64,000 nucleotides of DNA from Candidatus Wallbacteria bacterium (GTDB lineage Bacteria; Muiribacteriota; JAQTZZ01). The stretch's first letter is position 1, and the number at the start of each line of letters is the position of its first letter. The notes beneath the pieces were generated by a model, which saw nothing but the letters and a program-made list of their open reading frames with translations, had not been told where the DNA came from and made no database searches. Positions 1 to 64,000 of the stretch are shown here, one piece after another. The translations under genes and the position numbers were made by a program. The DNA is taken from the NCBI GenBank assembly GCA_028687545.1, contig JAQTZZ010000001.1:1-64000 (forward strand), in the 5' to 3' direction.

Positions 1-149
1 CAACGCTATAGTTTTTTTGGCCATCGGTTTGCTCCTTTATTGAAACTTGGTCGTGGAAATTTTGGAGTTTCCGATGGCTATTATATTTTCAGACTGCTTT
101 TTTTACACCACTTCCGGGGATTTTATCTAAAAAAGGCCGAGGTGTTGAT

Positions 150-821
150 GTGAAGCTTGGTTTTATTGCTATGTGTGCAATTCTGCTGATTGTTTCGTTT
201 CCTTGTCTTGCTGAATGCGGAAGCTTTTTGGGAGATTTTTTTGATAAAACATTCCGAGATGAAGCCGTTAAAGGTGACCCTGAGGCTCAAAATTATCTAG
301 GATGTAAGTACTTGAATGGACAAGGGGTTCCAAAGGATTATAAGCAGGCTAAAGAGTGGTTTCAAAAGGCAGCTGAGAAAGGTTATTCAGAAGCTCAGTT
401 CAATCTTGGCCTTATGTATTGCAACGGCGATGGTGTACCGCAAGATTATAAGCGAGCATTGGAGTGGTATCAGAAAGCAGCAGATCAAGATTTTATTGAA
501 GCTCAATATAACCTTGGACACATGTATTACAATGGCGATGGTGTATCGCAAGATTTTAAGCGAGCATTGGAATGGTATCAAAAAGCAGCAGATCAAGGTC
601 AGCCTGGAGCTCAAAATAACCTTGGTGTCATGTATGACTTTGGCCAGGGAGTCCCACAAGATTTTGTGAAGGCACATTTCTGGTACAATTTGGCAGCTGC
701 ATCGGGATTAGAAAAAGCCCAAAAAAATCGTGATAATGTTGCCAAGAAGATGACCCCAGAACAAATTGCAAAAGCTCAGGAAATGGCTTCTGAATGGATG
801 GAAAAGCATCCGAGTAAATAG
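150..821 (+). CDS. Secreted Sel1-repeat protein
   Basis: The protein has 223 residues with an N-terminal hydrophobic signal segment (about residues 3-22, ending LAEC). A Cys follows, but the Glu at -1 is a poor lipobox, so a lipoprotein is possible and not certain. Four Sel1-type repeats of about 36 residues follow, recognisable by the LG-x-MY-x-NG-x-GVPQD-x2-x-A-x-W(Y/F)QKAA pattern. The C-terminus (KAHFWYNLAAASG then KNRD...KKMTPEQI) is clearly paralogous to the end of the 667-residue Sel1 protein at 10715. The start is GTG because the ATG two bases upstream runs into TGA; GAGGTG seven bases upstream is a good ribosome site. Sel1 repeats are alpha-solenoids that bind other proteins; the partner here is unknown. 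Confidence 0.9.
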   Translation: MKLGFIAMCAILLIVSFPCLAECGSFLGDFFDKTFRDEAVKGDPEAQNYLGCKYLNGQGVPKDYKQAKEWFQKAAEKGYSEAQFNLGLMYCNGDGVPQDYKRALEWYQKAADQDFIEAQYNLGHMYYNGDGVSQDFKRALEWYQKAADQGQPGAQNNLGVMYDFGQGVPQDFVKAHFWYNLAAASGLEKAQKNRDNVAKKMTPEQIAKAQEMASEWMEKHPSK

Positions 822-895
822 AAAAAAATAAACATCCAAATGCCTTTTTACTAAAATTCACTGCATAAATCACTGCACATGAAAATCAGATCAAC

Positions 896-923
896 AAAAA
901 ACCCGCTCGGTTGAGCGGGTTTT
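896..923. terminator. Bidirectional hairpin terminator
   Basis: An 8-bp stem ACCCGCTC/GAGCGGGT with a GGTT loop is flanked by an A-run on the left and a T-run on the right. It can end transcription of the Sel1 gene on the plus strand and of the tRNA genes on the minus strand. Confidence 0.8.
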
Positions 924-930
924 GGATATT

Positions 931-1007
931 TGGTAGCGAGGAGTGGAATCGAACCACCGACAACACGGGTATGAGCCGTGCGCTCTAACCATCTGAGCTA
1001 CCTCGCC
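931..1007 (-). tRNA. tRNA-Met (CAT), elongator type
   Basis: The cloverleaf is complete, with anticodon CAT, a GGTTCGATTCC T-arm and an encoded CCA end. The first acceptor pair is G-U, not the C-A mismatch of the initiator, so this is an elongator Met; a tRNA-Ile with lysidine-modified CAT cannot be excluded by eye. Confidence 0.9.
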
Positions 1008-1011
1008 ATGT

Positions 1012-1132
1012 AGGCTGTTGAAAAACGGCCTCATGCGTCGTTGCACTCAGCTTCAGTCGGTCACCGTACTTTTAAGTACGTTTCCCTCCATCAGCTTCGC
1101 GCGCCTAGCAGCAGGCCGTTTTTGAACAGCCT
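1012..1132. repeat. 121-bp palindromic repeat, copy 1
   Basis: The terminal inverted repeats are AGGCTGTTGAAAAACGGCC and its near-perfect complement (one mismatch). A central palindrome GTACTTTTAAGTAC begins 54 bases from the left end. A second copy of exactly the same length and layout lies at 55450-55570. It lies between two tRNA genes and has no coding potential. Confidence 0.75.
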
Positions 1133-1139
1133 TGCTGGA

Positions 1140-1256
1140 TGGTACAGATCATTTTCAGTTTGTGGCTCTTGCAAACTTGTTTGCCTAGAGCCACTTGTCC
1201 CGCTGCAGCTGCAGCGGGGCGCCTCGCATTCAGGTGTTTTTGAGCAGCCTGATACA
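1140..1256. repeat. Diverged relative of the 121-bp repeat, with two internal hairpins
   Basis: The right end (GGCGCCTCGCATTCAGGTG followed by TTTTTGAGCAGCCT) matches the right end of the copy at 55450. The inside is different: it holds a hairpin with arms GTGGCTCT/AGAGCCAC (1162-1194) and a palindrome CCCGCTGCAG/CTGCAGCGGG (1199-1218). The left boundary is uncertain. Confidence 0.45.
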
Positions 1257-1265
1257 AGGCTACAG

Positions 1266-1290
1266 TAAAATGGCGGTTATTAGCCGCCAG
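1266..1290 (-). terminator. Weak hairpin after tRNA-fMet
   Basis: On the minus strand a TGGCGG/CCGCCA stem with a 7-base loop is followed by a short T-run. It may end or process the Leu-fMet transcript; the stem is short. Confidence 0.4.
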
Positions 1291-1298
1291 TTCTTTTT

Positions 1299-1375
<77 letters not shown>

Positions 1376-1386
1376 ACGTGTTCTGT

Positions 1387-1473
1387 TGGTGCCGAGAGCC
1401 GGAATCGAACCGGCACGGGCTTGCGCCCACCGGATTTTAAGTCCGGTGCGTCTACCTGTTCCGCCATCCCGGC
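1387..1473 (-). tRNA. tRNA-Leu (TAA)
   Basis: A class II tRNA of 87 bases with an extended variable arm, anticodon TAA in the loop CTTAAAA, T-arm GGTTCGATTCC and encoded CCA. It is the first gene of the tRNA cluster, directly behind a strong promoter. Confidence 0.95.
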
Positions 1474-1487
1474 CCTGAAGCAATACT

Positions 1488-1515
1488 ATTCTATGGTTTT
1501 CTCTTCAGTTGTCAA
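1488..1515 (-). promoter_or_regulatory. Sigma-70 type promoter of the tRNA cluster
   Basis: On the minus strand TTGACA (1515-1510), a 16-base spacer and TAGAAT (1493-1488) lie 14 bases upstream of tRNA-Leu. The -35 is perfect and the -10 has one mismatch. Confidence 0.75.
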
Positions 1516-1538
1516 TTAACTGACCTGATACCGGGTAC

Positions 1539-1818
1539 CTAGTGGTTAGCCACGCTTAAATTTGTGGTTTCAGCCGGAGTGCCGGCGATTTGGATGCAAG
1601 GCGCGGTGAGGCGTCGATGTGGTGCATCGACAACGAACCGCAACGCAGCAGACGAATCGCCGCCACCCGGCAGCCTGTAAGGAGTGAAACATGATATCGG
1701 CCTGCTTCTTTGTCGCGGCTGTCGCGGCAACCAGCCCAGGTTGCCTTGTCGCCGCTTCGCGAATCAGTCTCGATCTCATGTTTCTGAAACCATAAATTTA
1801 AGCGTGGCTAACCACTAG
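1539..1818. mobile_element. 280-bp MITE-like element with 35-bp terminal inverted repeats
   Basis: The left end (1539-1573, starting CTAGTGGTTAGCC) and right end (1784-1818, ending GGCTAACCACTAG) are inverted copies of 35 bases with one mismatch. The interior is GC-rich, has local hairpins (GTCGATG/CATCGAC near 1612-1631) and no credible gene. Length, long terminal inverted repeats and lack of a transposase fit a non-autonomous element. No clear target duplication is visible beyond the palindromic CTAG ends. It lies between the tRNA promoter and the 3' end of prfB. Confidence 0.65.
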
Positions 1819-1835
1819 GCAGGATTTCAAGGCTT

Positions 1836-2970
1836 CTATTCTTCCTCCACTTTTTTTCCGTGGATTTTCTTTTTTCCGCCCTTGGAAACCAGCAGATATT
1901 CCTTGATGAATTCGTCGATGTATCCGTCCATCACTTTCTGGATGTTGCCGATTTCGTGGTTTGTGCGATGATCCTTGACCAGGGTGTATGGCTGGAAAAC
2001 ATACGACCTGATCTGGCTGCCCCAGGAGATTTCCTTTTTCTCTCCCTTGAGGCTGGACAGGTTTTCTTCCATCAGGGCCTGGTAATGTTCATAGAGTTTG
2101 GCGTGCAGCATTTTCATGGCAGTGTTGCGATTGCTAAGCTGCGATCGCTCCTGCTGGCAGGAAACAACTATATTTGTCGGAATATGGGTGATCCGGATGG
2201 CTGATTCCGTCTTGTTGACATGCTGCCCGCCTGCGCCAGAACTGCGGTATGTGTCAACCCTGAGATCTTCAGGCTTGATTTCGAAACTGACTTCCTCATT
2301 GATTTCCGGGAAAACATCCACTGAGGCGAAAGAGGTGTGCCTTCTGGCATTGGCATCGAAAGGAGAGATGCGCACCAGCCTGTGCACGCCCTTCTCCCCC
2401 TTCAGATATCCGTATGCGAAAGGACCTTTCACCATCACAGTGACGCTTTTGATTCCGGCAATTTCGCCTGGCTGAAAATCAATCGTTTCGAACTGGTATT
2501 TTTTGATTTCGAACCAGCGGGTATACATGCGGTACAGCATCTGCGCCCAGTCCTGCGACTCTGTGCCGCCTGCTCCGGGATGGATGGAAAAATAGGCATT
2601 GCTGCTGTCGTATTTTTCGTTCAGAAGGAGTTTCAGCTCCATGTTTTCGAGCTGTTCGCGGAATTCAGTGAAGATAGTTTCCGCGTCTTTTTCCAGGGAT
2701 TTGTCGTTGCTTTCCTTGTACAGTTCGATCACTGCGTGCAGATCGTCGTATTTGCCGATCAGATTCCGTTTTTCAGACAACAGTGATTTTTTTTCAGTGA
2801 GTTGTTTCATGATGTTCTGGGCTTTTTCCTGATCACTCCAGAACTGAGGGTCTTTGGTGGAATCCTCAAGAGCTGTGATGTCTTTTTCCAGATTCAGGTG
2901 GTCAAAGATAACCTCGAATTTCGGATAGTCTTTTCTGAAGTTTATCAACGGAATAAATGATTTCGTCCAT
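1836..2970 (-). CDS. prfB: Peptide chain release factor 2, made by programmed +1 frameshift
   Basis: RF2 recognises UGA and UAA and triggers peptidyl-tRNA hydrolysis at the ribosome. The downstream frame carries the RF2 specificity tripeptide SPF (in ISPFDANAR) and the catalytic GGQ (in GAGGQHVNKT). The true start is ATG at 2970: a 22-codon frame (MDEIIYSVDKLQ...IRGYL) ends at an in-frame TGA (2904-2902), and a +1 shift on CTT continues as DHLNLEKD. The full product is about 377 residues, the usual RF2 size; a start at 2948 would be an artefact of ignoring the shift. GGAGG precedes the ATG. The ATG shares its A with the TGA stop of the upstream gene, so translation is coupled. Regulation is by the classic RF2 autoregulatory frameshift. 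Confidence 0.97.
2901..2916 (-). promoter_or_regulatory. prfB recoding site (slippery CTT TGA C)
   Basis: Minus-strand codons CGA GGT TAT CTT TGA C match the RF2 frameshift site: a Shine-Dalgarno-like CGAGG a few bases upstream, slippery CTT, then in-frame TGA followed by C. Low RF2 slows termination at this TGA and favours the shift, giving feedback control. Confidence 0.95.
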
Positions 2971-4016
2971 CAGGATCCCTCCTCTTCGTTTTCTGCCTGC
3001 ACTTCTTTAAGCTGCTCCTGCTCTACATTCAGGCTTGATTCAGCCAGCATCTTGGTAGTCAGGAATCCTATCGCAATGATGAAAGTCAATGGCAGGAAAA
3101 AGGCCCAGGCCATGTATTCCACCAGTGAAGAATTGAAAACCCGTTCGTTCGAGAAACGATTCAGGTTGTAAACAATGGCGAGCAGAGTGAGCCAGACAGT
3201 AATGAAATTGGGCCAGGCGTCTCCTGAATGCATCCACTTCAGTCCCTGTGCCCGCTCGCGGGTGATCGGCCAGTATAGATTCGATCCCATGTATCCCAGC
3301 TGATCTTCCAGGATATGGATCGAGAATCCCCCGAAGATCGCCAGGCCATACATTCGGGCGATATCCCAGTGCCCTGAATAGGAAGTCAGCAACCCGTATA
3401 GCAGGAAACCGATCGCTCCCAAGATCGCTCCCAGCACCAGACTGTGGCTCCAGGCCCTGTGCCAGGGAAGAAACTCGGCTTCCACCCGGCCGTCGCCGAG
3501 TTTTTTGAAGGCAAAAGAGGGGCCGGAAAAGATGTCAACATAGGTGGCCTTTTCATATGTGTGCAGGATCTTCGTCTTGGTGACTGCAGTGGCGACCGGG
3601 GCTTTGTCGTGATCGAATTCACCGATTGGATTTTTGGACATGTTAACTGTGGGACCAAGTTTGACTATCACCTGGTTTTCCAGAAACCGGACAGTGTATT
3701 GGCGGAACAGGTCTGCCCCCAGTTTGATGGTGTTGAGCTTCAGTTTGACGAGGCGGGATTCGGTATAAGCCTGATCTATAGCTTTGGCAATCGTATCCGC
3801 GATTTCCTGCAGATCCGGATTTTCCGAAGTTGGTGAAACAATGTATTCTTCCTGATAAAAGAATCTGGCTACCTTGAAATCCAGGGTATCCGGGAGTATC
3901 CCGAAAATTCCACCGATAACTATGATCATGGAGTGATCATTTTGTGCCATCTGCACCGCCTGCGATGAAAAAGTCGCTAAAGCTGCACCGGAAACAAAGT
4001 GCGATAATCCTTTCAT
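2970..4016 (-). CDS. YdjM-family membrane-bound metal-dependent hydrolase
   Basis: The protein has 348 residues. N-terminal MKGLSHFVSG, then GILPDTLDF, then HRAWSHSLVLG, and HILEDQLGYMGSN provide the conserved His and Asp residues of the YdjM/DUF457 family of membrane metal-dependent hydrolases. Hydrophobic segments surround residues 195-215, 225-240, 270-285 and 300-325. An insert of about 110 residues lies between the GILPD motif and the HRAWSH motif, longer than in YdjM itself. The C-terminal tail is acidic. It lies two bases downstream of the TctA-like gene and overlaps prfB by one base, so it belongs to the prfB operon. The substrate of this family is not established. Confidence 0.8.
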   Translation of the reverse strand: MKGLSHFVSGAALATFSSQAVQMAQNDHSMIIVIGGIFGILPDTLDFKVARFFYQEEYIVSPTSENPDLQEIADTIAKAIDQAYTESRLVKLKLNTIKLGADLFRQYTVRFLENQVIVKLGPTVNMSKNPIGEFDHDKAPVATAVTKTKILHTYEKATYVDIFSGPSFAFKKLGDGRVEAEFLPWHRAWSHSLVLGAILGAIGFLLYGLLTSYSGHWDIARMYGLAIFGGFSIHILEDQLGYMGSNLYWPITRERAQGLKWMHSGDAWPNFITVWLTLLAIVYNLNRFSNERVFNSSLVEYMAWAFFLPLTFIIAIGFLTTKMLAESSLNVEQEQLKEVQAENEEEGS

Positions 4017-4017
4017 C

Positions 4018-5355
4018 TTAAACCAGCCCCATCCATTTTGCGACAGCAGGGCCTATACCCAGCATGTTGAGAGTGATAGGTATCAGCAGAACTCCCATCA
4101 GATTGCTCCGCCTGGAATTGAAGACCACTGGAATCAGGCCGATGCCGGTGGCTGCATAAGTGATCAGGAGTCCTTTCAGCCCGGTGAAGGCGAACACCAG
4201 GAAGATCAGAAAAAAGAGCGTAGCCATAGAGATTTTCTGATAAGGCACTTTCTGAATCAGGGCGATCACCCATTTCGTATAGAGAAGAGTCAGATAAAAA
4301 GCCAGTGCAGAGCTGATCAGGATCGCGGCTATTGCCAGGTAATACTCGTAATAACCTTTCGGAGTGTAAATCGTGGACAGCATCCAGGACATTCCGCCGC
4401 GGGTGATGTCATTGTTCGGCAGGAAGAACAGGAAGAACGAGCCGACGTAATAGATAAACTTGGAAACCCCCTGCGAGAGCATGAAAATCCGTTCGTCATG
4501 CTGGGCTGTGGCATGTCCGGCCATCAGGCCTCCGATGCCGCCGGTGACAAGGGGAAAGATGGCGGCGAATCCGCCTCCGAGCGCACCTGAACCTGTGCCA
4601 CGGGAGATCAGGTCCGCGTCCAGGTCAATGCTTCTGCTGATGTATTGCTTCGGGATGGAAGTATTGGAGAGGATATTCTGCAGCACCCATGGTATGGCGA
4701 AAAGGCCGACAAAAGCAGGCATCAGATTCTGGAAGGACATCTCCACATTCACGAATGGCCTGTAGACCATGATCATGCCGAGTATTCCTGCGAGGAACAT
4801 GGCCAGCATGCCTGAGCCGATACTTTTCCAGGCATCGAAGAAACGCGCCCAGGGGCCTGCGACGATGTCGCCTCCTTTTGGGAATTCCGACAGTATCATG
4901 TAAGCCATCACAAGAGCCAGCAGCCATCCCAGATGCGGCATGATGACGTTGCGGAGCAGCGGGACAAATGTGGGAGCAAGGGGAAAGATGAAGAGCAGGA
5001 ACGCCGCAGCTCCCAGTCCTCCGATGGCTGAGATAAGCACTGCATCATAACCCTTGCCAAGCATCAGGAACTTTTGTCCGGGCATCACCATGAAGACCGA
5101 GGCTTCATCAGGTGCGCCCAGAAATACGCTGGGGATGGTGTTTACGATCGAATATCCCACTACCAGGGCCAGCATGAAAGACATCAGATACATGGGATCT
5201 TCCTGAATAAAAGGAAATTTGGCATAAATGGTGGCGATAAACACGACCACCACGCTCGCCACGTTATAGATATGCAGAGCCGGAATACAGGCAAGTACAG
5301 AGGAAATCAGAGTCCCCAGCACGATCATCAGAAGATGCAGGAGAATGCTGATCAT
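4018..5355 (-). CDS. TctA/DUF112-like multipass membrane protein
   Basis: The protein has 445 residues and about 11-12 hydrophobic segments. The stretch GAPDEASVFMVMPG followed by GKGYDAVLISAIGGLGA is characteristic of the TctA/DUF112 family, and GALGGGFAAIFPLVTGGIGG forms a second glycine-rich re-entrant-like segment. TctA is the large membrane subunit of tripartite tricarboxylate carriers. No TctB or TctC partner is seen here, which fits the stand-alone DUF112 subgroup known mainly from archaea, whose substrate is unknown. It overlaps the upstream zinc-ribbon gene by four bases (ATGA). Confidence 0.75.
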   Translation of the reverse strand: MISILLHLLMIVLGTLISSVLACIPALHIYNVASVVVVFIATIYAKFPFIQEDPMYLMSFMLALVVGYSIVNTIPSVFLGAPDEASVFMVMPGQKFLMLGKGYDAVLISAIGGLGAAAFLLFIFPLAPTFVPLLRNVIMPHLGWLLALVMAYMILSEFPKGGDIVAGPWARFFDAWKSIGSGMLAMFLAGILGMIMVYRPFVNVEMSFQNLMPAFVGLFAIPWVLQNILSNTSIPKQYISRSIDLDADLISRGTGSGALGGGFAAIFPLVTGGIGGLMAGHATAQHDERIFMLSQGVSKFIYYVGSFFLFFLPNNDITRGGMSWMLSTIYTPKGYYEYYLAIAAILISSALAFYLTLLYTKWVIALIQKVPYQKISMATLFFLIFLVFAFTGLKGLLITYAATGIGLIPVVFNSRRSNLMGVLLIPITLNMLGIGPAVAKWMGLV

Positions 5356-6845
5356 GGAATTTCCTCCAGAGCGGAATCCTGGTCGATAATGATCTGCAGC
5401 TTGTCGTTGTATTTGTTGAGTCTGCCCGAAACGCGCAGTTTTTTATCTTTGGCGACCTGTGGAGGAAGCTCCGGAAAGTTCGCAGACCAGAAAATCAGTT
5501 CGATTTCAGCGCTCGCGAAAGTCAAAACAGCCTTGTGATTCTGTTTTGCTCCGAAAACCTCGATCTTCGAAACTGTTCCAGTTGTTTCCACATTTTTTCC
5601 GACCAGGGAGTCATTGATCTCAGGGATTTTCTTTTCTTCTGTGGTTAAAGTTTGAGCAGTCCCGGAAACAATCTGGAGATCATCTTCATTGTTCAGACGC
5701 AGCTGCAGATTGTCCCTGTATTTATCAATTTCTGCGCTGACCTTGATTTTCGCCCCCACACCGAATCCCGGATTCCGCACAAGTTTTGCATAGACGCTTT
5801 TCCAGGCTACCAGCTCGATGGAGCCGCTGCCGTCATTGATGGTGATCAGATTTGGGGATTTCGGGCCAGGCAGAATTTTGCAGTTTTCAATATTGGCTTC
5901 AATCACAACCAGGCTTTTAATCATGCTTTCGGTGAGAGTCGCGATGGTTGTCTGTTCGAAACTTTTTTCAGGCTTTAATTCGATGCTGGTTTCCGCAGCA
6001 GACCCTGCCGGTGCTTCGACCATGATTGTAAGGTTTTTAGAGTTTTTGACCCAGAGCTGCAGCTTACCCATATACTGGTCTACGAAAATATCGGCCTTGA
6101 CCTGTGCGCCGACTCCGAAACCCTTTAGAGCGGCAAGTTCCTGGTAAGTGTTTTTCCACATCTCGAGCCTTCCTTCATCCGACTCGTCACGGATGCGGAT
6201 CTCGTTGGGAGCTTTACCCGGTTTTTCAATCAATTCTATGATTTCTCCGTGAATCCGGATTTTTTCATTGATCCTGGTTTCATTGATTTCGTGAAGGGAA
6301 AGCTCTTCCGCTTTTCTGGAGTCGATCTTGATCTGGTCCGGGCTCTGGATGATCATGCTGACGCTGCCTTCTTTGATCTTGAGGCTGCCTGCCACGTCCA
6401 CCATATCCCCTGCTTCGGGAAGCAGTTTGCGTTCCTTGAGTCTGTTGGCGATGTCGGTATAAGCTTTGATCTGAATGCTGCTGTCCAGAGCCATGCCATC
6501 CGCGCTGTCGTTGAGAGTGAAATTCAGTCCGCCGTAATCGTTGATCATACCGCTGCTTTTGGCGATGCCATGGACGCGCACATAGGCGAAATTCATCGTG
6601 GGTTTGACCTCGTTCACCTTGATCACAGGAAGTTCCCTGTTGAGGGAGGCGAGGTAGAGAAAGAACAGACCTGTGAAGGCCATGATCAGGGCCACGATTT
6701 TCACGAGCTTGACTGAGAGTCTTTTATAGACTTCCCGTCCGCAATACGGGCAGCGGTCATAAGGACCGACAAAGCGCCCGCAGCTCGGGCAGACTGTCTC
6801 TATATTTGCGTTAAAAACCTGATCGTCTTTTTTTTCTGCGCTCAT
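5352..6845 (-). CDS. Zinc-ribbon membrane protein with repeated OB-fold domains
   Basis: The protein has about 497 residues from the ATG at 6845, which has GGGAG seven bases upstream; an in-frame start 27 bases earlier lacks such a site. An N-terminal zinc ribbon has two CPxCG motifs (CPSCGRFVGPYDRCPYCGR). One transmembrane segment follows (about residues 50-68), then three or four OB-fold-like domains of about 100 residues. They share a repeated pattern: an E-W or E-MW strand, FGVGAQVKADIFVDQY or FGVGAKIKVSAEIDKY, then LQLxxxN. This resembles the nucleic-acid-binding OB (tRNA_anti) fold placed on the far side of the membrane. The ligand is unknown. It is the first gene of the operon leading to prfB. 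Confidence 0.6.
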   Translation of the reverse strand: MSAEKKDDQVFNANIETVCPSCGRFVGPYDRCPYCGREVYKRLSVKLVKIVALIMAFTGLFFLYLASLNRELPVIKVNEVKPTMNFAYVRVHGIAKSSGMINDYGGLNFTLNDSADGMALDSSIQIKAYTDIANRLKERKLLPEAGDMVDVAGSLKIKEGSVSMIIQSPDQIKIDSRKAEELSLHEINETRINEKIRIHGEIIELIEKPGKAPNEIRIRDESDEGRLEMWKNTYQELAALKGFGVGAQVKADIFVDQYMGKLQLWVKNSKNLTIMVEAPAGSAAETSIELKPEKSFEQTTIATLTESMIKSLVVIEANIENCKILPGPKSPNLITINDGSGSIELVAWKSVYAKLVRNPGFGVGAKIKVSAEIDKYRDNLQLRLNNEDDLQIVSGTAQTLTTEEKKIPEINDSLVGKNVETTGTVSKIEVFGAKQNHKAVLTFASAEIELIFWSANFPELPPQVAKDKKLRVSGRLNKYNDKLQIIIDQDSALEEIP

Positions 6846-6942
6846 TTGCACTCCCTGGCTGAAATGGATCAAACCAAGGTAACAGAAGGGCGTAGAAAAT
6901 TCAAACTGAATTGCGCCCTATGCAGAATGTGATCCTGAGATC

Positions 6943-9309
6943 TCACATCCCTGAGCGCTGAAACTGACTTACAGAGTCCAGAACCGTTTTTAGAGCCACT
7001 GAATTCTGCTTTTCGGAAAGCTTGGCAGGAGTTCCCGCTCCGGATTCGCCAATCAAAGTTTTTTCTGTGAGATTGATCTTCAGATTCAATTGATCACCCA
7101 GTTTAAAGCGGCTGGAATCGTCGGGAGCTGTCGCAAGTTGCTTTTCAATCAAGAACATTTCCTCAATTCTCTCTTTTGCCCCAGGCATGAGCAGCTTCAC
7201 TATTTGATTCATGATCGACAGCCTGGCCTCTTTTGAGGCAATAGCTTCAAAGCCGAAACCGAGATATACGATCCTGTAATTTCCAGTGTTCACAAACAGA
7301 CCGGCACCACCTGCTCCTTTGTAATTCAGGCAGAGCTTCGCAGGTGCGAGGGCCTCTATTTCATCCGGATGAGACTGGTTGTCTGCACCGCCTGCGCCTG
7401 AAATGTTGAATTCCAGGCCTGTAAAGTCCCCGCATCCTGAGATTGTCCTGCTTTCACACTCGCTCTGAGAGCAGGAGGCGTGGAGATAACTCGTGTAAAT
7501 GTCGAGCTTTTTCCATTTTTCGGCAAAGTCCTGGCCTGACAGGAAAAGAGAGCCTCCGGCAGCGAGAAATGCTTTCAGGCTCTGCGGATCCATGTCTGCG
7601 ACATAGGAGCCGAGCGGTGCAAAATAGATTACCATGCCGCCAAGATAGTGTTTCAGAAGCCCGGCCGAAGGTTTTCCGTCTGTACGCACATTCCAGACGT
7701 CATAGCCGATGCCTGCTGATTGCAGGGCTTCTACATAATATGCAGAATATCGGTCATTGATATTTTCGGTTACCAGCAGCACGCGATTTTTCACTTCAAA
7801 CTGGGATTTTATCATCATGCTGAATAACTGTGAGGAAGTCTTGCCGTCCAGTGTCACGGAAATTGTCACTTCCAGGGACTGTTTAAGCGGAGAATCACTG
7901 TTTACTGTGAATTTCAGCCCTTCCTGAACAGCTTCCCCTGAGCCGGGAATTTCGGCGAGAACGGCTGTCTGGCATTCGATCCTGATCAGAGGATTGTCGG
8001 TGGAAAGAGTCAGAACCGCATTGGCAGCCTGGGAAAGTCCCTGATTCTGCACAGTCACTTTCAAGTCGATCGATTCGCCTGGGGAAACAATGCCGTCGTC
8101 ATTTCCGTCTGAAAATTCTATGCTTTTAATTGATAATGAAGGGTATTGCGGATAATACAGCTTGTCCAGGAATTCGTCCCAGCGGTTTTCTTTGGAGAAA
8201 TCGAGCGACAGATACGGCTTTCTCAGGCTGTCATACTGTGCTTTTTTGGGAACGAAAATTGAGAGCCCTTTTGCGGCCGCCAGATTCTTGCCTGTACTGC
8301 CAGATGCGGCAATCACCGGATTTAGATTGACCAGGCTTTTGAAAATCCGGTTGGATTTCTCCTTTATATCAGCGTCATTAACTGTTTCTCCGATCAGTTT
8401 TACCAGATCAGGCAGATCCTTGTATTCCGGAAAATAGAATTGCTGAGTGCCGGTGAAAGCAGTCAGGTAATCGTCATAAAAATCCGGCTTGGTAGAGAGA
8501 AAATCCAGATATTCATTGAATTCAGCAGAGAAGCTGTCGAATCTGACGCAATTCACAGCTGAGAGAGTAGAAGCGCTGTCCCCCTGCGAGCCGCCTGAAT
8601 AGGAAGCCCTGTATTTTTCGACAGCCATCACGGAAAATTCAAGCGGAGTCATCTCCGGTTTATCTACAAGAGCCCCCAGAATATCATTGTAAGGCCAGCC
8701 GTCGTTAGGGGACACTTCTTCGGAAAATATCAGCTGCTCCAGATTATCTTTCATTTCCCAGGCCACTTCGATCATTCCCATCAGGCAGGCATCGAAACCG
8801 AACACGTCGATCCTGCGGCCGATCACTGCTTTCATGGCTTCTGTCAAAGCCTTGAGCTGGACCGTGCTGATGCAGTTGCCGCTCTGATCGTCGTATGAGA
8901 CATTTTTAACCGGTTGGGGAGCTCTTCCGCGCCAGCCTGTGCCGTGATTCCAGATCAGAAAGCAGTAATGCTCTGCCGGGTGGTTTTCCACGCCCCACTG
9001 GAAGAATTTCAGGGCTTCGTGCCAGTCTCCCATGTCGATTTCGCCCATCTGCTCAGTGACAAGTTCATCCTTTTTCACGAAATGCCGTTCTGTGTCATTA
9101 TTACTGTCGTGATCCTGAAGAACTACTATGTCTACCTGGTCAGAGGACCCTATTTTCTGCATTTCCCTGACATCCCCGATCCCGGCCTGGTCCAGGGTAT
9201 TGTCGCCATTGAGATAGACCATGAATGTCCACTTTTTTTCAGAAGCCTGAAGATGGGAAGCAGGCAGGAACAAGCTGCAGAGAAGCAGAAAACACAGTAT
9301 CCTGATCAT
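6943..9309 (-). CDS. Secreted clostripain-like (C11) cysteine protease
   Basis: The protein has 788 residues with a clear signal peptide (residues 1-22, ending HLQAS). The peptidase domain starts at KKWTFMVYLNGDNTLD. Catalytic His122 lies in WNHGTGW and catalytic Cys175 in GFDACLMGM, the clan CD arrangement of clostripain. After about residue 390 comes a CARDB-like Ig-fold segment (DGNDDGIVSPGESIDLKV), and then a region from about 510 that resembles a Rossmann-like flavodoxin/GATase fold (VLLVTENINDRYSAYYVEAL...GGSLFLSGQD). It probably cleaves after Arg, as family members do, and acts outside the cytoplasm. Transcribed alone. Confidence 0.9.
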   Translation of the reverse strand: MIRILCFLLLCSLFLPASHLQASEKKWTFMVYLNGDNTLDQAGIGDVREMQKIGSSDQVDIVVLQDHDSNNDTERHFVKKDELVTEQMGEIDMGDWHEALKFFQWGVENHPAEHYCFLIWNHGTGWRGRAPQPVKNVSYDDQSGNCISTVQLKALTEAMKAVIGRRIDVFGFDACLMGMIEVAWEMKDNLEQLIFSEEVSPNDGWPYNDILGALVDKPEMTPLEFSVMAVEKYRASYSGGSQGDSASTLSAVNCVRFDSFSAEFNEYLDFLSTKPDFYDDYLTAFTGTQQFYFPEYKDLPDLVKLIGETVNDADIKEKSNRIFKSLVNLNPVIAASGSTGKNLAAAKGLSIFVPKKAQYDSLRKPYLSLDFSKENRWDEFLDKLYYPQYPSLSIKSIEFSDGNDDGIVSPGESIDLKVTVQNQGLSQAANAVLTLSTDNPLIRIECQTAVLAEIPGSGEAVQEGLKFTVNSDSPLKQSLEVTISVTLDGKTSSQLFSMMIKSQFEVKNRVLLVTENINDRYSAYYVEALQSAGIGYDVWNVRTDGKPSAGLLKHYLGGMVIYFAPLGSYVADMDPQSLKAFLAAGGSLFLSGQDFAEKWKKLDIYTSYLHASCSQSECESRTISGCGDFTGLEFNISGAGGADNQSHPDEIEALAPAKLCLNYKGAGGAGLFVNTGNYRIVYLGFGFEAIASKEARLSIMNQIVKLLMPGAKERIEEMFLIEKQLATAPDDSSRFKLGDQLNLKINLTEKTLIGESGAGTPAKLSEKQNSVALKTVLDSVSQFQRSGM

Positions 9310-9440
9310 ATACCCCTCGCTTTCATACTATTGATCTGAATTAAGTATGGCCGATCTGCAGGGGTATTCCAGTTACAATTTACTGCGCCTTTCTCATACA
9401 GTTCAGCCAGGATATGATCAAAAGCACCGATTAGGGCGAA

Positions 9441-9493
9441 GATGGGGTCTGGTTGTTCCCGATCTTTTACCCAAGCCACAACCTGACCCCATC
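9441..9493. repeat. 15-bp inverted repeat, left copy
   Basis: GATGGGGTCTGGTTG (9441-9455) and CAACCTGACCCCATC (9479-9493) are inverted with one mismatch, with CCCAAGCCAC just inside the right arm. A similarly built pair with the same internal CCCAAGCCAC lies at 10531-10642, on the other side of the YhcG remnant. Confidence 0.6.
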
Positions 9494-9516
9494 GGGAGGC
9501 ATGCCAAATATAGTCA

Positions 9517-9574
9517 AAGGGAGGGTTTGCCCCTCCCTTTGAGATCCTACCCATCAGAGGGGCTCCGCCCCTCT
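9517..9574. repeat. Two GC-rich hairpins
   Basis: AAAGGGAGGG/CCCTCCCTTT (9517-9541) and AGAGGGG/CCCCTCT (9556-9574) form strong hairpins. The layout resembles a REP-like intergenic repeat; the first could also act as a terminator. Confidence 0.55.
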
Positions 9575-9911
9575 GAACACCCCGGCGGGGAGTAAATGGA
9601 TTCTACTTCTTTCACAAAATGCTATTGCCATCAGTTTGATAATAAAAATGATCTGCAGAATGACAAAGACTCTGCGTCTTTACCCACGGTTTGGAGCGGC
9701 CCTCTCGACCCCGCCCAAACCGGGAGCGGCTAAGAAAGGTTAAGGAAGAAATAGGGAAAGAGATAACCAGATCCTGCATTGATAATTCAATTCCAAACTA
9801 CTGATTTACGGTTTCTTCGGCAAAAAGACCAGTTCCTTGCCAATTTCGGCATGAAACCCCTCAGAGGCAGAAGCAAAGCCAAGAAAAAGCCGCAGCAGTA
9901 AGCCATTCATC

Positions 9912-9947
9912 CCGCAACGGCAAAGCTTCAAAGCCTTGCCGTTGCGG
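9912..9947. repeat. 12-bp stem hairpin
   Basis: CCGCAACGGCAA (9912-9923) and TTGCCGTTGCGG (9936-9947) are perfect inverted copies with a 12-base loop. No T-run follows on either strand, so a REP-like repeat is more likely than a terminator. Confidence 0.6.
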
Positions 9948-10058
9948 TTATGTCGCTCCAGATGTAGTATATAATGAGATGGAAAAAAGTCACAAAGAAA
10001 GTACCATCCTTAGTATCCCTGTTAGATTCGGATCTATTCAACTCTTGGAGCGCCAACC

Positions 10059-10496
10059 ATGTTGAGAAGTAAACCGACCAGGCGAACTGATGTGACTGTC
10101 TTACCTGCCAAAACGCCGGCTTTGTTGCTGGCCGATTTACGGGAATTGATAATGCAGGCCCGTGAAGGGGTTGCACGGGCTGTTGACTCCGGACTTGTGA
10201 CACTTTATTGGCATGTGGGGCAGCGCATCAGGCAGGACATTTTGAAAGAAAAGCGGGCGGAGTATGGGAAAAGAATAGTGCACGCATTGGGTGCATTATT
10301 GACTGCGGAATCCCCGCTGGGAGTAATTCTCTGTGCAGGTAAGAATGATCAGCATGTTGAACTGCTCAACCCTGAAAAGAACGGGATCCATATTGCCAGC
10401 TACAGGACAGAAGCTTTACCGAAAGCCGTGCTGGAATAAAAGCTGCGTGAAGCTGTGCGCCTGGCACGTTTACGGCTGGAATCCAAGAAGATCTGA
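10059..10496 (+). pseudogene. Remnant of YhcG/DUF1016 nuclease, internally deleted and stopped
   Basis: Residues 20-80 match the N-terminal DUF1016 domain (SGLVTLYWHVGQRIRQDIL, AEYGKRIV). They jump directly to the C-terminal part (SPLGVILCAGKNDQHVELL then GIHIASYRTEALP), so the middle with the PD-(D/E)xK active site is missing. A TAA at 10437 replaces what should be a Gln codon (CAA): the frame continues beyond it as KLREAVRLARLRLESKK and ends at TGA 10494-10496, exactly the expected family C-terminus. Intact YhcG proteins are PDDEXK nucleases often found near restriction-modification and other defence genes. This copy cannot be active. Confidence 0.88.
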
Positions 10497-10530
10497 CTGT
10501 CCGAAAATTAGGAAAAGAAAAATAGGAGAA

Positions 10531-10642
10531 GATGGGGACATGTCGTTCTTTAGAAGCTGTTATTCTGAGCGTAGCGAAGAATTACTGCTTCTTAATCCCC
10601 GAAGTGGGACCAAATCTCTTTCCCAAGCCACGACGTGTCCCC
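10531..10642. repeat. 13-bp inverted repeat, right copy
   Basis: GGGGACATGTCGT (from 10534) and ACGACGTGTCCCC (10630-10642) are inverted with one mismatch. Like the left copy at 9441 it starts GATGGGG and has CCCAAGCCAC inside the right arm. The interior holds TTCTGAGCGTAGCGAAGAA, a common intergenic repeat motif. Confidence 0.55.
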
Positions 10643-10714
10643 TTCGTTTGAAAAATTTGCTGCTGTGTGGAAACCGATAAATAAAAACAGGTAGAATTCC
10701 AACGGGAGAGAGTC

Positions 10715-12718
10715 ATGTCGAATGCATGCAAAGAAAAAGTTCGTTGCACTCTGTGTGGAATGGAATCAGAATTTCATGTGCTTCTTAGTACAATCGTATA
10801 TGGTTCTTCCGACTTGGATACCCGGCCTCCTGAAATGCAGAGATCTACTATCGGTTTCTTGGTACAGCGATGTCCTGTTTGCGGATTTTGTGCTTCTGAT
10901 ATCAGCGATCCATGCCCTGAAGCTCAAGCAGTGGTAAATGACCAGGAGTATAAAAATCAGTTGAATGATCCATCCTTTCCAGAACTGGCCTCATCCTTTA
11001 TGTGCAAGGCCATTTTGGATAAGAAGTCAAAAAACTATGCTGAAGCCACCTGGGCGTTAGTCCATGCAGCTTGGGATTGTGATGACTCCTCCGATCATGC
11101 GAATCAAGCGGTTGCTTGTCGGCAGCAAGCGGCGGATATGCTCATTCTTGCAGAAAATCATTGTCAGCAAATATCGGATCAAGAAGGAGTGAGTACCTTA
11201 GTTCTCGTTGATCTTCTGCGTAGAGCGGGTCAGATAGATCATGCAAGACAGGTGATCTCGGAACGGAGAAGCAAGATTATTAATGACGAGATCGTTCAAA
11301 TTTTAGACTTTCAAACTATGTTACTCGACAAGAAGGACTTGCTTTGTCATACCACATCAGAACTTTTTCTTGAAGGATATCAGAAGGCCGCTGATCAGGG
11401 TGATGCTGTTGCCCAATTCAAACTTGGTGAATTGTATGCCAATGGACAGGATGTTCCGCAAGATGACAAGCAAGCTGCGAATTGGTATCAGAAGTCAGCT
11501 ATTCAGGGTCATGCAGATTCTCAGTACAAGCTTGGTATCATGTACGCCAAAGGATATGGCGTACCACAAGATAATGTGCAAGCTTTGAGCTGGTTTCAGA
11601 AAGCCGCAGATCAGGGCAGCGCAGAAACATTGTTCAATATTGGTTGCTTGTATAACTATGGCCAGAGAGTCCCACAAGATTACAAACAAGCTTTGCATTG
11701 GTATCAGAAAGCAGCTGATCAGAATCATGCAGAGGCTCAATACAATCTTGGCCTCATGTATGACCATGGGCAGGGCGTTCCACAAGATTTTAAGCTTGCT
11801 ATGAATTGGTATCAGAAGGCGGCTAATCAGGGTCATGTTGAGTCTCAATACAGACTTGGCTTTATGTATGCCAATGGCCAGGGTGTGCCACAAGATAAAA
11901 TGCAAGCTGTGAACTGGTTTCAGAAAGTCGCTGTTAAGAGTAAGCCAGCAACTCTGTTCAATCTTGGCAGCATCTATTACCACGGTAAGCTTGTCCCGCA
12001 AGATTACAAGATAGCTTTTATGTGGTATCAGAAAGCCGCTGCTCAGGGTGACGCAGATGCCCAGCGTCATCTTGGTTTCATGTATGACCATGGCCTGAGT
12101 GTTCCACAAGATTACAAGCTTGCTTTTGATTGGTATCTGAAAGCTGCTGAGCAAGGAGGCGCAGGAGCCCAGTTCTATCTTGGTAGCATGTATTATCAAG
12201 GCCAGGGTGTACCACAGAATTATCAGCTGGCTTTGCAGTGGTTTCAGAAAGCCGCTGATCAAGGTTTGGGCAGTATTGCCGATGCCCAGTTCTGTCTTGG
12301 TAACATGTATTACTTTGGCCGGGGAGTAATGCAAGATTTTAAGCAGGCTATGCAATGGTATCTTAAGGCGGCTATACAAGGTTTTGCTGATGCTCAATAC
12401 AATCTTGGTGTCATGTTTGACCAAGGCCAGGGAACCTCAATTGATTATGAACAATCTATGAATTGGTATCAGAAAGCTGCTGATCGGGGTAGTGACGAGG
12501 CTCAATACAATCTTGGTCTCATGTATGCCAATGGCAGAGGGGTTCTACAAGATTATTTAAAAGCTCATTTCTGGTTTAACCTTGCAGCTGCTTCAGGAAA
12601 AGAAGACGCAAAAAAAAATCGAGATATTATTGCTGAAAAGATGACATCCGCTCAAATAGCTGAAGCTCAGAAAATGGCATCTGATTGGAAACCGAAAAGT
12701 AAATATTCTTTCTCATAA
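10715..12718 (+). CDS. Zinc-ribbon plus 11-repeat Sel1 protein
   Basis: The protein has 667 residues. An N-terminal zinc-binding module has CTLCG (Cys11, Cys14) and CPVCG (Cys53, Cys56) around DLDTRPPEM, resembling DUF2225-type modules. Residues 75-215 look helical and TPR-like. Eleven Sel1 repeats follow from about residue 220 to 620, each with LG-x-MY and (G)VPQDY-x2-A-x-WYQKAA. No signal peptide is present, so it is probably cytoplasmic, unlike the related protein at 150. The C-terminus is paralogous to that protein. It lies five bases upstream of a J-domain gene, so the two are probably co-transcribed. The start has GGGAGAG upstream. The function is unknown; a scaffold role is inferred from the repeats. 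Confidence 0.88.
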   Translation: MSNACKEKVRCTLCGMESEFHVLLSTIVYGSSDLDTRPPEMQRSTIGFLVQRCPVCGFCASDISDPCPEAQAVVNDQEYKNQLNDPSFPELASSFMCKAILDKKSKNYAEATWALVHAAWDCDDSSDHANQAVACRQQAADMLILAENHCQQISDQEGVSTLVLVDLLRRAGQIDHARQVISERRSKIINDEIVQILDFQTMLLDKKDLLCHTTSELFLEGYQKAADQGDAVAQFKLGELYANGQDVPQDDKQAANWYQKSAIQGHADSQYKLGIMYAKGYGVPQDNVQALSWFQKAADQGSAETLFNIGCLYNYGQRVPQDYKQALHWYQKAADQNHAEAQYNLGLMYDHGQGVPQDFKLAMNWYQKAANQGHVESQYRLGFMYANGQGVPQDKMQAVNWFQKVAVKSKPATLFNLGSIYYHGKLVPQDYKIAFMWYQKAAAQGDADAQRHLGFMYDHGLSVPQDYKLAFDWYLKAAEQGGAGAQFYLGSMYYQGQGVPQNYQLALQWFQKAADQGLGSIADAQFCLGNMYYFGRGVMQDFKQAMQWYLKAAIQGFADAQYNLGVMFDQGQGTSIDYEQSMNWYQKAADRGSDEAQYNLGLMYANGRGVLQDYLKAHFWFNLAAASGKEDAKKNRDIIAEKMTSAQIAEAQKMASDWKPKSKYSFS

Positions 12719-12723
12719 GGATT

Positions 12724-13446
12724 ATGGATAATTTGAACAAAGACTATTATACAATATTAGGAGTCGGCCCCGATGCCACTCTTGAAGAGATTAAAGAAGC
12801 ATATCACTCTAGGGCAAAAATTTTGCATCCAGATCGTTTTGATCCTAAAACCCAACCTAATGAATTCAAAAAAGCCAATGATATGATGGCTGATTTGATT
12901 GAGGCATTCGAATTTCTGAAAAAAAATCGAAGACAAAATAAATTTGAAGTCAAAAAGGATTCAACAGATTCAAAAAATCAAAGTGAAGCTCAGCCATCTG
13001 CTTCCGCAGAACAAAAGCAGGATTCGAAACCACAATACCCAGATCCTCAGACTCCACTAAACCAACAAAGCGATGGGAAAAGATGGATTATACAGTTTAC
13101 TGTTTTAATGGTGGTTATAGCATTGATTGTATTATCTAAAAATTCTAGTGGGCTTACCCCGGTATTGAAAATTCTGCATATGCATAACCTTGCTGATCTT
13201 GTTGCACATATCTATGCTGGAATTGGGGTTTTATGGGCATCACTTTATATAAGTTGTGCTGCTTATGTAAAGATAAAGCAAAACCAATTTCATCGTGAGG
13301 GGTGGCGTCGAGCTTACGAATGGATTAAGATTTGTTTATTAGCATTGTTTGCAATTTGCTTTTTTGCGCCACTCTCAATGGCTCTTTGGCCAGTACTGCT
13401 TTACTATCAGTTCTTTAATGGAAAAAAATCAAAGAAGGAAAAATAG
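12724..13446 (+). CDS. J-domain (DnaJ-like) membrane protein
   Basis: The protein has 240 residues. An N-terminal J domain (DYYTILGVGPDATLEEIKEAY, then HPDRF) carries the HPD tripeptide that stimulates Hsp70 ATPase. A polar Gln/Ser-rich linker (about residues 80-118) follows, then two or three transmembrane segments (about 120-140, 150-178, 200-225). It is AT-rich and directly follows the zinc-ribbon/Sel1 gene. The pair suggests a membrane-anchored J protein that recruits DnaK to something held by the Sel1 scaffold. This is inference from gene order. Confidence 0.82.
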   Translation: MDNLNKDYYTILGVGPDATLEEIKEAYHSRAKILHPDRFDPKTQPNEFKKANDMMADLIEAFEFLKKNRRQNKFEVKKDSTDSKNQSEAQPSASAEQKQDSKPQYPDPQTPLNQQSDGKRWIIQFTVLMVVIALIVLSKNSSGLTPVLKILHMHNLADLVAHIYAGIGVLWASLYISCAAYVKIKQNQFHREGWRRAYEWIKICLLALFAICFFAPLSMALWPVLLYYQFFNGKKSKKEK

Positions 13447-13501
13447 CCTAAAAAAAATTCAAAGGCAATGAAATGATAAATTGTTTTGGGAGAAAATAGT
13501 T

Positions 13502-14184
13502 ATGAATACTAGTGACACAGAAGACGAAAAACCATTCAGTTTTACATTCCATGCAGAAGTCGACAGTATCATTACGGACCTTCGTGACTATCTTGAATTT
13601 TCAAAGAAAATCGAAAAGTTGATTAAGGCAGGAGAATCCAAATTACAGGGAAAAATTTCCGAGGGGGTGAAAAAAGTGCCCGAAGAGGAGCAAATTGATG
13701 TTAATGATAACTACGATTGGGAACGACATCAATATCAAAATTTATTTCCCTCGATGCATCGCGAATCGATGTTTATCACCCTCTACAACTTTCTTGAACA
13801 CAATCTCAATGAAGTCTGCAAAAAAATCGGAAATGAACTTGAAAGCAAATCCTATTGGATAATCTTCACGGAAAAGGAATCGAAAGAGCTTTATTATTTC
13901 TTAAAAAAGTCCCCGAGTTTGAACTTACGAAAATCAACAACACGATCTCCTTTATCAAGAATGCAAACCGTTTAAGGAATATTATTGTTCACAATGGGGG
14001 CGTCTTGCCAAAAGAAGAAAAAGAAAAGGTGAACATTTTTGTAAAGGATATGCAAAAGTATCTTTACGGAAAACCTGGAGATGTATTGAAAATCTTTGGA
14101 AACTTTAATCCTCTGTTTGTTAAAAACATTCAAACGATGTTTAAGGAAATCAAGAGTGAGATGCAACGATTTAGGACCAGATAG
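13502..14184 (+). pseudogene. HEPN-like protein interrupted by a one-base frameshift
   Basis: The first frame starts MNTSDTEDEKP at 13502 (GGGAG upstream) and reads to about 13850 as a helical protein (MHRESMFITLYNFLEHNLNEVCKK). The homologous continuation DNLHGKGIERALLFLKKVPEFEL lies in the next frame from 13855 and runs to 14184. Restoring one T near TCCTATTGGAT joins the two as ...ESKSYLDNLHGKG. The second half carries RNIIVH, a match to the R-x4-H catalytic motif of HEPN ribonucleases. The FRG-domain gene follows 11 bases later. Either the gene is broken or the read has an indel; the intact product would be about 227 residues. Confidence 0.7.
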
Positions 14185-14195
14185 AGAGGTGGGAA

Positions 14196-14990
14196 ATGAT
14201 ACAAAATTTCATTATTGAAAAATTAGAAGATTTTTTTAAGGTTTTCGCTGAGCTGGAATGGAATACCGAAAACTTTATTTTTCGGGGAGTTTCAAATCAT
14301 GAATATGAACTACTCCCTAAAATATTTCGCAACGGATTCACATCAGATGAAGAAAAAAGACATTTTATTGATACTCATGAATATAACGCCGAAAGAGAAA
14401 TGAAAATATATAAAACATGGAAAAAAAAGGCGTATTCATATTTAAACTCATATAATATTGTTAATCAATGGGAACGCCTTGCTATTGCTCAACATTACGG
14501 ATTATGTACTAGGCTTCTTGACTGGACAAGAAATCCAATGGTTGCAGCATATTTTGCTGTTAATTCCCAGTCTGTTGAAGATTGTGCTATCTGGGCTTTG
14601 AGCTTTACTGACTCAGACTATATTGACAAAAGTTATTATGACCAGGACATTGATTCTTTTTCCGGTTTTTTTCTTTTTCAGCCGATCGATACAGATCGTC
14701 GCATTACAGCACAGAATTCTATTTTTTCAGCTCAGAGTTTTCCAATATCAATTACTAATTTTTTCAATGAGGGAGAACCAGCAGATCTCCAGCGTCTAAA
14801 AAAATACAAAGAGGAACAGCGTTTTCTGCAAACGTCCACTCTGATAAAAATTGTTATAAAGAATGAATTGAAAAATAAGCTTTACCGTGTGCTTCTGTCA
14901 TGGGGAATAAATAAAGGCAATTTATTTCCCGGTTTAGAAGGTGTTTCTTCCGGATTGACTGAACAAATTAAGGAGTTAAAGTTCTTTTAA
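14196..14990 (+). CDS. FRG-domain protein
   Basis: The protein has 264 residues. The FRG family signature is clear: FIFRGVSNHEYELLPKIFR near residues 28-46 and AQHYGLCTRLLDWTRNP followed by AAYFAV near 93-115. FRG domains occur in toxin and phage-defence contexts, and their biochemical activity is not settled. The start has AGGTGGG just upstream. The gene is AT-rich and 11 bases downstream of the HEPN-like gene, so the two probably form a unit. Confidence 0.9.
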   Translation: MIQNFIIEKLEDFFKVFAELEWNTENFIFRGVSNHEYELLPKIFRNGFTSDEEKRHFIDTHEYNAEREMKIYKTWKKKAYSYLNSYNIVNQWERLAIAQHYGLCTRLLDWTRNPMVAAYFAVNSQSVEDCAIWALSFTDSDYIDKSYYDQDIDSFSGFFLFQPIDTDRRITAQNSIFSAQSFPISITNFFNEGEPADLQRLKKYKEEQRFLQTSTLIKIVIKNELKNKLYRVLLSWGINKGNLFPGLEGVSSGLTEQIKELKFF

Positions 14991-15136
14991 TTAGGGAAAA
15001 GTAGGGACGGAGCCTGACTTTGGGGCTGAGGAGCGTCCGCTTATGATGAGTAGACATTTTGATCCCGGTCCGAAAGATAAGGGAGACAGATGAATAAGTT
15101 GGGCCGTATATTCTAATTAATGAAAAGAAAGGTGGT

Positions 15137-15454
15137 ATGATGAAAAAAGGCGTGATTTGCAATGATTTTATAGGCACATGGAAATGCATTGATGATGACT
15201 GCCCGACTCGTTATATAGTTGAGAGGAACCGTTCTGGACATCTTCAAATAAATGCCTATGATATGGATGATAATGAAAGGCTGGAGGTGGATAATGTTAA
15301 GGCGACTAAAAGGACGATAAAATTCGATTTGTTTGTTCCATCAAATGGCTATAGGTCGTGCCATCATTTCAGACTTATAAAAAATGGTACGATCCTTCAA
15401 AAAATTACAATTTCTGAGATTTGGGTGAAGGAACACCAGCGCGATGGTGCCTGA
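15137..15454 (+). CDS. Small protein of unknown function
   Basis: About 105 residues, with a ribosome site AGGTGG just upstream of two consecutive ATG codons. The sequence FIGTWKCIDDDCPTRYIVE, then alternating polar/hydrophobic stretches, looks beta-rich, perhaps a small barrel of the type that starts with F-x-GTW. No family is recognised. It lies in the AT-rich accessory island. Confidence 0.55.
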   Translation: MMKKGVICNDFIGTWKCIDDDCPTRYIVERNRSGHLQINAYDMDDNERLEVDNVKATKRTIKFDLFVPSNGYRSCHHFRLIKNGTILQKITISEIWVKEHQRDGA

Positions 15455-15541
15455 CTTAGTGGCTGGTAGGAAAGAGTGGATGATTGTAACGGTTTGCGGG
15501 AGATTCGGGTATAATTTTGATAAATAACATAGGAGAAGGCA

Positions 15542-15832
15542 ATGGGCAAAAAAGAAATCATAGCCTTGTTGCGCGAGTATAAGAATAATTTCACCGAAAA
15601 ATATGGGATTGGTTCCCTGGGTTTCTTTGGTTCAATGGCCCGCGGCGAAGCACGCGAGGACAGCGATCTTGACATAGTCGTCACCATTGAAAAACCTGAT
15701 CTTGTCGTCCTTTCCCGCATCCGCATCGAGATCGAGGAAATGATTCACAGGCATGTGGATATCGTGCATTACAGGAAGAACATGAATAAGTTTCTCAAGG
15801 ACAGGATCGACAGAGAGGCGGTTTATGTTTGA
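15542..15832 (+). CDS. MNT-type nucleotidyltransferase antitoxin
   Basis: The protein has 96 residues with the minimal nucleotidyltransferase motif GFFGSMARGEARED-SDLDIVV: GS at 30-31 and the metal-binding Asp42 and Asp44. A third acidic residue in VDIVHY follows. MNT proteins inactivate HEPN (HepT) toxins by adenylylating or AMPylating them. The ribosome site is AGGAG eight bases upstream. Only a stub of the partner toxin remains immediately downstream, so this is an orphaned antitoxin. Confidence 0.9.
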   Translation: MGKKEIIALLREYKNNFTEKYGIGSLGFFGSMARGEAREDSDLDIVVTIEKPDLVVLSRIRIEIEEMIHRHVDIVHYRKNMNKFLKDRIDREAVYV

Positions 15833-15949
15833 CAGGCTCATCAGCATTTCAGCATCAGCGCAGATGCAGTCTTCAAAACCTGCCATGACGATGTTCCGGT
15901 TCTCCTGGAAACGGTGCTGGTGTTGATGAAAGATATTACTGCAGGATAA
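15825..15949 (+). pseudogene. Remnant of HEPN (HepT/DUF86) toxin gene
   Basis: An ATG at 15825 overlaps the end of the MNT gene in the position where hepT usually starts and reads MFDR. In another frame 15839-15949 encodes HQHFSISADAVFKTC followed by HDDVPVLLETVLVLMKDITAG and a stop, the typical C-terminal end of DUF86 toxins, including the His of the R-x4-6-H motif. About 70-80 central codons, with the catalytic Arg, are missing. Confidence 0.75.
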
Positions 15950-16003
15950 TCTGAAATTTTGTTACCGTATCTCATCGCGATGGTCTGGAACTAAGCACAG
16001 ATG

Positions 16004-17299
16004 TCAGATCTGCGGCTTTCTTTTTCCGAAATTGAGCTTCATGGTGAGGATGAGGTCTGTGCTGAAAATCCAGGCTGCGATGGAGACCAGGATTAGGAAG
16101 CAGATGAACTGGTAAATGATTCCATAGACGATCAGGCTGTAATTACCCAGGAAGATGTTGGGCGGAGCGAGGAACGGATAGGAGAAGGGATTGGCGTAAA
16201 TTATGACCTTGAGGGCAGGCGAGAGCGTGGAAATATCGAAGAAAATGCAGAGAAAATAGGGGAGCATCACCAGGATCATCAATGGGGTGATCAGACCCTG
16301 CACGCTTTTGGCGTTTTCTGCGAATACGCTCAGGATCACGGCCAGCGAGAGTGCGCAGAGGATCCCGAGGAACAGCACGACTCCAAGCAGCAGGTAGCCT
16401 TTTACCCCAAGCAGCAGGCCGAGCTGCTGGAGAGCTGAGGTAAGGCGGCCGTCAGTCAATCCGTGTGCGCTTTCTCCGCCTCCGAGATTCTGGATGCCTT
16501 CCATGTATCCCTTGAAACCCCACATATAGAAAAGGCACATGGCCAGAGCGATGATCGCTGCGGCCAGCATCTTGGCGATAATGATGGACTTGCGGCTGAC
16601 AGGGCAGGAAAGAAGAGTTTCCAGGGTTTTGTCTTCTTTTTCAGTGGCCACTGCTGAGGCCAGCATCTGGGCTGCCATGATGATCACCATGAATAGGATC
16701 ACTGGAATGAAGCTCACCTGCTGTGAAATGAACCCATAGATATCATATGGATTGGTTTTGGCCATCCGCTGCCCGATCACCACATGTTTTTCTTCCAGCA
16801 CAGGGTTTTTGAGGAACGCGATGTTTGCGCCTGGGAACTGCTTTTCCATCAAAAGGTTGCTGAGGATTTTTTTGACGTCTGCCATTACATCGTCCAGGGA
16901 TTCACCGCTCATCATCCCTTTGAGGGAGAAATTGGAGAGCAGGGTGTATGTATTCAATGTTCGATGCTCTCCGGAAGCGATTCCGCTGGAGAAATCTTCC
17001 GGAATTTCTATGACAGGACTTTTTTTCCCGACAGCCTGGCGCTTTAGAGTTTCTTCCAGACTGCCGCTTAACACTAAAATCTCGTAACTGTCTGATAATT
17101 TCCGGATCAGGAGCGATGAATATTCACCCTTGTCCTGATTCAAAATCATCACTGGAGGTTTTTTTTCGATCTTTTCGGCTTCTTTTTTCATGAGTTTCCC
17201 CATGAAGTTGAAAAGGATTATTACAACCACCAGCGGGATCACCAGCTGGGGAGTGAAAAGCTCGCGCAGTTCTTTTTTCAGGAGTGCCAGAAATTTCAT
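16004..17299 (-). CDS. ABC-2 type permease (NatB-like)
   Basis: The protein has 431 residues. An N-terminal transmembrane helix (about 17-32) is followed by a large extracytoplasmic domain to about 205, then five or six helices (210-235, 250-275, 300-335, 340-360, 370-420). This topology and the segment EKEDKTLETLLSCPVSRKSII are typical of the NatB/ABC-2 exporter permeases. Its ATPase is encoded upstream with a four-base overlap. It probably exports ions or a small product; the substrate is unknown. Confidence 0.88.
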   Translation of the reverse strand: MKFLALLKKELRELFTPQLVIPLVVVIILFNFMGKLMKKEAEKIEKKPPVMILNQDKGEYSSLLIRKLSDSYEILVLSGSLEETLKRQAVGKKSPVIEIPEDFSSGIASGEHRTLNTYTLLSNFSLKGMMSGESLDDVMADVKKILSNLLMEKQFPGANIAFLKNPVLEEKHVVIGQRMAKTNPYDIYGFISQQVSFIPVILFMVIIMAAQMLASAVATEKEDKTLETLLSCPVSRKSIIIAKMLAAAIIALAMCLFYMWGFKGYMEGIQNLGGGESAHGLTDGRLTSALQQLGLLLGVKGYLLLGVVLFLGILCALSLAVILSVFAENAKSVQGLITPLMILVMLPYFLCIFFDISTLSPALKVIIYANPFSYPFLAPPNIFLGNYSLIVYGIIYQFICFLILVSIAAWIFSTDLILTMKLNFGKRKPQI

Positions 17300-18018
17300 G
17301 CTACCACCCTGGCGAAAACCTCTTCCAGATTCCGCACACCGTATTTTTCCTTGAGTGCATCAGGGGTTCCGGTTTCGTAAATCACACCTTTATCCATGAT
17401 TGCCACCCGGTCTGAGAGGAACTCGATTTCCAGCATGTTATGGCTGGAAAGAAGAATGGAAACACCCTCAGCCGCAAATTCGCGGATGATCCTGCGGATG
17501 TCGAGGGCATTCAGAACATCCAGACCGCTGGTGGGTTCATCCAGGATCGCGAGCCTGGGTCTGGTCATCAGAGCGCGGGAAAGCAGCAGCTTGCGGGTCA
17601 TGCCTTTACTGTAGGTCCTGATCTTGTCCGACAGGCGTGCGTTGAGGCCGTTAATCCGTTCGGCTGTAGCCACGAACTGATTTTGAGCAGCTTTATCGCA
17701 TGAAAAGAGAGCTGCCATGAATTTCAGGTAGGCGCGTCCGGTCAGGTTTTTATAAGCCCCGGATTCCTCGGGCAGATAGCTGATCAGTTCCCTGATATGT
17801 GAGGGATCCCGGGCCAGGTCCGTATCACAGACCATGATTGTGCCTGAACCCGGAGTGAGCAGAGTGGCGATGATTTTGAGCGTGGTGGATTTACCTGCCC
17901 CGTTGGGTCCGATCAAGGCGAAAATTTCTCCCTGCCTCACATCAAAACTGACGCCTTTGACTGCCTCTATCTTGCCGTAGCTTTTGCGCAGATCTCTGAC
18001 TGAAAGAGCTTCCATCAC
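17296..18018 (-). CDS. ABC transporter ATPase (NatA-like)
   Basis: The protein has 240 residues with Walker A GPNGAGKST (about 37-45), signature YSKGM, Walker B LAILDEPTSGLD and the switch His in SSHNM. The signature has YSKGM in place of the usual LSGGQ, as is common in NatA/CcmA-type exporters. It overlaps the metalloprotease gene upstream and the permease downstream by four bases each. Confidence 0.95.
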   Translation of the reverse strand: MMEALSVRDLRKSYGKIEAVKGVSFDVRQGEIFALIGPNGAGKSTTLKIIATLLTPGSGTIMVCDTDLARDPSHIRELISYLPEESGAYKNLTGRAYLKFMAALFSCDKAAQNQFVATAERINGLNARLSDKIRTYSKGMTRKLLLSRALMTRPRLAILDEPTSGLDVLNALDIRRIIREFAAEGVSILLSSHNMLEIEFLSDRVAIMDKGVIYETGTPDALKEKYGVRNLEEVFARVVA

Positions 18019-18995
18019 TGTCCTTTTGCGATGTTGAAATATTTAAAGAGGAAGTCCTTGAAATTTTTAAAGTAAAAATCATTGAATCCTGCTGCGTCCT
18101 TGATCAATCCCATTTTTATCAGGGCATTGGTCATCTTGTTCATGGATGTGTCATTGACTTTTTCGTTGATCAGGGTCTCGAAGAATTCCATTTTCATTTC
18201 GCGGGAGGCCAGCAGATAATCCGCAACATAATGCAGAAAATAGTAACTGACTGCATAGCAGTGGTGGGTGTCGGAATTCCCGATATCAAAATAGTCATGG
18301 GTACCGTCGAAAGCATTCAGCATTTTTCCATTTACCAGGTCTTTCTTGAGTATGGAAAGCTCCCATTGAAAATATGAATCCTGATCCAGGGTGCCGTTGA
18401 GATAAATTGCATACTGGGCAAGCGATTCAGTGATTGCACGGTCTATGAAATTGACTGGTTCGGGGTTGGCGTTGTCATAAATATTGTGGGTGAATTCGTG
18501 GGCCATGGTGCCGTAAGCGTCGATCTCAGGCTGCACTGATGCCATGGTCAGATAATCGACCTGCATCCTCTGATTGAAAGGCAGCCAGTAGTATCCGAGG
18601 ATCGGCTTCATGTCCGCAGTGACTTCCATGCTGTAGTAAAACCAGTCGCGGATCGCGGCAGTCAGAATGATGAACTTGCCGTTGTGGTCTAGGTCAGTGG
18701 GCTGTCCGAAATAATCCGAGAATACAGGGTAGATGGCGTCGAACCTGTTGCAGAGCTTGTCGATGAATTCAGGCGACGGTTCATCCTTGGGTTTCAATTT
18801 GTCTTCAACGAACATGATGGTGTGTTCGCCGATCTTCCGGCAGGTGAAGTCAGCCTGATAGTAGCCTGCCTCCATCGAGTCCGCGCCCTTGATCGGGTCG
18901 AACTGCCAGAAGCTTTCCTTAGTTCCTATGGAATAATCCTTTGCAGCAAGATTGAAAGCTGAAACGAGCAGCAGTGCCAGAAAAATCCCCTTCAT
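18015..18995 (-). CDS. Secreted zinc metalloprotease, hyicolysin (M30)-like
   Basis: The protein has 326 residues with a signal peptide (1-18). AHEFTHNIYD gives the HExxH zinc motif (His166, Glu167, His170), and the downstream ITESLAQY supplies a likely third ligand, Glu190. The upstream DLDHNGKFIILTAAIRD resembles the conserved DxDGNGK segment of M30 peptidases. It is the first gene of an operon with the NatAB-like exporter, so its product and the exporter may act together in envelope stress; this is inference. Confidence 0.75.
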   Translation of the reverse strand: MKGIFLALLLVSAFNLAAKDYSIGTKESFWQFDPIKGADSMEAGYYQADFTCRKIGEHTIMFVEDKLKPKDEPSPEFIDKLCNRFDAIYPVFSDYFGQPTDLDHNGKFIILTAAIRDWFYYSMEVTADMKPILGYYWLPFNQRMQVDYLTMASVQPEIDAYGTMAHEFTHNIYDNANPEPVNFIDRAITESLAQYAIYLNGTLDQDSYFQWELSILKKDLVNGKMLNAFDGTHDYFDIGNSDTHHCYAVSYYFLHYVADYLLASREMKMEFFETLINEKVNDTSMNKMTNALIKMGLIKDAAGFNDFYFKNFKDFLFKYFNIAKGQ

Positions 18996-19129
18996 GTTTC
19001 CCCCGTGGAGATTGATTTGGCTGCATCATACTACCTGGCAATGATAAATACAATTAATCGACTTATTTGACCTGAATCCTGTTTCAAAACTCCACTGGTT
19101 ATTGTGACTTTCATTAAGTAAAAGAAATA

Positions 19130-19159
19130 TTGACAAAGCAGTGCGAAGGGAATTAAATT
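19130..19159 (+). promoter_or_regulatory. Sigma-70 type promoter of the M23 peptidase operon
   Basis: TTGACA (19130-19135), an 18-base spacer and TAAATT (19154-19159) lie in the AT-rich gap upstream of the peptidase gene, on the correct strand. Confidence 0.55.
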
Positions 19160-19202
19160 ACTCTATCTGAATACTATCATCCCTGACCAGACGAAATTAA
19201 AC

Positions 19203-20165
19203 TTGACATCTGCCGATAAATTATTTAAGATGCTGACAATGAAATTCACAAATCTTTTTTACATTCCAGCAATTTATCTATTGGTAGGCTTTCTGCTCAG
19301 CGCAGCCGTCCTGGACGAACCTGAACAGCAGATGATCTATACCCGCTGTTTTGAACCGATGCCCTCTCCAGAAGTGTTTCCGGATGCAAATGGCGGTTCC
19401 GCCCTGATCAGCATCAGACGCTGCTATGGAACCCCGGAGAATTCCGGAACAGTGACTGAGCGGACCATTGCAGACCAAGAGGAAGATTTCGACGAAGTGA
19501 TGAAAATTAAAGTCGTGAAACGCGACTTTCCGGGTAATGAAAAATCTTCAGGGCCACGTTACCATACTGTTTTAAACGGAGACAGCCTGTCCAGGATCTC
19601 GGATTTATACGGAGTGCCGATGGCCAGGATTGTTTCTACCAATCATCTGAAATCCAACAAGATCGTTCTCGGGCAGAAACTTGCGATCCCTGGTGACTCC
19701 AATTTCGGCGGCGCCGCAAGTGCCAGAACATCGCTCATCCATACTTTTTCCTTTTTACGGCAAAAAGACGACTCTTCCTTCCACTGGCCTCTCCCGGTTT
19801 CAGGAAGGCTTACTTCCAAGTTCGGCTATCGCATGCACCCTGTAACCAAAACCATGAGCTTCCACAATGGAGTGGATCTTGCGACTCCGCGCAATACAAA
19901 AATCGGTGCCAGTAAGCAGGGAGTTGTGGTGTTCGCCGGATACCGCAGACTTTCGGGTAAAACAGTGATCATAAAGCACAGCGGCAACCTTTACACAATG
20001 TACGCTCATTGCAACAGGATTCTGGTCAAGGAAAACCAGGCTGTGAAAACCGGAGAGATTATCGGTTTAGTCGGAATGACCGGAAGAACAACAGGCTGCC
20101 ACCTGCATTTTTCCATCAAGAACGGTGAAAATTACCTGAATCCGTTGAAATATCTGTCCAAATGA
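19203..20165 (+). CDS. LysM and M23 (LytM) peptidoglycan endopeptidase
   Basis: From the TTG at 19203 the product has 320 residues. ATG codons at 19230 and 19239 are equally possible, since none has a good ribosome site. A hydrophobic segment near the N-terminus is a signal peptide or anchor. A LysM domain (YHTVLNGDSLSRISDLYGV to LGQKLAIP, about 120-163) binds peptidoglycan. The C-terminal M23 domain has FGYRMHPVT, HNGVD (first zinc ligands) and HLHF (last ligand). All catalytic residues are present, so it is probably an active cell-wall hydrolase. Its stop overlaps the next ATG (ATGA). Confidence 0.92.
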   Translation: MTSADKLFKMLTMKFTNLFYIPAIYLLVGFLLSAAVLDEPEQQMIYTRCFEPMPSPEVFPDANGGSALISIRRCYGTPENSGTVTERTIADQEEDFDEVMKIKVVKRDFPGNEKSSGPRYHTVLNGDSLSRISDLYGVPMARIVSTNHLKSNKIVLGQKLAIPGDSNFGGAASARTSLIHTFSFLRQKDDSSFHWPLPVSGRLTSKFGYRMHPVTKTMSFHNGVDLATPRNTKIGASKQGVVVFAGYRRLSGKTVIIKHSGNLYTMYAHCNRILVKENQAVKTGEIIGLVGMTGRTTGCHLHFSIKNGENYLNPLKYLSK

Positions 20166-20757
20166 TCCGCGTCCTTTTTTTTTTCTTCTCTTCCAGTTCG
20201 CACTCCTCGCCGAATCCAACCCGCATGATCTGATCCTTCAGGCTGGCAGGCTTATGGACCACGGCAGCTACCGTGAGGCGATTCCTCTTCTGAAACGAGT
20301 TCAGGCGCTGGACCCGGATATTCCGTATACCTATTACTGCCTGGGAAAATGCAATCAAGAATTGAGTGAACTTACCGCTTCGATTGGCTTCTATCGTAAA
20401 TTTCTGGAACTGGTGACCGGGGGGGAGGAGCGGAAAATTCTTACACCTGGTCGCGAGCAGTGGAAATTCACGATCTGGAAGCGGCTGGGGAATATCCTGA
20501 TCCTGAAACATGACTTGCAGACAGAAGAAGAAAGCGTTGTCGGGCGCGAATTCAATGTCTGGCGTTCTACCAGGCCTGCTGAAAATCCTCTGAACGGAGA
20601 ATTCACAGACTGGAAACCTGCATTTAACGTCGGCCGGGTGAAGGTGCAGGAAGTCGGAAAGAAAATCCTTGAGGCCGAAATTATTTCTGAAGAAAGTCCA
20701 TTGAATGTCGGAGATTATATTCTGTTGGACAAATCCCAGGGTGGAAAATCCAGATGA
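20162..20757 (+). CDS. Secreted TPR-like protein with a T10 tract shifting the frame
   Basis: The downstream frame from 20254 encodes TPR-like helices (EAIPLLKRVQALDPDIPYTYYCLGKC) and a beta-rich end (LNVGDYILLDKS). Reading back, this frame is open to 20161 and encodes a signal-like FFFLLFQFALLAESNPHD, but has no start codon. An ATG at 20162, overlapping the previous stop as ATGA, reads MIRVLFFFF in another frame. The two join if the T-run at 20175-20184 has 11 or 8 residues and not 10. The gene is therefore either slippage-controlled, disrupted, or misread by one base. It overlaps smpB by four bases. Function unknown. Confidence 0.7.
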
Positions 20758-21221
20758 AGACCGGAAGCGTTAAAATTGTATCAAACAACCGCAAAGCGTT
20801 TTATAATTATGAAATCACGGAAAAATTCGAAGCAGGACTGGTACTGATGGGAACTGAGATCAAAGCACTGCGCCAGGGAAAAGTAAGCCTGCTGGATTCC
20901 TTCGCCCATACCAGGGGAGGGGAGTTATTCCTGTATGAAATGAATATCTCCCATTATGACCATGGCAACCGTTTCAATCACGACCCTAAACGGGAGCGCA
21001 AACTCCTGCTCCATAAACATGAAATCAGGAGACTGCTCGGAAAAATCAAGGAAAAAGGGATGACTCTTGTGCCTCTGAAAATTTACTTAAAGAACGGGCT
21101 CGCCAAAGTGGAGCTGGGTCTCGGCCGCGGGAAAAAGGTTTATGACAAGAAAGAGACCATCAAGAATCGGATCGCAGACCGCGAAACCAGCAGAATGATG
21201 AAGGACAGGCGGAATGATTAG
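20754..21221 (+). CDS. smpB: SsrA-binding protein
   Basis: The protein has 155 residues. VKIVSNNRKAFYNYEI, LMGTEIKALRQGKVSL, and RKLLLHKHEI with LVPLKIYLKNGLAKVELGL are the conserved SmpB core, and the basic tail (DKKETIKNRIADRE) matches the segment that enters the decoding site. SmpB brings tmRNA to stalled ribosomes. It sits in an unusual setting between cell-wall genes and overlaps neighbours on both sides (4 and 8 bases), so translation is coupled. Confidence 0.97.
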   Translation: MKTGSVKIVSNNRKAFYNYEITEKFEAGLVLMGTEIKALRQGKVSLLDSFAHTRGGELFLYEMNISHYDHGNRFNHDPKRERKLLLHKHEIRRLLGKIKEKGMTLVPLKIYLKNGLAKVELGLGRGKKVYDKKETIKNRIADRETSRMMKDRRND

Positions 21222-22389
21222 ACTGTTTTTTACGGCTTTATTAATTTTTACCTTTATTGCTTATGCAACGGGCGATGTAAATACCAAGAAACCACTCGAA
21301 ATTCAAGACGGTATTTTTATTGCGGCCACTGTTGTCAGTCAGAATTTTGGCGTATCGATTTATTACTCCCCAGTCTCCCGTGTGGTGATTGCTAAAACGG
21401 ACAAAATAAGCGCAAAATTCATTGTGCAGCAGAAGGAAGCAATAGTGAACGGCGAATTTCAGGAAATCAAAACTCCTCTCATTCTCTGGGAAAACGAGGT
21501 GTATTTTCCGGTGCAGGTGTTGACAGACGTTTTCGGTCTGGCCAAGGACAAACTCAAGCCGCACATGGAAAATCCAGTCAAAGCCCAGAAGGTTTCCGCA
21601 ACTCCCACAGACAGAAAAGATATTTCCAGGGAATCGTCCCGGATTCCGATTGACGTGGAAAAAGTTGAAACACAGAAGACAAAGGCCAAAGTCACTGAAG
21701 AAGTAAAATCCGAGAACGCTGAGGAAGGAATGCCGGAGACGATTGCTGAAAGCATCCCTGAAAACGATGAAGAACAGACGGATGAATCCGGAACTGTCGA
21801 AGAAGATGAACAATCTGAGTCTTTACCTGATGAAAGCGCTGTCAGCGAGGACAGCACGGAAACCGCAGAAAATGCACCTGTTGAGAAGAAGAAAATCCTG
21901 CTCTGGATTGACCGGACTTTCCTGACTCAGAAGTTTCTCCAGACTAAGTTTGACGAACTGGAAAAGAAAATTCAGGAACTCTCGAAAAATTCCGAGACCG
22001 TGGAACTGAAGGTAGTCAGCAAGAAAGAGACCGAAGCAAACGCCCTGAACAGTCAGGAGGCCGATTTTCTGGTGATCCTGACGCCTGGTTTTCTTCAGAA
22101 CCAGAATTTTCAGGGGATCAGCATTTTCTACAGGAACGATCCTGAACAGAAAATCCTTCAAAACATTTCCGGCAAGTGGAGCGAATGCTTGAAGAAGGAA
22201 CTTGGATATGAAGACAGGATCAGCTGTTTTCCCGCGATGCTGAAATACTACCAGTACGTAAAGATTCCTGCGGTCTGCATCGAACTGTTCAATCTCAACA
22301 ATCAGGAAGAGCAGCGCTGGCTGACAGACGATGGACAGCGTCTGAGGCTTGCGAAAGCCCTGCTCGCAGGATTGGAGATGAACAGATGA
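21214..22389 (+). CDS. Degenerate N-acetylmuramoyl-L-alanine amidase-like protein
   Basis: The protein has 391 residues and a signal peptide (1-20). Residues 25-110 resemble the copper-amine-oxidase-N-type domain that precedes many amidases (ISAKFIVQQKEAIVNGE, NEVYFPVQVLTDVFGL). A long acidic, low-complexity linker (about 160-225) follows. The C-terminal part matches the amidase_3 fold: ADFLVILTPGF in the place of the usual ISIHAN strand and KIPAVCIELFNLNNQEEQRWL at the end. The zinc-ligand His residues of amidase_3 are absent, so it is probably a non-catalytic regulator or binding protein. Confidence 0.6.
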   Translation: MIRLFFTALLIFTFIAYATGDVNTKKPLEIQDGIFIAATVVSQNFGVSIYYSPVSRVVIAKTDKISAKFIVQQKEAIVNGEFQEIKTPLILWENEVYFPVQVLTDVFGLAKDKLKPHMENPVKAQKVSATPTDRKDISRESSRIPIDVEKVETQKTKAKVTEEVKSENAEEGMPETIAESIPENDEEQTDESGTVEEDEQSESLPDESAVSEDSTETAENAPVEKKKILLWIDRTFLTQKFLQTKFDELEKKIQELSKNSETVELKVVSKKETEANALNSQEADFLVILTPGFLQNQNFQGISIFYRNDPEQKILQNISGKWSECLKKELGYEDRISCFPAMLKYYQYVKIPAVCIELFNLNNQEEQRWLTDDGQRLRLAKALLAGLEMNR

Positions 22390-22901
22390 GAGAATTCAAG
22401 GCTGTGGTGAATGTTCTGCTGTTTCTGGCTCTGATCGGTCTCAATCTCTGGCTCTTTTCCACAGAAACCGGTTACTCCATCAAGAAAGTTTCTGAAGAAC
22501 TTGCTCAGACCAGACCTCCTGAGGCGGCCAAGCTGAAGTTTGACCTTTCCCTGTATAACGGCACGCAGCTTCCTCAGAAAGAGGGATTTGAGATCGAGAG
22601 AAATTACTCCAGAATGGATGAACTGATTTATTTCTGGCAGGAATTGAAAAAACAGCAGAACAAGCTGTTTGAAATTCTTCCAGTTGACAGTGAACTGCGC
22701 AATGTATTCGAACTTGAGGACAAAGTTGTGCTTAATTTCGAAGGAGTCGATCCTGACAGTCTTTCCCTGATTGAGTCATATCTTTTCCAGAAGCAGGTAC
22801 TTGACAATTTCAGTTTTCTGGCAAGGGGCAGGAAGTTGCAGATTGTTTTCAAGCACGGTCTTCTGACCACACCAAGCCGGTTCCTCTTCAACGAGATTTG
22901 A
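22386..22901 (+). CDS. Membrane-anchored GerMN-like protein
   Basis: The protein has 171 residues with one N-terminal transmembrane segment (about 6-25). The rest (YFWQELKKQQNKLFEILPVDSEL, then EDKVVLNFEG and SLIESYLF) follows the GerMN domain pattern: a helical segment, a loop with a proline, and a V-x-VNF strand. GerMN domains are often encoded beside amidases, as here, with a four-base overlap. The match is weak and judged by eye. Confidence 0.5.
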   Translation: MREFKAVVNVLLFLALIGLNLWLFSTETGYSIKKVSEELAQTRPPEAAKLKFDLSLYNGTQLPQKEGFEIERNYSRMDELIYFWQELKKQQNKLFEILPVDSELRNVFELEDKVVLNFEGVDPDSLSLIESYLFQKQVLDNFSFLARGRKLQIVFKHGLLTTPSRFLFNEI

Positions 22902-22994
22902 ATTGCACAAAATCATGAAAGTGATGCACTCTGCCGCTTCATCTTGAGGAAGATTTCTGTTAGACTGTTATCAAATGCCTGTACCGGAGGGATC

Positions 22995-23534
22995 ATGAAA
23001 GAAATTTCCTTGATATTATTACTGGCCGGGATCTGTTTATCAGCCGCTGGACTGGAAGACGACCTGTTTTCAGCTGTGGACACTGGAGTCACATACAGAG
23101 TGAAGGAAATGTTGATCGCAGGGGCTGATGTCAATGCCAGGAATCAGCAGGACGATACACCGCTTTCTCTGGCCATCCGAAAAAAATTCTGCGAAATCAT
23201 TTTTCTGCTGGTAAAACACGGCGCCACTGATCCAGTCTGCCGATACAACCGCGACAGGATCGAACACAAACAGGAAATCGACCGCGGGGATTGTCTCAAG
23301 TTCCAGCTGGACCTTCTGGACGCACTGGAAATGTACCTTGTGGATAACGGCGCTCAGGCAATTGCAGGATCAGTTGCTGTCGATGATCTTGAAAGCAGTC
23401 TCAGCCCTTACCTGAAAGACCGGAAGTTTCCCCGCTGTCCGGCAGGAGGGAAGTATTATTTCTACCCGAAAGAGGATTCTCTGCTCTGCACTTTCCACGG
23501 AATCCACAGTCGTTTTATCAACGAGGAATACTGA
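22995..23534 (+). CDS. Secreted ankyrin-repeat protein with pilin-type C-terminal motif
   Basis: The start at ATG 22995 has GGAGGG directly upstream and gives a signal peptide (MKEISLILLLAGICLSAAG); the frame is open further upstream. Two ankyrin repeats follow (LIAGADVNARNQQDDTPLSLAI, LVKHGATDP). The C-terminal part is different: ALEMYLVDNG and then CPAGGKYYFY and CTFHG, a Cys-pair arrangement familiar from pseudopilin-like domains. It overlaps the moxR start by one base (TGATG). Confidence 0.7.
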   Translation: MKEISLILLLAGICLSAAGLEDDLFSAVDTGVTYRVKEMLIAGADVNARNQQDDTPLSLAIRKKFCEIIFLLVKHGATDPVCRYNRDRIEHKQEIDRGDCLKFQLDLLDALEMYLVDNGAQAIAGSVAVDDLESSLSPYLKDRKFPRCPAGGKYYFYPKEDSLLCTFHGIHSRFINEEY

Positions 23535-24481
23535 TGGAAGAAAAATTCCGGGATTGCAGAGAAAAACTGATTGCAGTTTCGAAGAATCTGGAAAAAGTCA
23601 TCCAGGGAAAAAGCGGCTGTATTGAGATTGTGACAGTGGCTCTGGCATCCGCCGGCTCGATCCTGCTCGAGGATGTGCCTGGAGTCGGAAAAACCACTCT
23701 GGCTAAAGCTCTTGCACTTTCGATCGACGCGACATTTCACCGGATCCAGTTCACACCCGACCTGCTGCCAGCCGACATACTTGGATCTACGATTTACAAC
23801 CCTGCTGACGGCACATTTTATTTCCGCAAAGGACCTGTTTTCTGCAATGTACTGCTCGCTGACGAAATCAACCGCGCATCGCCCCGCACACAGTCCGCTC
23901 TTTTGGAAGCAATGAATGAGAAACAGGCTACGATCGAGGGTGAGCGGCATGCACTGCCTGAACCGTTTCTGGTGATCGCCACCGAAAACCCCGTTGAATT
24001 CCACGGTACATATCCACTGCCTGAAGCTCAACTGGACCGTTTTCTGGTAAGGATTGAAATCGGGTACCCTGACCCTGAAACCGAACTTTCCATCATCCAC
24101 AGCCACAGCGACAAGTCTCCTGTGGAATGCATCGGAGCTGTCACCTCCAGGGAAGAACTGATTGAAATTCAGAGGACTGTGAGGAATATAAAAGTACACG
24201 ACAATATTGTCCGTTACATGGTGTTGATTGGGGCTTCCACGAGAGCTGATCCAAGGCTGAAGCTTGGTGTCTCCCCGCGCGGATTGATTATGCTGAATCG
24301 GGCCTGCCAGGCGAGAGCCTTTCTATCCGGACGAGAGTATGTCCTGCCGGATGATGTGCAGAAGCTGGCTCCCTATGTGCTTGCCCACCGGGTGATGCTG
24401 GCATCCAAATCAAAATACGGGGGAGAGACCGGTGACACCATCGTCAGGGAAATCGTCTCCGGACTCAAAGTCCCCGCATGA
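23534..24481 (+). CDS. MoxR-family AAA+ ATPase
   Basis: The protein has 315 residues with Walker A DVPGVGKTTL (about 47-56), Walker B VLLADEINRASPRTQSALLEAM, sensor 1 ATENPVE and the LDRF arginine-finger region. MoxR ATPases act as chaperones that activate partner proteins, usually with DUF58 and VWA proteins. Here a DUF58 gene follows with a four-base overlap, then a transglutaminase, which is a widely conserved trio. Confidence 0.96.
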   Translation: MEEKFRDCREKLIAVSKNLEKVIQGKSGCIEIVTVALASAGSILLEDVPGVGKTTLAKALALSIDATFHRIQFTPDLLPADILGSTIYNPADGTFYFRKGPVFCNVLLADEINRASPRTQSALLEAMNEKQATIEGERHALPEPFLVIATENPVEFHGTYPLPEAQLDRFLVRIEIGYPDPETELSIIHSHSDKSPVECIGAVTSREELIEIQRTVRNIKVHDNIVRYMVLIGASTRADPRLKLGVSPRGLIMLNRACQARAFLSGREYVLPDDVQKLAPYVLAHRVMLASKSKYGGETGDTIVREIVSGLKVPA

Positions 24482-25710
24482 ATCTTGAGACTACCCTGGA
24501 ACGGAAAATTCTATATTCACTGCTGGTTCATTTTACCAAAGTCGGAGTTCTGCTTTTTTTCAGTCTGATCCTGACTACGCTGGCTGCCTGCATTTCTCTG
24601 GATGTACCTGAATATTACCTTTTTGCAGGTTTGTTCTTTACATTTTTCGTCAGCCTGATTTATCAGTTTACTCATAGAAGGAAAGTGGAAGTCAGCCGGG
24701 AAAAAAAAATCACGGCCTCGGCAGGAACGGTCTGTACATTGAATTTCCGGGTCAAAAACAGCTCAAAGAAAGGGATTTTCGACCTGTACCTTGAGTTCTT
24801 CCATCTGCCTGATCAACTGGAACAGCAGCCAGCTGACCGTACTCCATATCTTGCCGGCGGGGAAACAGCCGGACTGCAGCTGAGATTGCTTCCCAGAAAG
24901 CGGGGAATTTATCAGATGGTAAGGCTTGCGGCTTACACTACTTATCCTTTCAACCTGATGCGTGCTTTCTGTGGTGAATCTATTCTGGAATCACTGATCG
25001 TGCTGCCTTCTTTTAAATCCCTGCGGGGACTGTCAATCCCATCCGGAAAAAAATATCAGCCCGGTGGAGTGATGCTGACATCCAGCGTCGGAGAATCCCC
25101 GGAATATATCGGGAATCGGGAATACAGGCCGGGTGATTCCACGCGCAGGATTGACTTCCGGGCCTGGGCCAGACTGCAGAAACCAGTAGTGCGCGATTAT
25201 ATGGAGGAGTTTTTCAGCCGGGTGGCGCTGGTACTTGATACATATCTGCCCGGGAAAAAGAAAATCCAGCCTGACGGGAATCCTGCTTTTGAAGCCGCAG
25301 TGTCGCTGGTGGCGGCTATCTCAGAAGTCCTTTTCAGGGAGGAATATCTGGTGGATTTTTTTGCGGCTGGACCGGATTTGTATGTGTTCCGTGCCGGTAG
25401 AAATCTCGCCCACCTCGATAACATGCTGGAAATCCTGGCCTGCATCAATGAAACGAGAACCAATCCATTTGACACATTGCTGCCCAGATTGTCTGAAGAA
25501 CTGAAAGGAGTGTCATCACTGATTTTCGTTTTTCTGGCCTGGGATGATGAACGGAGAAAGCTTGTCCGTGCTGCGCTGGAGTCTGGCTGCGCAGTGAGGG
25601 TATTCGTAGTCGGCGAGGCTCATTTTGCCGGATATCTAACCGGTCTTGAGGGAGCAGGAGAAATCACTATGTTATCCCCTGAGCAGGTCGGAAACCTGGA
25701 CTTGATATGA
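24478..25710 (+). CDS. DUF58 membrane protein
   Basis: The protein has 410 residues. Two transmembrane helices lie at about 20-40 and 47-62. The DUF58 core has YIGNREYRPGDSTRRIDFRAWAR (about 202-224) and VRDYMEEF. The C-terminal part resembles a VWA-like fold (VALVLDTYLPG). DUF58 proteins are partners of MoxR ATPases. It overlaps the genes on both sides by four bases. Confidence 0.9.
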   Translation: MNLETTLERKILYSLLVHFTKVGVLLFFSLILTTLAACISLDVPEYYLFAGLFFTFFVSLIYQFTHRRKVEVSREKKITASAGTVCTLNFRVKNSSKKGIFDLYLEFFHLPDQLEQQPADRTPYLAGGETAGLQLRLLPRKRGIYQMVRLAAYTTYPFNLMRAFCGESILESLIVLPSFKSLRGLSIPSGKKYQPGGVMLTSSVGESPEYIGNREYRPGDSTRRIDFRAWARLQKPVVRDYMEEFFSRVALVLDTYLPGKKKIQPDGNPAFEAAVSLVAAISEVLFREEYLVDFFAAGPDLYVFRAGRNLAHLDNMLEILACINETRTNPFDTLLPRLSEELKGVSSLIFVFLAWDDERRKLVRAALESGCAVRVFVVGEAHFAGYLTGLEGAGEITMLSPEQVGNLDLI

Positions 25711-27677
25711 GAGTCGATCTGCTGGCTTTTCTGATGCTGGCCGTTCAAGTGCTGGCCTTCGCTTATTATTCACACGGCCTGTTATTTGCGGGATGCATGC
25801 TGCTCTTGTCGGTGATTGGCGTGGTGCGGAACAGACACATTCTGATAGGAAAAAGGAAGGAACTGATTCTGACAGGGCTGCTGCTTCTGCCGTTCTTTAT
25901 CGAGTATTTTTTTTATCCGTTTCAGAACCCCAGGGGGTTTTACCGTTATCCTCTGACTCATGCCATTGCACAATACTGTCTGCTGCTGCAGGTTATTCAT
26001 TTTTTCCTGCGTTCCGGATCCTTTTCCGGATTCCTTCCGTTTTATGGCTGTATCGTGATGCTGCACGCCGGAAATGTCTATCGTTATGGATACTCTCATT
26101 ATGAATTTCTGACTTTTTCCTGTCTCTTTATTTTGTTTGCCGTTTTATATTGCATCAACTGTCAACCTGCGGCTTTGAAAAGAGATTCCACCAAGGAGCG
26201 CTCCGATTTTCTACGGCTGCATCTGATAGTTCCTGTTCTGATTGCATCTTTAGTGGTAGGGCTTCTGCTTCACAGATTCGGTCCGGAGATCGAAAAAGCT
26301 TTTGGCAGCGTTCTGGGAGAAGGACTTGCCAGTTATGGTTTCCGATCGATTTGCACACTTGAGAGTATGACGCGCATCAGAACCGGTGACGAAAACTATC
26401 CCGCTTTGCGGATTTACTCCAAAAGTCCGCCCGGGTATCTGAGGGGTGTAGTATATTCCTGGTACAAAGATTCCCAGTGGCAGGTGCAGCCGGCATCAAT
26501 GAAACGGAAGCTGCAGGCCATGCCCGCTGTTCAGGACAAGCAGGACGGCTACAACTGCTTCGTGTTTAGAGAAATCCAGGGGAAAACCTTCTCGTATGAA
26601 ATCTGGCCGGACTGGATTTTAAAGAATGGCATGTTCACACCCGCTGATGCCTCCATGCTGCTGGCACCATACGATTCCGTGGAAATTGATGAGAACGGTG
26701 TAGTCAAAGTAGGAGAAGTCGTCCGTTCGGCATATTACACATTTTACAGTCCGATCCAGAAAACTATGGCTGAGGAATCCCCTGAACTTTTGCGTAACTG
26801 CGCTGAAATTCCACCTGGACTGGACCCGTCGATCCTGAAACTTTCCGAAACCATTTTCCAGGGATGCCACACTTTCGACGAGAAAGTGACAACCGTGACT
26901 TCGTATTTAAAGGAAAATCACCGCTACCAGCTTGGAATCCAAATTCCTGAAGGGGCTGATCCGATCACTTACTTTCTGCAGAACAAAGTGCCTGCACATT
27001 GTGAGTATTTCGCGACTGCGGCAGCGATTCTGCTGCGGCTTGCGCGGATACCAGCCAGATATATTACCGGCTATTTAGTTACTGAGGAAAACCCCTGGGG
27101 AGGATACTGGGTTGGGCGGAACGGCAATGCCCATGCCTGGGTGGAGGCTTACGACACTCTCGAAGGCTGGGTGACAGTGGAAGCGACCCCGGCGGACGGA
27201 CTATCGTCCGGAACAGGGTTCGGAATTGGAAGCCTCTGGGACTATCTGGCATTTTCCTGCGAAGGTTTTTTTGTCAGGATTGAAACGCAGGGATTTTCCT
27301 GGTTAAAGGACGCTTTTCTTCTTTTTGTGGTGGCTCTGCCCGGATACATCGCGGCTGCCGCTCCCTTTGTTCTGGCAGCTTTTTGCCTGATTTACCTAAT
27401 CCGCAGACTCGCTAAAAGAGGAAGCCCGGGCGTTCAGTACGAATTTCCTTCCAGATATCGCCGAGTTTTAAACCAGGCTGACCGCCTGGCACGGCGAAAC
27501 GGATTCAGTCGCGACGGTGCGGAGACAATCTCCAGTTTTGCCGACAGGATATACAGTTCAGGCGGGAATGGAGCAAAGTTATCTGAATGGTATAAATCCT
27601 ATGCCAGACACAGATTCGGGGGAACTATTTCTGAATTCATCGAAGAACTGGAAAGGGAACTGGAAAAGTTAAAGTGA
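25707..27677 (+). CDS. TgpA-like transmembrane transglutaminase
   Basis: The protein has 656 residues. Several N-terminal helices (about 1-200) are followed by a periplasmic transglutaminase-core domain with PAHCEYFATAAAILLRLARIPAR (Cys432) and GNAHAWVEAY (His476), one more helix (about 545-575) and a cytoplasmic DUF4129-like tail (NQADRLARRNGFSRDGAETI). The third triad position, usually Asp in a VDPTP motif, reads VEATP here, so Glu may take its place. This is the last gene of the ankyrin-moxR-DUF58 operon. Confidence 0.9.
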   Translation: MRVDLLAFLMLAVQVLAFAYYSHGLLFAGCMLLLSVIGVVRNRHILIGKRKELILTGLLLLPFFIEYFFYPFQNPRGFYRYPLTHAIAQYCLLLQVIHFFLRSGSFSGFLPFYGCIVMLHAGNVYRYGYSHYEFLTFSCLFILFAVLYCINCQPAALKRDSTKERSDFLRLHLIVPVLIASLVVGLLLHRFGPEIEKAFGSVLGEGLASYGFRSICTLESMTRIRTGDENYPALRIYSKSPPGYLRGVVYSWYKDSQWQVQPASMKRKLQAMPAVQDKQDGYNCFVFREIQGKTFSYEIWPDWILKNGMFTPADASMLLAPYDSVEIDENGVVKVGEVVRSAYYTFYSPIQKTMAEESPELLRNCAEIPPGLDPSILKLSETIFQGCHTFDEKVTTVTSYLKENHRYQLGIQIPEGADPITYFLQNKVPAHCEYFATAAAILLRLARIPARYITGYLVTEENPWGGYWVGRNGNAHAWVEAYDTLEGWVTVEATPADGLSSGTGFGIGSLWDYLAFSCEGFFVRIETQGFSWLKDAFLLFVVALPGYIAAAAPFVLAAFCLIYLIRRLAKRGSPGVQYEFPSRYRRVLNQADRLARRNGFSRDGAETISSFADRIYSSGGNGAKLSEWYKSYARHRFGGTISEFIEELERELEKLK

Positions 27678-27697
27678 ATACCCTCGCTATGCTTGGG

Positions 27698-27751
27698 TAT
27701 TAAGAAGTTGTAATGCTCTTCGCTGCGCTCAGAGCAAACAACTTCTTAATA
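27698..27751. repeat. 54-bp imperfect palindrome
   Basis: TATTAAGAAGTTGT (27698-27711) and ACAACTTCTTAATA (27738-27751) are perfect inverted 14-mers, with an inner GCTCT/AGAGC pair. It lies directly before the terminator at the convergent end of the transglutaminase and HU genes; it may stabilise the mRNA end or be a small repeat element. Confidence 0.6.
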
Positions 27752-27780
27752 AAAAAGGCCGGGTTAACCCCCGGCCTTTA
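27752..27780. terminator. Bidirectional terminator between transglutaminase and HU genes
   Basis: AAAGGCCGGG (27754-27763) and CCCGGCCTTT (27770-27779) form a GC-rich stem with an A-run on the left, so the signal works well for the minus-strand HU gene and moderately for the plus strand. Confidence 0.8.
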
Positions 27781-27795
27781 ACATCCTAACAGAAA

Positions 27796-28068
27796 TTATC
27801 TAACGTTGTCTTTCAGATTCTTTCCAGGGCGGAATTTAGGAACTTTGCATGAGGGAATCTGCACCGGCTGTTTGGTCTGCGGATTGCGGGCCGTGCGGGC
27901 GGCTCTGGCTCTTACTTCCCAGCTGCCGAAACCAGTGATGGCAACTTTGTCGCCTTTTTTCAGGGCATTGGTGATCACATCAGTGAAAGCATCCAATGCA
28001 TTCTGGCTTTCTTTCTTTGTCAGGCTGCTCCTCTTGGCGATGGCATCAATCAGTTCGGTCTTGTTCAT
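27796..28068 (-). CDS. hup: HU-family DNA-binding protein
   Basis: The protein has 90 residues, the normal HU length. MNKTELIDAIAKRSSLTKKESQNALDAF, ALKKGDKVAITGFGSWEVR and ARNPQTKQPVQIP with VPKFRPGKNLKD match the dimer core, the DNA-binding arms and the C-terminal helix. HU bends DNA and organises the nucleoid. Monocistronic, with a terminator directly downstream. Confidence 0.96.
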   Translation of the reverse strand: MNKTELIDAIAKRSSLTKKESQNALDAFTDVITNALKKGDKVAITGFGSWEVRARAARTARNPQTKQPVQIPSCKVPKFRPGKNLKDNVR

Positions 28069-28381
28069 GAAGTTTTACCCCTTTCAGAAATTTTCCTGCA
28101 AAATCCGATTTTGCAATGTCAATATTGAAATATAATTACAATTGGTTGTCAAGTTCTGTTAAAAAATACCACTCAACCAATAGGGTTAGAGGTGCAAGCT
28201 TATAAATATGTAAACAATAAAGAGGGGATTACCGCGGTAAATACAGGTAAACCTGGAAATACATTATGTCGCTATATAATGTTGATGGGCTTTCCAGGCC
28301 AGTCAAAGAATCAATTCCGGCACTATTGTGGCTCTATTCCTGATTTGATAACATCTTTGCATCAATTCATGAGGAGGCACT
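28069..28381. other. AT-rich gap between divergent HU and TerB-like genes
   Basis: No gene is convincing here. A TTGACA on the minus strand (28152-28147) with a poor -10 at 28129-28124 may drive HU. The plus-strand part 28192-28370 has a few short hairpins (AGGTAAACCTGG) but no riboswitch that I recognise. Confidence 0.4.
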
Positions 28382-28774
28382 GTGTTTCTGAAGTATTTTG
28401 ACGGCACTCAGAAGAAAGCGTTCCTGGCAATCGCACATAAACTCTCTCAAGCCGATGGCAAAGTGACTGCTGAGGAGAAGAAAGTATTGGAACTGATGTG
28501 CGAAGAAGCGGGATTTTGCCCGGGTGATACGCTGGTCAATTTTGACCTGGAGCGGTTGCTGAGCCCTTTTGACAATCGAAAGGCTCAGGTGCAACTCCTG
28601 CTGGAATTGGTATCCATGGAATATGCCGACCGTTCTTTTTCCCGCACTGAGAACGAGCTGATGAGTGAGATTGCGGATTATTTCGGCATTTCGCAGCAGA
28701 TCCTCCTGGAGATTGAGGGGTGGGTATTCAAGCATGATGAACTCTTGAAGGAGCTGGACAAGTTCTGGAAATAA
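28382..28774 (+). CDS. TerB-like protein
   Basis: The protein has 130 residues, all helical. AFLAIAHKLSQADGKVTAEEKKVLELM is the TerB-type acidic motif, and YADRSFSRTENELMSEIADYFGIS repeats the pattern in the second half. TerB domains bind metal ions and associate with membranes or stress complexes. The start is GTG with GAGGAG upstream. A gene of unknown function follows 21 bases later. Confidence 0.75.
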   Translation: MFLKYFDGTQKKAFLAIAHKLSQADGKVTAEEKKVLELMCEEAGFCPGDTLVNFDLERLLSPFDNRKAQVQLLLELVSMEYADRSFSRTENELMSEIADYFGISQQILLEIEGWVFKHDELLKELDKFWK

Positions 28775-28795
28775 GACTGGATTCAGGCAGAGCTG

Positions 28796-29539
28796 ATGAG
28801 AAAAAGAAAGATGCTTCGCAAGTTCCGTATTTTGATGACATTTTTTGTCGTCATCTTTACTGTTTTCGGCGCAATGCTCTTACAACGTGATCGTTCTTTG
28901 AAGACAGAAATTTCTCCGGAATCGGTCTCTGAAGATCAAACAGTTTCGGAAAAACCCTCTTTTATCGGACGGGAGCTGAGTGATTTTTTTTCTGAGAACA
29001 ACGCTGTACTCAAAGTCATACGGCGAACCACTGATGTAAGTAAAAAGACCGGGACTGATGAATCAGGCATTGAAACAAAGCCGGCTCCCCGAGGATACAG
29101 CGTGGAACAGATACCTACAGTCACAAGGTACGGGATCTCAAGACAGGACGGTTCATTGAGAAAGATGTGGTCTGATCAGGATGTCAAAAGCCTGGACGGA
29201 ATGGTCAGCAGAGAAGTGAAAGTAAAGACCGGTACAGGAGAAAACGATCTGTTCGGCAATCCAATGGTGGACAGAAACCTCAACAGGATTTTCAATTCCT
29301 TCATCCTCTTTAAAGATGAACTTGCCAGCAGGGCAGGGATTGACGAAATTACAGTCAAAAAGAGAGAAACTGGGGGGAATTTTTTATCAATGGAAAAGTC
29401 TTTCAGGATCTTTACGATGGAAGTACAGACCGGAGCGCATGATCGGACCCTGAGGTTTCAGCGAGGGAAGATCAATCTGGATTATCTGACCTCACCAGAT
29501 GATGATCAGCTGAAGATCGGAGTCAGAAAAAAATTCTAA
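28796..29539 (+). CDS. Membrane-anchored protein of unknown function
   Basis: The protein has 247 residues. A basic start (MRKRKMLRKFR) and one hydrophobic segment (about 13-28) give a type II anchor or an uncleaved signal. The rest is polar, with disordered stretches (30-110) and a C-terminal part that looks beta-rich (FRIFTMEVQTG, LRFQRGKINLDYL). No family is recognised. It follows the TerB-like gene and precedes the PilZ-like gene on the same strand. Confidence 0.65.
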   Translation: MRKRKMLRKFRILMTFFVVIFTVFGAMLLQRDRSLKTEISPESVSEDQTVSEKPSFIGRELSDFFSENNAVLKVIRRTTDVSKKTGTDESGIETKPAPRGYSVEQIPTVTRYGISRQDGSLRKMWSDQDVKSLDGMVSREVKVKTGTGENDLFGNPMVDRNLNRIFNSFILFKDELASRAGIDEITVKKRETGGNFLSMEKSFRIFTMEVQTGAHDRTLRFQRGKINLDYLTSPDDDQLKIGVRKKF

Positions 29540-29575
29540 GTCGCAAAGTTCCGGATTCTGGGGTAAACTGATCAA

Positions 29576-30598
29576 ATGTTCAAAAAGTTACTGGATTTTC
29601 TGGCCAAACGGCAGCATCAGGACAGGGAAAAACTGATCGAGTCGGTTTTCAGGGAAAAAAGGAAGTCTCAGCGTTTCCTTCCCCAGTTTGAGATTGACCT
29701 TCTGATCAACGGGATGCTCTCCAGGCTGCTTAACATCTCGGTCACTGGCGGTCTCAGAGTAGGGTTGATCAAACCTGATCCGTTGCCTGAGCAACTGGAG
29801 CTCCAGTTCTCGAAGCTTGACACAGTTTTCAAACTTCAGGGCGTGAAAAAATGGCAAAAAAGCGAGCTGGCCGGAGTCAGGATCATTGAACCCGGCGTAG
29901 ATTTCGTGCGTTTCATCAAGGAATCTCTCACTCCCCAGTTTCTCGGAGAAACATTGTATGAAATACAGTGCGGGCTCAAGATTCAGGCTGAGGACGAGAA
30001 ACTTCGCTGGTGGCAGGGAAAGGGAGACACCAACGTGTTTCTATGGGAAATCGGGCGCGATATCCAGAGAATGCAGATTGTATTCATGGATTATATACTG
30101 GAATGGCATCAGGGATTCATCAAAGTAGGTGAACTGAAGGGTGGGGAAGCCTCGAAACCGGGTTACGGAAGGGTCGATCCACAGTTCATCGTGTTTTATA
30201 ATATTCCTAAGCTTGACATCCTGGACAATGCCCTGACTCTTGTGCGTTCAAGCAAAATGGACAGCGAAATCAAGGATTTCATCATCCATGAGATTATGGC
30301 GACTGAGAGAAGGCTTCTGATGCGTTTTGTTGTCGAAAATGTTTTCTTGCTGGTAGGGGAAAAGCGCTATACTCTAACCGAACTTTCCTACGAAGGTTTC
30401 CAGGTTGAAGAGCCTTTCCTGCTGTTCGACGGCACAGGGACGCTGGTTTTCGAGGAAGCAGGGTTTGAATGCCCGATCCGTTTCAGATTGATCCACCACT
30501 CACAGCTGCAGACAGGTTTCAGGATAGAGAATCTGCTTTCAAATAAGGAAAAATACCAAAATTATCTGCGTAAGCTGGCTACCAGTCAGCCTCAATGA
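29576..30598 (+). CDS. PilZ-like domain protein
   Basis: The protein has 340 residues. RKSQR (about 30-34) and NISVTGG (about 54-60) match the R-x3-R and (D/N)-x-S-x2-G motifs by which PilZ domains bind c-di-GMP. The rest has no clear domain; a second beta-rich segment near residues 255-325 (YTLTELSYEGFQVEEPF) resembles a degenerate PilZ barrel. It is probably a c-di-GMP effector or a relative. No cyclase or phosphodiesterase for c-di-GMP is seen in this window. Confidence 0.6.
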   Translation: MFKKLLDFLAKRQHQDREKLIESVFREKRKSQRFLPQFEIDLLINGMLSRLLNISVTGGLRVGLIKPDPLPEQLELQFSKLDTVFKLQGVKKWQKSELAGVRIIEPGVDFVRFIKESLTPQFLGETLYEIQCGLKIQAEDEKLRWWQGKGDTNVFLWEIGRDIQRMQIVFMDYILEWHQGFIKVGELKGGEASKPGYGRVDPQFIVFYNIPKLDILDNALTLVRSSKMDSEIKDFIIHEIMATERRLLMRFVVENVFLLVGEKRYTLTELSYEGFQVEEPFLLFDGTGTLVFEEAGFECPIRFRLIHHSQLQTGFRIENLLSNKEKYQNYLRKLATSQPQ

Positions 30599-30627
30599 AA
30601 CATCTGCGTCTGGTTATGACCTTTTCC

Positions 30628-32007
30628 CTACCAGAGAATCGCGCCATCAATTGCGCTGAGGTATAATGTTCCGCCACCGGCAAAGGTCAGGCGATAAGCC
30701 GGTGTGTAATCCGCTTCGATTTTCTCGAAGTCCGGGCTGTGATAGACGGTTTCGATGTCTGTGATCATCAGGTTTTTTGTTGTTCTGGCTGATTTGACGA
30801 TGGAATCTGCTGCCAGGGCCAGGATTTCACGGACAGGGAGGATTGAAACCGGAGAACGGTCTGAACTTGTTTCACGGTTCAGGCGGAAAAAGCCGGTCAC
30901 ACTGCTGCCTGAAATCAGCACTCTGATGCTCTCGCCTGCCGGACCTGCTACAGGGATCCCATCCAGATTTTTGTCATATGAAATGCTCCAGCCGACTATC
31001 TGTTCGTTTTCTGATTCATCATTGCGGCAGATTGGTTGTGATTGACGGTTTTCGAAATCAGCGGGAATTCCGCCGTTTTTTTCCAGAAAATCCTCTGCGA
31101 GCTTTAGGGCTTCTGCTTCACTGACACTTGAGGTGAAATCAAATTTCCTTGAATACAAGACAGCTCCTGAAGCGAGGTTTTGGACTCCGGAATTTCTGTT
31201 CAAGATATCCATGCCTGGAAGTTTTCCGGATTTAGCCGTGATCTTGTGGAATTTCTGAATTGCACGATTTTCGACAGGGCAGGCTACCTGCAGGCGGCCT
31301 CCGGCATAGGAAAGAGATGTTTTTCCTGCGTTTCTTTCAGATTCGATCTGGTCGCCTTTGGCGTACCAGAAATACAGTTTTTTATCCTCTCCGCTGTAGC
31401 CGATGCCTGTCCATTTCTTGGTGTAGCTTGAAAACCAGTTGGCATCAGCCCAGGCTTCGATTACTGCCTGGCCTGAGGCATCTTCACTGAGTTTGGTAAG
31501 TTTTTTTGCAAACGCGGTAGCAACTTTATGGGCATTAGATCCGGAAAAAGTCTCTTCCTGATATCCGCAAAAAGACTGCAGCCGACCGGTGAAGCAGGAT
31601 TTCCAGTCTGCAATCTTGCTCACTGTATCGCAGGAAGCGGCAGCAAAATGACGCACATTGGAGTTCAGATCGCCAAGATCTTCAGCTTTGACAGCTTTCT
31701 CGTCTGATCCGTTGGCGATCCAGAAATATCCGAAATTCCCATGGCCTGTAAAGTACATGTAATCGATCAGCTGGTCTGGTTTGAATTTTGAGATAGAGGC
31801 ATCCCCGTCCAGATACAGCCCGCAACCTTTGAGTCCGGCGTTTTCCAGGATTTTATAAAATGTGCCTGCATCCGAGACATCGATGCATTCTTCGGGTTTG
31901 ACGAATTTGCCTACACCCATGGAACGGAAAGTACGCTCACGGGCAGACAGAATGCTTGCAGATAAAATTATAGCGAAGACCGAGATCAAAAAAAGTCTGA
32001 TTTTCAT
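30628..32007 (-). CDS. Secreted caspase-fold protein (DUF6345-like)
   Basis: The protein has 459 residues with a signal peptide (1-22). YMYFTGHGNFGYFW and HFAAASCDTVSKI, about 45 residues apart, provide a His-Gly and a Cys in the order and spacing of clan CD cysteine peptidases (caspase, gingipain). The C-terminal half (from about 300) looks like PepSY-type propeptide or binding domains (EAEALKLAEDFLEKNG). I suggest a secreted clan CD-type protein. Activity is not proven. Confidence 0.55.
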   Translation of the reverse strand: MKIRLFLISVFAIILSASILSARERTFRSMGVGKFVKPEECIDVSDAGTFYKILENAGLKGCGLYLDGDASISKFKPDQLIDYMYFTGHGNFGYFWIANGSDEKAVKAEDLGDLNSNVRHFAAASCDTVSKIADWKSCFTGRLQSFCGYQEETFSGSNAHKVATAFAKKLTKLSEDASGQAVIEAWADANWFSSYTKKWTGIGYSGEDKKLYFWYAKGDQIESERNAGKTSLSYAGGRLQVACPVENRAIQKFHKITAKSGKLPGMDILNRNSGVQNLASGAVLYSRKFDFTSSVSEAEALKLAEDFLEKNGGIPADFENRQSQPICRNDESENEQIVGWSISYDKNLDGIPVAGPAGESIRVLISGSSVTGFFRLNRETSSDRSPVSILPVREILALAADSIVKSARTTKNLMITDIETVYHSPDFEKIEADYTPAYRLTFAGGGTLYLSAIDGAILW

Positions 32008-32210
32008 TTCTCCTCCAAAGCTGGTTGTGTTGAATTAATTATATCCGGGAATTGAGTTTTGGCAATGAATTTAGGCTAACCGTTGAGTAAAACCAGGATG
32101 CCTGTCTATTTTCTCGTTCTGTGCTATACTGGGCACTTGTGGGTGTCATGCCTTCATTTTTTACCGGTTCTTTTTTAGTCCTGGCTCGCCAAGATCGAGG
32201 AGCATTCTGA

Positions 32211-34052
32211 ATGAAGGAACGAATGCAGGCCCTGTTATGCGGATCGGTAGTTGCCGTCCTGTTTCTGGAGCTGTCGATTCGACTGCTGGGAGCGCTCTAC
32301 GATTCCCCCAGACCTGAAACAGGCAGCCGCAAGGCCGGCTATCGCATGATTCTCTGCACCGGCGATTCCTTTACTTACGGCTGGGGGATGAATCCGGGTG
32401 AGGATTTTCCCGCGCAGCTGGAAACGATTCTCAATGCTTCAGGTGGAAAATTCCAGGTGGTGAATGCAGGTCGCTGCGCCAGCAATTCGCGGATGCTGCT
32501 CGAAAGTCTTGAACCAGCGCTGCGTAAGTATCGTCCGGAGTTCGTGACTGTGATGACCGGCGGGGCGAATGTCCATAATCCCAAGGGAATGCAGCCTGAG
32601 CAAAGTGTCAGGGGATGGGTTATGAACTTTCTGAGTCTGCACTGCCGCACTTTTCGCCTGGCTGTGATGCTGAAACGCCAGGCTGCTGAGCTGCTCGATC
32701 CGCTGTCTCTCCCGCTCAATCTCCGTGTGGCATGGGAGCGGGGACTTTATTCCATAATGGGAAGAGAATCTCTTCCTTCTGCCGCTCCTCTGACCGGGAA
32801 AAGGGGCTGCGACATCGATCTTCCACGCAGACAGGGCAGAATCTGGGACCTGGTGCGCAGCAGGAAAATCTCTTCCCTCGAAGCGTGTGACGGAAAGCGC
32901 CTGGACACGGAAGAACTGTTCGCCCTCGGCTTTGCTTATATCATGCGGGGTGAACTGGACACTGCGGAGCGCCATTTTGACAAGGTATCCGCTGTCCGCG
33001 GGAAACATCCACTGTTCTTCGTCGGCAGCGGATACAGCCGCTTGTTGCGCGGGTCGGCGCTGACAGCATCTGAAGCTTTCCGTGAGGCGCTGACCATGGA
33101 TCCGGGCAACACCGCCGCCATGCTTGGTCTGGGCTGCGCAGGTCTGATCCTGAAAGGTCCCGAGAGCGATGGCGTCTGGCTTACACGGGTAAGGGAAATC
33201 GATCCGGGTAACGGCCTGGCTTGCCATTTCCTGGGGTTGCACCTGATCGAATGCCGGAATCCGTCTGCGGCGAGGGAACTTTTTCTCGAGGGAATCCGTT
33301 GCGAACCGGAACTTTCCCTGAATTATTCAGCGTTGGGGGAGCTGTGCCTCCACAGCGGGCAGATGGAAGAAGCGCGGGTATGGCTTAACAAGGCATTGGA
33401 ACGAGGGGTCGCGATGGACTGGGAGATGAGCCGCATCAGGCAGAATCTGGGAATGATCGCCTGTCTTTCCCATGAAGAAGGCTGTTTGAAACAGGCGCAG
33501 GAGCATTTTCTGGCTGCAGTACGACTGAATCAAAGAAATTTCAGCGCCCTGTCCAGTCTTGGAGTTTCGGCGAGCGACTGGGTGGAGTACCGGGGTTTCA
33601 TAGACACGCTCGAAGCATCCGGGCACAGGGAAGCTGCCGGGTGGCTGCGCTCACGCAATGAAAATGGTAATTTTCAATATCTCAAGGTGGCAGACTGGCT
33701 GGCTGCGGACCTTACCCGGATTGCTGCGCTCTGCCGGGAATATGGAGCAGAGCCGATATTTCTTAATTATCCACTGTTCGAAAATCCGGTACTCCGTAAG
33801 AAGGCAGCCGAGCTCAAGCTCCGTTTCGTGGATGTGTGCAGCGAATTCAGCCGGCTCAGCGGCAGCGGGGGAAACCGATGGGATTATTTCCTGCCAGACA
33901 TGCATTGCAACACCAGGGGAAACCAGGTGATCGCGGGGCTTGTAGCATTGGAGATCCGGAGCATACCTGCGCAGGAAACAGAATTCTCCGATACTAGCCG
34001 GACTATAGAAGCCAGCCTTGAAATCCAGAATTTCAGTGAAAATAATCATTAA
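32211..34052 (+). CDS. SGNH hydrolase with embedded TPR domain
   Basis: The protein has 613 residues. After an N-terminal anchor (about 8-27), CTGDSFTYGWGMNPGEDFP carries the GDS serine motif and TGGAN the Asn block. Residues 225-440 are TPR-like repeats (LDTAERHFDKVSAV, ALTASEAFREALTMDPGN, PSAARELFLEGIRCEPE). The fold resumes with EPIFLNYPLF and ends with PDMHCNTRGNQVIAG, supplying the catalytic Asp-x-x-His region. A TPR insertion inside the hydrolase is therefore likely. It may be an acyl-esterase acting on surface glycans. Confidence 0.82.
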   Translation: MKERMQALLCGSVVAVLFLELSIRLLGALYDSPRPETGSRKAGYRMILCTGDSFTYGWGMNPGEDFPAQLETILNASGGKFQVVNAGRCASNSRMLLESLEPALRKYRPEFVTVMTGGANVHNPKGMQPEQSVRGWVMNFLSLHCRTFRLAVMLKRQAAELLDPLSLPLNLRVAWERGLYSIMGRESLPSAAPLTGKRGCDIDLPRRQGRIWDLVRSRKISSLEACDGKRLDTEELFALGFAYIMRGELDTAERHFDKVSAVRGKHPLFFVGSGYSRLLRGSALTASEAFREALTMDPGNTAAMLGLGCAGLILKGPESDGVWLTRVREIDPGNGLACHFLGLHLIECRNPSAARELFLEGIRCEPELSLNYSALGELCLHSGQMEEARVWLNKALERGVAMDWEMSRIRQNLGMIACLSHEEGCLKQAQEHFLAAVRLNQRNFSALSSLGVSASDWVEYRGFIDTLEASGHREAAGWLRSRNENGNFQYLKVADWLAADLTRIAALCREYGAEPIFLNYPLFENPVLRKKAAELKLRFVDVCSEFSRLSGSGGNRWDYFLPDMHCNTRGNQVIAGLVALEIRSIPAQETEFSDTSRTIEASLEIQNFSENNH

Positions 34053-34169
34053 TTTACTCATCTGTCTGAAACAGAACTAATCCGAAAAGAAAATTACTTA
34101 GAGGCTTCTGATGAGCCGAGGCCTTGTGATATAATTATCTTAATATATCAATTAAAGGCTGAGGCTGAA

Positions 34170-34907
34170 ATGCTGGGGAATGAATTTGTCAGAGAAGGAA
34201 ACTGGCTTTTCCGCTGGCGCAGTTTTTTTCCGCTGATCCTGATTCTCTTAGTGGTTGCTTCTATGCAGAGTTTTTCCTATCCTGCCGGAGAACATCGCTT
34301 CGACATCTGCTGGAAAATCTTCTGCATCTGCATCTCCTTTGTCGGCATTGCGGTCAGGATGATCACTGGAGGATATGCGCCCCAAGGCACTTCCGGGAGG
34401 AATACTAAGGGACAGCTTGCTGAGACTTTAAATACCAAGGGTCTGTATTCCATCATGCGGAACCCGCTCTATCTGGGTAATTACTTCGTGGGTCTGGGGG
34501 TGTTCCTGTATTTAAGAAACTGGTGGGCTCCCCTCATCTATACTCTTTCCTTCATCCTGTTCTACGAGCGGATCATCTTTGCAGAAGAGCACTTTCTCGC
34601 CGACAAATTCGGAACTGAATATCAGTCATGGGTGGAAAAGACTCCGGCATTTTTCCCCAGGCATCTGTGCTTCGAAAAACCGGAACTGCCTTTTTCCTGG
34701 AAAACAGCCTTGAGACGTGAGTATCAGACCATTTATGGACTGCTGATGATTTTCTGTCTTCTGGAGTTTTGTACGGATTTTTACATTTACAGACATTTTC
34801 AGATCGACATGACTTGGCTTTTGATAATCACGATTTCGACTGTCTGCTATGCCGCGACCTGGATTCTGCATAAAAAAGTGAGATTTTTTGATGTTGAAGG
34901 CAGGTAA
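34170..34907 (+). CDS. Isoprenylcysteine carboxyl methyltransferase (ICMT/PEMT)-like membrane protein
   Basis: The protein has 245 residues with about five to six helices. TKGLYSIMRNPLYLGNYFVGLG and FYERIIFAEEHFLADKFGTEYQSWVEKTPAFFP are the signature of the ICMT/phospholipid-methyltransferase superfamily, which uses S-adenosylmethionine at the membrane surface. The natural substrate in bacteria is usually unknown. It lies five bases upstream of the DUF362 gene and is likely co-transcribed. Confidence 0.88.
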   Translation: MLGNEFVREGNWLFRWRSFFPLILILLVVASMQSFSYPAGEHRFDICWKIFCICISFVGIAVRMITGGYAPQGTSGRNTKGQLAETLNTKGLYSIMRNPLYLGNYFVGLGVFLYLRNWWAPLIYTLSFILFYERIIFAEEHFLADKFGTEYQSWVEKTPAFFPRHLCFEKPELPFSWKTALRREYQTIYGLLMIFCLLEFCTDFYIYRHFQIDMTWLLIITISTVCYAATWILHKKVRFFDVEGR

Positions 34908-34912
34908 GTGAA

Positions 34913-35950
34913 ATGACTGCGAAAGTGTATTTCAAGGAGTTTCTCAAGACACCGGCCGAAACCGGTCAGGCAAGCCAGGCAGGCAGGGAACTGCTCGAAA
35001 TGATCATCCGTGAAGAAAAGCTTACACTCGAGAAAACTGTACCTCTGAAAGTCCATTTTGGGGAAGCTGGAAACCTTACCTATCTTAAAGCGGAAAATTA
35101 CCAGGGCGTTATCGATTATTTGCGTCAGGGATCGATAGAAACATGCTTTATCGAAACAAGCGCGTTGTATTCCGGGCGGAGGAAAAACAGAGAGCTGCAC
35201 CTGAAATTGGCAGAAGAACATGGATTCAGGGCAGTACCGATAGAAATCGCCGACGGAAGTGCAGGTGAAGCCTTTTATGAAGTGCAGATTCGGGGAAAGC
35301 ATTTTCAAAAATGCCGGCTGGGAGCAGGTTTTGCCAAATATCCGCAGTTGCTGGTGTTGAGCCATTTCAAGGGACATTCCCTGGCCGGATTCGGTGGAGC
35401 GATTAAAAATCTCGCGATGGGTTTTGCATCCAAAGCCGGGAAACTGGACCAGCATGCTGCCTCCGGGCCATTCATCATCCCGTTCCTCTGCAAAAAATGC
35501 CGCGCCTGCATTTTCTTCTGCCCTGTGAAGGCCATCAAAAGCGGTTTTTTCTTTAAAATTGACCGGCAAATCTGCATCGGCTGCGCAGGCTGCATCCCGA
35601 TCTGCCCGAAAGGTGCCATCATCCCGAATTTTCTGAATTCATTTTCCAGGAAATTCCCTGAACGCCTGGTGGAATATGCTCATGCTGCTCACCTGGGCCG
35701 CCGTAACGTTTACCTCAATTTCATCATTAACGTGACTTCAACCTGCGACTGCGTAGGCAGGAACATGAAGCCGATCGCCGATGATCTCGGCGTGCTGGCT
35801 TCTCTCGACCCTGTCGCCATTGACAAGGCCAGCCTGGACCTCCTGGATAAGAAGGCTGGAAAAATGCTATTCAAGAAGAATCGCCAATCTCTGGACTACG
35901 CGGAAAGCCTGGGTATGGGCAGCACGAAATACGAACTGGTTTCTATTTGA
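34913..35950 (+). CDS. DUF362 protein with two [4Fe-4S] ferredoxin clusters
   Basis: The protein has 345 residues. The DUF362 core spans both ends (KGHSLAGFGGAIKNLAMGFASKAGK, and LGVLASLDPVAIDKASLDL at the C-terminal side). A ferredoxin insert has CKKCRACIFFCP and CIGCAGCIPICP (about 193-230), giving two cubane clusters. Such proteins are common in anaerobes; their redox partner is not established. Its stop codon overlaps the 3' end of the convergent TonB receptor gene by eight bases. Confidence 0.9.
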   Translation: MTAKVYFKEFLKTPAETGQASQAGRELLEMIIREEKLTLEKTVPLKVHFGEAGNLTYLKAENYQGVIDYLRQGSIETCFIETSALYSGRRKNRELHLKLAEEHGFRAVPIEIADGSAGEAFYEVQIRGKHFQKCRLGAGFAKYPQLLVLSHFKGHSLAGFGGAIKNLAMGFASKAGKLDQHAASGPFIIPFLCKKCRACIFFCPVKAIKSGFFFKIDRQICIGCAGCIPICPKGAIIPNFLNSFSRKFPERLVEYAHAAHLGRRNVYLNFIINVTSTCDCVGRNMKPIADDLGVLASLDPVAIDKASLDLLDKKAGKMLFKKNRQSLDYAESLGMGSTKYELVSI

Positions 35951-37886
35951 AACTGCAGGTCATCCCCACGCTGACTGAGCGCCCTTCACCTGGAAAACCC
36001 CGGCTGGCGCGATAATCCTTGTCGAACGCGTTATCCATTCTGAGGAAGAACGATTTGTTGGTCAGCTGATAATCCAGTTCCACTGTGGTGACTGTGTATT
36101 TTCCGTTTTCAATGAACACGTCAGCCACATTGCTTTTCTCATAATAGGATTTGCCGTTTATAGACTGGGAAAGAGCCAGTTTCACCTGCTCGGTGAAATG
36201 ATAATCCACACCCAGAGTAGTGCGCAGCATGGGCACATTCTCAATGATTGTCTCTGCAGTAGTGCGGTCACTGGCATCGTTGTATGTGAAACCGAACCTG
36301 TAATCCCACTTGTGACTGCTGCCTTTAGCATTGAATTCCAATCCCTGATACACGGCTTCGCTGATGTTCTGGTTCTGAGACAGCCACTTTTTTTTGACAT
36401 TGTCATACAGGACATTTGACTTGAGAAAGATGGCATCAGTCAGCTTGTCGTGAAAGAACGCCAGATCGCAGTTCACGCCGCTGATGTTTCTTCTGTAACC
36501 TAGAGTAGAAAGCTGCCCGTGCTGTTCCTTTAGGCCAGGGTTGGGAACGCTGGTGTCAAGATAGCCGGAAAATCGGTCCTTGAGAGTCGGGAATCGTGTT
36601 TTATTCCCAAAATTTCCGTATAGTTCATCTTTATGCTGATAGGCTTTCTTGAAACTGAGCGTGTAATCACTGGTACTGATCTTATCAGGCAGCGCGTTGC
36701 CGTTAGCATTCCTTGGAATATTGCTGGCTGATGAAATTCCTGCAGTCCATTCCAGAGACTTGGTCTGCTGCCTGCGGTACTCGACTGCCAGGTCTGTTGT
36801 CAATCCCTTGTAATTGGCAAAAGGGTTCTTATAATTGCCGCACTCGCGGTGCACATCTGTTTTGCTGTAAACGAGGAAACCAAGCTGACTCTTAGCATTG
36901 AGCTGGTCTTCCAGCCTCAGGTTTATCCCCTGGCTGTAGTCATCGTAAATACTATGGAACGCATATCCTTTCGACTCCTTTTTCATGTTGATGTCGTCAT
37001 AGGAATCAAGCAGATTGAAGTATTTGTCTTTATAAATATTGTAATGCCAGGTCAGTTTATTTCTGCTAATGCTGTCCTCAAACGAATACTGGTCCTTTTT
37101 CCAGTCCGTGAATTTCCAAAAACGGGCTGTGCCATCCAGGTCGATCGGGACACCGTAACTTTCGGTGAATCTGGAAACCTTCAGAGCATACTGGCGGTTC
37201 GGGAGTGTCTTGCCGACGACCCAGTACAGGTCTTCCTTCTGCTTGTCAGAGAGCCTGCGCTGGCGGTCAGGCTGAACTGCGCAAGTGACAAAATCCTTGC
37301 TGAGGCGCTGGTTGTATAAATTAGAGGCTGTGGCTGCCGCTCCATAATAAAGAGTTCCTTCAGTATCATAGAACGAGGCGCTGCCTTCCAGTCCGCGGTG
37401 CTGGATGTAGTTGGTTGAGAGAGTTCCGTATCTATGAGTTGGTTTTTCAGTGATCAGGTTGATTGTGCCTGCCAGGGCATTGGGGCCTGCGAGCACAGAC
37501 GAAGCACCCTGCACTATTTCGATCTTCTTGATGCTGAATAGGTTGAGCTTTCCGATTTCAACGTAGCCATCATATGGAACCTGGACAGGTACCCCGTCTA
37601 AAAGCACGTTCACATCGCGCTGATTGAAACCACGGAAACTCACGTAGGTTTCACCCTTCTGACCCTGGGTGGGAATGATTGATGAGGATGCGTCGCTGAG
37701 GATTTTAGGCAGCTCTACCCTCCGTATCGGGTCATCCGGCGCGATCCTGATCACCTTTGCGTCAGGGTTGGAAATCTCTGCCGCCGGGTTCGCGGAAATC
37801 ACGATTTCGCCGAGATAAATCGGATTTTCCACAGCTGAGACCGAGCAGGTGACGATCAGACATAGGAGAATCAAAATGGTTTTCAT
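35943..37886 (-). CDS. TonB-dependent outer-membrane receptor
   Basis: From ATG 37886 (GGGAGG upstream) the product has about 647 residues with a signal peptide (MKTILILLCLIVTCSVSA). The TonB-box-like start IVISAN is followed by the plug domain (LPKILSDASS, VSFRGFNQRDVNVLLDGVPV, IKKIEIVQGASSVLAGPNALAGTINLIT). A 22-stranded-type barrel follows, ending in the aromatic SVGMTCSFK. It imports a substrate across the outer membrane using TonB energy. A ModE-like operator overlies its -10 region, so molybdate, tungstate or a complex of them is a likely cargo; this is inference. Confidence 0.95.
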   Translation of the reverse strand: MKTILILLCLIVTCSVSAVENPIYLGEIVISANPAAEISNPDAKVIRIAPDDPIRRVELPKILSDASSSIIPTQGQKGETYVSFRGFNQRDVNVLLDGVPVQVPYDGYVEIGKLNLFSIKKIEIVQGASSVLAGPNALAGTINLITEKPTHRYGTLSTNYIQHRGLEGSASFYDTEGTLYYGAAATASNLYNQRLSKDFVTCAVQPDRQRRLSDKQKEDLYWVVGKTLPNRQYALKVSRFTESYGVPIDLDGTARFWKFTDWKKDQYSFEDSISRNKLTWHYNIYKDKYFNLLDSYDDINMKKESKGYAFHSIYDDYSQGINLRLEDQLNAKSQLGFLVYSKTDVHRECGNYKNPFANYKGLTTDLAVEYRRQQTKSLEWTAGISSASNIPRNANGNALPDKISTSDYTLSFKKAYQHKDELYGNFGNKTRFPTLKDRFSGYLDTSVPNPGLKEQHGQLSTLGYRRNISGVNCDLAFFHDKLTDAIFLKSNVLYDNVKKKWLSQNQNISEAVYQGLEFNAKGSSHKWDYRFGFTYNDASDRTTAETIIENVPMLRTTLGVDYHFTEQVKLALSQSINGKSYYEKSNVADVFIENGKYTVTTVELDYQLTNKSFFLRMDNAFDKDYRASRGFPGEGRSVSVGMTCSFK

Positions 37887-37904
37887 GGAAAACCTCCCTT
37901 TTTT

Positions 37905-37928
37905 CATTATATAAAGTATTATATAACG
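37905..37928. promoter_or_regulatory. ModE-like operator 1 (TonB receptor promoter)
   Basis: The 24-bp palindrome has arms CATTATATA and TATATAACG separated by six bases, with one mismatch to perfect symmetry. It contains TATAT-N7-TATAT, matching the published ModE consensus TATAT-N7-TAYAT, and the CGTTATATA-type arm of the E. coli modA operator. It covers the -10 box of the TonB receptor gene. Confidence 0.65.
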
Positions 37929-37948
37929 ATTGAACTGGATAAAATCAA
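37920..37948 (-). promoter_or_regulatory. Promoter of the TonB receptor gene
   Basis: On the minus strand TTGATT (37948-37943), a 17-base spacer and TATATA (37925-37920) precede the start codon by about 33 bases. The -10 lies inside ModE-like operator 1, the arrangement expected for repression. Confidence 0.6.
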
Positions 37949-38002
37949 GAAATTGTCTCCATGTACTTGTTACCACGCTTTGACAAACTGGTGCCGGATC
38001 CG

Positions 38003-38026
38003 CGTTGTATAGTATTGATTACAACG
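38003..38026. promoter_or_regulatory. ModE-like operator 2 (divergent gene promoter)
   Basis: A second 24-bp palindrome has outer arms CGTTGT and ACAACG in perfect inversion and the same overall size as operator 1 (left CGTTGTATA, right ATTACAACG). It covers the -35 box of the plus-strand gene. It is weaker than operator 1 in the inner TATAT part. Confidence 0.55.
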
Positions 38027-38043
38027 TTGGATACGCTTATAAT
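38015..38043 (+). promoter_or_regulatory. Promoter of the sulfite-oxidase-fold gene
   Basis: TTGATT (38015-38020), a 17-base spacer and a perfect TATAAT (38038-38043) lie 28 bases upstream of the ATG at 38072. The -35 is inside ModE-like operator 2. Confidence 0.7.
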
Positions 38044-38071
38044 GTTGCCATATTTAATCCGGAGGGAAATC

Positions 38072-39079
38072 ATGGCTTATCTGTTTCCTTTTTTCTTTTT
38101 TCTGGCAGCATTGCCTGTCCATGCAGTCGAGAACAACGATTTTTACGACAATGAAAAGACATTTGAACTGGCAGTACCTCCGCTTACTATAGCCGGTGAG
38201 GTGGAAAACCCCGGACCAGTCGACTTTACAAAACTGCCTGTCCGTTCACTGATGGCCAGGGAAACTGAAATGAAAAATGGATTTCCTGGATTTACCGGCG
38301 CTTACCGCTATGACGGCTATTCCCTGTTCGATATTCTCAAGGAATCCTATCTCTCCAAGAAGAACAAGCAGGAATTTCCTCCGATCATCGATCTGATGGT
38401 GATTGTGGAAAACAAGAAGGGCGACAAGGTTGTGCTGAGCTGGGGAGAGATTTTCTATCCGACTTCCCTGCACAGGATCATCATCGCCAAATCCGTTTCC
38501 CCGATCATTCCTTCCAAAACCAAAGAACAGTGGCCGATCCCTCCTTCCAGCAAGCTGATCTGTGGAAATGACCTGCTGACAGTCAGGAATATTTCGGATC
38601 CGATTCGAATCACCGTTATCTCCAATCCTCATTCTTTCCCGGTGCAGAAGGATCTTTCCCCGCTGTACGCTTCTAAAGTGAGAATTTTTGAAAAAGAAAA
38701 GCTGCTTGCTGATACTGCTGATTTTCCCCAGGGTCTTGAGACACGCACTTACCCCACCGTGTTTTTCGGGCGCGGCAAGGGTTTCCATGGCCTGGAGCAG
38801 TTCAACGGCAGGCTTCTGAAGGAGATCCTGGCCCCGTATTATTCCGCTGATCCTGAAAATCTGAAAAAGGGCTATCTGACCCTCGTGGGTGCGGACGGGT
38901 ACAGGGTAAGCGTGACAGCCAGCGAACTCTTCAACCGCAACGATTATTCGGAGTATTTATTCATCGATGCAGGCTCCTATCAGGATGGTGGGAGATTCAA
39001 GGTGTATCCTGCCTACGACTTTTTCTCTGACAGAGCCGTAAAGGGGCTTTCCGAGATCCGTTTCGACCTGATTAAGTAA
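38072..39079 (+). CDS. Secreted protein resembling the sulfite-oxidase molybdopterin fold
   Basis: From ATG 38072 (GGAGG upstream) the product has 335 residues with a signal peptide ending PVHAVE. LTIAGEVENPGPVDFTKLP and YRYDGYSLFDILKESYL follow the pattern of the oxidoreductase-molybdopterin domain (L-x-IxGxV-x-xP, Y-x-G-x-xL-x-xLL). The pattern recurs near the C-terminal part (FHGLEQFNGRLLKEILAPYY, GYLTLVGADGYRVSVTASEL), so two related domains are likely. The cysteine that ligates Mo in sulfite oxidases is not apparent. It may be a periplasmic binding or storage protein for the cargo of the divergent TonB receptor. Confidence 0.55.
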   Translation: MAYLFPFFFFLAALPVHAVENNDFYDNEKTFELAVPPLTIAGEVENPGPVDFTKLPVRSLMARETEMKNGFPGFTGAYRYDGYSLFDILKESYLSKKNKQEFPPIIDLMVIVENKKGDKVVLSWGEIFYPTSLHRIIIAKSVSPIIPSKTKEQWPIPPSSKLICGNDLLTVRNISDPIRITVISNPHSFPVQKDLSPLYASKVRIFEKEKLLADTADFPQGLETRTYPTVFFGRGKGFHGLEQFNGRLLKEILAPYYSADPENLKKGYLTLVGADGYRVSVTASELFNRNDYSEYLFIDAGSYQDGGRFKVYPAYDFFSDRAVKGLSEIRFDLIK

Positions 39080-39139
39080 TAATTCGATTTAGTAAATCCG
39101 TGAGCCACTGCAGGTGGACGGCTGCGGCGCATTTTGTGC

Positions 39140-39167
39140 TTGCCAGACAGGCTTTTCCCGGTATAAT
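39140..39167 (+). promoter_or_regulatory. Sigma-70 type promoter of the L,D-transpeptidase gene
   Basis: TTGCCA (39140-39145), a 16-base spacer and a perfect TATAAT (39162-39167) lie 21 bases upstream of the TTG start. Confidence 0.7.
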
Positions 39168-39188
39168 TGAAAAAACCGGGGGGAAACT

Positions 39189-40064
39189 TTGAATAAATTA
39201 CTGATAGCTTTGATTTTTATTACAGTCTCGATCTGTGCAGCATATGACAATCTCATCTTCGCTCCAGCTGATCCGAATGCAGTACTGCGCCTTTATGATT
39301 CGCCTGCCGCAGGTGGAATCGTCAATGCTGAAATCCAGGCAGGCGGCATTCTGCGTGTGATTGAACGCGAAGGGGACAGTCTCCTGCTTGTAAACGAGGA
39401 AGATCTGGCCGGCTGGGTAAAACTTGACCTGAAATCGATTGAGCGTGATTTTAAAGTGATGCCGGCCGCTCCGGCTCAGGAAGGACCACTCACCCGCCAG
39501 CCGATCCAGGCTCTCCAGGATCTCAACCAGACTCTTCCGCCGGAAAACGCCAGGCTCAAGATCATAGTTTCTCTGAAAGGACTGACAATGCATGTCAGAT
39601 GCGAAAAGGAAAATTTCGACAAAGTATATCCAGTAGGCGTGGGTGTCAAAGATTCCCACGGCAGGAGTTTTACTCCCACCTGCCAAAGCAGGAATGTGGC
39701 GGCTTTCAGGACACATTTCAATGCCAAGAACAAGGAATTCTTCATGGAGCACAGATACAGCCCTTCGCATTTCGGAGGATTTCCCTTTATCCGCTTGAAC
39801 ATACTCAACAGCGACCAGGATTACACCTATGGCATGCACGGCCCGATCACCCAGAAAACCAATGGTGCCTGGTACCTGCAGCGTGGTTTTGTCTCTCATG
39901 GCTGCATGCGGATGCGCCCGGAGGATGCCATTGAACTCTACAAACTGTCAGTAGCGAATCCGGCTGCGAGCCTGGTGATCCAGGAAGACTTTGAATATGA
40001 CCAGAACGGGAAAAAAGTGGACGTGGATTATCCGCTGTGGAGAGGCATAACAGCCGAGCAATAA
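39189..40064 (+). CDS. L,D-transpeptidase (YkuD) with SH3-like domain
   Basis: The protein has 291 residues and begins with TTG behind a GGGGGGAAAC ribosome site. It has a signal peptide (1-18), then an SH3-like region (about 28-90, RLYDSPAAGGIVNAEIQ). The YkuD domain has MHGPI (His217) and VSHGCMRM (catalytic Cys239), all key residues present. It forms 3-3 cross-links in peptidoglycan or anchors proteins to it. Confidence 0.95.
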   Translation: MNKLLIALIFITVSICAAYDNLIFAPADPNAVLRLYDSPAAGGIVNAEIQAGGILRVIEREGDSLLLVNEEDLAGWVKLDLKSIERDFKVMPAAPAQEGPLTRQPIQALQDLNQTLPPENARLKIIVSLKGLTMHVRCEKENFDKVYPVGVGVKDSHGRSFTPTCQSRNVAAFRTHFNAKNKEFFMEHRYSPSHFGGFPFIRLNILNSDQDYTYGMHGPITQKTNGAWYLQRGFVSHGCMRMRPEDAIELYKLSVANPAASLVIQEDFEYDQNGKKVDVDYPLWRGITAEQ

Positions 40065-40100
40065 AGTTCTCGAGGATTGTTCATCTGTTTTCAACCAATT

Positions 40101-40128
40101 TTGCCAAGTTCCCAAATAGTAGTATACT
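40101..40128 (+). promoter_or_regulatory. Sigma-70 type promoter of the molbindin gene
   Basis: TTGCCA (40101-40106), a 16-base spacer and TATACT (40123-40128) precede the gene start by about 34 bases. No ModE-like palindrome is seen here. Confidence 0.65.
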
Positions 40129-40162
40129 GTCACCCAGAAAGTAATTCCCATTGGAGGTAATT

Positions 40163-40582
40163 TTGAAGACCAGTGCCAGAAATCAATTTTCCGGAAAAGT
40201 AAATTCTGTGAAAAAGGGAGCAGTCAACAGTGAAATTGTGATCGATCTGAAAGGCAAAGATCAGATCACTGCCGTGATCACTAATGAGTCAGTAGAAAAC
40301 CTAGGTTTGAAGAAGGGAAGCAAAGCTTACGGACTGATCAAGGCTTCCTGGGTAGTTCTGGCTGACGACCCGAAACTGAAGACCAGCGCCAGGAACAGAT
40401 TTACGGGAAAGATTGAAAAACTTACCGAGGGCACAGTAAACACCGAAGTTGTGATGAAGCTCCCGGGCGGGAATCAGCTGGTGTCCATGATTACTAACGA
40501 AAGCGCTAAAAGCATGGGATTGAAGAAGGGAAAGAATCTGCTGGCTATGTTCAAGGCATCCAGTGTGATCGTCGGCGTCTAA
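40163..40582 (+). CDS. Molbindin with two Mop domains
   Basis: The start is TTG at 40163, with GGAGG eight bases upstream; the product has 139 residues. Two tandem Mop (TOBE-type) domains of about 70 residues share TSARN(Q/R)F(S/T)GK, G-x-VN-x-E-V and ITNES-x2-x-(L/M)GLKKG, the residues that bind molybdate or tungstate oxyanions between subunits. Such proteins store and buffer molybdate in the cytoplasm. It lies about 1 kb downstream of the ModE-like operators. Confidence 0.95.
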   Translation: MKTSARNQFSGKVNSVKKGAVNSEIVIDLKGKDQITAVITNESVENLGLKKGSKAYGLIKASWVVLADDPKLKTSARNRFTGKIEKLTEGTVNTEVVMKLPGGNQLVSMITNESAKSMGLKKGKNLLAMFKASSVIVGV

Positions 40583-40635
40583 CAGGCTGTTGAAAAATCA
40601 TCTGCAAGGAACTCTTAACAGCCTGCTTGATTTAA
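40583..40635. repeat. Degenerate relative of the 121-bp repeat ends
   Basis: CAGGCTGTTGAAAAATCAT directly after the molbindin stop resembles the left end of the repeat at 1012, and AACAGCCTGCTTG follows 20 bases later as an inverted partner. It may be a short internal-deletion relic. Confidence 0.4.
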
Positions 40636-40647
40636 TTAGTAACATTG

Positions 40648-40676
40648 AAAAAAAGCCCCGAACCGGGGCTTTTTTG
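40648..40676. terminator. Bidirectional terminator
   Basis: AAAAAGCCCCG/CGGGGCTTTTT forms a strong stem with an AAC loop region and both A- and T-runs, between the convergent molbindin and ATP-grasp genes. Confidence 0.9.
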
Positions 40677-40696
40677 TTGTCTGGTCAGCTGCAGAT

Positions 40697-41773
40697 TCAG
40701 CGCATGTGGCGGACTTTACGCACTTTCATGGCAAGCGGGAGCGGCTGCAGTTCATGCGCTTTTCTGGTGGCTCTGCTTTTATGGGCTTCCAGCGGCATCT
40801 CCCCGATTCGAGCGAGCACCGAAGACATGATCATTTCCAGCAGCTGCTGGTAATCGATCTGATTAAGCCGCGCGAGGATCGGAAGGTCTGAATTGACAGG
40901 ATGCAGACCCGGCAGCGGATTGACTTCGAGAAAATTGGGGAGCCCGTCCTTGTCCACCCGGATGTCCACCCTTCCCACATCCCGGCCCCGGATGGCCCGC
41001 CAGGAAGCCAGCGCCACATCTTTCGCCCGGCCCGCGACAGGATCGCAGGCGGAGCGGTATTCCACAAGTTCCTTGTAATTTTCTTTGTTGTGATACGAAT
41101 AAATACCGGATTCGGCCTTGGAATTGAGCAGGACTTCCATTGCTCCGAGCACGATCGCATCTGCCCCTGTGCCAATGATGCCTATCGTGAACTCACGGCC
41201 CGGCAGGTAAGTTTCCACCAGAACCGGCTGATTGAATTTCAAAAGCAGTGCTTTGCAGGACGCTTCCAGCTCTTCCCTGTTGTTGACCCTTGAAACAAGT
41301 GAAACTCCCTTGCTGGTGCCTTCGGCAACTGGTTTTGCAAAGAGCGGGAAGGGGAGATTAACTGCAAGGGCATCTTCAGGTCTTTCCACCACTGCAAAGT
41401 CCGGAGTAGGGATGCCCTGATCGCGGATTACATTCTTTGTCAGGCCTTTATGCAGGGCGAGACCGAGCACCATGGGGTCGGAAAATGTGCAGGGAATTTT
41501 GTAGGCGTCAAGAAGTGCAGGGACTTGCGCTTCCCTGGCGAATCCATACAGGCCTTCGCAGATATTGAACACCAGGTCCCAGCGTTTGCCGAGAGCCAGT
41601 TCCCGGTTGAGGCTCAGGATGTTGCCGATCCGTTCAGTGGCAAATCCCATTTGACGCAGTGCGGACTCAATGGCTTCCACTGTTTCGATTTTGTCGAATT
41701 CAGCTGTTTCCTCGGCGCTGAATCCCTGCGCCAGGTATTCTTCTCTGAGATCGTATGTAAGTCCTATCAGCAT
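40697..41773 (-). CDS. D-Ala-D-Ala-ligase-like ATP-grasp enzyme
   Basis: The protein has 358 residues. Ddl-family ATP-grasp features: FNICEGLYGFAREAQVPALLDAYKIPCTFSDP, then KGLTKNVIRDQGIPTPDF, FAKPVAEGTSKGVS (ATP-binding loop), LVETYLPGREFTIGIIG and FLEVNPLPGLHPVNSDLP (Mg-binding NPLPG). The N-terminus (IGLTYDLREEYLAQGF with SAEETAEFD) differs from housekeeping Ddl, which fits a subfamily that ligates other amino acids or peptides. A 49-codon ORF with a good ribosome site lies 53 bases upstream on the same strand, so the substrate might be that peptide. Confidence 0.88.
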   Translation of the reverse strand: MLIGLTYDLREEYLAQGFSAEETAEFDKIETVEAIESALRQMGFATERIGNILSLNRELALGKRWDLVFNICEGLYGFAREAQVPALLDAYKIPCTFSDPMVLGLALHKGLTKNVIRDQGIPTPDFAVVERPEDALAVNLPFPLFAKPVAEGTSKGVSLVSRVNNREELEASCKALLLKFNQPVLVETYLPGREFTIGIIGTGADAIVLGAMEVLLNSKAESGIYSYHNKENYKELVEYRSACDPVAGRAKDVALASWRAIRGRDVGRVDIRVDKDGLPNFLEVNPLPGLHPVNSDLPILARLNQIDYQQLLEMIMSSVLARIGEMPLEAHKSRATRKAHELQPLPLAMKVRKVRHMR

Positions 41774-41826
41774 GTTTCCTCCGAAATATTTAATGAAGTA
41801 TCGGATCCGTTCCGGAAAAAGCTGAA

Positions 41827-41976
41827 TCAGACTGGTAGATGCGGTATTTCGGTGAAAAGGTCTTTGAATTCGGGGTGAAGAAAGTTTGAATTACGTTCCG
41901 GAGGCTCGGTATCGGCTTTGGTTGATTCCAGAACCTCACGGTGTGTCTGAGACTCGCTGAAGGATTCTCCCTTCAT
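41827..41976 (-). CDS. 49-residue acidic peptide upstream of the ATP-grasp gene
   Basis: ATG at 41976 has AAAGGAG six bases upstream, on the same strand as the ATP-grasp gene and 53 bases before it. The product MKGESFSESQTHREVLESTK... ends DLFTEIPHLPV; eight Glu and two Asp against five Lys/Arg make it acidic. It has no signal peptide, Cys or membrane segment. Too short for general ORF calling, it could be a small protein co-expressed with the ligase or a substrate peptide for it. No family is recognised. Confidence 0.5.
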   Translation of the reverse strand: MKGESFSESQTHREVLESTKADTEPPERNSNFLHPEFKDLFTEIPHLPV

Positions 41977-42245
41977 AAGAAACTCCTTTCACTACTTTGT
42001 GATAAATCCCTATAATGGATTTCGGCAGGAATATAATCCATACATATAGGTTTTACTCTTTTTTAAATTTATTTCAATTTTTAATGCAAATTTAATTGGA
42101 AACGGGGCTGCACCGCCCACACGATCGTTTTTCCGTTCCCGCGGTCAGATTGTAGTACCGGCGTACCGTTCGGATCAGATTGAAACTAAAACAGATCTGA
42201 GATTAGGGCGGAAAAAAATAATGACAATTAACCGGAATCATTTTT
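41977..42245. other. Gene-free 270-bp leader region upstream of the 49-codon ORF
   Basis: No gene is seen. On the plus strand AAATCC and GGATTT flank CTATAAT (42004-42023), a short palindrome overlapping a possible -10 for the minus-strand unit. The A/T-rich part 42045-42100 would suit an upstream promoter element. Promoter assignment is weak. Confidence 0.3.
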
Positions 42246-43262
42246 TCAAAGAATGTCTTTCAGTGACAGGCCTAAGTGACTAAGAATATCATTCAAGAGG
42301 CTATCGCTGAAGTCAATTTTCAGAAGTGTCAGGGCTTCATCTCTGGTCATCAGATTCATCCTGATCAGTTTGCTCATTTCCACATGATAGTGAGTGTAGC
42401 CATAATGTTTATACGAAAGATAGGATGACACGAAGTTCATCAGGCAGTTGGTAGATTTACCCGGATAGCTGAGTGCCGGATACTTCCAGCCCAATTCTTC
42501 CTCGATGGTTTTTGTATACTCTTCTGGGCTTTTTCGGATAAACCAGTGCGGTGAAAGAACAAGAGTTTTCTGTCTTTTCTCGGCTTTTTTCAGGACTTCT
42601 TCCATACTGCTGGGGAAATCTTTGTATTTTGGAATCATTTTCAGGCGGTTTACCAGGAAATCTTTGGTCGATTCCGCCATTTCCTTGAATTCAGGCGCTG
42701 AGATGTCGCAGGCGCATTTTGTCATGATGCTTCCCAGATTGGATTGCCCTTTGGTCCAGCCGGCGATGATGATCGGGATCCTGAAATTGGCAGCCATCTC
42801 AAACGTCAGCTGCATATACCAGATGGAGCAGAGATGGCAGATAACAGCTCTGGTTTTAGATTTCAGCATCTCTGCAAACAGGTCTTTAATATAATCAGTG
42901 CGGAAGAGTATCCATTCAACCCCGAGTTTTTCCACAGCATTTTTAACGTTGTTGAGGGCATCTTCGGTTTCAAATCCATGGTCAAAGGTGAAAGCGAGCG
43001 GATTCAGCTTGTATTTTTTCTTCACGTAATAAAGGCTTGAAGTGCTGTCCTTACCGCCGCTGCACATCACCAGGCAGTCGTATCTTCCAGAGCCTTTGTT
43101 TTTGTTAAGGATCCTGACGAGTTCGGTTTCCAGCATCAGGTTTTTTCCGGCTTCCAGGCTGTTTTTTAATCCTGGGTCTGAGCAGAGGCTGCAGACACCA
43201 TCTGAATTGAGCGTGATCTGAGGTGGATTTTCTGGAAGAACGCAGAGTTTGCAGATGTTCAT
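42246..43262 (-). CDS. PP-loop ATPase, N-acetyl-sugar amidotransferase-like
   Basis: From ATG 43262 the product has 338 residues; a TTG at 43280 is possible, and neither has a clear ribosome site. An N-terminal CKLC...CSLC zinc module and the PP-loop SGGKDS (68-73) are followed by HLCSIWY and GWTKGQSN. This layout resembles the WbpG/PseA amidotransferases that make acetamidino sugars, but those are normally partnered by HisH/HisF-like proteins, absent here. The gene lies 23 bases after a cysteine desulfurase, so a thiolation or sulfur-transfer role like that of other PP-loop ATPases is equally possible. Confidence 0.7.
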   Translation of the reverse strand: MNICKLCVLPENPPQITLNSDGVCSLCSDPGLKNSLEAGKNLMLETELVRILNKNKGSGRYDCLVMCSGGKDSTSSLYYVKKKYKLNPLAFTFDHGFETEDALNNVKNAVEKLGVEWILFRTDYIKDLFAEMLKSKTRAVICHLCSIWYMQLTFEMAANFRIPIIIAGWTKGQSNLGSIMTKCACDISAPEFKEMAESTKDFLVNRLKMIPKYKDFPSSMEEVLKKAEKRQKTLVLSPHWFIRKSPEEYTKTIEEELGWKYPALSYPGKSTNCLMNFVSSYLSYKHYGYTHYHVEMSKLIRMNLMTRDEALTLLKIDFSDSLLNDILSHLGLSLKDIL

Positions 43263-43285
43263 GAAATCAGTATAGGGCAAAAAAG

Positions 43286-44434
43286 CTAAAAAAGCATCTC
43301 ATACAAAGGATGCTTTTTGCGTACTTTTTCTATCACACCGGGCAGTACCCGCAGCAGCTTTTCGATTTCCAGATCATTGTTGAATCTGCCCAAACTCAGG
43401 CGCAGTGTGCCGTGAGGGATGTCTTGAGGAAGCCCGATGGCCTGCAGTACATGGGACGGACGCGGATCCGAAGTTGCGCAGGCTGCCCCGCCTGAAGCGC
43501 AGATTCCCCTCCTGTCCAGCTCAGCGATCAATTCTTTGCCGTCCACGAAATCAAAGGTGAAGCTGAGATTTCCGGGCAGCCTCAGCTCAGGATCACCGTT
43601 CAAGCGGACTCGTTCCATGCCATGCAGGACTTTGTCCCTAATCATGTCTTGCCAGGAGGATTGTTTTAAAGCCTCCTGATCCTGTCTTTCTCCTGCAAGG
43701 ACTGCGGCCATGCCAAGACCGACTATCCCGGCCACATTATGGGTGGAAGCTCTCAAGTGCCGCTCCTGTTCCCCGCCGTGAAGATGTGAAGTCAGGCAGA
43801 CATTGCTGCCGATGAAAAGAGCGCCTACGCCTTTGGGGCCATAAATTTTATGGGCCGAAAGGCTCAGAAGATCTATTTTCATTTTCCGGACATCGATTTT
43901 CAGGTGTCCGAAGGTCTGGACTGCGTCCACATGAAGAATTACTCTTCGATCCCTACAAGCTTTCCCGATTTCAAGAATCGGCTGGATTGTGCCGATTTCA
44001 TTGTTTGCGTGCATGACAGATACGAGCCCTGCGCCCCTGGACAGCGAACTTCCCAGGGAAGACATGTTGAGCCTTCCCAGATGATCGACGGAAATCAGAT
44101 CGAATCTGGCCCCACCTGTTTCGAGAAAGCGGCAGGATTCAAGCACAGAATGATGTTCAACCGCAGAAGCAGCCAGATGGCCGGTTGAAGTTCCCTTGAG
44201 AGCCAGATTGTTGCTCTCTGTTCCGCTGCCTGTGAAAATGATTTCATCCGGAGAGGAATTGATCAGCTCGGCGACCCTGGTTCTGGCCAGATCAACTGCC
44301 GAACGGGCTCTTTTCCCCAGTGAATAAGGACTTTCCGGGTTGCCGAACTCCTTTTTAAGATGCGGCAGCATTTCCCGAAGGACAAGCGGGTCAAGCGGTG
44401 TAGTGGCAGCATTGTCGAAGTAGAGAATGGGCAT
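43286..44434 (-). CDS. Cysteine desulfurase (NifS/IscS family)
   Basis: The protein has 382 residues. PLP-binding Lys196 lies in SAHKIYGPKGVGAL, His in EHHSVLESC, and the active-site Cys319 in ASGGAACATSDPRPSHVL. The segment YFDNAATTPLDP opens the fold as in NifS/IscS. It takes sulfur from cysteine for Fe-S clusters or thio-cofactors. No scaffold protein (IscU/NifU) gene is next to it; instead a PP-loop ATPase follows, which suggests delivery to a thiolation reaction. Confidence 0.94.
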   Translation of the reverse strand: MPILYFDNAATTPLDPLVLREMLPHLKKEFGNPESPYSLGKRARSAVDLARTRVAELINSSPDEIIFTGSGTESNNLALKGTSTGHLAASAVEHHSVLESCRFLETGGARFDLISVDHLGRLNMSSLGSSLSRGAGLVSVMHANNEIGTIQPILEIGKACRDRRVILHVDAVQTFGHLKIDVRKMKIDLLSLSAHKIYGPKGVGALFIGSNVCLTSHLHGGEQERHLRASTHNVAGIVGLGMAAVLAGERQDQEALKQSSWQDMIRDKVLHGMERVRLNGDPELRLPGNLSFTFDFVDGKELIAELDRRGICASGGAACATSDPRPSHVLQAIGLPQDIPHGTLRLSLGRFNNDLEIEKLLRVLPGVIEKVRKKHPLYEMLF

Positions 44435-44541
44435 GAAAGAATTTTAACAGTTGAGATCATTTCGATCAAACCTACCGAGGATGTTGAAATCGAGAACGGC
44501 AAGTTATAACATAGATTAGATAGTCATATCGCGAGGGGAAA

Positions 44542-45357
44542 ATGAAGGAAAAGGAACTCCTGAAAAAAATCAAGGCAGAACCGGACAACCCTGAAAATTT
44601 CAAGCTGCTTGGCAACCATTATTTTCAGGCTGAAAAATATGAAAAGGCGCATGAATATTACGAAAAAGCGCTGAATCTCGATCCGAAATATGTCAAGGCA
44701 GTCCACAACATGGGCAATGCTTGCTATAAACTCAACCGGATCGAAGAAGCGATGTCATGGTGGAAAAAAGCCGTCCGGCTTGATCCGACACATTTTCAGT
44801 CGTATCTGAGCCTGGCAGAAGCCTGCTATCACATGCGCAAGGTGGACGAAGCCATCGATTATTACAGACTTGTGCTGAGCAAATGTCCGGAACAGGTGGA
44901 CGCATTGACTGCGCTGGCTCTGGTTCTATATGATCAGGCCAGGTATGAAGAGTCAGTGAAGCTTTATCAAAATGCCATCAGATTGAAAAAAAATGACCCT
45001 GACCTTCACTACAATCTGGCCAATGCCTTTTATGACAGCTATCAATACGATAATGCAATCAGGGAATATCTGGAAACAATCAGACTTAATCCTGAAGATG
45101 CTGTAGCCTACAACAACCTGGCTGACTGCTATCTGCAGAAACGGGATTTTCCGAAAGCTCAGGCGCACATCGAGAAAGCTCTTGCCCTGAAGCCCGACCT
45201 GCCTGCGGCATATTGTACTCTGGGAGAGATCTGCGAAGCACAGGGGGAGTCCCAGAAAGCACTGGAAGCACTTGAAAAAACAGTCAAACTCACGCGCCAC
45301 AACGATATGCTGGCCAGATACGCAAAAAACCTGATCCGGGACATCATCAACAAATGA
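44542..45357 (+). CDS. TPR protein
   Basis: The protein has 271 residues made of about seven TPR units (ENFKLLGNHYFQAEKYEKAHEYYEKALNLDP, AVHNMGNACYKLNRIEEAMSWW, and so on), with no signal peptide. It has a good ribosome site GAGGGG. It overlaps the next gene by four bases and opens a four-gene operon. TPR proteins assemble complexes; the partner is unknown. Confidence 0.9.
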   Translation: MKEKELLKKIKAEPDNPENFKLLGNHYFQAEKYEKAHEYYEKALNLDPKYVKAVHNMGNACYKLNRIEEAMSWWKKAVRLDPTHFQSYLSLAEACYHMRKVDEAIDYYRLVLSKCPEQVDALTALALVLYDQARYEESVKLYQNAIRLKKNDPDLHYNLANAFYDSYQYDNAIREYLETIRLNPEDAVAYNNLADCYLQKRDFPKAQAHIEKALALKPDLPAAYCTLGEICEAQGESQKALEALEKTVKLTRHNDMLARYAKNLIRDIINK

Positions 45358-46430
45358 AGATGCTGCTTTTCGTTTTTTTCTCATCGATTTTCATGGCTGT
45401 CGCAGATGAAAAAGCAGTGCCGCAGTTGATGGTTAAATACTGGGTCAAGGAGTACCGCGTCTTTGATCTGGTGATTTCCAAGGACGAGTCCAGATTCTAT
45501 TTCGCAACAGACGGGGGAATCCATTTTTATCAGGACGGTAAACTGCGGAGAGTCTATTCCAAATCCGACGGACTGCTTAGTGAAACTGTGACTTTTCTTG
45601 AAAGCACAGGTGATTCCATTCTGGGTTCGACATTTTCTTTAGATGGAAAGAGCGGTCTGATCAGGCTTTCCTCATCCGAGGAACTGAAAGTCTGGCAGGA
45701 AAAAGACGGCGCTCCGCGGAATGTAGTGCGCGCACTGCAGCTTTCGCAGGATCTGCTGCTCTGCGAGACCTTCAAGGACGGCCTGTACCTGTTCAACCTC
45801 GATCGTAATTCCACCATGCCGATACTGCAGGAGAAGTTCGGCGGGAAGTATCTTGTGGACGTTATCCTTCAGCAGAACAAGATATACCTGGCTAGCAAAT
45901 ACGATGGAGCGTTCGAGATATCGGGCGGAGGAGAGCTTGTGAGTTCATTGATCAATGCCACCACCACTGAAGTGTTCACCCAGACCCTGCATATCAAAGA
46001 AATCAACGAACATACCAGCAAGATTCAGAGCAACAATGTCACTTGTTTCGCATCAGTTGAAAATGCGCTCTGGATAGGAACACAGGGCGGCGCAAGTTAT
46101 TTCAAATTCAGCGAAAACGACTGGAAAAATTACTGGGATTCCCTGGTGAATAATTTTGTGAGCGCAATCTGCGTTGACGGTGATTTCATCTGGTTCGGCA
46201 CTCCCGGTGGATTCTCAGTTTTCAATAAGGCCAAGGACAAATGGTGGGCATTCCGGACTGACAGCGGGATGTCGAGCATCCGGGCATTAAGGGGCAGCGA
46301 CGCTAAAAATGACAGCGCCCAGTATAACAACTGTATCATGAAGATCAAATCCAGCAAGAATTACATCTGGCTCAGCACTGAGCAGGGCGCAGTCCAGATT
46401 GACAGAAAACAGTTTTACAGCCTGTTGTGA
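45354..46430 (+). CDS. Secreted beta-propeller-like protein
   Basis: The protein has 358 residues with a signal peptide (about 1-17). Repeated strands such as FYFATDGGIHFYQDGK, ALWIGTQGGASYFKF, FIWFGTPGGFSVFN and YIWLSTEQGAVQI match the two-component-regulator propeller repeat (W-x-GT-x-GG). It contains one propeller and no kinase. It overlaps the TPR genes on both sides by four bases. Confidence 0.8.
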   Translation: MKMLLFVFFSSIFMAVADEKAVPQLMVKYWVKEYRVFDLVISKDESRFYFATDGGIHFYQDGKLRRVYSKSDGLLSETVTFLESTGDSILGSTFSLDGKSGLIRLSSSEELKVWQEKDGAPRNVVRALQLSQDLLLCETFKDGLYLFNLDRNSTMPILQEKFGGKYLVDVILQQNKIYLASKYDGAFEISGGGELVSSLINATTTEVFTQTLHIKEINEHTSKIQSNNVTCFASVENALWIGTQGGASYFKFSENDWKNYWDSLVNNFVSAICVDGDFIWFGTPGGFSVFNKAKDKWWAFRTDSGMSSIRALRGSDAKNDSAQYNNCIMKIKSSKNYIWLSTEQGAVQIDRKQFYSLL

Positions 46431-47554
46431 GTTCCTATTCTTTGAGTAAGCTGAGACTTTTGACTTTTGCTTCCCCAATGAATAATATTTATCAGATGAG
46501 ATTTTTTTTATTAATTTTTTTAGCCTGGATCACTCCGCTCCTGTCAGGCACCGGAACCTCAGAACTGACCGCAGCAACAGGTGCGGGCAGAGTGCTTATG
46601 GATGAAGGCCGCAGGTATTTTGATGCAGGAGAGGTCGGTCTGGCCATTTCCAGCTTCGATGCCGCTCTGCGCGAGTATCCGGATCTGGCTGAAGCACATC
46701 TGGAGCTGGGGAGAATATTTTTTTACAGGGACCAGTTCGCCAAAGCGCTTAGGCATTTCAAGGCATACGAGGCCCTGACCGGACAGGAACGGGAGATTAA
46801 ATTTTACCTCGACAAAATATACAGACTTGCAGGATCAACAATCGACTTGACTTCAGAAATTCAAGCCGGAAGCCGGGCAAAGGTGGAATCCATGGTTTTG
46901 CCCTCACTGCCGAAAGTGACGAAGACGGTTTCCGATACCAGCGAAGATGCGGGCTCGCCAGGGGCGACGGATGCTTCACTCTGGAAAAAGGCACAGGATT
47001 ACATTCAATCAGGAAAGACTGAACGTGCATATTACACTCTTAAAGTTCTGGTCAGACAATTCAGCGACGAATCCCTGCCCAGGGACGAGATATTTCTGCA
47101 GGCAGCAAAATATGCGGCGCTGCTTGGGCATAAAAGCGACACCAGCTATCCGCTTGAAAAGATGATGACTTTCACTAAAAATATCGATGCTTACAAGATG
47201 CTTGCCCAAGTCTATCTGGACAGCGGCAAGCTGGACCAGGCTTCCACAGTCCTGGAAAAAGCCTTGAAAATAGCCCCTGACAACATCGAAGTCCGCGGTA
47301 ACCTGGCGCTTTACTATCGCAAGCAGGGGGAACCGCATAAGGCGGTCAACCATCTCCTGACTGTTCTCAAACAAGATCCTGAAAATGTGCTGGCCAACTA
47401 TAATTTAGCCCTGATCTACTTTGAAAACGGGAAATTTGATGAAGCCCAGAACCTGATCAACAAAATCAAGAAAACCCTGCCTCCCAAAAATAATGTTTAC
47501 CAGCAGAGTCTGATCCTGGAAAGGAAGATCGAGCAATGCAGAAGCGCTCAATAA
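46427..47554 (+). CDS. Secreted TPR protein
   Basis: The frame opens with GTG at 46427, overlapping the previous stop, but a likelier start is ATG 46496, which gives a signal peptide (MRFFLLIFLAWITPLLSG); neither has a clear ribosome site. TPR units occupy residues 50-115 and 235-350 (LDQASTVLEKALKIAPDN, PHKAVNHLLTVLKQDPEN, GKFDEAQNLI). A proline- and serine-rich linker separates them. It overlaps the next gene by 19 bases. Confidence 0.82.
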   Translation: MSSYSLSKLRLLTFASPMNNIYQMRFFLLIFLAWITPLLSGTGTSELTAATGAGRVLMDEGRRYFDAGEVGLAISSFDAALREYPDLAEAHLELGRIFFYRDQFAKALRHFKAYEALTGQEREIKFYLDKIYRLAGSTIDLTSEIQAGSRAKVESMVLPSLPKVTKTVSDTSEDAGSPGATDASLWKKAQDYIQSGKTERAYYTLKVLVRQFSDESLPRDEIFLQAAKYAALLGHKSDTSYPLEKMMTFTKNIDAYKMLAQVYLDSGKLDQASTVLEKALKIAPDNIEVRGNLALYYRKQGEPHKAVNHLLTVLKQDPENVLANYNLALIYFENGKFDEAQNLINKIKKTLPPKNNVYQQSLILERKIEQCRSAQ

Positions 47555-48174
47555 TTTTTCTTTTTCTGCTGCTTCCCCTCCTTATCATGGCTTCTGCTCC
47601 AATCATCAAGATCGAGAATGTTTGCGGTACTCAGATTTACCTTGCCTGCAAGCAATTGAAACTCTATGAGCATTATCTGGTTTTAGGCAACAAGGGAGAG
47701 TTCAAAGGCGAAGTGAAAATTATGGAGCGTGAATCGCGTGGACATTACATGGCGAAAGAAGTTGTACCTGCAGTCCGGGATTTCCGGGCTGAAGTTTATC
47801 AGAAGGACGACACCCTGGTCCCTTTCCGAAAATTCAGCCTGGCCGCGTCTTCCAAGATCCCTCTGTTCTGCAAGGGAGATTATTTTTTTATTAATGGAAC
47901 CCTGGAGTCAGTACAGACTTTCGGCGAGGACAGGATTTATCTGAAATTCAGGATTGTCAAGCATTTGAAGTATATTCCTGAGCAGTCAGAACTGCAGTTT
48001 GCTAACTACTACGCGGAGAAAGACCGGTATCAGACAATGTATTTTGTGGCTTATTTTTCAGGATTGGAGATCGATGTTCCCCTGGAAACAGGCCAGGAAT
48101 ATGCTTTTTACGGGGAACTTGTGGACAGCACGACCTACCCGACATTCAGAGGAATGCGCCTTTCAAGGCAATGA
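47536..48174 (+). CDS. Secreted protein of unknown function
   Basis: The protein has 212 residues with a signal peptide (MQKRSIIFLFLLLPLLIMASA). The rest looks beta-rich, with segments such as GDYFFINGTLESVQTF and YAFYGELVDSTTYPTFRG resembling OB or lipocalin-like strands. No family is recognised. It is the last gene of the TPR/propeller operon. Confidence 0.65.
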   Translation: MQKRSIIFLFLLLPLLIMASAPIIKIENVCGTQIYLACKQLKLYEHYLVLGNKGEFKGEVKIMERESRGHYMAKEVVPAVRDFRAEVYQKDDTLVPFRKFSLAASSKIPLFCKGDYFFINGTLESVQTFGEDRIYLKFRIVKHLKYIPEQSELQFANYYAEKDRYQTMYFVAYFSGLEIDVPLETGQEYAFYGELVDSTTYPTFRGMRLSRQ

Positions 48175-48179
48175 CAAAT

Positions 48180-48262
48180 CGGGTTGACACACTGGTCAAC
48201 CCCTACGATATCCATGTCACATAATGCAAACCAGTAGGGGCGGACCCATGTGTCCGCCCTTT
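48180..48262. repeat. Two hairpins with GTAGGGGC-type repeat
   Basis: GGGTTGAC/GTCAACCC and GGGCGGAC/GTCCGCCC flank a GTAGGGGCGG core. The second is followed by a T-rich run and may act as the operon terminator. The GTAGGGGC head links it to similar palindromes at 57680 and 63549. Confidence 0.6.
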
Positions 48263-48266
48263 CTTA

Positions 48267-49802
48267 TTAATCCGTGAATACCCTGTTCAGATCCTCGTTG
48301 AAACTGTGTGAAAGCTTGAAAAGCTGATCATAGGTCGGGCCAAATACCCCTCCAGAAATCGATTCCTTGCTCCTGAAGGGCAGATTCAGCACCAGTCTCT
48401 TGAGATAATTGGTTGAGATGGAGTTGCCGTAATAGATCTCAGGGTATGAATCGGACGGGGTGTTGAGGTTGTCACCGATGAGACTGAGGCCGTTACCGAA
48501 GCGGGAAAGGACCTGCTGATAGAAACCGTCGTATTTGAGAGAGCGGGTATTGGGCCAGGGGGTAAAATCAGGGTCTGATTTCAACACTGTTTCCAGGATC
48601 GAGGTGGAGTCGCAGCAGACCGCCAATACAGCATAGCCGTTCATCGGGTAATGCGCTGCCATCTGAATCGAGTTGAAGGCTTTCATCAGGTACCTTGCAC
48701 CCTCCACCATGGTGATGAGTGACTGCAGCTTGTTATAGACATGGGTGATCTTGAATCCGCACCAGGACGAGTGGGCGTGTATGGCTGGCTTCCAGATTGT
48801 GCCCTGATGCAGAGTGTTGTCCATCGGGATGCCCATATACCATTTCACCAGGGCCAGAGGCTCGGTGCCGCCCTTCTTGTATATTGCGAGCAGGTGTTCG
48901 GCATGGTTTGAAGGCTGGGAGAAGCTGCCCGAAAGTGCTGTTGTCATCACAGTGGGTATTTCCACCTGGCAGTACGAACCGCCCTGGCTCACGCAGTAGC
49001 CGAGGAAGTCCACGCCCATCCTGGCTTCGAAACCTGTGATTTCCAGGTTCTGGCTCTTGTAGATAGCGCTGACCAGATCTTCAGGGGTCTGGAGAGTAGA
49101 CCTTCTGCCGTCGATTGTCATTATGATCTCTGAGTATGTTCCGCTGGTGCCGTAGTTTGAAAGCTGGTTCAGAACCTGGGCGAGAGCCATGGAATTGGCG
49201 AGCACGCTGTCCTTGAATCCGATCACTTCATCAAGGGTTCCAATGCTGCGGCCATTGCTCTCATATTTGGAATTGAAGCTGGTTTTAGGCACGTTCTGAA
49301 CCGGAGGGTTGTCTGAGATTTCCAGTCCGGACACTGTACCGATGCCGTCCTTCAGGAATGCGGGAACTGATTCCACATCCTGACCTCTGTAATGTGAGAA
49401 GGCGTAATCATGATAGAGTTTGAAGAGGGCTGGATTCACCACTATGGGCTTTTTCTTGTCTACTTTATCCAGAAAGGCGACTGCAGCTTCAGGGTTCGTG
49501 GATTTGAGGAACGCGATGGCGCTTTCCAGATATTTTTTGTATTCGGGTTTGCCGGCCTGGTCGAGGTAGGAACTGGCCTTATCTAAAAAATCAGGGGGAA
49601 GCATGGCGATCAGCTGTTTCTTGATGGATTCGGCCAGGAAGACCTTTTCGCCATGGTCGAGAGAACTGTAAACCTGGTCAAGGGATACAGAAGGAAGATT
49701 GCTGCAGGAAACGTTTTCCAGCAGGGCGATTTTCTCGCTGCTGTTAGCATGCAGTGTGAGAGCTGACAGGATTATCAGGAAGATCGTGAGAAATCGCTTC
49801 AT
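48267..49802 (-). CDS. Large secreted protein of unknown function
   Basis: The protein has 511 residues with a signal peptide (1-20). The N-terminal third is helical, with a TPR-like segment (YKKYLESAIAFLKSTNPEAAVAFLDK). The C-terminal part contains several Cys and His residues (HAHSSWCGFKITHVYNK, GYAVLAVCCDSTS), but no catalytic motif that I recognise. It is monocistronic. Confidence 0.65.
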   Translation of the reverse strand: MKRFLTIFLIILSALTLHANSSEKIALLENVSCSNLPSVSLDQVYSSLDHGEKVFLAESIKKQLIAMLPPDFLDKASSYLDQAGKPEYKKYLESAIAFLKSTNPEAAVAFLDKVDKKKPIVVNPALFKLYHDYAFSHYRGQDVESVPAFLKDGIGTVSGLEISDNPPVQNVPKTSFNSKYESNGRSIGTLDEVIGFKDSVLANSMALAQVLNQLSNYGTSGTYSEIIMTIDGRRSTLQTPEDLVSAIYKSQNLEITGFEARMGVDFLGYCVSQGGSYCQVEIPTVMTTALSGSFSQPSNHAEHLLAIYKKGGTEPLALVKWYMGIPMDNTLHQGTIWKPAIHAHSSWCGFKITHVYNKLQSLITMVEGARYLMKAFNSIQMAAHYPMNGYAVLAVCCDSTSILETVLKSDPDFTPWPNTRSLKYDGFYQQVLSRFGNGLSLIGDNLNTPSDSYPEIYYGNSISTNYLKRLVLNLPFRSKESISGGVFGPTYDQLFKLSHSFNEDLNRVFTD

Positions 49803-49918
49803 TATACCCCCCGGTATTTTGTATTATTTCAATTGTATTTGGAATCGATCGGAATTCAAGGACTTTTTGCTTCAGGGAACTTATTTTGGTATTTTACTAT
49901 CAGTTCTTTGGAGGCCTT

Positions 49919-51184
49919 ATGACTAAAAGCAATAGATCGCAGAATCTCTCGGTCATGATCACTGACATCCAGGGATTCACTTCCCAGAGTTCCGCTTTTT
50001 CCCGTGATGAAGTGCTGGGATTGATCAGGCGGCATAGTCAACTCATGAAGCCTGTGATAAATTTTTACGGCGGCACGATCGTCAAGACAGTCGGCGACTC
50101 TTTTCTCTGCACTTTTCCATCAGCCACCGATGCTGTGGTCTGCGCCATCATCATCCAGCTTCTGTTGAAGGAATATAACCAGAAGCAGGTTGAGGACCGC
50201 AAGATCAGCCTGAGAGTGGTGATCAATTCCGGAGACATCAGCATCGAAGGTCATGACATTTTCGGTGATGCCGTCAACATCGCCTCACGCATGGAAGGAC
50301 TGGACTGCTTCCCTGGCGGCACGATCGGGATCAGCGAAACTACCTATCTTCTGATGAACAGAAATGAAATCACTGCAACAAAGATCGGTCCTAAGGACCT
50401 GAAGGGGATTTCTAACCCTGTGACAGTATACATTGTGCCGATCGAACAGCAGCAGCTTGGAAAGCTTCCCAGCAATCTTCTGAGACTGGTTGAGGAAAAT
50501 GTCGAAACTCCCCAGGGGGACTCGAAAATCAAGAAGTCTCTGGAGGAAATGTCTGTCAAGGTGGAAGGGTTTCTCAGGGAATCCGGTATTGGCGATAAAG
50601 CCAGGGATTTAGGCAGAACGATCTCCTCCAAAATGTCCGAGAAAAAGGAATTCAGCCTTCATTCAAAAGAAGCAGATCTTATGAAGAGGCTGAAATCATT
50701 CGGAATTGACATGGGGATTCTGCTGGTTGCATTAATCATCCTGAATACATTCTGGAGCGTATCCAGATGGATCGTATTTGGCAGGACTACAATACTTTAC
50801 AAGCAATATATCAGCCTTTCACGGGCAGAGCAGGATGGATGGAGACCGGATTTTTCCAGCGGGAACAATATTTACCGCCGGAATGCCGGACTCTATGAAG
50901 GGATCATCGATTTTAATCTCAAATGTCCTTTTTTGATCTTATGGTTCTATTTTGCGCTGTTCTGGAAACTGAAATCAGCTACACCGGGCCAGGTTTTCAA
51001 CGGGACTGCGGTAAGAACCCTGGACGGGGAAGAACTGCCCTGGGGGATTGCTTTTCTGCGCAGCGCTTTCTTCATTTTTTCGATCCTGATATTCGGGATT
51101 GGAGCAGCTACGTTTGTGCTGGGTGGAAAGAAAAAAACTCTTTACGACTCATTCTGTGACACAAAAGTGATAGAATTAGGCTGA
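49919..51184 (+). CDS. Class III adenylate/guanylate cyclase fused to RDD membrane domain
   Basis: From ATG 49919 (GGAGG upstream) the product has 421 residues. The N-terminal cyclase domain has SVMITDIQGFTSQS (metal-binding Asp), GDSFLCTFP, and FGDAVNIASRMEGL (second metal and substrate region). A linker of about 75 residues follows, then an RDD domain with three helices (about 240-260, 320-335, 370-395), preceded by KRLKSFGIDMGILLVALII. A soluble cyclase domain placed before an RDD domain is unusual. It makes a cyclic nucleotide on the cytoplasmic side of the membrane. Confidence 0.88.
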   Translation: MTKSNRSQNLSVMITDIQGFTSQSSAFSRDEVLGLIRRHSQLMKPVINFYGGTIVKTVGDSFLCTFPSATDAVVCAIIIQLLLKEYNQKQVEDRKISLRVVINSGDISIEGHDIFGDAVNIASRMEGLDCFPGGTIGISETTYLLMNRNEITATKIGPKDLKGISNPVTVYIVPIEQQQLGKLPSNLLRLVEENVETPQGDSKIKKSLEEMSVKVEGFLRESGIGDKARDLGRTISSKMSEKKEFSLHSKEADLMKRLKSFGIDMGILLVALIILNTFWSVSRWIVFGRTTILYKQYISLSRAEQDGWRPDFSSGNNIYRRNAGLYEGIIDFNLKCPFLILWFYFALFWKLKSATPGQVFNGTAVRTLDGEELPWGIAFLRSAFFIFSILIFGIGAATFVLGGKKKTLYDSFCDTKVIELG

Positions 51185-51204
51185 AAGTTAAGTTGTTCTA
51201 TATA

Positions 51205-52374
51205 TCATTTTTTGAATTTATTGATTCCGTCCCTTACTGCTTCAGCCACATACAAGACATCTTCCAGGTCCATTTTTGGATAAAGAGGGATGGAGAGCAT
51301 GCTCTGGAAGACTGATGTGGCGACCGGAAAATCCTCAGGCTTCAAATTGTAAGTGTTTTTATAGTAGGAATGCAGGTGGAGGGGAATGAAATGCACGGAT
51401 GTCCCGATGTTGAGCTTTGAAAGATGTTCAATGAACTGATCCCGGCTGCAGTTTAGGTGATCGAGTTTAAGACGGATAATGTAGAGGTGAAAAGCGTGAA
51501 ACGCATAGTTCCGTTCAGTGGGGACTTCGAGAAAATCTGAAAGATCCGAGAATGCGTTGTGATAGGCATTGGCCAGGGTGCGTCTGGCTTCCAGGAATTC
51601 AGGCATGCGGGAAAGCTGTACGAGTCCTAATGATGCCTGGATGTCGGTGAGATTGTATTTAAAACCGGGAGTCACAATGTCATAGGCATAGCTGCCTCCC
51701 TTCTGGTAACGCTTCCAGGCGTCTTTGCTCATCCCGTGCAGCGCATTGATGCGGATCTTCTCGGCCAGTTCATCCTGTCCGGTGGTGAGCATCCCGCCTT
51801 CGGCTGTGGTGATGGCTTTGGTGGCATAGAAACTGTAACAGACCATGTCCCCGTATTCTTCGAGCAGCTTATCCCTGTACAGGGAATCGACAGCATGAGC
51901 TGCGTCCTGGATCAGATGCAGTTTATGTCTGTCGCACAATGATCTGATCGGGTCTAAGTCGATCGGATGGCCGGCCAGATGGACAGGAATCACTGCTCTG
52001 GTGCGGGAAGTGATCTTTCGCTTCAGGTCAGGGATACTCAGATTCATGGTGTCATGTTCTATGTCGCAGAGCACCGGCCTGCATCCAGTCTGGACTATCA
52101 CATTGGCAGTGGCGGCAAAGGTGTTGACAGTGGTGATGACCTCAGATCCCTCAGGGAGGCTTAGAGCATGAAGGCCCATGTGCAGAGCTGCTGTGCAGGA
52201 ATTGAGGGCTATCGCATGGCGGACTTTTTTCAATTCCGCGAAATTCTGTTCAAATCTGCGTACCTTGGGACCGGTAGTGATCCAGCCGGATTTCAGGCTG
52301 TCCACCACTTCAACGATTTCCCGTTCACCGATAGTTGGGAGTGAGAATGGGAGATATTCTTTGCGTTTTTTCAT
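51205..52374 (-). CDS. DegT/DnrJ/EryC1/StrS-type sugar aminotransferase
   Basis: The protein has 389 residues. ALNSCTAALHMGLHAL, LIQDAAHAVDSLY and the PLP-Lys in FYATKAITTAEGGML mark the family. It makes amino sugars for surface polysaccharide. It is alone here; the nearest sugar-modifying gene is the PP-loop ATPase at 42246, 8 kb away. Confidence 0.93.
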   Translation of the reverse strand: MKKRKEYLPFSLPTIGEREIVEVVDSLKSGWITTGPKVRRFEQNFAELKKVRHAIALNSCTAALHMGLHALSLPEGSEVITTVNTFAATANVIVQTGCRPVLCDIEHDTMNLSIPDLKRKITSRTRAVIPVHLAGHPIDLDPIRSLCDRHKLHLIQDAAHAVDSLYRDKLLEEYGDMVCYSFYATKAITTAEGGMLTTGQDELAEKIRINALHGMSKDAWKRYQKGGSYAYDIVTPGFKYNLTDIQASLGLVQLSRMPEFLEARRTLANAYHNAFSDLSDFLEVPTERNYAFHAFHLYIIRLKLDHLNCSRDQFIEHLSKLNIGTSVHFIPLHLHSYYKNTYNLKPEDFPVATSVFQSMLSIPLYPKMDLEDVLYVAEAVRDGINKFKK

Positions 52375-52386
52375 ATAGCTCCTTCA

Positions 52387-52447
52387 GGGCACGGGGTTCT
52401 TGGACCGGGGCTCGGGGTCTGTACCTCGTTCCTCGCACCTCGAACCT
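52387..52447. repeat. Inverted heptamer array 1
   Basis: GGCACGGGGTTC-type units on the left face CCTCGTTCCTCGCACCTCGAACC-type units on the right, about 20-25 bases each way. It lies between the aminotransferase and the GH57 gene. It is a degenerate member of the four-locus family listed under array 4. Confidence 0.55.
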
Positions 52448-54880
52448 TTACCTATTAATAGACCAAGCTGGTTTTAGCGGTGTAAGCTCTACTTTGCCGT
52501 TGACGGGTATCAACTGTGTTTTCTGATCTCCGTCCGGGTCCAGCAGGTCGATGATACTGGACTCGCAGGTGTCGGTTTTTCCGCTGAATTTCCATTCGTC
52601 AGTCTTAGCGGTGACTTGACGCACCCGCCAGTTGTTTTCGTCCGCATAGCCGTCCTGGCCCATTACTGTGACAACCAGGGAAACTCCGTTCAAGTCCCCC
52701 AGAGTTTTTTTAGAGATTGAAAAAGTGATTTCGTTGCTTGAACTCAGTTCAGGCTTGAGAATCAGGCATTCCTCGATTTTACCGTTCTTCTCAGTGAACA
52801 GCCTCGATTCCCAGCCCTCGATTCTTGCACAGTAAGTCCAGCCCCCTGTCTTCAAACTTGCCCCTCGCCCGGGCAGTAAGTCCTGGTGACCGGTTTTGCC
52901 GCAGAAATATATGTCCGTGGTCTGGACGGAAAATCCGGCTCTGGAATTCCAGGGGTTGGTTAAAGAGCCATAGCTGATAATGAATCTGTAATCATTGCCT
53001 GAATCAGTGATTTTCAGACCCCTGAGGTCAAAGCTGCCTTTCGTGAAGACTGAATTATTTGGATAAACGATGGTTCCAGCGCCATAGTCGTCAGAAGCAG
53101 GATCAGCAGATTCCATGATAGTCTTTTCTTCGTTGAAACTCCGCTTCATAGTGGAGCTTTGACCGGAAATTCCGGTTGCGGGTTTCAGCAGCGTGGTTTT
53201 GAGAGTTGAGGGGAGTTCTTCTCCGATGGTTTTATAGAAACAGGCCAGATGGGAGCGGAACAGGTCGTCAAAGGCAGAATCATTGCCGGAATCCTGGTCG
53301 TCTCCATACCACCAGTACCAGTCCGAGCCGAAGGCAGCCAGCAATTCCTGATAAGCCGCTTCAGCTTTTTCTTCAGAAAGTCCGGGAGATTTTTGTCGAT
53401 ATCTGCGTAAAGCTTCAAACGCGTATTTCCAGGCATTGTTTTCTTCAGGCTCACCGATCCAGGTGCTGTAATCCGCATTGATCCAGGACCCGGGCCAGAG
53501 ATGGTTAAGCACAGGCAGGCTGCTCGCATTGGAGCGGATATAAGGGCTGATCCTGGTGGTTTTGAGCCAGGCAGTCTTTGAAATTGTGGCATAGAGAAGC
53601 TCCAGGAAATCATGGCCGTCGTTTTTGTAATTCTCCCAGGCATTTTCGCCGTCAAGGATCACTGTGACCAGGCAGTTCCGGTCTTCTTTCCTGGTTTTTT
53701 CACGGATGTCCGCAAGATATGCCATGAAGTTCTCTACTGCCTGTTCGGCGGGGATTCCGGAATAATCGAATCCGATCTTGTCCGAGAGATATGTATCCCT
53801 GAAGACAATAGCGATCTTTTTCCCGTTTCCGATCGAAATCTGATAGGGGGTGCAGAAATCCTGCGGATTTTCCATTTTTCCGTCAGTGCGGTGCGGGTAT
53901 TTGTCAATGGTCTTTGCAAGTACTTTTTCGTCTGTGGCCACCCAGTTCACACCATTTTTTTCAAAAATTGGAAGCACACCATAAGAGACAGACCCTTCCG
54001 CAGGCCACATTCCCTGGGGGTTCTTGCCAAACCTGGAGGAAAAAAAGCGCACTGCGCGGGAAACCTGGTCGCAGGCAACGGAATCGGCGTTTTCATAATC
54101 CGGCAGTTCCGTATCAGGCATTGCGGTTTTGGCGTCCCTGATATCGTGAAGGAGAGGAAGGATCGGATGGTAAAAAGGCGTGGTCACAAGCTCGATCTGG
54201 CCGCGCTGGAAAAGGGTCCTGTGCAAGGGTATGATTTCGCCCATGATCTTCAGTTCCAGGTCCAGAAGCTGCTGAAGTTCAGAAAAAGTGAATCTCTCAC
54301 CTTTTTTCAGGAGTGAAGAAACCAGCGGCTGTGATTCCCTGAAACACGGATCAAACCAGGCCAGATTGAACCAGACCTGCAGGTCAAGCAGGTCATTTCT
54401 GTTAAATGCCGACAGCAGTTTGCTTCTGGAGGCCTCTGATTTTTTCAGCTTTTCCCTCCTGTCCAGCAGTTTTTTGTAATTCGGAAAATTCGCGATCACT
54501 TTATCCCAGCTGATGTCGAAACAGCGCTCGATCAGATAAAACCGTTCATCATCAGAAAGATTTCCGACCTTTTTCCTGTGCAGTGTCATCAGATAATCCA
54601 TTTTTCCATTTCCATACATTTCGATCTGCTGGAGAAGAGAGGGAACCAGATTGAAATTGATCTCCACCCCAGGAAATTTTTCCAGGACTTTGGCCATGTC
54701 AAAATAATCTTTGATCGAATGCAGCCTGACCCAGGGCATGCTGAACATGTCAGTGGCTGGATTATAGTAATAAGGCTGATGCTGATGCCAGAGTATGGCG
54801 AGATACAGACGATCTCCGGCATAAAGATTCAAGGTGAAAAAGAAGAGGATCACCGAGAGGATTTTTTTCAGCCGGTTCAT
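52448..54880 (-). CDS. Secreted GH57 glycoside hydrolase
   Basis: The protein has 810 residues with a signal peptide (1-21). GH57 motifs are complete: WHQHQPYYYN, a WFNLAWFDP segment, ELVTTPFYHPILPLL, GMWPAEGSVS (nucleophile Glu) and VILDGENAWENY (acid/base region). A C-terminal beta domain of about 220 residues (from about 600) resembles glucodextranase-type C-domains (YRFIISYGSLTNPWNSR, FSVQTTDIYFCG). GH57 enzymes act on alpha-glucans, often in thermophiles and anaerobes. A small zinc protein gene lies one base upstream. Confidence 0.93.
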   Translation of the reverse strand: MNRLKKILSVILFFFTLNLYAGDRLYLAILWHQHQPYYYNPATDMFSMPWVRLHSIKDYFDMAKVLEKFPGVEINFNLVPSLLQQIEMYGNGKMDYLMTLHRKKVGNLSDDERFYLIERCFDISWDKVIANFPNYKKLLDRREKLKKSEASRSKLLSAFNRNDLLDLQVWFNLAWFDPCFRESQPLVSSLLKKGERFTFSELQQLLDLELKIMGEIIPLHRTLFQRGQIELVTTPFYHPILPLLHDIRDAKTAMPDTELPDYENADSVACDQVSRAVRFFSSRFGKNPQGMWPAEGSVSYGVLPIFEKNGVNWVATDEKVLAKTIDKYPHRTDGKMENPQDFCTPYQISIGNGKKIAIVFRDTYLSDKIGFDYSGIPAEQAVENFMAYLADIREKTRKEDRNCLVTVILDGENAWENYKNDGHDFLELLYATISKTAWLKTTRISPYIRSNASSLPVLNHLWPGSWINADYSTWIGEPEENNAWKYAFEALRRYRQKSPGLSEEKAEAAYQELLAAFGSDWYWWYGDDQDSGNDSAFDDLFRSHLACFYKTIGEELPSTLKTTLLKPATGISGQSSTMKRSFNEEKTIMESADPASDDYGAGTIVYPNNSVFTKGSFDLRGLKITDSGNDYRFIISYGSLTNPWNSRAGFSVQTTDIYFCGKTGHQDLLPGRGASLKTGGWTYCARIEGWESRLFTEKNGKIEECLILKPELSSSNEITFSISKKTLGDLNGVSLVVTVMGQDGYADENNWRVRQVTAKTDEWKFSGKTDTCESSIIDLLDPDGDQKTQLIPVNGKVELTPLKPAWSINR

Positions 54881-54881
54881 C

Positions 54882-55274
54882 TCAGTCTTTCCTTTCGGCG
54901 TTCTTGCGGTTGCGCTTCTTCATCTCCTTTTCGTTTTCAAGCAGTTCATAGTAAATTTTGTCAAAGCCCTCGTCATTGATTCTGGACATCATTTTCTTGA
55001 TTTCCTCCAGGTCACGGTTGGTCTCTTTGGCAGTTTTTTCAGGGGGCCAGGAGGAGAGCATGTTTTTATAAAGATTGTCGATGCAACCGGAACTCCAGGG
55101 GCGGAACTGTACTTCAAGGGATCTCATTCTGGCAGTTTTCTTCTTTTTCTTCTTCGCTTCTTCCCCGAGAATCAGCGCTTGAAACCGCTCGTTACAGATG
55201 GCTTCTTCACAGCACTTGACTTCAGGGGAAATATTTTCAAGAAGAATTCCGCAGATCCGGCAGTAGCTTTCCAT
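54882..55274 (-). CDS. Small zinc-finger-like protein
   Basis: From ATG 55274 (GGAGGG upstream) the product has 130 residues; the frame is open further upstream without a good site. An N-terminal CRIC...CC...C cluster could bind zinc. A Lys-run follows, then a charged coiled-coil tail (LEEIKKMMSRINDEGFDKIYYELLENE). It lies one base before the GH57 gene. Function unknown. Confidence 0.65.
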   Translation of the reverse strand: MESYCRICGILLENISPEVKCCEEAICNERFQALILGEEAKKKKKKTARMRSLEVQFRPWSSGCIDNLYKNMLSSWPPEKTAKETNRDLEEIKKMMSRINDEGFDKIYYELLENEKEMKKRNRKNAERKD

Positions 55275-55586
55275 ACGGTACCCTCCATTACAATCTATGT
55301 ATAAGTTTGAAAGAACGATATCCCACAAATTATAGAGGCCCCCGGCAATGCCCGCAATCATTTTTTTAGAGACCGGATACTGGCTTGAAATCTCTCAATA
55401 GAGCCTGATGCAGTCTGGTCTGGAACCTGCTTGTCAAGTCCCACGTACCAGGCAGCTGAAAAACGATCGTCTGCTTCGTTGTTCCTCGCCTTTGTCACTC
55501 CATGTACTTTTAGGTACACTCCGCTCCTCAGGCTTGGAACGCCTCGCATCCGGCCATTTTTGATCTGCCTAGGTGAATTGTTGTTG
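55275..55586. other. Gene-free 310-bp gap holding the second 121-bp repeat
   Basis: Apart from the repeat at 55450-55570, I see no gene. The part 55300-55440 has no recognised promoter or structured RNA. Confidence 0.5.
55450..55570. repeat. 121-bp palindromic repeat, copy 2
   Basis: The ends AGGCAGCTGAAAAACGATCG and CGGCCATTTTTGATCTGCCT are inverted with several mismatches. The central palindrome GTACTTTTAGGTAC begins 54 bases from the left, exactly as in copy 1 at 1012. The interiors share only short blocks, so the fold more than the sequence seems conserved. Confidence 0.7.
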
Positions 55587-56222
55587 CTAGCTCAGTGGCT
55601 TGGCCTCGGGTATGCCGGTGCGGCGCGGGTAACCCTTGGGGCAGCGTCCGGTTTTCTTGAACACCAGATATTCCTTAGTTCCCTGGACCGCCTTCTCCAG
55701 CAATTCAGCTTTCAGCAGTTTGAGAGCCTGCAGAGAGCCGGAGAGTTCAGCCTCGGCTTTAGTTCCCTTATGTGCGATAAACACTCCACCGATCTTAAGA
55801 AAGGGTATTGTGTACTCCAGTGTAACCGGAAGTGACGAAACCGCACGGCAGAAAGCCAGATCAAAGCATTCAAAACCGTCGAATTCCTCGGCTCTGATCT
55901 GATTGACTGTACAGTCAGGCAGTTCAAGCTCCTGCACTGCAGTTCTGCAGAATTCCGCTTTTTTTCTCTGAGACTCCACCAGTGTGACCCTGCTCCCTGA
56001 AAAAAAGATGGCTGCAATAATTCCTGGAATGCCGGCACCTGTTCCTATATCCAGGATGCGCCCGCTGCCATTGAAAAAACGAGCTGCCAGTTCCATTGTG
56101 AAAATCGAGTCAGAGATGCCTTCTGTAAAAAATGTTTCGAAGTCCTTGAATCCTACGAGATTCATGACTTTATTTTTTTCCCAGATCAGGCGGGCAAATT
56201 TGTCGATAAGAGGATTATTCAT
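55587..56222 (-). CDS. rsmG: 16S rRNA (guanine-N7) methyltransferase
   Basis: From ATG 56222 the product has 211 residues. The SAM-binding motif LDIGTGAGIPGI, then VTLVESQRKKAEFCR, LAFCRAVSSL and the C-terminal CPKGYPRRTGIPEAKPL are typical of RsmG (GidB). Two upstream in-frame ATG codons lie in or next to a REP-like palindrome and are unlikely starts. No clear ribosome site is seen. RsmG methylates G527 of 16S rRNA. Confidence 0.95.
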   Translation of the reverse strand: MNNPLIDKFARLIWEKNKVMNLVGFKDFETFFTEGISDSIFTMELAARFFNGSGRILDIGTGAGIPGIIAAIFFSGSRVTLVESQRKKAEFCRTAVQELELPDCTVNQIRAEEFDGFECFDLAFCRAVSSLPVTLEYTIPFLKIGGVFIAHKGTKAEAELSGSLQALKLLKAELLEKAVQGTKEYLVFKKTGRCPKGYPRRTGIPEAKPLS

Positions 56223-56238
56223 AAAACGCATACCGCAG

Positions 56239-56258
56239 GGGCGCAGCATGCTGCGCCC
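56239..56258. repeat. Perfect 20-bp REP-like palindrome before rsmG
   Basis: GGGCGCAGCA and TGCTGCGCCC are perfectly inverted with no loop. One rsmG-frame ATG lies inside it. It belongs to the GGGC...GCCC class found also at 57680, 48239 and 63549. Confidence 0.65.
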
Positions 56259-56274
56259 TTACTAAAGAAACAGA

Positions 56275-57660
56275 TCATAGTATGTATTTTCCAAGATCCG
56301 TATTCTTCACAAACGCTTCCAGTTTGTTTTTTACATACTCGCTGTTGACTGTGATTTTTTCTTTAGCCAGGTCCGGAGCAGAAAATGAGAGTTCTTCCAG
56401 CAGTTTTTCCATGATTGTATAAAGTCTGCGGGCTCCGATGTTTTCCATTTTATCATTGGCCTCCCTGGCGATTTCGGCGATCTCATCAATCCCGTCTGGT
56501 GTAAACTCAAGCTCAATTCCTTCGGTGGCAAGAAGTGCCTGGTATTGGCGGGTGAGCGCATTTTTAGGTACTTTCAGGATCTTGATGAAGTCTTCTTTTC
56601 CGAGGCTTCCAAGCTCCACTCTGATCGGGAAACGTCCCTGGAGTTCCGGAATCAGATCCGAAGGTTTCGCCCCGTGAAACGCACCGGCTGCTATGAAAAG
56701 GATATGCTGGGTTTTCACCGGACCATACTTGGTCACGATCGTTGTTCCTTCCACCAGCGGCAGCAGGTCGCGCTGCACGCCTTCTCTGGATACATTCGGA
56801 CCGTGGCCTTCACCGTGGGAGATGATCTTGTCGATTTCGTCGATGAAGATGATGCCGTTATTCTCTACCATTTCCATAGCTTCAGCTACCAGAGCATCCA
56901 GATCGACCAGTTTTTGCGCCTCCTCGTTTTTTAAGATTTCCAGACCTTCTTTGAGTTTGACTTTCTTTTTTCTGTTCTGTCTGGGAAACATGTTGCCCAT
57001 CATATTCTGGAAATTGATGCCGAATTCCTCCATCCCTGCATTGGAAAAAATTTCCACCATCTGCATCGGGGAAGCCTGGATGTCGATCTCCACTTCCCGT
57101 TCTGCCAGTTTGCCCTCCGCGATCATGGCTCTGAGCTTTTCCCGGGTCTTCTGGTGGCTTTCCTCTTCTTCGGTACCATTCCCTTCCTCGCGATTCTGGG
57201 AGATACCTGAAAGTATCGATTTAAGCGGATTGAAGTCCCGCTTCCGCGGCAGCAGGTAGTCGATCATCCGTTCCACTGCAGCCTTTCTGGCTTCATCTTC
57301 CACTTCGGCCAGTCGTCGCTTTTTCAGGCGGCTGACAGCCATGTCAGCCAGGTCGCGCACCATTGAATCGACATCGCGGCCAACATAACCGACTTCTGTG
57401 AATTTGGTGGCTTCGACCTTAATGAAGGGAGCATCAGAGAGATCAGAGATTCTTCTGGCTATCTCGGTTTTGCCTACCCCGGTGGGACCGATCATGATAA
57501 TGTTTTTGGGAAATATTTCCTCGCGCATTTTTTCATCTGAGACAAGGCGGCGGCGATGGCGGTTGCGCAGGGCGATGGCCACTGCGACCTTGGCCTGGTC
57601 CTGGCCAATGATGTAGCGGTCAAGAGCAGCGACAATCTGTTTAGGTGTCAAGTTTTCCAT
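56275..57660 (-). CDS. hslU: ATP-dependent protease ATPase subunit HslU
   Basis: The protein has 461 residues. MENLTPKQIVAALDRYIIGQDQAK, Walker A GPTGVGKTE, VGYVGRDVDSMVRDLA and Walker B IIFIDEIDKI match HslU; the C-terminal end (NTDLGKYIL) fits the tail that inserts into HslV. HslU unfolds substrates for the HslV peptidase. A perfect palindrome lies in the short gap to hslV. Confidence 0.98.
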   Translation of the reverse strand: MENLTPKQIVAALDRYIIGQDQAKVAVAIALRNRHRRRLVSDEKMREEIFPKNIIMIGPTGVGKTEIARRISDLSDAPFIKVEATKFTEVGYVGRDVDSMVRDLADMAVSRLKKRRLAEVEDEARKAAVERMIDYLLPRKRDFNPLKSILSGISQNREEGNGTEEEESHQKTREKLRAMIAEGKLAEREVEIDIQASPMQMVEIFSNAGMEEFGINFQNMMGNMFPRQNRKKKVKLKEGLEILKNEEAQKLVDLDALVAEAMEMVENNGIIFIDEIDKIISHGEGHGPNVSREGVQRDLLPLVEGTTIVTKYGPVKTQHILFIAAGAFHGAKPSDLIPELQGRFPIRVELGSLGKEDFIKILKVPKNALTRQYQALLATEGIELEFTPDGIDEIAEIAREANDKMENIGARRLYTIMEKLLEELSFSAPDLAKEKITVNSEYVKNKLEAFVKNTDLGKYIL

Positions 57661-57679
57661 GAGTACCTCTGGAATGTAG

Positions 57680-57699
57680 GGGCAAACGGCCGTTTGCCC
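57680..57699. repeat. Perfect 20-bp palindrome between hslV and hslU
   Basis: GGGCAAACGG and CCGTTTGCCC are perfectly inverted with GTAGG just upstream, in the 46-base gap between hslV and hslU. It is a REP-like unit and could stabilise the upstream mRNA. Confidence 0.7.
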
Positions 57700-57706
57700 G
57701 TATTAA

Positions 57707-58237
57707 TTATGAAAGTTCCTCAAGATAGATTTCCGTATTCGTATAAATGCAGATTCTGGCGGCGATTTTCATCGATTCCTGGGCTATTTCCCTGGCTGAA
57801 AGATTCGAATGATCCAGCAATGCCAGAGCGGCAGATCGCGCGTAATTTCCGCCTGAGCCGATTGCGATCACCTGCTCGTCAGGTTCAAGCACATCCCCGG
57901 AACCTGTAATCAGAAAGAAATTTTCCAGGTCAGCCACCAGCAGCATGGCTTCCAGGTGGCGCAAGATTTTATCTGTCCGCCAGTCCTTGGCCAGTTCCAC
58001 AGCCGCCCGCTTCAGGTTGCCGCTGAATGCCTCCAGTTTGGCCTCGAACCGTTCGAAAAGTGTGAAAGCGTCGGCTGTAGAGCCCGCAAATCCCAGCAAT
58101 ACCTTGTCGTTGAAAATCCTGCGGATTTTCTTCGCCTTGCCTTTGATGATGGAATCGCCGAACGTGACCTGGCCGTCGCCTGCCATCACGATGTGGCCGT
58201 CTTTTTTCAGTGCGATCACGGTTGTTCCTTTAAACAT
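57707..58237 (-). CDS. hslV: HslV peptidase subunit
   Basis: The protein has 176 residues. [29 protein letters not shown] and [16 protein letters not shown] are the HslV signature; TTV provides the catalytic N-terminal Thr after removal of MFKG, as in CodW-type proteins. GGAGG precedes the ATG. The order xerC-hslV-hslU matches the Bacillus codV-codW-codX operon. Confidence 0.98.
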
Positions 58238-58255
58238 TGAGTCCTCCAGTTAACA

Positions 58256-58373
58256 GGCTCGAGGCGCGGGGTTCGTGGTCCGGGGTTACAGACACAGAAC
58301 AGATTGCAGCCGTGCCTAAATCCTTTTCTTTCTCCTTCTGCCTCGTACCTCGAACCTTGTACCCCGAACCTTT
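58256..58373. repeat. Inverted heptamer array 2
   Basis: CGAGGCGCGGGGTTCGTGG-type units at the left face CCTCGTACCTCGAACC and TTGTACCCCGAACC on the right, in the gap between xerC and hslV. About 45 unrelated bases separate the arms. Confidence 0.6.
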
Positions 58374-58374
58374 A

Positions 58375-59259
58375 TTATGCCCTCGGATGTGCTTTATTAT
58401 ACACTTCCTTCAATCTGTCTCCATTGATATGAGTATAAATCTGTGTGGTCCCGATGCTGACATGCCCCAGCAGTTCCTGCACGGTTCTCAGATCTGCTCC
58501 GCATTCCAGCAGATGGGTTGCAAATGAATGACGAAGGGAGTGCGGGCAGATTTTTTTATTCATGGCCAGTTCGTGGATAGCCTTGTCCAGGATTCTGCGA
58601 ACTGAGCGGTCTGTGAGGCGCCGGCCGCGCTGATTCAGGAAAACCGCGCCCTTGTCAAGGACCGGATTTCGAACTGCGTGATAGTCCCTGATGGCTGAAA
58701 GTGCCTTGCTTCCGATCGGAATGATTCTTTCTCTGCGGCCTTTACCCATTACCCGGATCAGCCCTTCCTTGAAATCGATATCTTTTGTGTTCAGGCCAAC
58801 ACTTTCGCTCACCCGCAGTCCGGAAGCATAAATTGTTTCCAGCAGCGCCCGGTCCCTTGGGGACAATCCTTCAAAATCCAGCAGTTGAGTAACCTCATCC
58901 TGGTAGAGGAATTGAGGAAGTTTTTTCTCCAGTTTGGGAGTGGTGATCAGAAATACAGATTCTTCGTCGAACAGGTCTTTGCGTTTGAGGAGACGGAAAA
59001 AGGTTTTGAGCGCGGAAATTCTTCTGAACACCGAACGCCTGGAAAGCCCTTTTTTCTGCATTCTGGCCAGGAAACCCCGCAGGATCAGCAGATCGACTTT
59101 GAAATCCTGTTCTGATTCAAGAAAATCCAGGAACATCTCTACATCTTTCAGATATCCGCGGATTGTATGAGGGGAATAATTCCGTTCATAATGCAGGTAA
59201 TCGAAGAACATTTTCAGATATTCTTTCCGTTTTGCAGGGTCCAGAGTGTCTTTTTTCAT
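58375..59259 (-). CDS. xerC: Tyrosine recombinase XerC/CodV
   Basis: From ATG 59259 the product has 294 residues; the frame is open for 40 codons further but that part is not XerC-like. Catalytic residues: Arg in ASGLRVSE, Lys in GKGRRERIIP, HSLRHSFATHLL, and Tyr in GTTQIYTHI. An N-terminal core-binding domain (YLHYERNYSPHTIRGYLKDV) is present. With XerD it resolves chromosome dimers. It heads the operon xerC-hslV-hslU. Confidence 0.95.
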   Translation of the reverse strand: MKKDTLDPAKRKEYLKMFFDYLHYERNYSPHTIRGYLKDVEMFLDFLESEQDFKVDLLILRGFLARMQKKGLSRRSVFRRISALKTFFRLLKRKDLFDEESVFLITTPKLEKKLPQFLYQDEVTQLLDFEGLSPRDRALLETIYASGLRVSESVGLNTKDIDFKEGLIRVMGKGRRERIIPIGSKALSAIRDYHAVRNPVLDKGAVFLNQRGRRLTDRSVRRILDKAIHELAMNKKICPHSLRHSFATHLLECGADLRTVQELLGHVSIGTTQIYTHINGDRLKEVYNKAHPRA

Positions 59260-59265
59260 GATAGA

Positions 59266-59294
59266 ATAGTACCAACTAAAAGCCGAAAGGGCAA
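59266..59294 (-). promoter_or_regulatory. Promoter abutting the xerC start (possibly leaderless)
   Basis: On the minus strand TTGCCC (59294-59289), a 17-base spacer and TACTAT (59271-59266) lie so close to ATG 59259 that transcription would begin at or just before the start codon. No ribosome site is present, in agreement with a leaderless mRNA. Confidence 0.45.
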
Positions 59295-59441
59295 TCAATG
59301 AGGGAAGTGAACGGCCGACAGGTGGTGAATGGTGATTAGTGATCAGAAATTGAATCCCTCTGCTCCATTCACTATTCACTTCCTAAATTGACCGTAAAGA
59401 ATAATCCTTATAAAATGACTGAAACTTGCAGGAGCTGTTTT

Positions 59442-59729
59442 ATGGTCAAAAAAGGTACCTTTGTCCAGATTGAAAAAATGATTCTCAAGCCAGGAGAACG
59501 GGCGGCAAACATTCCAGAAGACACGAAAAAAGTCCCGTACATGATGTGGGTGAACGGATTTCTGAAGATGGACGCGAAAATCGGAGATGAAGTCGAGATA
59601 AAGACCCTGATCGGGCGCACAATCAGGGGCAGGTTGGTGGCAGAAAACCCTGCTTATACACACAATTACGGCAAGCCTGTACTGGAACTCATGGAAATCA
59701 GCAGGGAATTGCATAATGAGCCTAACTAA
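59442..59729 (+). CDS. ortA: 2-amino-4-oxopentanoate thiolase, alpha subunit
   Basis: From ATG 59442 (CAGGAG ten bases upstream) the product has 95 residues, the normal OrtA size. KKGTFVQIEKMILKPGERAANIPEDTKKVPY and GRTIRGRLVAENPAYTHNYGKPV match OrtA of the ornithine fermentation pathway, which splits 2-amino-4-oxopentanoate with CoA to alanine and acetyl-CoA. The beta subunit gene follows after a repeat array. The other ort genes are not in this window. Confidence 0.9.
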   Translation: MVKKGTFVQIEKMILKPGERAANIPEDTKKVPYMMWVNGFLKMDAKIGDEVEIKTLIGRTIRGRLVAENPAYTHNYGKPVLELMEISRELHNEPN

Positions 59730-59825
59730 GGTACGAGGTGCGAGGTCCTGGGTACGAGGTGTTAACTCTGAATCTTAAACCCCGAGCCCCGAGCCCCGAG
59801 CCGCGAACCACGAACCCCGAACCCG
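59730..59825. repeat. Inverted heptamer array 3 between ortA and ortB
   Basis: GGTACGAGGTGCGAGGTCC-type units (59730-59760) face CCCCGAGCCCCGAGCCCC and CCGCGAACCACGAACCCCG on the right (59779-59825). Individual units are 7 bases long and vary at two or three positions. The array fills the gap between the two subunit genes. Confidence 0.7.
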
Positions 59826-59838
59826 ATTTGGAGGACTT

Positions 59839-61251
59839 ATGGATAATAACTATTCCGCAGTCTTAAGCCGCAAATCCGAAATCATGCGTAAATCCATGGG
59901 AATCGATTATAACGAATTCACAATTTCCCCGGTAGCCTTTGATTACGAGAAAATGATGGAAAAAGCAGGATACCCCCTGGATGAGATTTTTAGAATCCAG
60001 AGAGAAACCAAGGTTGCTGATACTCCGCTGTTTGAGCTCAAAAATCTGACCTCTATGGTCCGCCGGAACAGTAATAAAGGATATGGTGCCAGGATTTTTT
60101 TGAAGGACGAGGCAGCTAATGCTTCAGGCAGTTTCAAGGACCGTCGGGCTTCGGTCTCGATCTTTGAAGCGCAGAAAAAGGGGTATCAAGGGGTGATCGC
60201 CGCTACCAGTGGAAATTATGGGGCTGCGGTAGCCTCACAGGCGGCGCAGAGAGGGCTCAAGTGCATCATAGTGCAGGAGGTTTACGACAGCAGAAAAACA
60301 GGGCAGCCCGAGATTCTGGAAAAAGCCAGGAAGTGCGAGGCTTATGGAGCGGAAGTCCTGCAGATGTCGGTTGGACCCGAACTGTTTTACTATCTGCTGA
60401 TGACCTTGGAAGATACGGGATTTTTCAATGCTTCGCTCTATACTCCGTTCGGGATTGCCGGAGTGGAAACGCTAGGCTTTGAACTGGCTGAACAGGTCAG
60501 AAAAATTGCCGGACAAGACCCGGATTGCGTGATGGTGACCCATGCCGGAGGAGGGAATGTGACAGGGACCGCGCGAGGTTTGCAGAAGGCCGGAGCAGAC
60601 AAGACCAAGGTCCTGGGTGTCAGTGTAGATCTGAGCGGACTGCACATGGCCTCTGACAGGGATTTCAACCGCAAGTCATTTACCACAGGACACACCGGAT
60701 TCGGCATCCCTTTCGCCACCTGGCCGGACCGGGTGGATGTACCCAGGAACGCGGCCAGACCTCTCCGTTACCTGGATGGTTATTATCTGGTGACGCAGGG
60801 AGAGGTGTTCTATACAACGCAGCTGCTGGCTCTGCTGGAAGGATTGGAACGCGGCCCAGCGGGAAACACTTCCCTCACTGCTGCCATTTCTCTGGCCAGA
60901 AAACTCCCGCAGGATAAAATTATCGCAGTTCAGGAGACGGAGTATACCGGAGCCGGCAAGCATCCTTTTGCGCAGTTGACTTTTGCCAGGGAAAATGGAG
61001 TCACTGTCAGACGGGGTAACCCCATTGAAAACAAACCGGGTATTGAGATTGTGATCCCGGAAAATATCAACCAGATTGAAGCTACTGAATACTCCATGGA
61101 TGAATTGAAATATTCATATTTAAAGAATGTCACGAAAAATTTTCCGGATCACAAACTGGCTGAAAAGGATTTCGAATTTCTGGCGCAGGACCTGAAAATG
61201 GAAATAGCTGCAGTGAAAGAAAAGCTAAATCTGCTGAAGGTAAAGGGGTAA
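59839..61251 (+). CDS. ortB: 2-amino-4-oxopentanoate thiolase, beta subunit
   Basis: The protein has 470 residues, a PLP-dependent enzyme of the fold-type II family. NASGSFKDRRAS holds the PLP Lys, and ATSGNYGAAVASQAAQRGLK, HAGGGNVTGTARGLQ and GPAGNTSLTAA complete the pocket. It matches OrtB. GGAGG lies nine bases before the ATG. Confidence 0.92.
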   Translation: MDNNYSAVLSRKSEIMRKSMGIDYNEFTISPVAFDYEKMMEKAGYPLDEIFRIQRETKVADTPLFELKNLTSMVRRNSNKGYGARIFLKDEAANASGSFKDRRASVSIFEAQKKGYQGVIAATSGNYGAAVASQAAQRGLKCIIVQEVYDSRKTGQPEILEKARKCEAYGAEVLQMSVGPELFYYLLMTLEDTGFFNASLYTPFGIAGVETLGFELAEQVRKIAGQDPDCVMVTHAGGGNVTGTARGLQKAGADKTKVLGVSVDLSGLHMASDRDFNRKSFTTGHTGFGIPFATWPDRVDVPRNAARPLRYLDGYYLVTQGEVFYTTQLLALLEGLERGPAGNTSLTAAISLARKLPQDKIIAVQETEYTGAGKHPFAQLTFARENGVTVRRGNPIENKPGIEIVIPENINQIEATEYSMDELKYSYLKNVTKNFPDHKLAEKDFEFLAQDLKMEIAAVKEKLNLLKVKG

Positions 61252-61380
61252 AGGTCAAAGGCACGAGGTACGAGGTTCGAGGCACGGGGTACGAGGCACG
61301 GGGTACGAGGTACGAGGTTCGAGGTACAACCCGGACTCTGAATCCCGAACCACGAGCCTCGAACCCCGAACCTTTGACTT
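61251..61380. repeat. Inverted heptamer array 4 (best example)
   Basis: About nine units of the type CGAGGTA/CGAGGTT/CGGGGTA run from 61262 to 61327, then CCCGAAC/CACGAGC/CTCGAAC/CCCGAAC units from 61343 to 61373 run as their complement. The outer edges AAGGTCAAAGG and CCTTTGACTT extend the inversion. The array follows ortB and precedes the promoter of the SLH gene. Heptamer tandem repeats of this type recall the STRR sequences of cyanobacteria. Confidence 0.75.
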
Positions 61381-61420
61381 CGAATCTTCTTTCGGTTATC
61401 CGGTATTCGTGTTTCCTATA

Positions 61421-61448
61421 TTGACTCTGAATTCGAATCATGTAATAT
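61421..61448 (+). promoter_or_regulatory. Promoter of the first SLH gene
   Basis: TTGACT (61421-61426), a 16-base spacer and TAATAT (61443-61448) imply a 5' leader of about 200 bases before the ATG at 61660. Confidence 0.65.
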
Positions 61449-61486
61449 GGTTATCGCCAAGCTTTCAGACATCGCTTTGGTGCTAG

Positions 61487-61496
61487 AAAGGAGGTG
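61487..61496 (+). promoter_or_regulatory. Perfect anti-SD complement inside the SLH leader
   Basis: AAAGGAGGTG is fully complementary to the 3' end of typical 16S rRNA, yet no ATG follows at normal spacing. An ATT at 61502 would open a 14-codon frame. It may be a leader peptide, a ribosome standby site, or chance. Confidence 0.35.
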
Positions 61497-61659
61497 TGAA
61501 TATTATCCCGCACCTTGGAAGATGGAAAGCTGGCTGCGCAAAATAAGGCCTGGATTACGGGGAAGAGATATGAGAGGAAACATTGGATACTCTGATAAGA
61601 ATCCCCTGAAAAAAGACCAAAAAAGCGCACACAATCTATAAGGGGGATAATTAAATCCT

Positions 61660-63480
61660 ATGAAGACAATTATGATTATCGTGTTATGCGCATTCACAGT
61701 TGCTGCTTTCGCAAACCCGTTCTCTGATGTGAAGTTCAATCACTGGGCATACGATGCAGTGACTCAGCTTTCCGCGAAGGGCATCATCACCGGTTATCCG
61801 GATGGAACCTTCAAGGGCAACAAAGCTGTCACCCGCTATGATATGGCAGTGATCATCGCCAGACTGCTTGAGAAACTGAACACTACTCCCGGTATCAAAG
61901 CCAAGATGAGCAAAGGCGACCTGGACAGCGTTCAGAAGCTCGTGGTGGAATTTGCTGACGAACTTTCTCTCCTGGGCGTGAAAGTCACGGCTCTGGAAGA
62001 TGAAATGAGCGCAGTGAAAGACGACCTTGCCGTGATCAAGGAAGATGTGAAAACCCTGAAATCCACTGGCGGACAGGGCGGCAAGATCAAGATCACAGGC
62101 GACAACCTGATCAGATTCGAGGACTATAGCTGGAGCGAGACAAAGATCCAGAACATCCTGAACGACAATCATTTCATGGACAAGCTCGGCCTGAACTTCG
62201 ACATGATGATTGACCCGGATATCACCTCTGTTCTGCGCCTTGAGAAATTCTCCTTCTGGAACAGCAGCGCCGGCGACTGGTCATCCCTGAATGCAGCGAT
62301 GGGCACAGCTTTCAGAACTCAGCAGGACACTGACCTGAGAACCGCTCTTGCCTACATCCAGATCAAGGATTTCTTCGGCTGGGCTGATCAGATGAGATTC
62401 GGCCGCCAGAGAGTGGCACTCGGCCATGACCTTCTGATGAAGGGCGTTGTCGACGGCATCACTGGCATGAAAGCTGTTGATCACAAGAGGAACATCATTG
62501 CCCGCGTCGGCGGACTCAAGATGAACGACTTTGACAATGGCCTGACCTCACCCGCTACCACCAATGACAACTCCGGTCTGGATCTGCTGTATACAGACTG
62601 GACATTTGATCTGAAAGATGTGATGGCCGAACTGTATTACGTCCATCAGAGAGATCCGGGCTCCCAGGCTGCTGCCGTTGCCCCGGCCGCTCTTGCCCAG
62701 AACGCCTGCAACCTCGAAGATTGCACAGCCGGCGGCCTCTGGAGGCATGTAAAGAACTACAGCTGGACCGGCATTGGCCTGTCCGGAAACCCGGTACCGG
62801 AACTGACCCTGTACGGCGAATATTCCTGGCTGACCTGGGACGAATCAGTTGATGTCAACGGCGACGGCGTCTGCGAAGACGGCGACCCTGGCTATCTGGC
62901 CGGACTGAACTGGGACGTCAACAAGAAGACAGCTTTCAAACTGCAGTACACAAAGTTTGAAGAATGGTTCTTCCGCCCTCTGACCTGGAATGGCGTCACC
63001 GCTGGTGCAGTGTATGATACAGACACATACCTGGATCCAGATGAGACCTTCCTGTTCAGCCAGATGGGCTATCTGCAGGGCTTCAATGACACGATGGCTG
63101 AAGTCAGCCACAACCTGAGCGAAAAGTCCACAGTGACCGCCCGCTACGAAGGCATTGCCGACAACAGGACATACGCTGTCAACCAGCCGGAAGACAAGAG
63201 GATCGTCCTGACCGGTATTTACAAGTATCAGTATAAGCCGAATACAGCGCTGAGACTGACCTACAGAACCATCAACGCCGAAGAGAATACTACAGCTCTT
63301 GCAGTTGCTGGTGGATATCCCGCAGGACAGCACTATCCGGCATACTTCCCACGTGTCCATGGCACAAACTGCGACAGCTACGGCAACACTTCAGGTCTTG
63401 CACAGACCGATGTCAATGCAGTCAACATCAACATCGACGACGTGAAGGAACTGAGACTGCAGCTTGATGTGAATTTCTAA
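61660..63480 (+). CDS. SLH-domain outer-membrane porin-like protein
   Basis: The protein has 606 residues with a signal peptide (1-18). One SLH domain (FSDVKFNHWAYDAVTQLSAKGIITGYPDGTFKGNKAVTRYDMAVIIARL, about 21-70, in parts) is followed by a coiled coil (about 85-130, VTALEDEMSAVKDDLAVIKEDVKTL). The rest is a beta-rich region of about 470 residues with alternating strands and aromatic residues, ending RLQLDVNF with a terminal Phe. This is the OmpM/SLH-porin layout that binds secondary wall polymers and spans the outer membrane. GC-rich third positions suggest high expression. Confidence 0.9.
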   Translation: MKTIMIIVLCAFTVAAFANPFSDVKFNHWAYDAVTQLSAKGIITGYPDGTFKGNKAVTRYDMAVIIARLLEKLNTTPGIKAKMSKGDLDSVQKLVVEFADELSLLGVKVTALEDEMSAVKDDLAVIKEDVKTLKSTGGQGGKIKITGDNLIRFEDYSWSETKIQNILNDNHFMDKLGLNFDMMIDPDITSVLRLEKFSFWNSSAGDWSSLNAAMGTAFRTQQDTDLRTALAYIQIKDFFGWADQMRFGRQRVALGHDLLMKGVVDGITGMKAVDHKRNIIARVGGLKMNDFDNGLTSPATTNDNSGLDLLYTDWTFDLKDVMAELYYVHQRDPGSQAAAVAPAALAQNACNLEDCTAGGLWRHVKNYSWTGIGLSGNPVPELTLYGEYSWLTWDESVDVNGDGVCEDGDPGYLAGLNWDVNKKTAFKLQYTKFEEWFFRPLTWNGVTAGAVYDTDTYLDPDETFLFSQMGYLQGFNDTMAEVSHNLSEKSTVTARYEGIADNRTYAVNQPEDKRIVLTGIYKYQYKPNTALRLTYRTINAEENTTALAVAGGYPAGQHYPAYFPRVHGTNCDSYGNTSGLAQTDVNAVNINIDDVKELRLQLDVNF

Positions 63481-63500
63481 TTCATATCTAACGAGTTAAT

Positions 63501-63532
63501 AAAAAAGAGAGCCGCAAGGCTCTCTTTTTTTA
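63501..63532 (+). terminator. Strong intrinsic terminator
   Basis: AAAAAAGAGAGCC/GGCTCTCTTTTTT with a GCAA tetraloop and a T-run follows the SLH gene by 20 bases. The A-run at the left would let it work in both directions. Confidence 0.95.
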
Positions 63533-63548
63533 TTGAAAGTTAAGAACG

Positions 63549-63657
63549 TAGGGGCAACGCTTGCCGTTGCCCATTCTAAAGGGATTGTGAAAATATGTAT
63601 TCTTCATCGGTGATTTGCATGATAGTTCGGGCACCCGCGAGGGGTGCCCCTACGAAT
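63549..63657. repeat. Pair of GTAGGGGC-type palindromes
   Basis: GTAGGGGCAACG...CGTTGCCC at 63549 and GGGCACCC...GGGTGCCCCTAC at 63630 are opposed copies of a REP-like unit, separated by about 50 bases. Confidence 0.6.
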
Positions 63658-63701
63658 ATGATCCTGTATAATTGAAATTTCCCCTCCTTTACTTTAACTT
63701 A

Positions 63702-63747
63702 TCCATATCTGTATAAAAACCGTCTTAGGTTTTTATACAGATATGGA
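63702..63747. promoter_or_regulatory. Perfect 20-bp inverted repeat before the second SLH gene
   Basis: TCCATATCTGTATAAAAACC (63702-63721) and GGTTTTTATACAGATATGGA (63728-63747) are perfectly inverted with a GTCTTA loop, ending 27 bases before the ATG and 14 before the ribosome site. It may be an operator, an mRNA hairpin that controls translation or stability, or an attenuator. Confidence 0.75.
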
Positions 63748-63774
63748 CTTATAAACTTCTTGGAGGCAATGCCC

Positions 63775-64000
63775 ATGAAACGCGTACTGATCTCTTTCAT
63801 CCTGCTGATCGCCTTTTTAGCCAATGCAACTCCTTTTACCGACATCCCCAAGAATCACTGGGCAGTCCAAGCAGTGAGTGAATTGTCTGAACGTGGAATT
63901 ATCACAGGTTTTCCCAATGGCACTTTCCAGGGCGGAAAAACTGTCACCAGATATGACCTGGCTGTTGTGATCGCCAGACTGGTTGAAAATCTCCACACTA
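63775..64000 (+). CDS. Second SLH-domain protein, cut by the window end
   Basis: ATG at 63775 has GGAGG nine bases upstream. The 75 residues visible give a signal peptide (MKRVLISFILLIAFLANA) and one SLH domain (FTDIPKNHWAVQAVSEL, GIITGFPNGTFQGGKTVTRYDLAVVIARL), very close to that of the gene at 61660. It is probably a second SLH porin of the same type; the barrel lies beyond the window. Confidence 0.9.
   Translation, partial: MKRVLISFILLIAFLANATPFTDIPKNHWAVQAVSELSERGIITGFPNGTFQGGKTVTRYDLAVVIARLVENLHT

Follow-up and report, generated by a model that had tools for sequence, protein, structure and literature searches.

TonB-dependent outer-membrane receptors are known to take up iron chelates, haem, cobalamin, nickel, copper, zinc and sugars; for molybdenum (Mo) and tungsten (W), the usual picture is one of the metals diffusing through porins. 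In the Escherichia coli ModE regulon, which comprises ModE and modABC, the operator consensus is TATAT-N7-TAYAT within CGTTATATN8ATATAACG. The signal that ModE responds to is the oxyanion and not the cofactor, and ModE represses uptake or synthesis genes when the oxyanion is plentiful. Single-metal and cofactor receptors such as BtuB, OprC and FrpB share a Plug domain and barrel fold, a TonB box and control by a sensor that matches the cargo, as with the B12 riboswitch and btuB. The Moco/Tuco riboswitch (RF01055) represses uptake or synthesis genes when the cofactor is plentiful, and Regulski et al. (2008) linked its P3-less form, found in tungsten users, to the tungsten cofactor by correlation (PMC2408646). 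A term search of that paper returned no mention of TonB or the outer membrane. Pseudomonas aeruginosa has a dedicated outer-membrane step for molybdate, the T6SS-ModA-IcmP route, which consists of secreted ModA and outer-membrane IcmP and for which the review gives no link to a TonB receptor, ModE or a riboswitch (PMC8602904). In Pelobacter carbinolicus, TonB-type channel genes lie near genes for molybdopterin-binding proteins (Pcar_0191, Pcar_0192) or near cobalamin/molybdopterin riboswitches, and metal transport was proposed for them (PMC3543383, 2012). The likeness to our locus is one of description, and the case is a passing remark that includes neither ModE boxes nor linkage to a TonB operon, an orthologue series or a tungsten-type riboswitch (PMC3543383). 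In searches of open-licence papers, no experimental case was found that connects TonB with molybdate, tungstate, ModE or the Moco riboswitch, and the Pelobacter remark was the only mention. An earlier note on this DNA calls TonB-type molybdate uptake little characterised.

The locus described here lies in a window of 64,000 nt, the whole stretch that was analysed, from an uncultured bacterium of Candidatus Wallbacteria (GCA_028687545.1, contig JAQTZZ010000001.1, positions 1-64,000). A TonB-dependent receptor gene on the minus strand (35943..37886) and the gene of a secreted companion protein on the plus strand (38072..39079) diverge across a 185-bp gap that holds two ModE-type boxes. Compared with E. 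coli, the repressor architecture and the operator consensus are the same, whereas the regulon adds ExbB-ExbD-TonB and a TonB receptor, together with a DUF364 protein and a periplasmic protein of a novel kind. We regard the unit as a strong candidate for active W/Mo uptake across the outer membrane, a route hardly studied so far. The earlier proposal of such an uptake unit is largely supported, except for a firm sulfite-oxidase fold in the companion and for ModE control of a nearby molbindin.

Receptor, companion and the intervening boxes

The receptor (647 aa) has a signal peptide, a TonB-box-like motif read from the sequence (EIVISA, residues 27-32), a Plug domain (Pfam 1.5e-14, 54.8 bits) and a beta barrel; its relatives were assembled in an alignment termed A2. 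Foldseek matched its AlphaFold model, of mean pLDDT only 63, to FrpB, OprC, BtuB and PqqU, with a best E of 1.5e-28. Unlike BtuB, OprC and FrpB, the receptor appears to be regulated by Mo/W sensors, and it has only ~12-17% identity to solved structures and falls far under the family cut-offs. The earlier note had the receptor carry the oxyanion or a complex of it, and the homologues name no contrary cargo: there is no above-cut-off match to any receptor of known cargo. A cognate energizer is provided by a boxed exbB-exbD-tonB operon, and in a sister Wallbacteria genome exbB-exbD-tonB stands beside the receptor gene, on the same strand and in the same operon.

The companion (335 aa) begins with a signal peptide, the mature start lying near ENNDFYDN. 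It is an internal tandem repeat whose halves are alike by hhalign (97%, E 1e-10). An alignment of 28 rows (A1) has the invariant motifs GxGxGFHG, DGYR and DFFxDR and no conserved Cys. The companion itself has no Pfam match, no known binding protein was matched, and Foldseek with its model (pLDDT 88) found nothing in the PDB below an E of 0.001. The resemblance to the sulfite-oxidase molybdopterin fold claimed earlier finds little support: Pfam, PDB sequence, hhalign and Foldseek comparisons do not confirm it, no conserved Cys is there to ligate the metal, and hhalign against E. coli MsrP gives 9% probability. The best distant homologue reaches 22 bits against PF00174, where the threshold is 24, and a likeness of ENNDFYDN to the MsrP pterin-contact motif is at most a lead. 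No plasmid copies of the companion gene were found. By alignment, hhalign and model, the secreted companion is a novel two-domain protein, probably located in the periplasm.

Box 1 (37905-37928), just 5' of the receptor start, reads CATTATATAAAGTATTATATAACG and contains an exact TATAT-N7-TATAT at 37908-37924. Box 2 (38003-38026) reads CGTTGTATAGTATTGATTACAACG, with the arms CGTTGT/ACAACG, and is a variant of the TATAT-N7-TAYAT palindrome. When scored with a 24-bp matrix based on seven ModE-type sites, none of them in the window, box 1 ranked first (27.9 bits) and box 2 second (20.5 bits) over the 64 kb, the next site scoring 10.9 bits. Both palindromes that the earlier note had pointed out are thus present, as the best two ModE-type sites of the window. 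In a Markov-1 null of the 185-bp gap (20,000 trials), the score of box 2 was attained in 0.02% and that of box 1 in none. Allowing up to three mismatches, CGTTATATN8ATATAACG occurs at six sites in the 4.54-Mb genome, five of which precede Mo/W or TonB genes; box 1 (one mismatch) and box 2 (three mismatches) are two of these five. The reversed control pattern gives 13 sites, so that the number of sites is unremarkable; it is their placement that stands out. The sixth site (C50:8129), asymmetric and within a long reading frame, was judged a chance occurrence.

Box 2 overlies the -35 element of a sigma-70-type promoter of the divergent gene, TTGATT-17-TATAAT (38015..38043, plus strand; 10/12 in the consensus scan). 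On the receptor strand the consensus scan scored no promoter, and box 1 overlaps an AT-rich, -10-like sequence there. Placement over promoter elements, as first described, accordingly stands for box 2 and in part for box 1. In the sister genome the orthologous genes also diverge and have both boxes between them, with counterparts at L020:5155-5178 (box 1) and L020:5224-5247 (box 2). Judged from sequence, the two boxes are candidate ModE operators.

ModE in Wallbacteria and a riboswitch in Aminicenantes

The window genome encodes one true ModE (G000:C6:26301-27110), with an N-terminal helix-turn-helix (TIGR00637, 100.4 bits against a cut-off of 98.5) and two C-terminal Mop domains (TIGR00638, 146.7 bits in two stretches). 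It aligns to the E. coli ModE structure 1b9m with E 5.9e-37, but at 187 bits it remains below the 369 bits of the enterobacterial equivalog NF007957; by domains and homology the predicted product is ModE, though not the enterobacterial equivalog. The full-length repressor that the earlier note called for is found together with a boxed energizer operon, since modE is apparently the last gene of a DUF364-exbB-exbD-tonB-modE operon, which has the same box. The DUF364 protein thereby acquires a regulatory context. Mo/W uptake genes also share the palindrome, a point that the earlier note had proposed to check: it recurs at the genes of WtpA and a WtpB-like permease in the window genome and, in the sister genome, at ModABC; a further box there lies between DUF364 and WtpA. 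Despite these conserved boxes, no ModE was found in the sister genome, which is 92% complete. Two AFOR-family genes are present in the window genome, but no enzyme of PF00384.

Neither the window nor the two Wallbacteria genomes yielded a Moco riboswitch in a search with RF01055. In Aminicenantes-type loci, 17 of 21 of which have the receptor gene upstream of the companion gene, ModE control was rejected because the unit has no boxes and is preceded by the riboswitch instead. Upstream DNA was readable at 17 loci, and at 16 of these RF01055 stands ahead of the unit, scoring 46-84 bits against a gathering score of 36; in five genomes this is the only copy. The conserved 3' GGAAAGGAG of the riboswitch forms the receptor's Shine-Dalgarno region in the six loci inspected. 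The RNA family is that of the published regulons (PMC2408646). Further copies in these genomes sit before WtpA, WtpB and MoeA-MoaA; in addition, nearly every Aminicenantes unit has the riboswitch before a TonB receptor. The P3 stem is missing in all 16 unit-linked copies, which, by the published P3 correlation, would make them tungsten type. Relatives of the companion are encoded beside TupA, and P3 is present at the distant homologues linked to TupA. In one locus (L037) riboswitch and companion are present and the receptor is not adjacent.

The two regulators have separate distributions: in the window genome ModE occurs without RF01055, and nearly all Aminicenantes have RF01055 without ModE. 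That unrelated Mo/W sensors, one a protein and the other a riboswitch, appear to govern the same pair in different lineages is a strong argument for a cargo containing W or Mo. The unit thus appears to be induced by unrelated sensors when tungsten or molybdenum is scarce.

Proposed route and nature of the cargo

From the computed gene content, boxes, riboswitches, conservation and linkage, we infer how ModE repression, cargo, direction of transport and the companion's role could fit together. The divergent pair would be the front end of a W/Mo acquisition regulon, acting at the outer membrane and in the periplasm. With sufficient tungstate or molybdate in the cytoplasm, metal-loaded ModE dimers would sit on both boxes and shut both promoters; scarcity would relieve the repression. 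The receptor, driven by the co-regulated ExbB-ExbD-TonB, would carry tungstate and probably molybdate, free or chelator-bound, across the outer membrane, and the companion would receive, hold or release the cargo and hand it over to WtpA/ModA, whose ABC transporters would complete import. In Aminicenantes, a riboswitch of the tungsten-cofactor type would switch the same pair in place of ModE. We consider it rather probable that receptor and companion import tungstate, probably along with molybdate, in free or chelated form under ModE or riboswitch control. Both oxyanions are small and able to cross porins, so active import at the outer membrane requires extreme scarcity or a chelated cargo.

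A narrower form of this explanation, possible yet doubtful, is that the receptor takes only a metallophore complex, for example a catecholate with tungstate or molybdate, and not the free oxyanion. TonB receptors usually import large complexes, Azotobacter catecholates bind molybdate, and the profiles that match the receptor include catecholate siderophore receptors, below cut-off. On the other hand, the compared loci contain no conserved chelator-biosynthesis family beside the unit, although a chelator could be encoded elsewhere or come from other species.

The cargo might instead be a pterin cofactor or precursor (molybdopterin, Moco or Tuco) freed by other cells, with the companion as a pterin-binding carrier. 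This would agree with the cofactor sensing of the Aminicenantes riboswitch, with the sub-threshold match of a distant companion homologue to the molybdopterin-binding PF00174 and with the cofactor receptors BtuB and PqqU among the receptor's structural neighbours. However, the regulator of the boxes is an oxyanion sensor, oxyanion ABC transporters are encoded behind the same boxes and riboswitches, and TupA is the neighbour of companion relatives. Moreover, unit-bearing Aminicenantes genomes have MoeA-MoaA under RF01055 and hence synthesize their own cofactor, and Moco is unstable when not protein-bound. We know of no precedent for an outer-membrane route that takes up a Mo/W pterin cofactor, and find this cargo improbable.

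We also give a low probability to a unit that handles Mo/W without importing it, whether the companion acts as an enzyme or a redox partner or the pair serves oxyanion sensing or detoxification. Distant homologues of the companion carry an inserted CxxCH haem motif, suggestive of redox chemistry, and the companion is more strongly conserved than the receptor (A1 versus A2). Yet both regulators repress at metal or cofactor plenty and govern uptake or synthesis genes, a pattern from which import is expected, not detoxification. It is very improbable that the receptor serves cobalamin or iron/haem and has Mo/W boxes near it only by coincidence: despite weak profile matches to the families of BtuB and of haem receptors and the structural neighbours FrpB and BtuB, every profile match is far below cut-off (BtuB profile TIGR01779, 89 against 599.7 bits), no cobalamin riboswitch (RF00174) lies at this gene, which has ModE boxes and whose relatives have the Moco/Tuco riboswitch, and the sole other TonB receptor of each Wallbacteria genome sits downstream of a cobalamin riboswitch, which makes the boxed receptor unlikely to be BtuB.

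Import of tungstate or molybdate by the receptor and its companion would suggest that tungsten is actively scavenged at the outer membrane in anoxic environments, and it gives the companion's secreted protein family a testable role. The two-Mop molbindin reported earlier is real (40151..40582, plus strand; TIGR00638, 4e-48 and 161 bits in two stretches of the 143-aa protein; TOBE, 1e-34): its Mop domains stand in tandem, and it lacks a DNA-binding domain. Its gene has no box of its own, and ModE control of it is not supported; the protein is a probable cytoplasmic buffer of molybdate or tungstate, tied to the unit by likely function. Single-Mop relatives are encoded near the unit in three further loci (L037, L041 and L043).

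Probable operators between the divergent genes and the proposed ModE regulon

The TonB-dependent receptor gene (35943-37886, -), encoding a Plug domain, a TonB-box-like motif and a predicted barrel, is separated from the divergent companion gene (38072-39079, +) by a 185-bp gap. Both palindromes that the earlier note described lie in this gap (37905-37928 and 38003-38026), and profile matches likewise bear out its two-Mop molbindin about 1 kb on (40151-40582, +). Scored with an independent matrix of seven ModE-type sites, all from outside the window, the two boxes rank first and second in 64 kb, with the third far behind; they exceed chance expectation. Allowing up to three mismatches, the 24-bp consensus occurs six times in the 4.54-Mb genome, five times upstream of Mo/W or TonB genes; because the reversed pattern used as a control has more sites, it is the placement of the boxes that is significant, not their number. 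The YkuD-type L,D-transpeptidase gene between companion gene and molbindin (39189-40064, +) lacks a ModE box and probably does not belong to the unit.

A single ModE is encoded in the same genome. Its N-terminal helix-turn-helix scores above the TIGR00637 cut-off, two Mop domains are present, and the protein is clearly homologous to E. coli ModE along its full length. Its gene is the last in the order DUF364-exbB-exbD-tonB-modE, which starts with a box, CGTTATATAATGATTTATATCACA; other boxes stand upstream of WtpA and of a WtpB-like permease, both on the same contig. Since boxes lie at the genes of the receptor, of ExbB-ExbD-TonB, which probably energise it, and of inner-membrane transporter parts, all three appear to be under a single repressor. 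Around WtpA, transporter genes are unusually numerous (L009:4713-12600): a row of ECF-like transporter genes stands there with several WtpB/WtpC-like permease and ATPase genes.

In a second genome of the family, whose contig JAQTRI010000007 is labelled Candidatus Wallbacteria, receptor and companion are likewise divergent, with counterparts of both boxes in between; exbB, exbD and tonB come next after the receptor in its orientation, and a DUF364 gene lies further on. Two more boxes lie upstream of a ModABC operon, a position the earlier note had raised, and between a DUF364 gene and WtpA. ModE was not found in this draft (92% complete), a weakness of the ModE reading that could reflect an assembly gap or true loss with the boxes kept. 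In both genomes, DUF364/DUF4213 genes (L008:12806-13597; L020:637-1380; L106:3562-4293; L106:4300-5082) repeatedly accompany ModE boxes and the unit, which suggests a Mo/W function for these otherwise uncharacterised proteins.

Units preceded by a riboswitch in other bacteria

Searching GTDB genomes with the companion protein returned 22 loci, one in the sister genome and 21 in MAGs, most of which carry the label Aminicenantes or Acidobacteriota. Of the 21 MAG loci, 17 have a receptor relative upstream of the companion gene and co-oriented with it, mostly adjacent, and the Moco/Tuco riboswitch RF01055 precedes the unit in 16 loci. Four further loci are cut by contig ends upstream of the unit; L038 is the only one with upstream DNA but without RF01055 there. 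On a contig separate from the companion gene, the genome of L038 carries a Moco/Tuco riboswitch lacking stem P3, followed by genes for a lipoprotein-like protein and a further TonB receptor (L067:1501-3119), possibly a second type of unit. The RF01055 at the unit is the sole copy found in five genomes; remaining copies in the MAG genomes lie upstream of WtpA, WtpB or MoeA-MoaA. No ModE exceeds the cut-off in any MAG genome with a companion (two, G042 and G049, give weak matches), and neither Wallbacteria genome has RF01055. In the companion protein tree the Wallbacteria pair is nested in the Aminicenantes-type clade (support for the set of 13 is 99/99), a placement that suggests transfer followed by a change of regulator.

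Companion, receptor and cargo

The companion is secreted and consists of two related domains in tandem, with GxGxGFHG, DGYR and DFFxDR invariant in the alignment. For the sulfite-oxidase resemblance that the earlier note saw in it, the profile search gave a sub-threshold PF00174 score (at best 22 of the 24 bits needed, in one distant homologue) and the structure search no match in the PDB; a sulfite-oxidase-like active site is unlikely because no cysteine is conserved in the alignment. Being secreted, co-regulated and linked, the companion would bind the cargo.

As read from its sequence, the receptor has a TonB-box-like EIVISA C-terminal to its signal peptide, and FrpB, OprC, BtuB and PqqU are among the best structural neighbours of its predicted barrel (pLDDT 63, modest confidence). 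No curated receptor model with known cargo, cobalamin and siderophores included, matched it at cut-off. Each Wallbacteria genome has just two Plug-domain receptors; a cobalamin riboswitch lies upstream of the other one, and we rejected a cobalamin receptor here. We infer binding, transport and cargo of the unit from sequence: a free oxyanion, a chelate or a pterin cofactor is possible, with oxyanion or chelate favoured because oxyanion ABC transporters are under the same controls. TonB-type Mo/W uptake was already hinted at in a remark in the Pelobacter carbinolicus genome paper (PMC3543383) on TonB-type channel genes near molybdopterin-binding-protein genes and such riboswitches; the regulon, regulator exchange and tungsten-type riboswitch evidence appear new within the searchable literature.

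Tungsten versus molybdenum

Stem P3 is missing from all 16 riboswitches at units, leaving a few bases between P2 and P4; such forms accompany tungsten-cofactor users (Regulski et al., PMC2408646). In the six loci inspected, the aptamer 3' end, GGAAAGGAG, is immediately 5' of the receptor ATG, so that the folded aptamer would probably mask the ribosome-binding site. Distant companion homologues from the same phylum (L030 in G039, L032 in G037 and L031 in G038), with an inserted CxxCH haem motif, have RF01055 before or near them and TupA after; because these riboswitches have P3, the assignment of tungsten rather than molybdenum is not absolute. A molybdoenzyme search of the window genome that covered PF00384 found none; an XdhC gene adjoins the boxed operon.

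The window genome has two genes of the AFOR family, which comprises tungstoenzymes. In one (L116:6114-8315, -, on G000:C8), a single open frame runs from a deoxyribose-phosphate-aldolase-like N-terminal part into AFOR_N and AFOR_C domains, a predicted and unusual DeoC-tungstoenzyme fusion. The other lies within a methylmalonyl-CoA mutase-like cluster (L117:3392-8291, on G000:C16) that, as read from the sequences, also contains GTPase-chaperone-like and epimerase-like genes.
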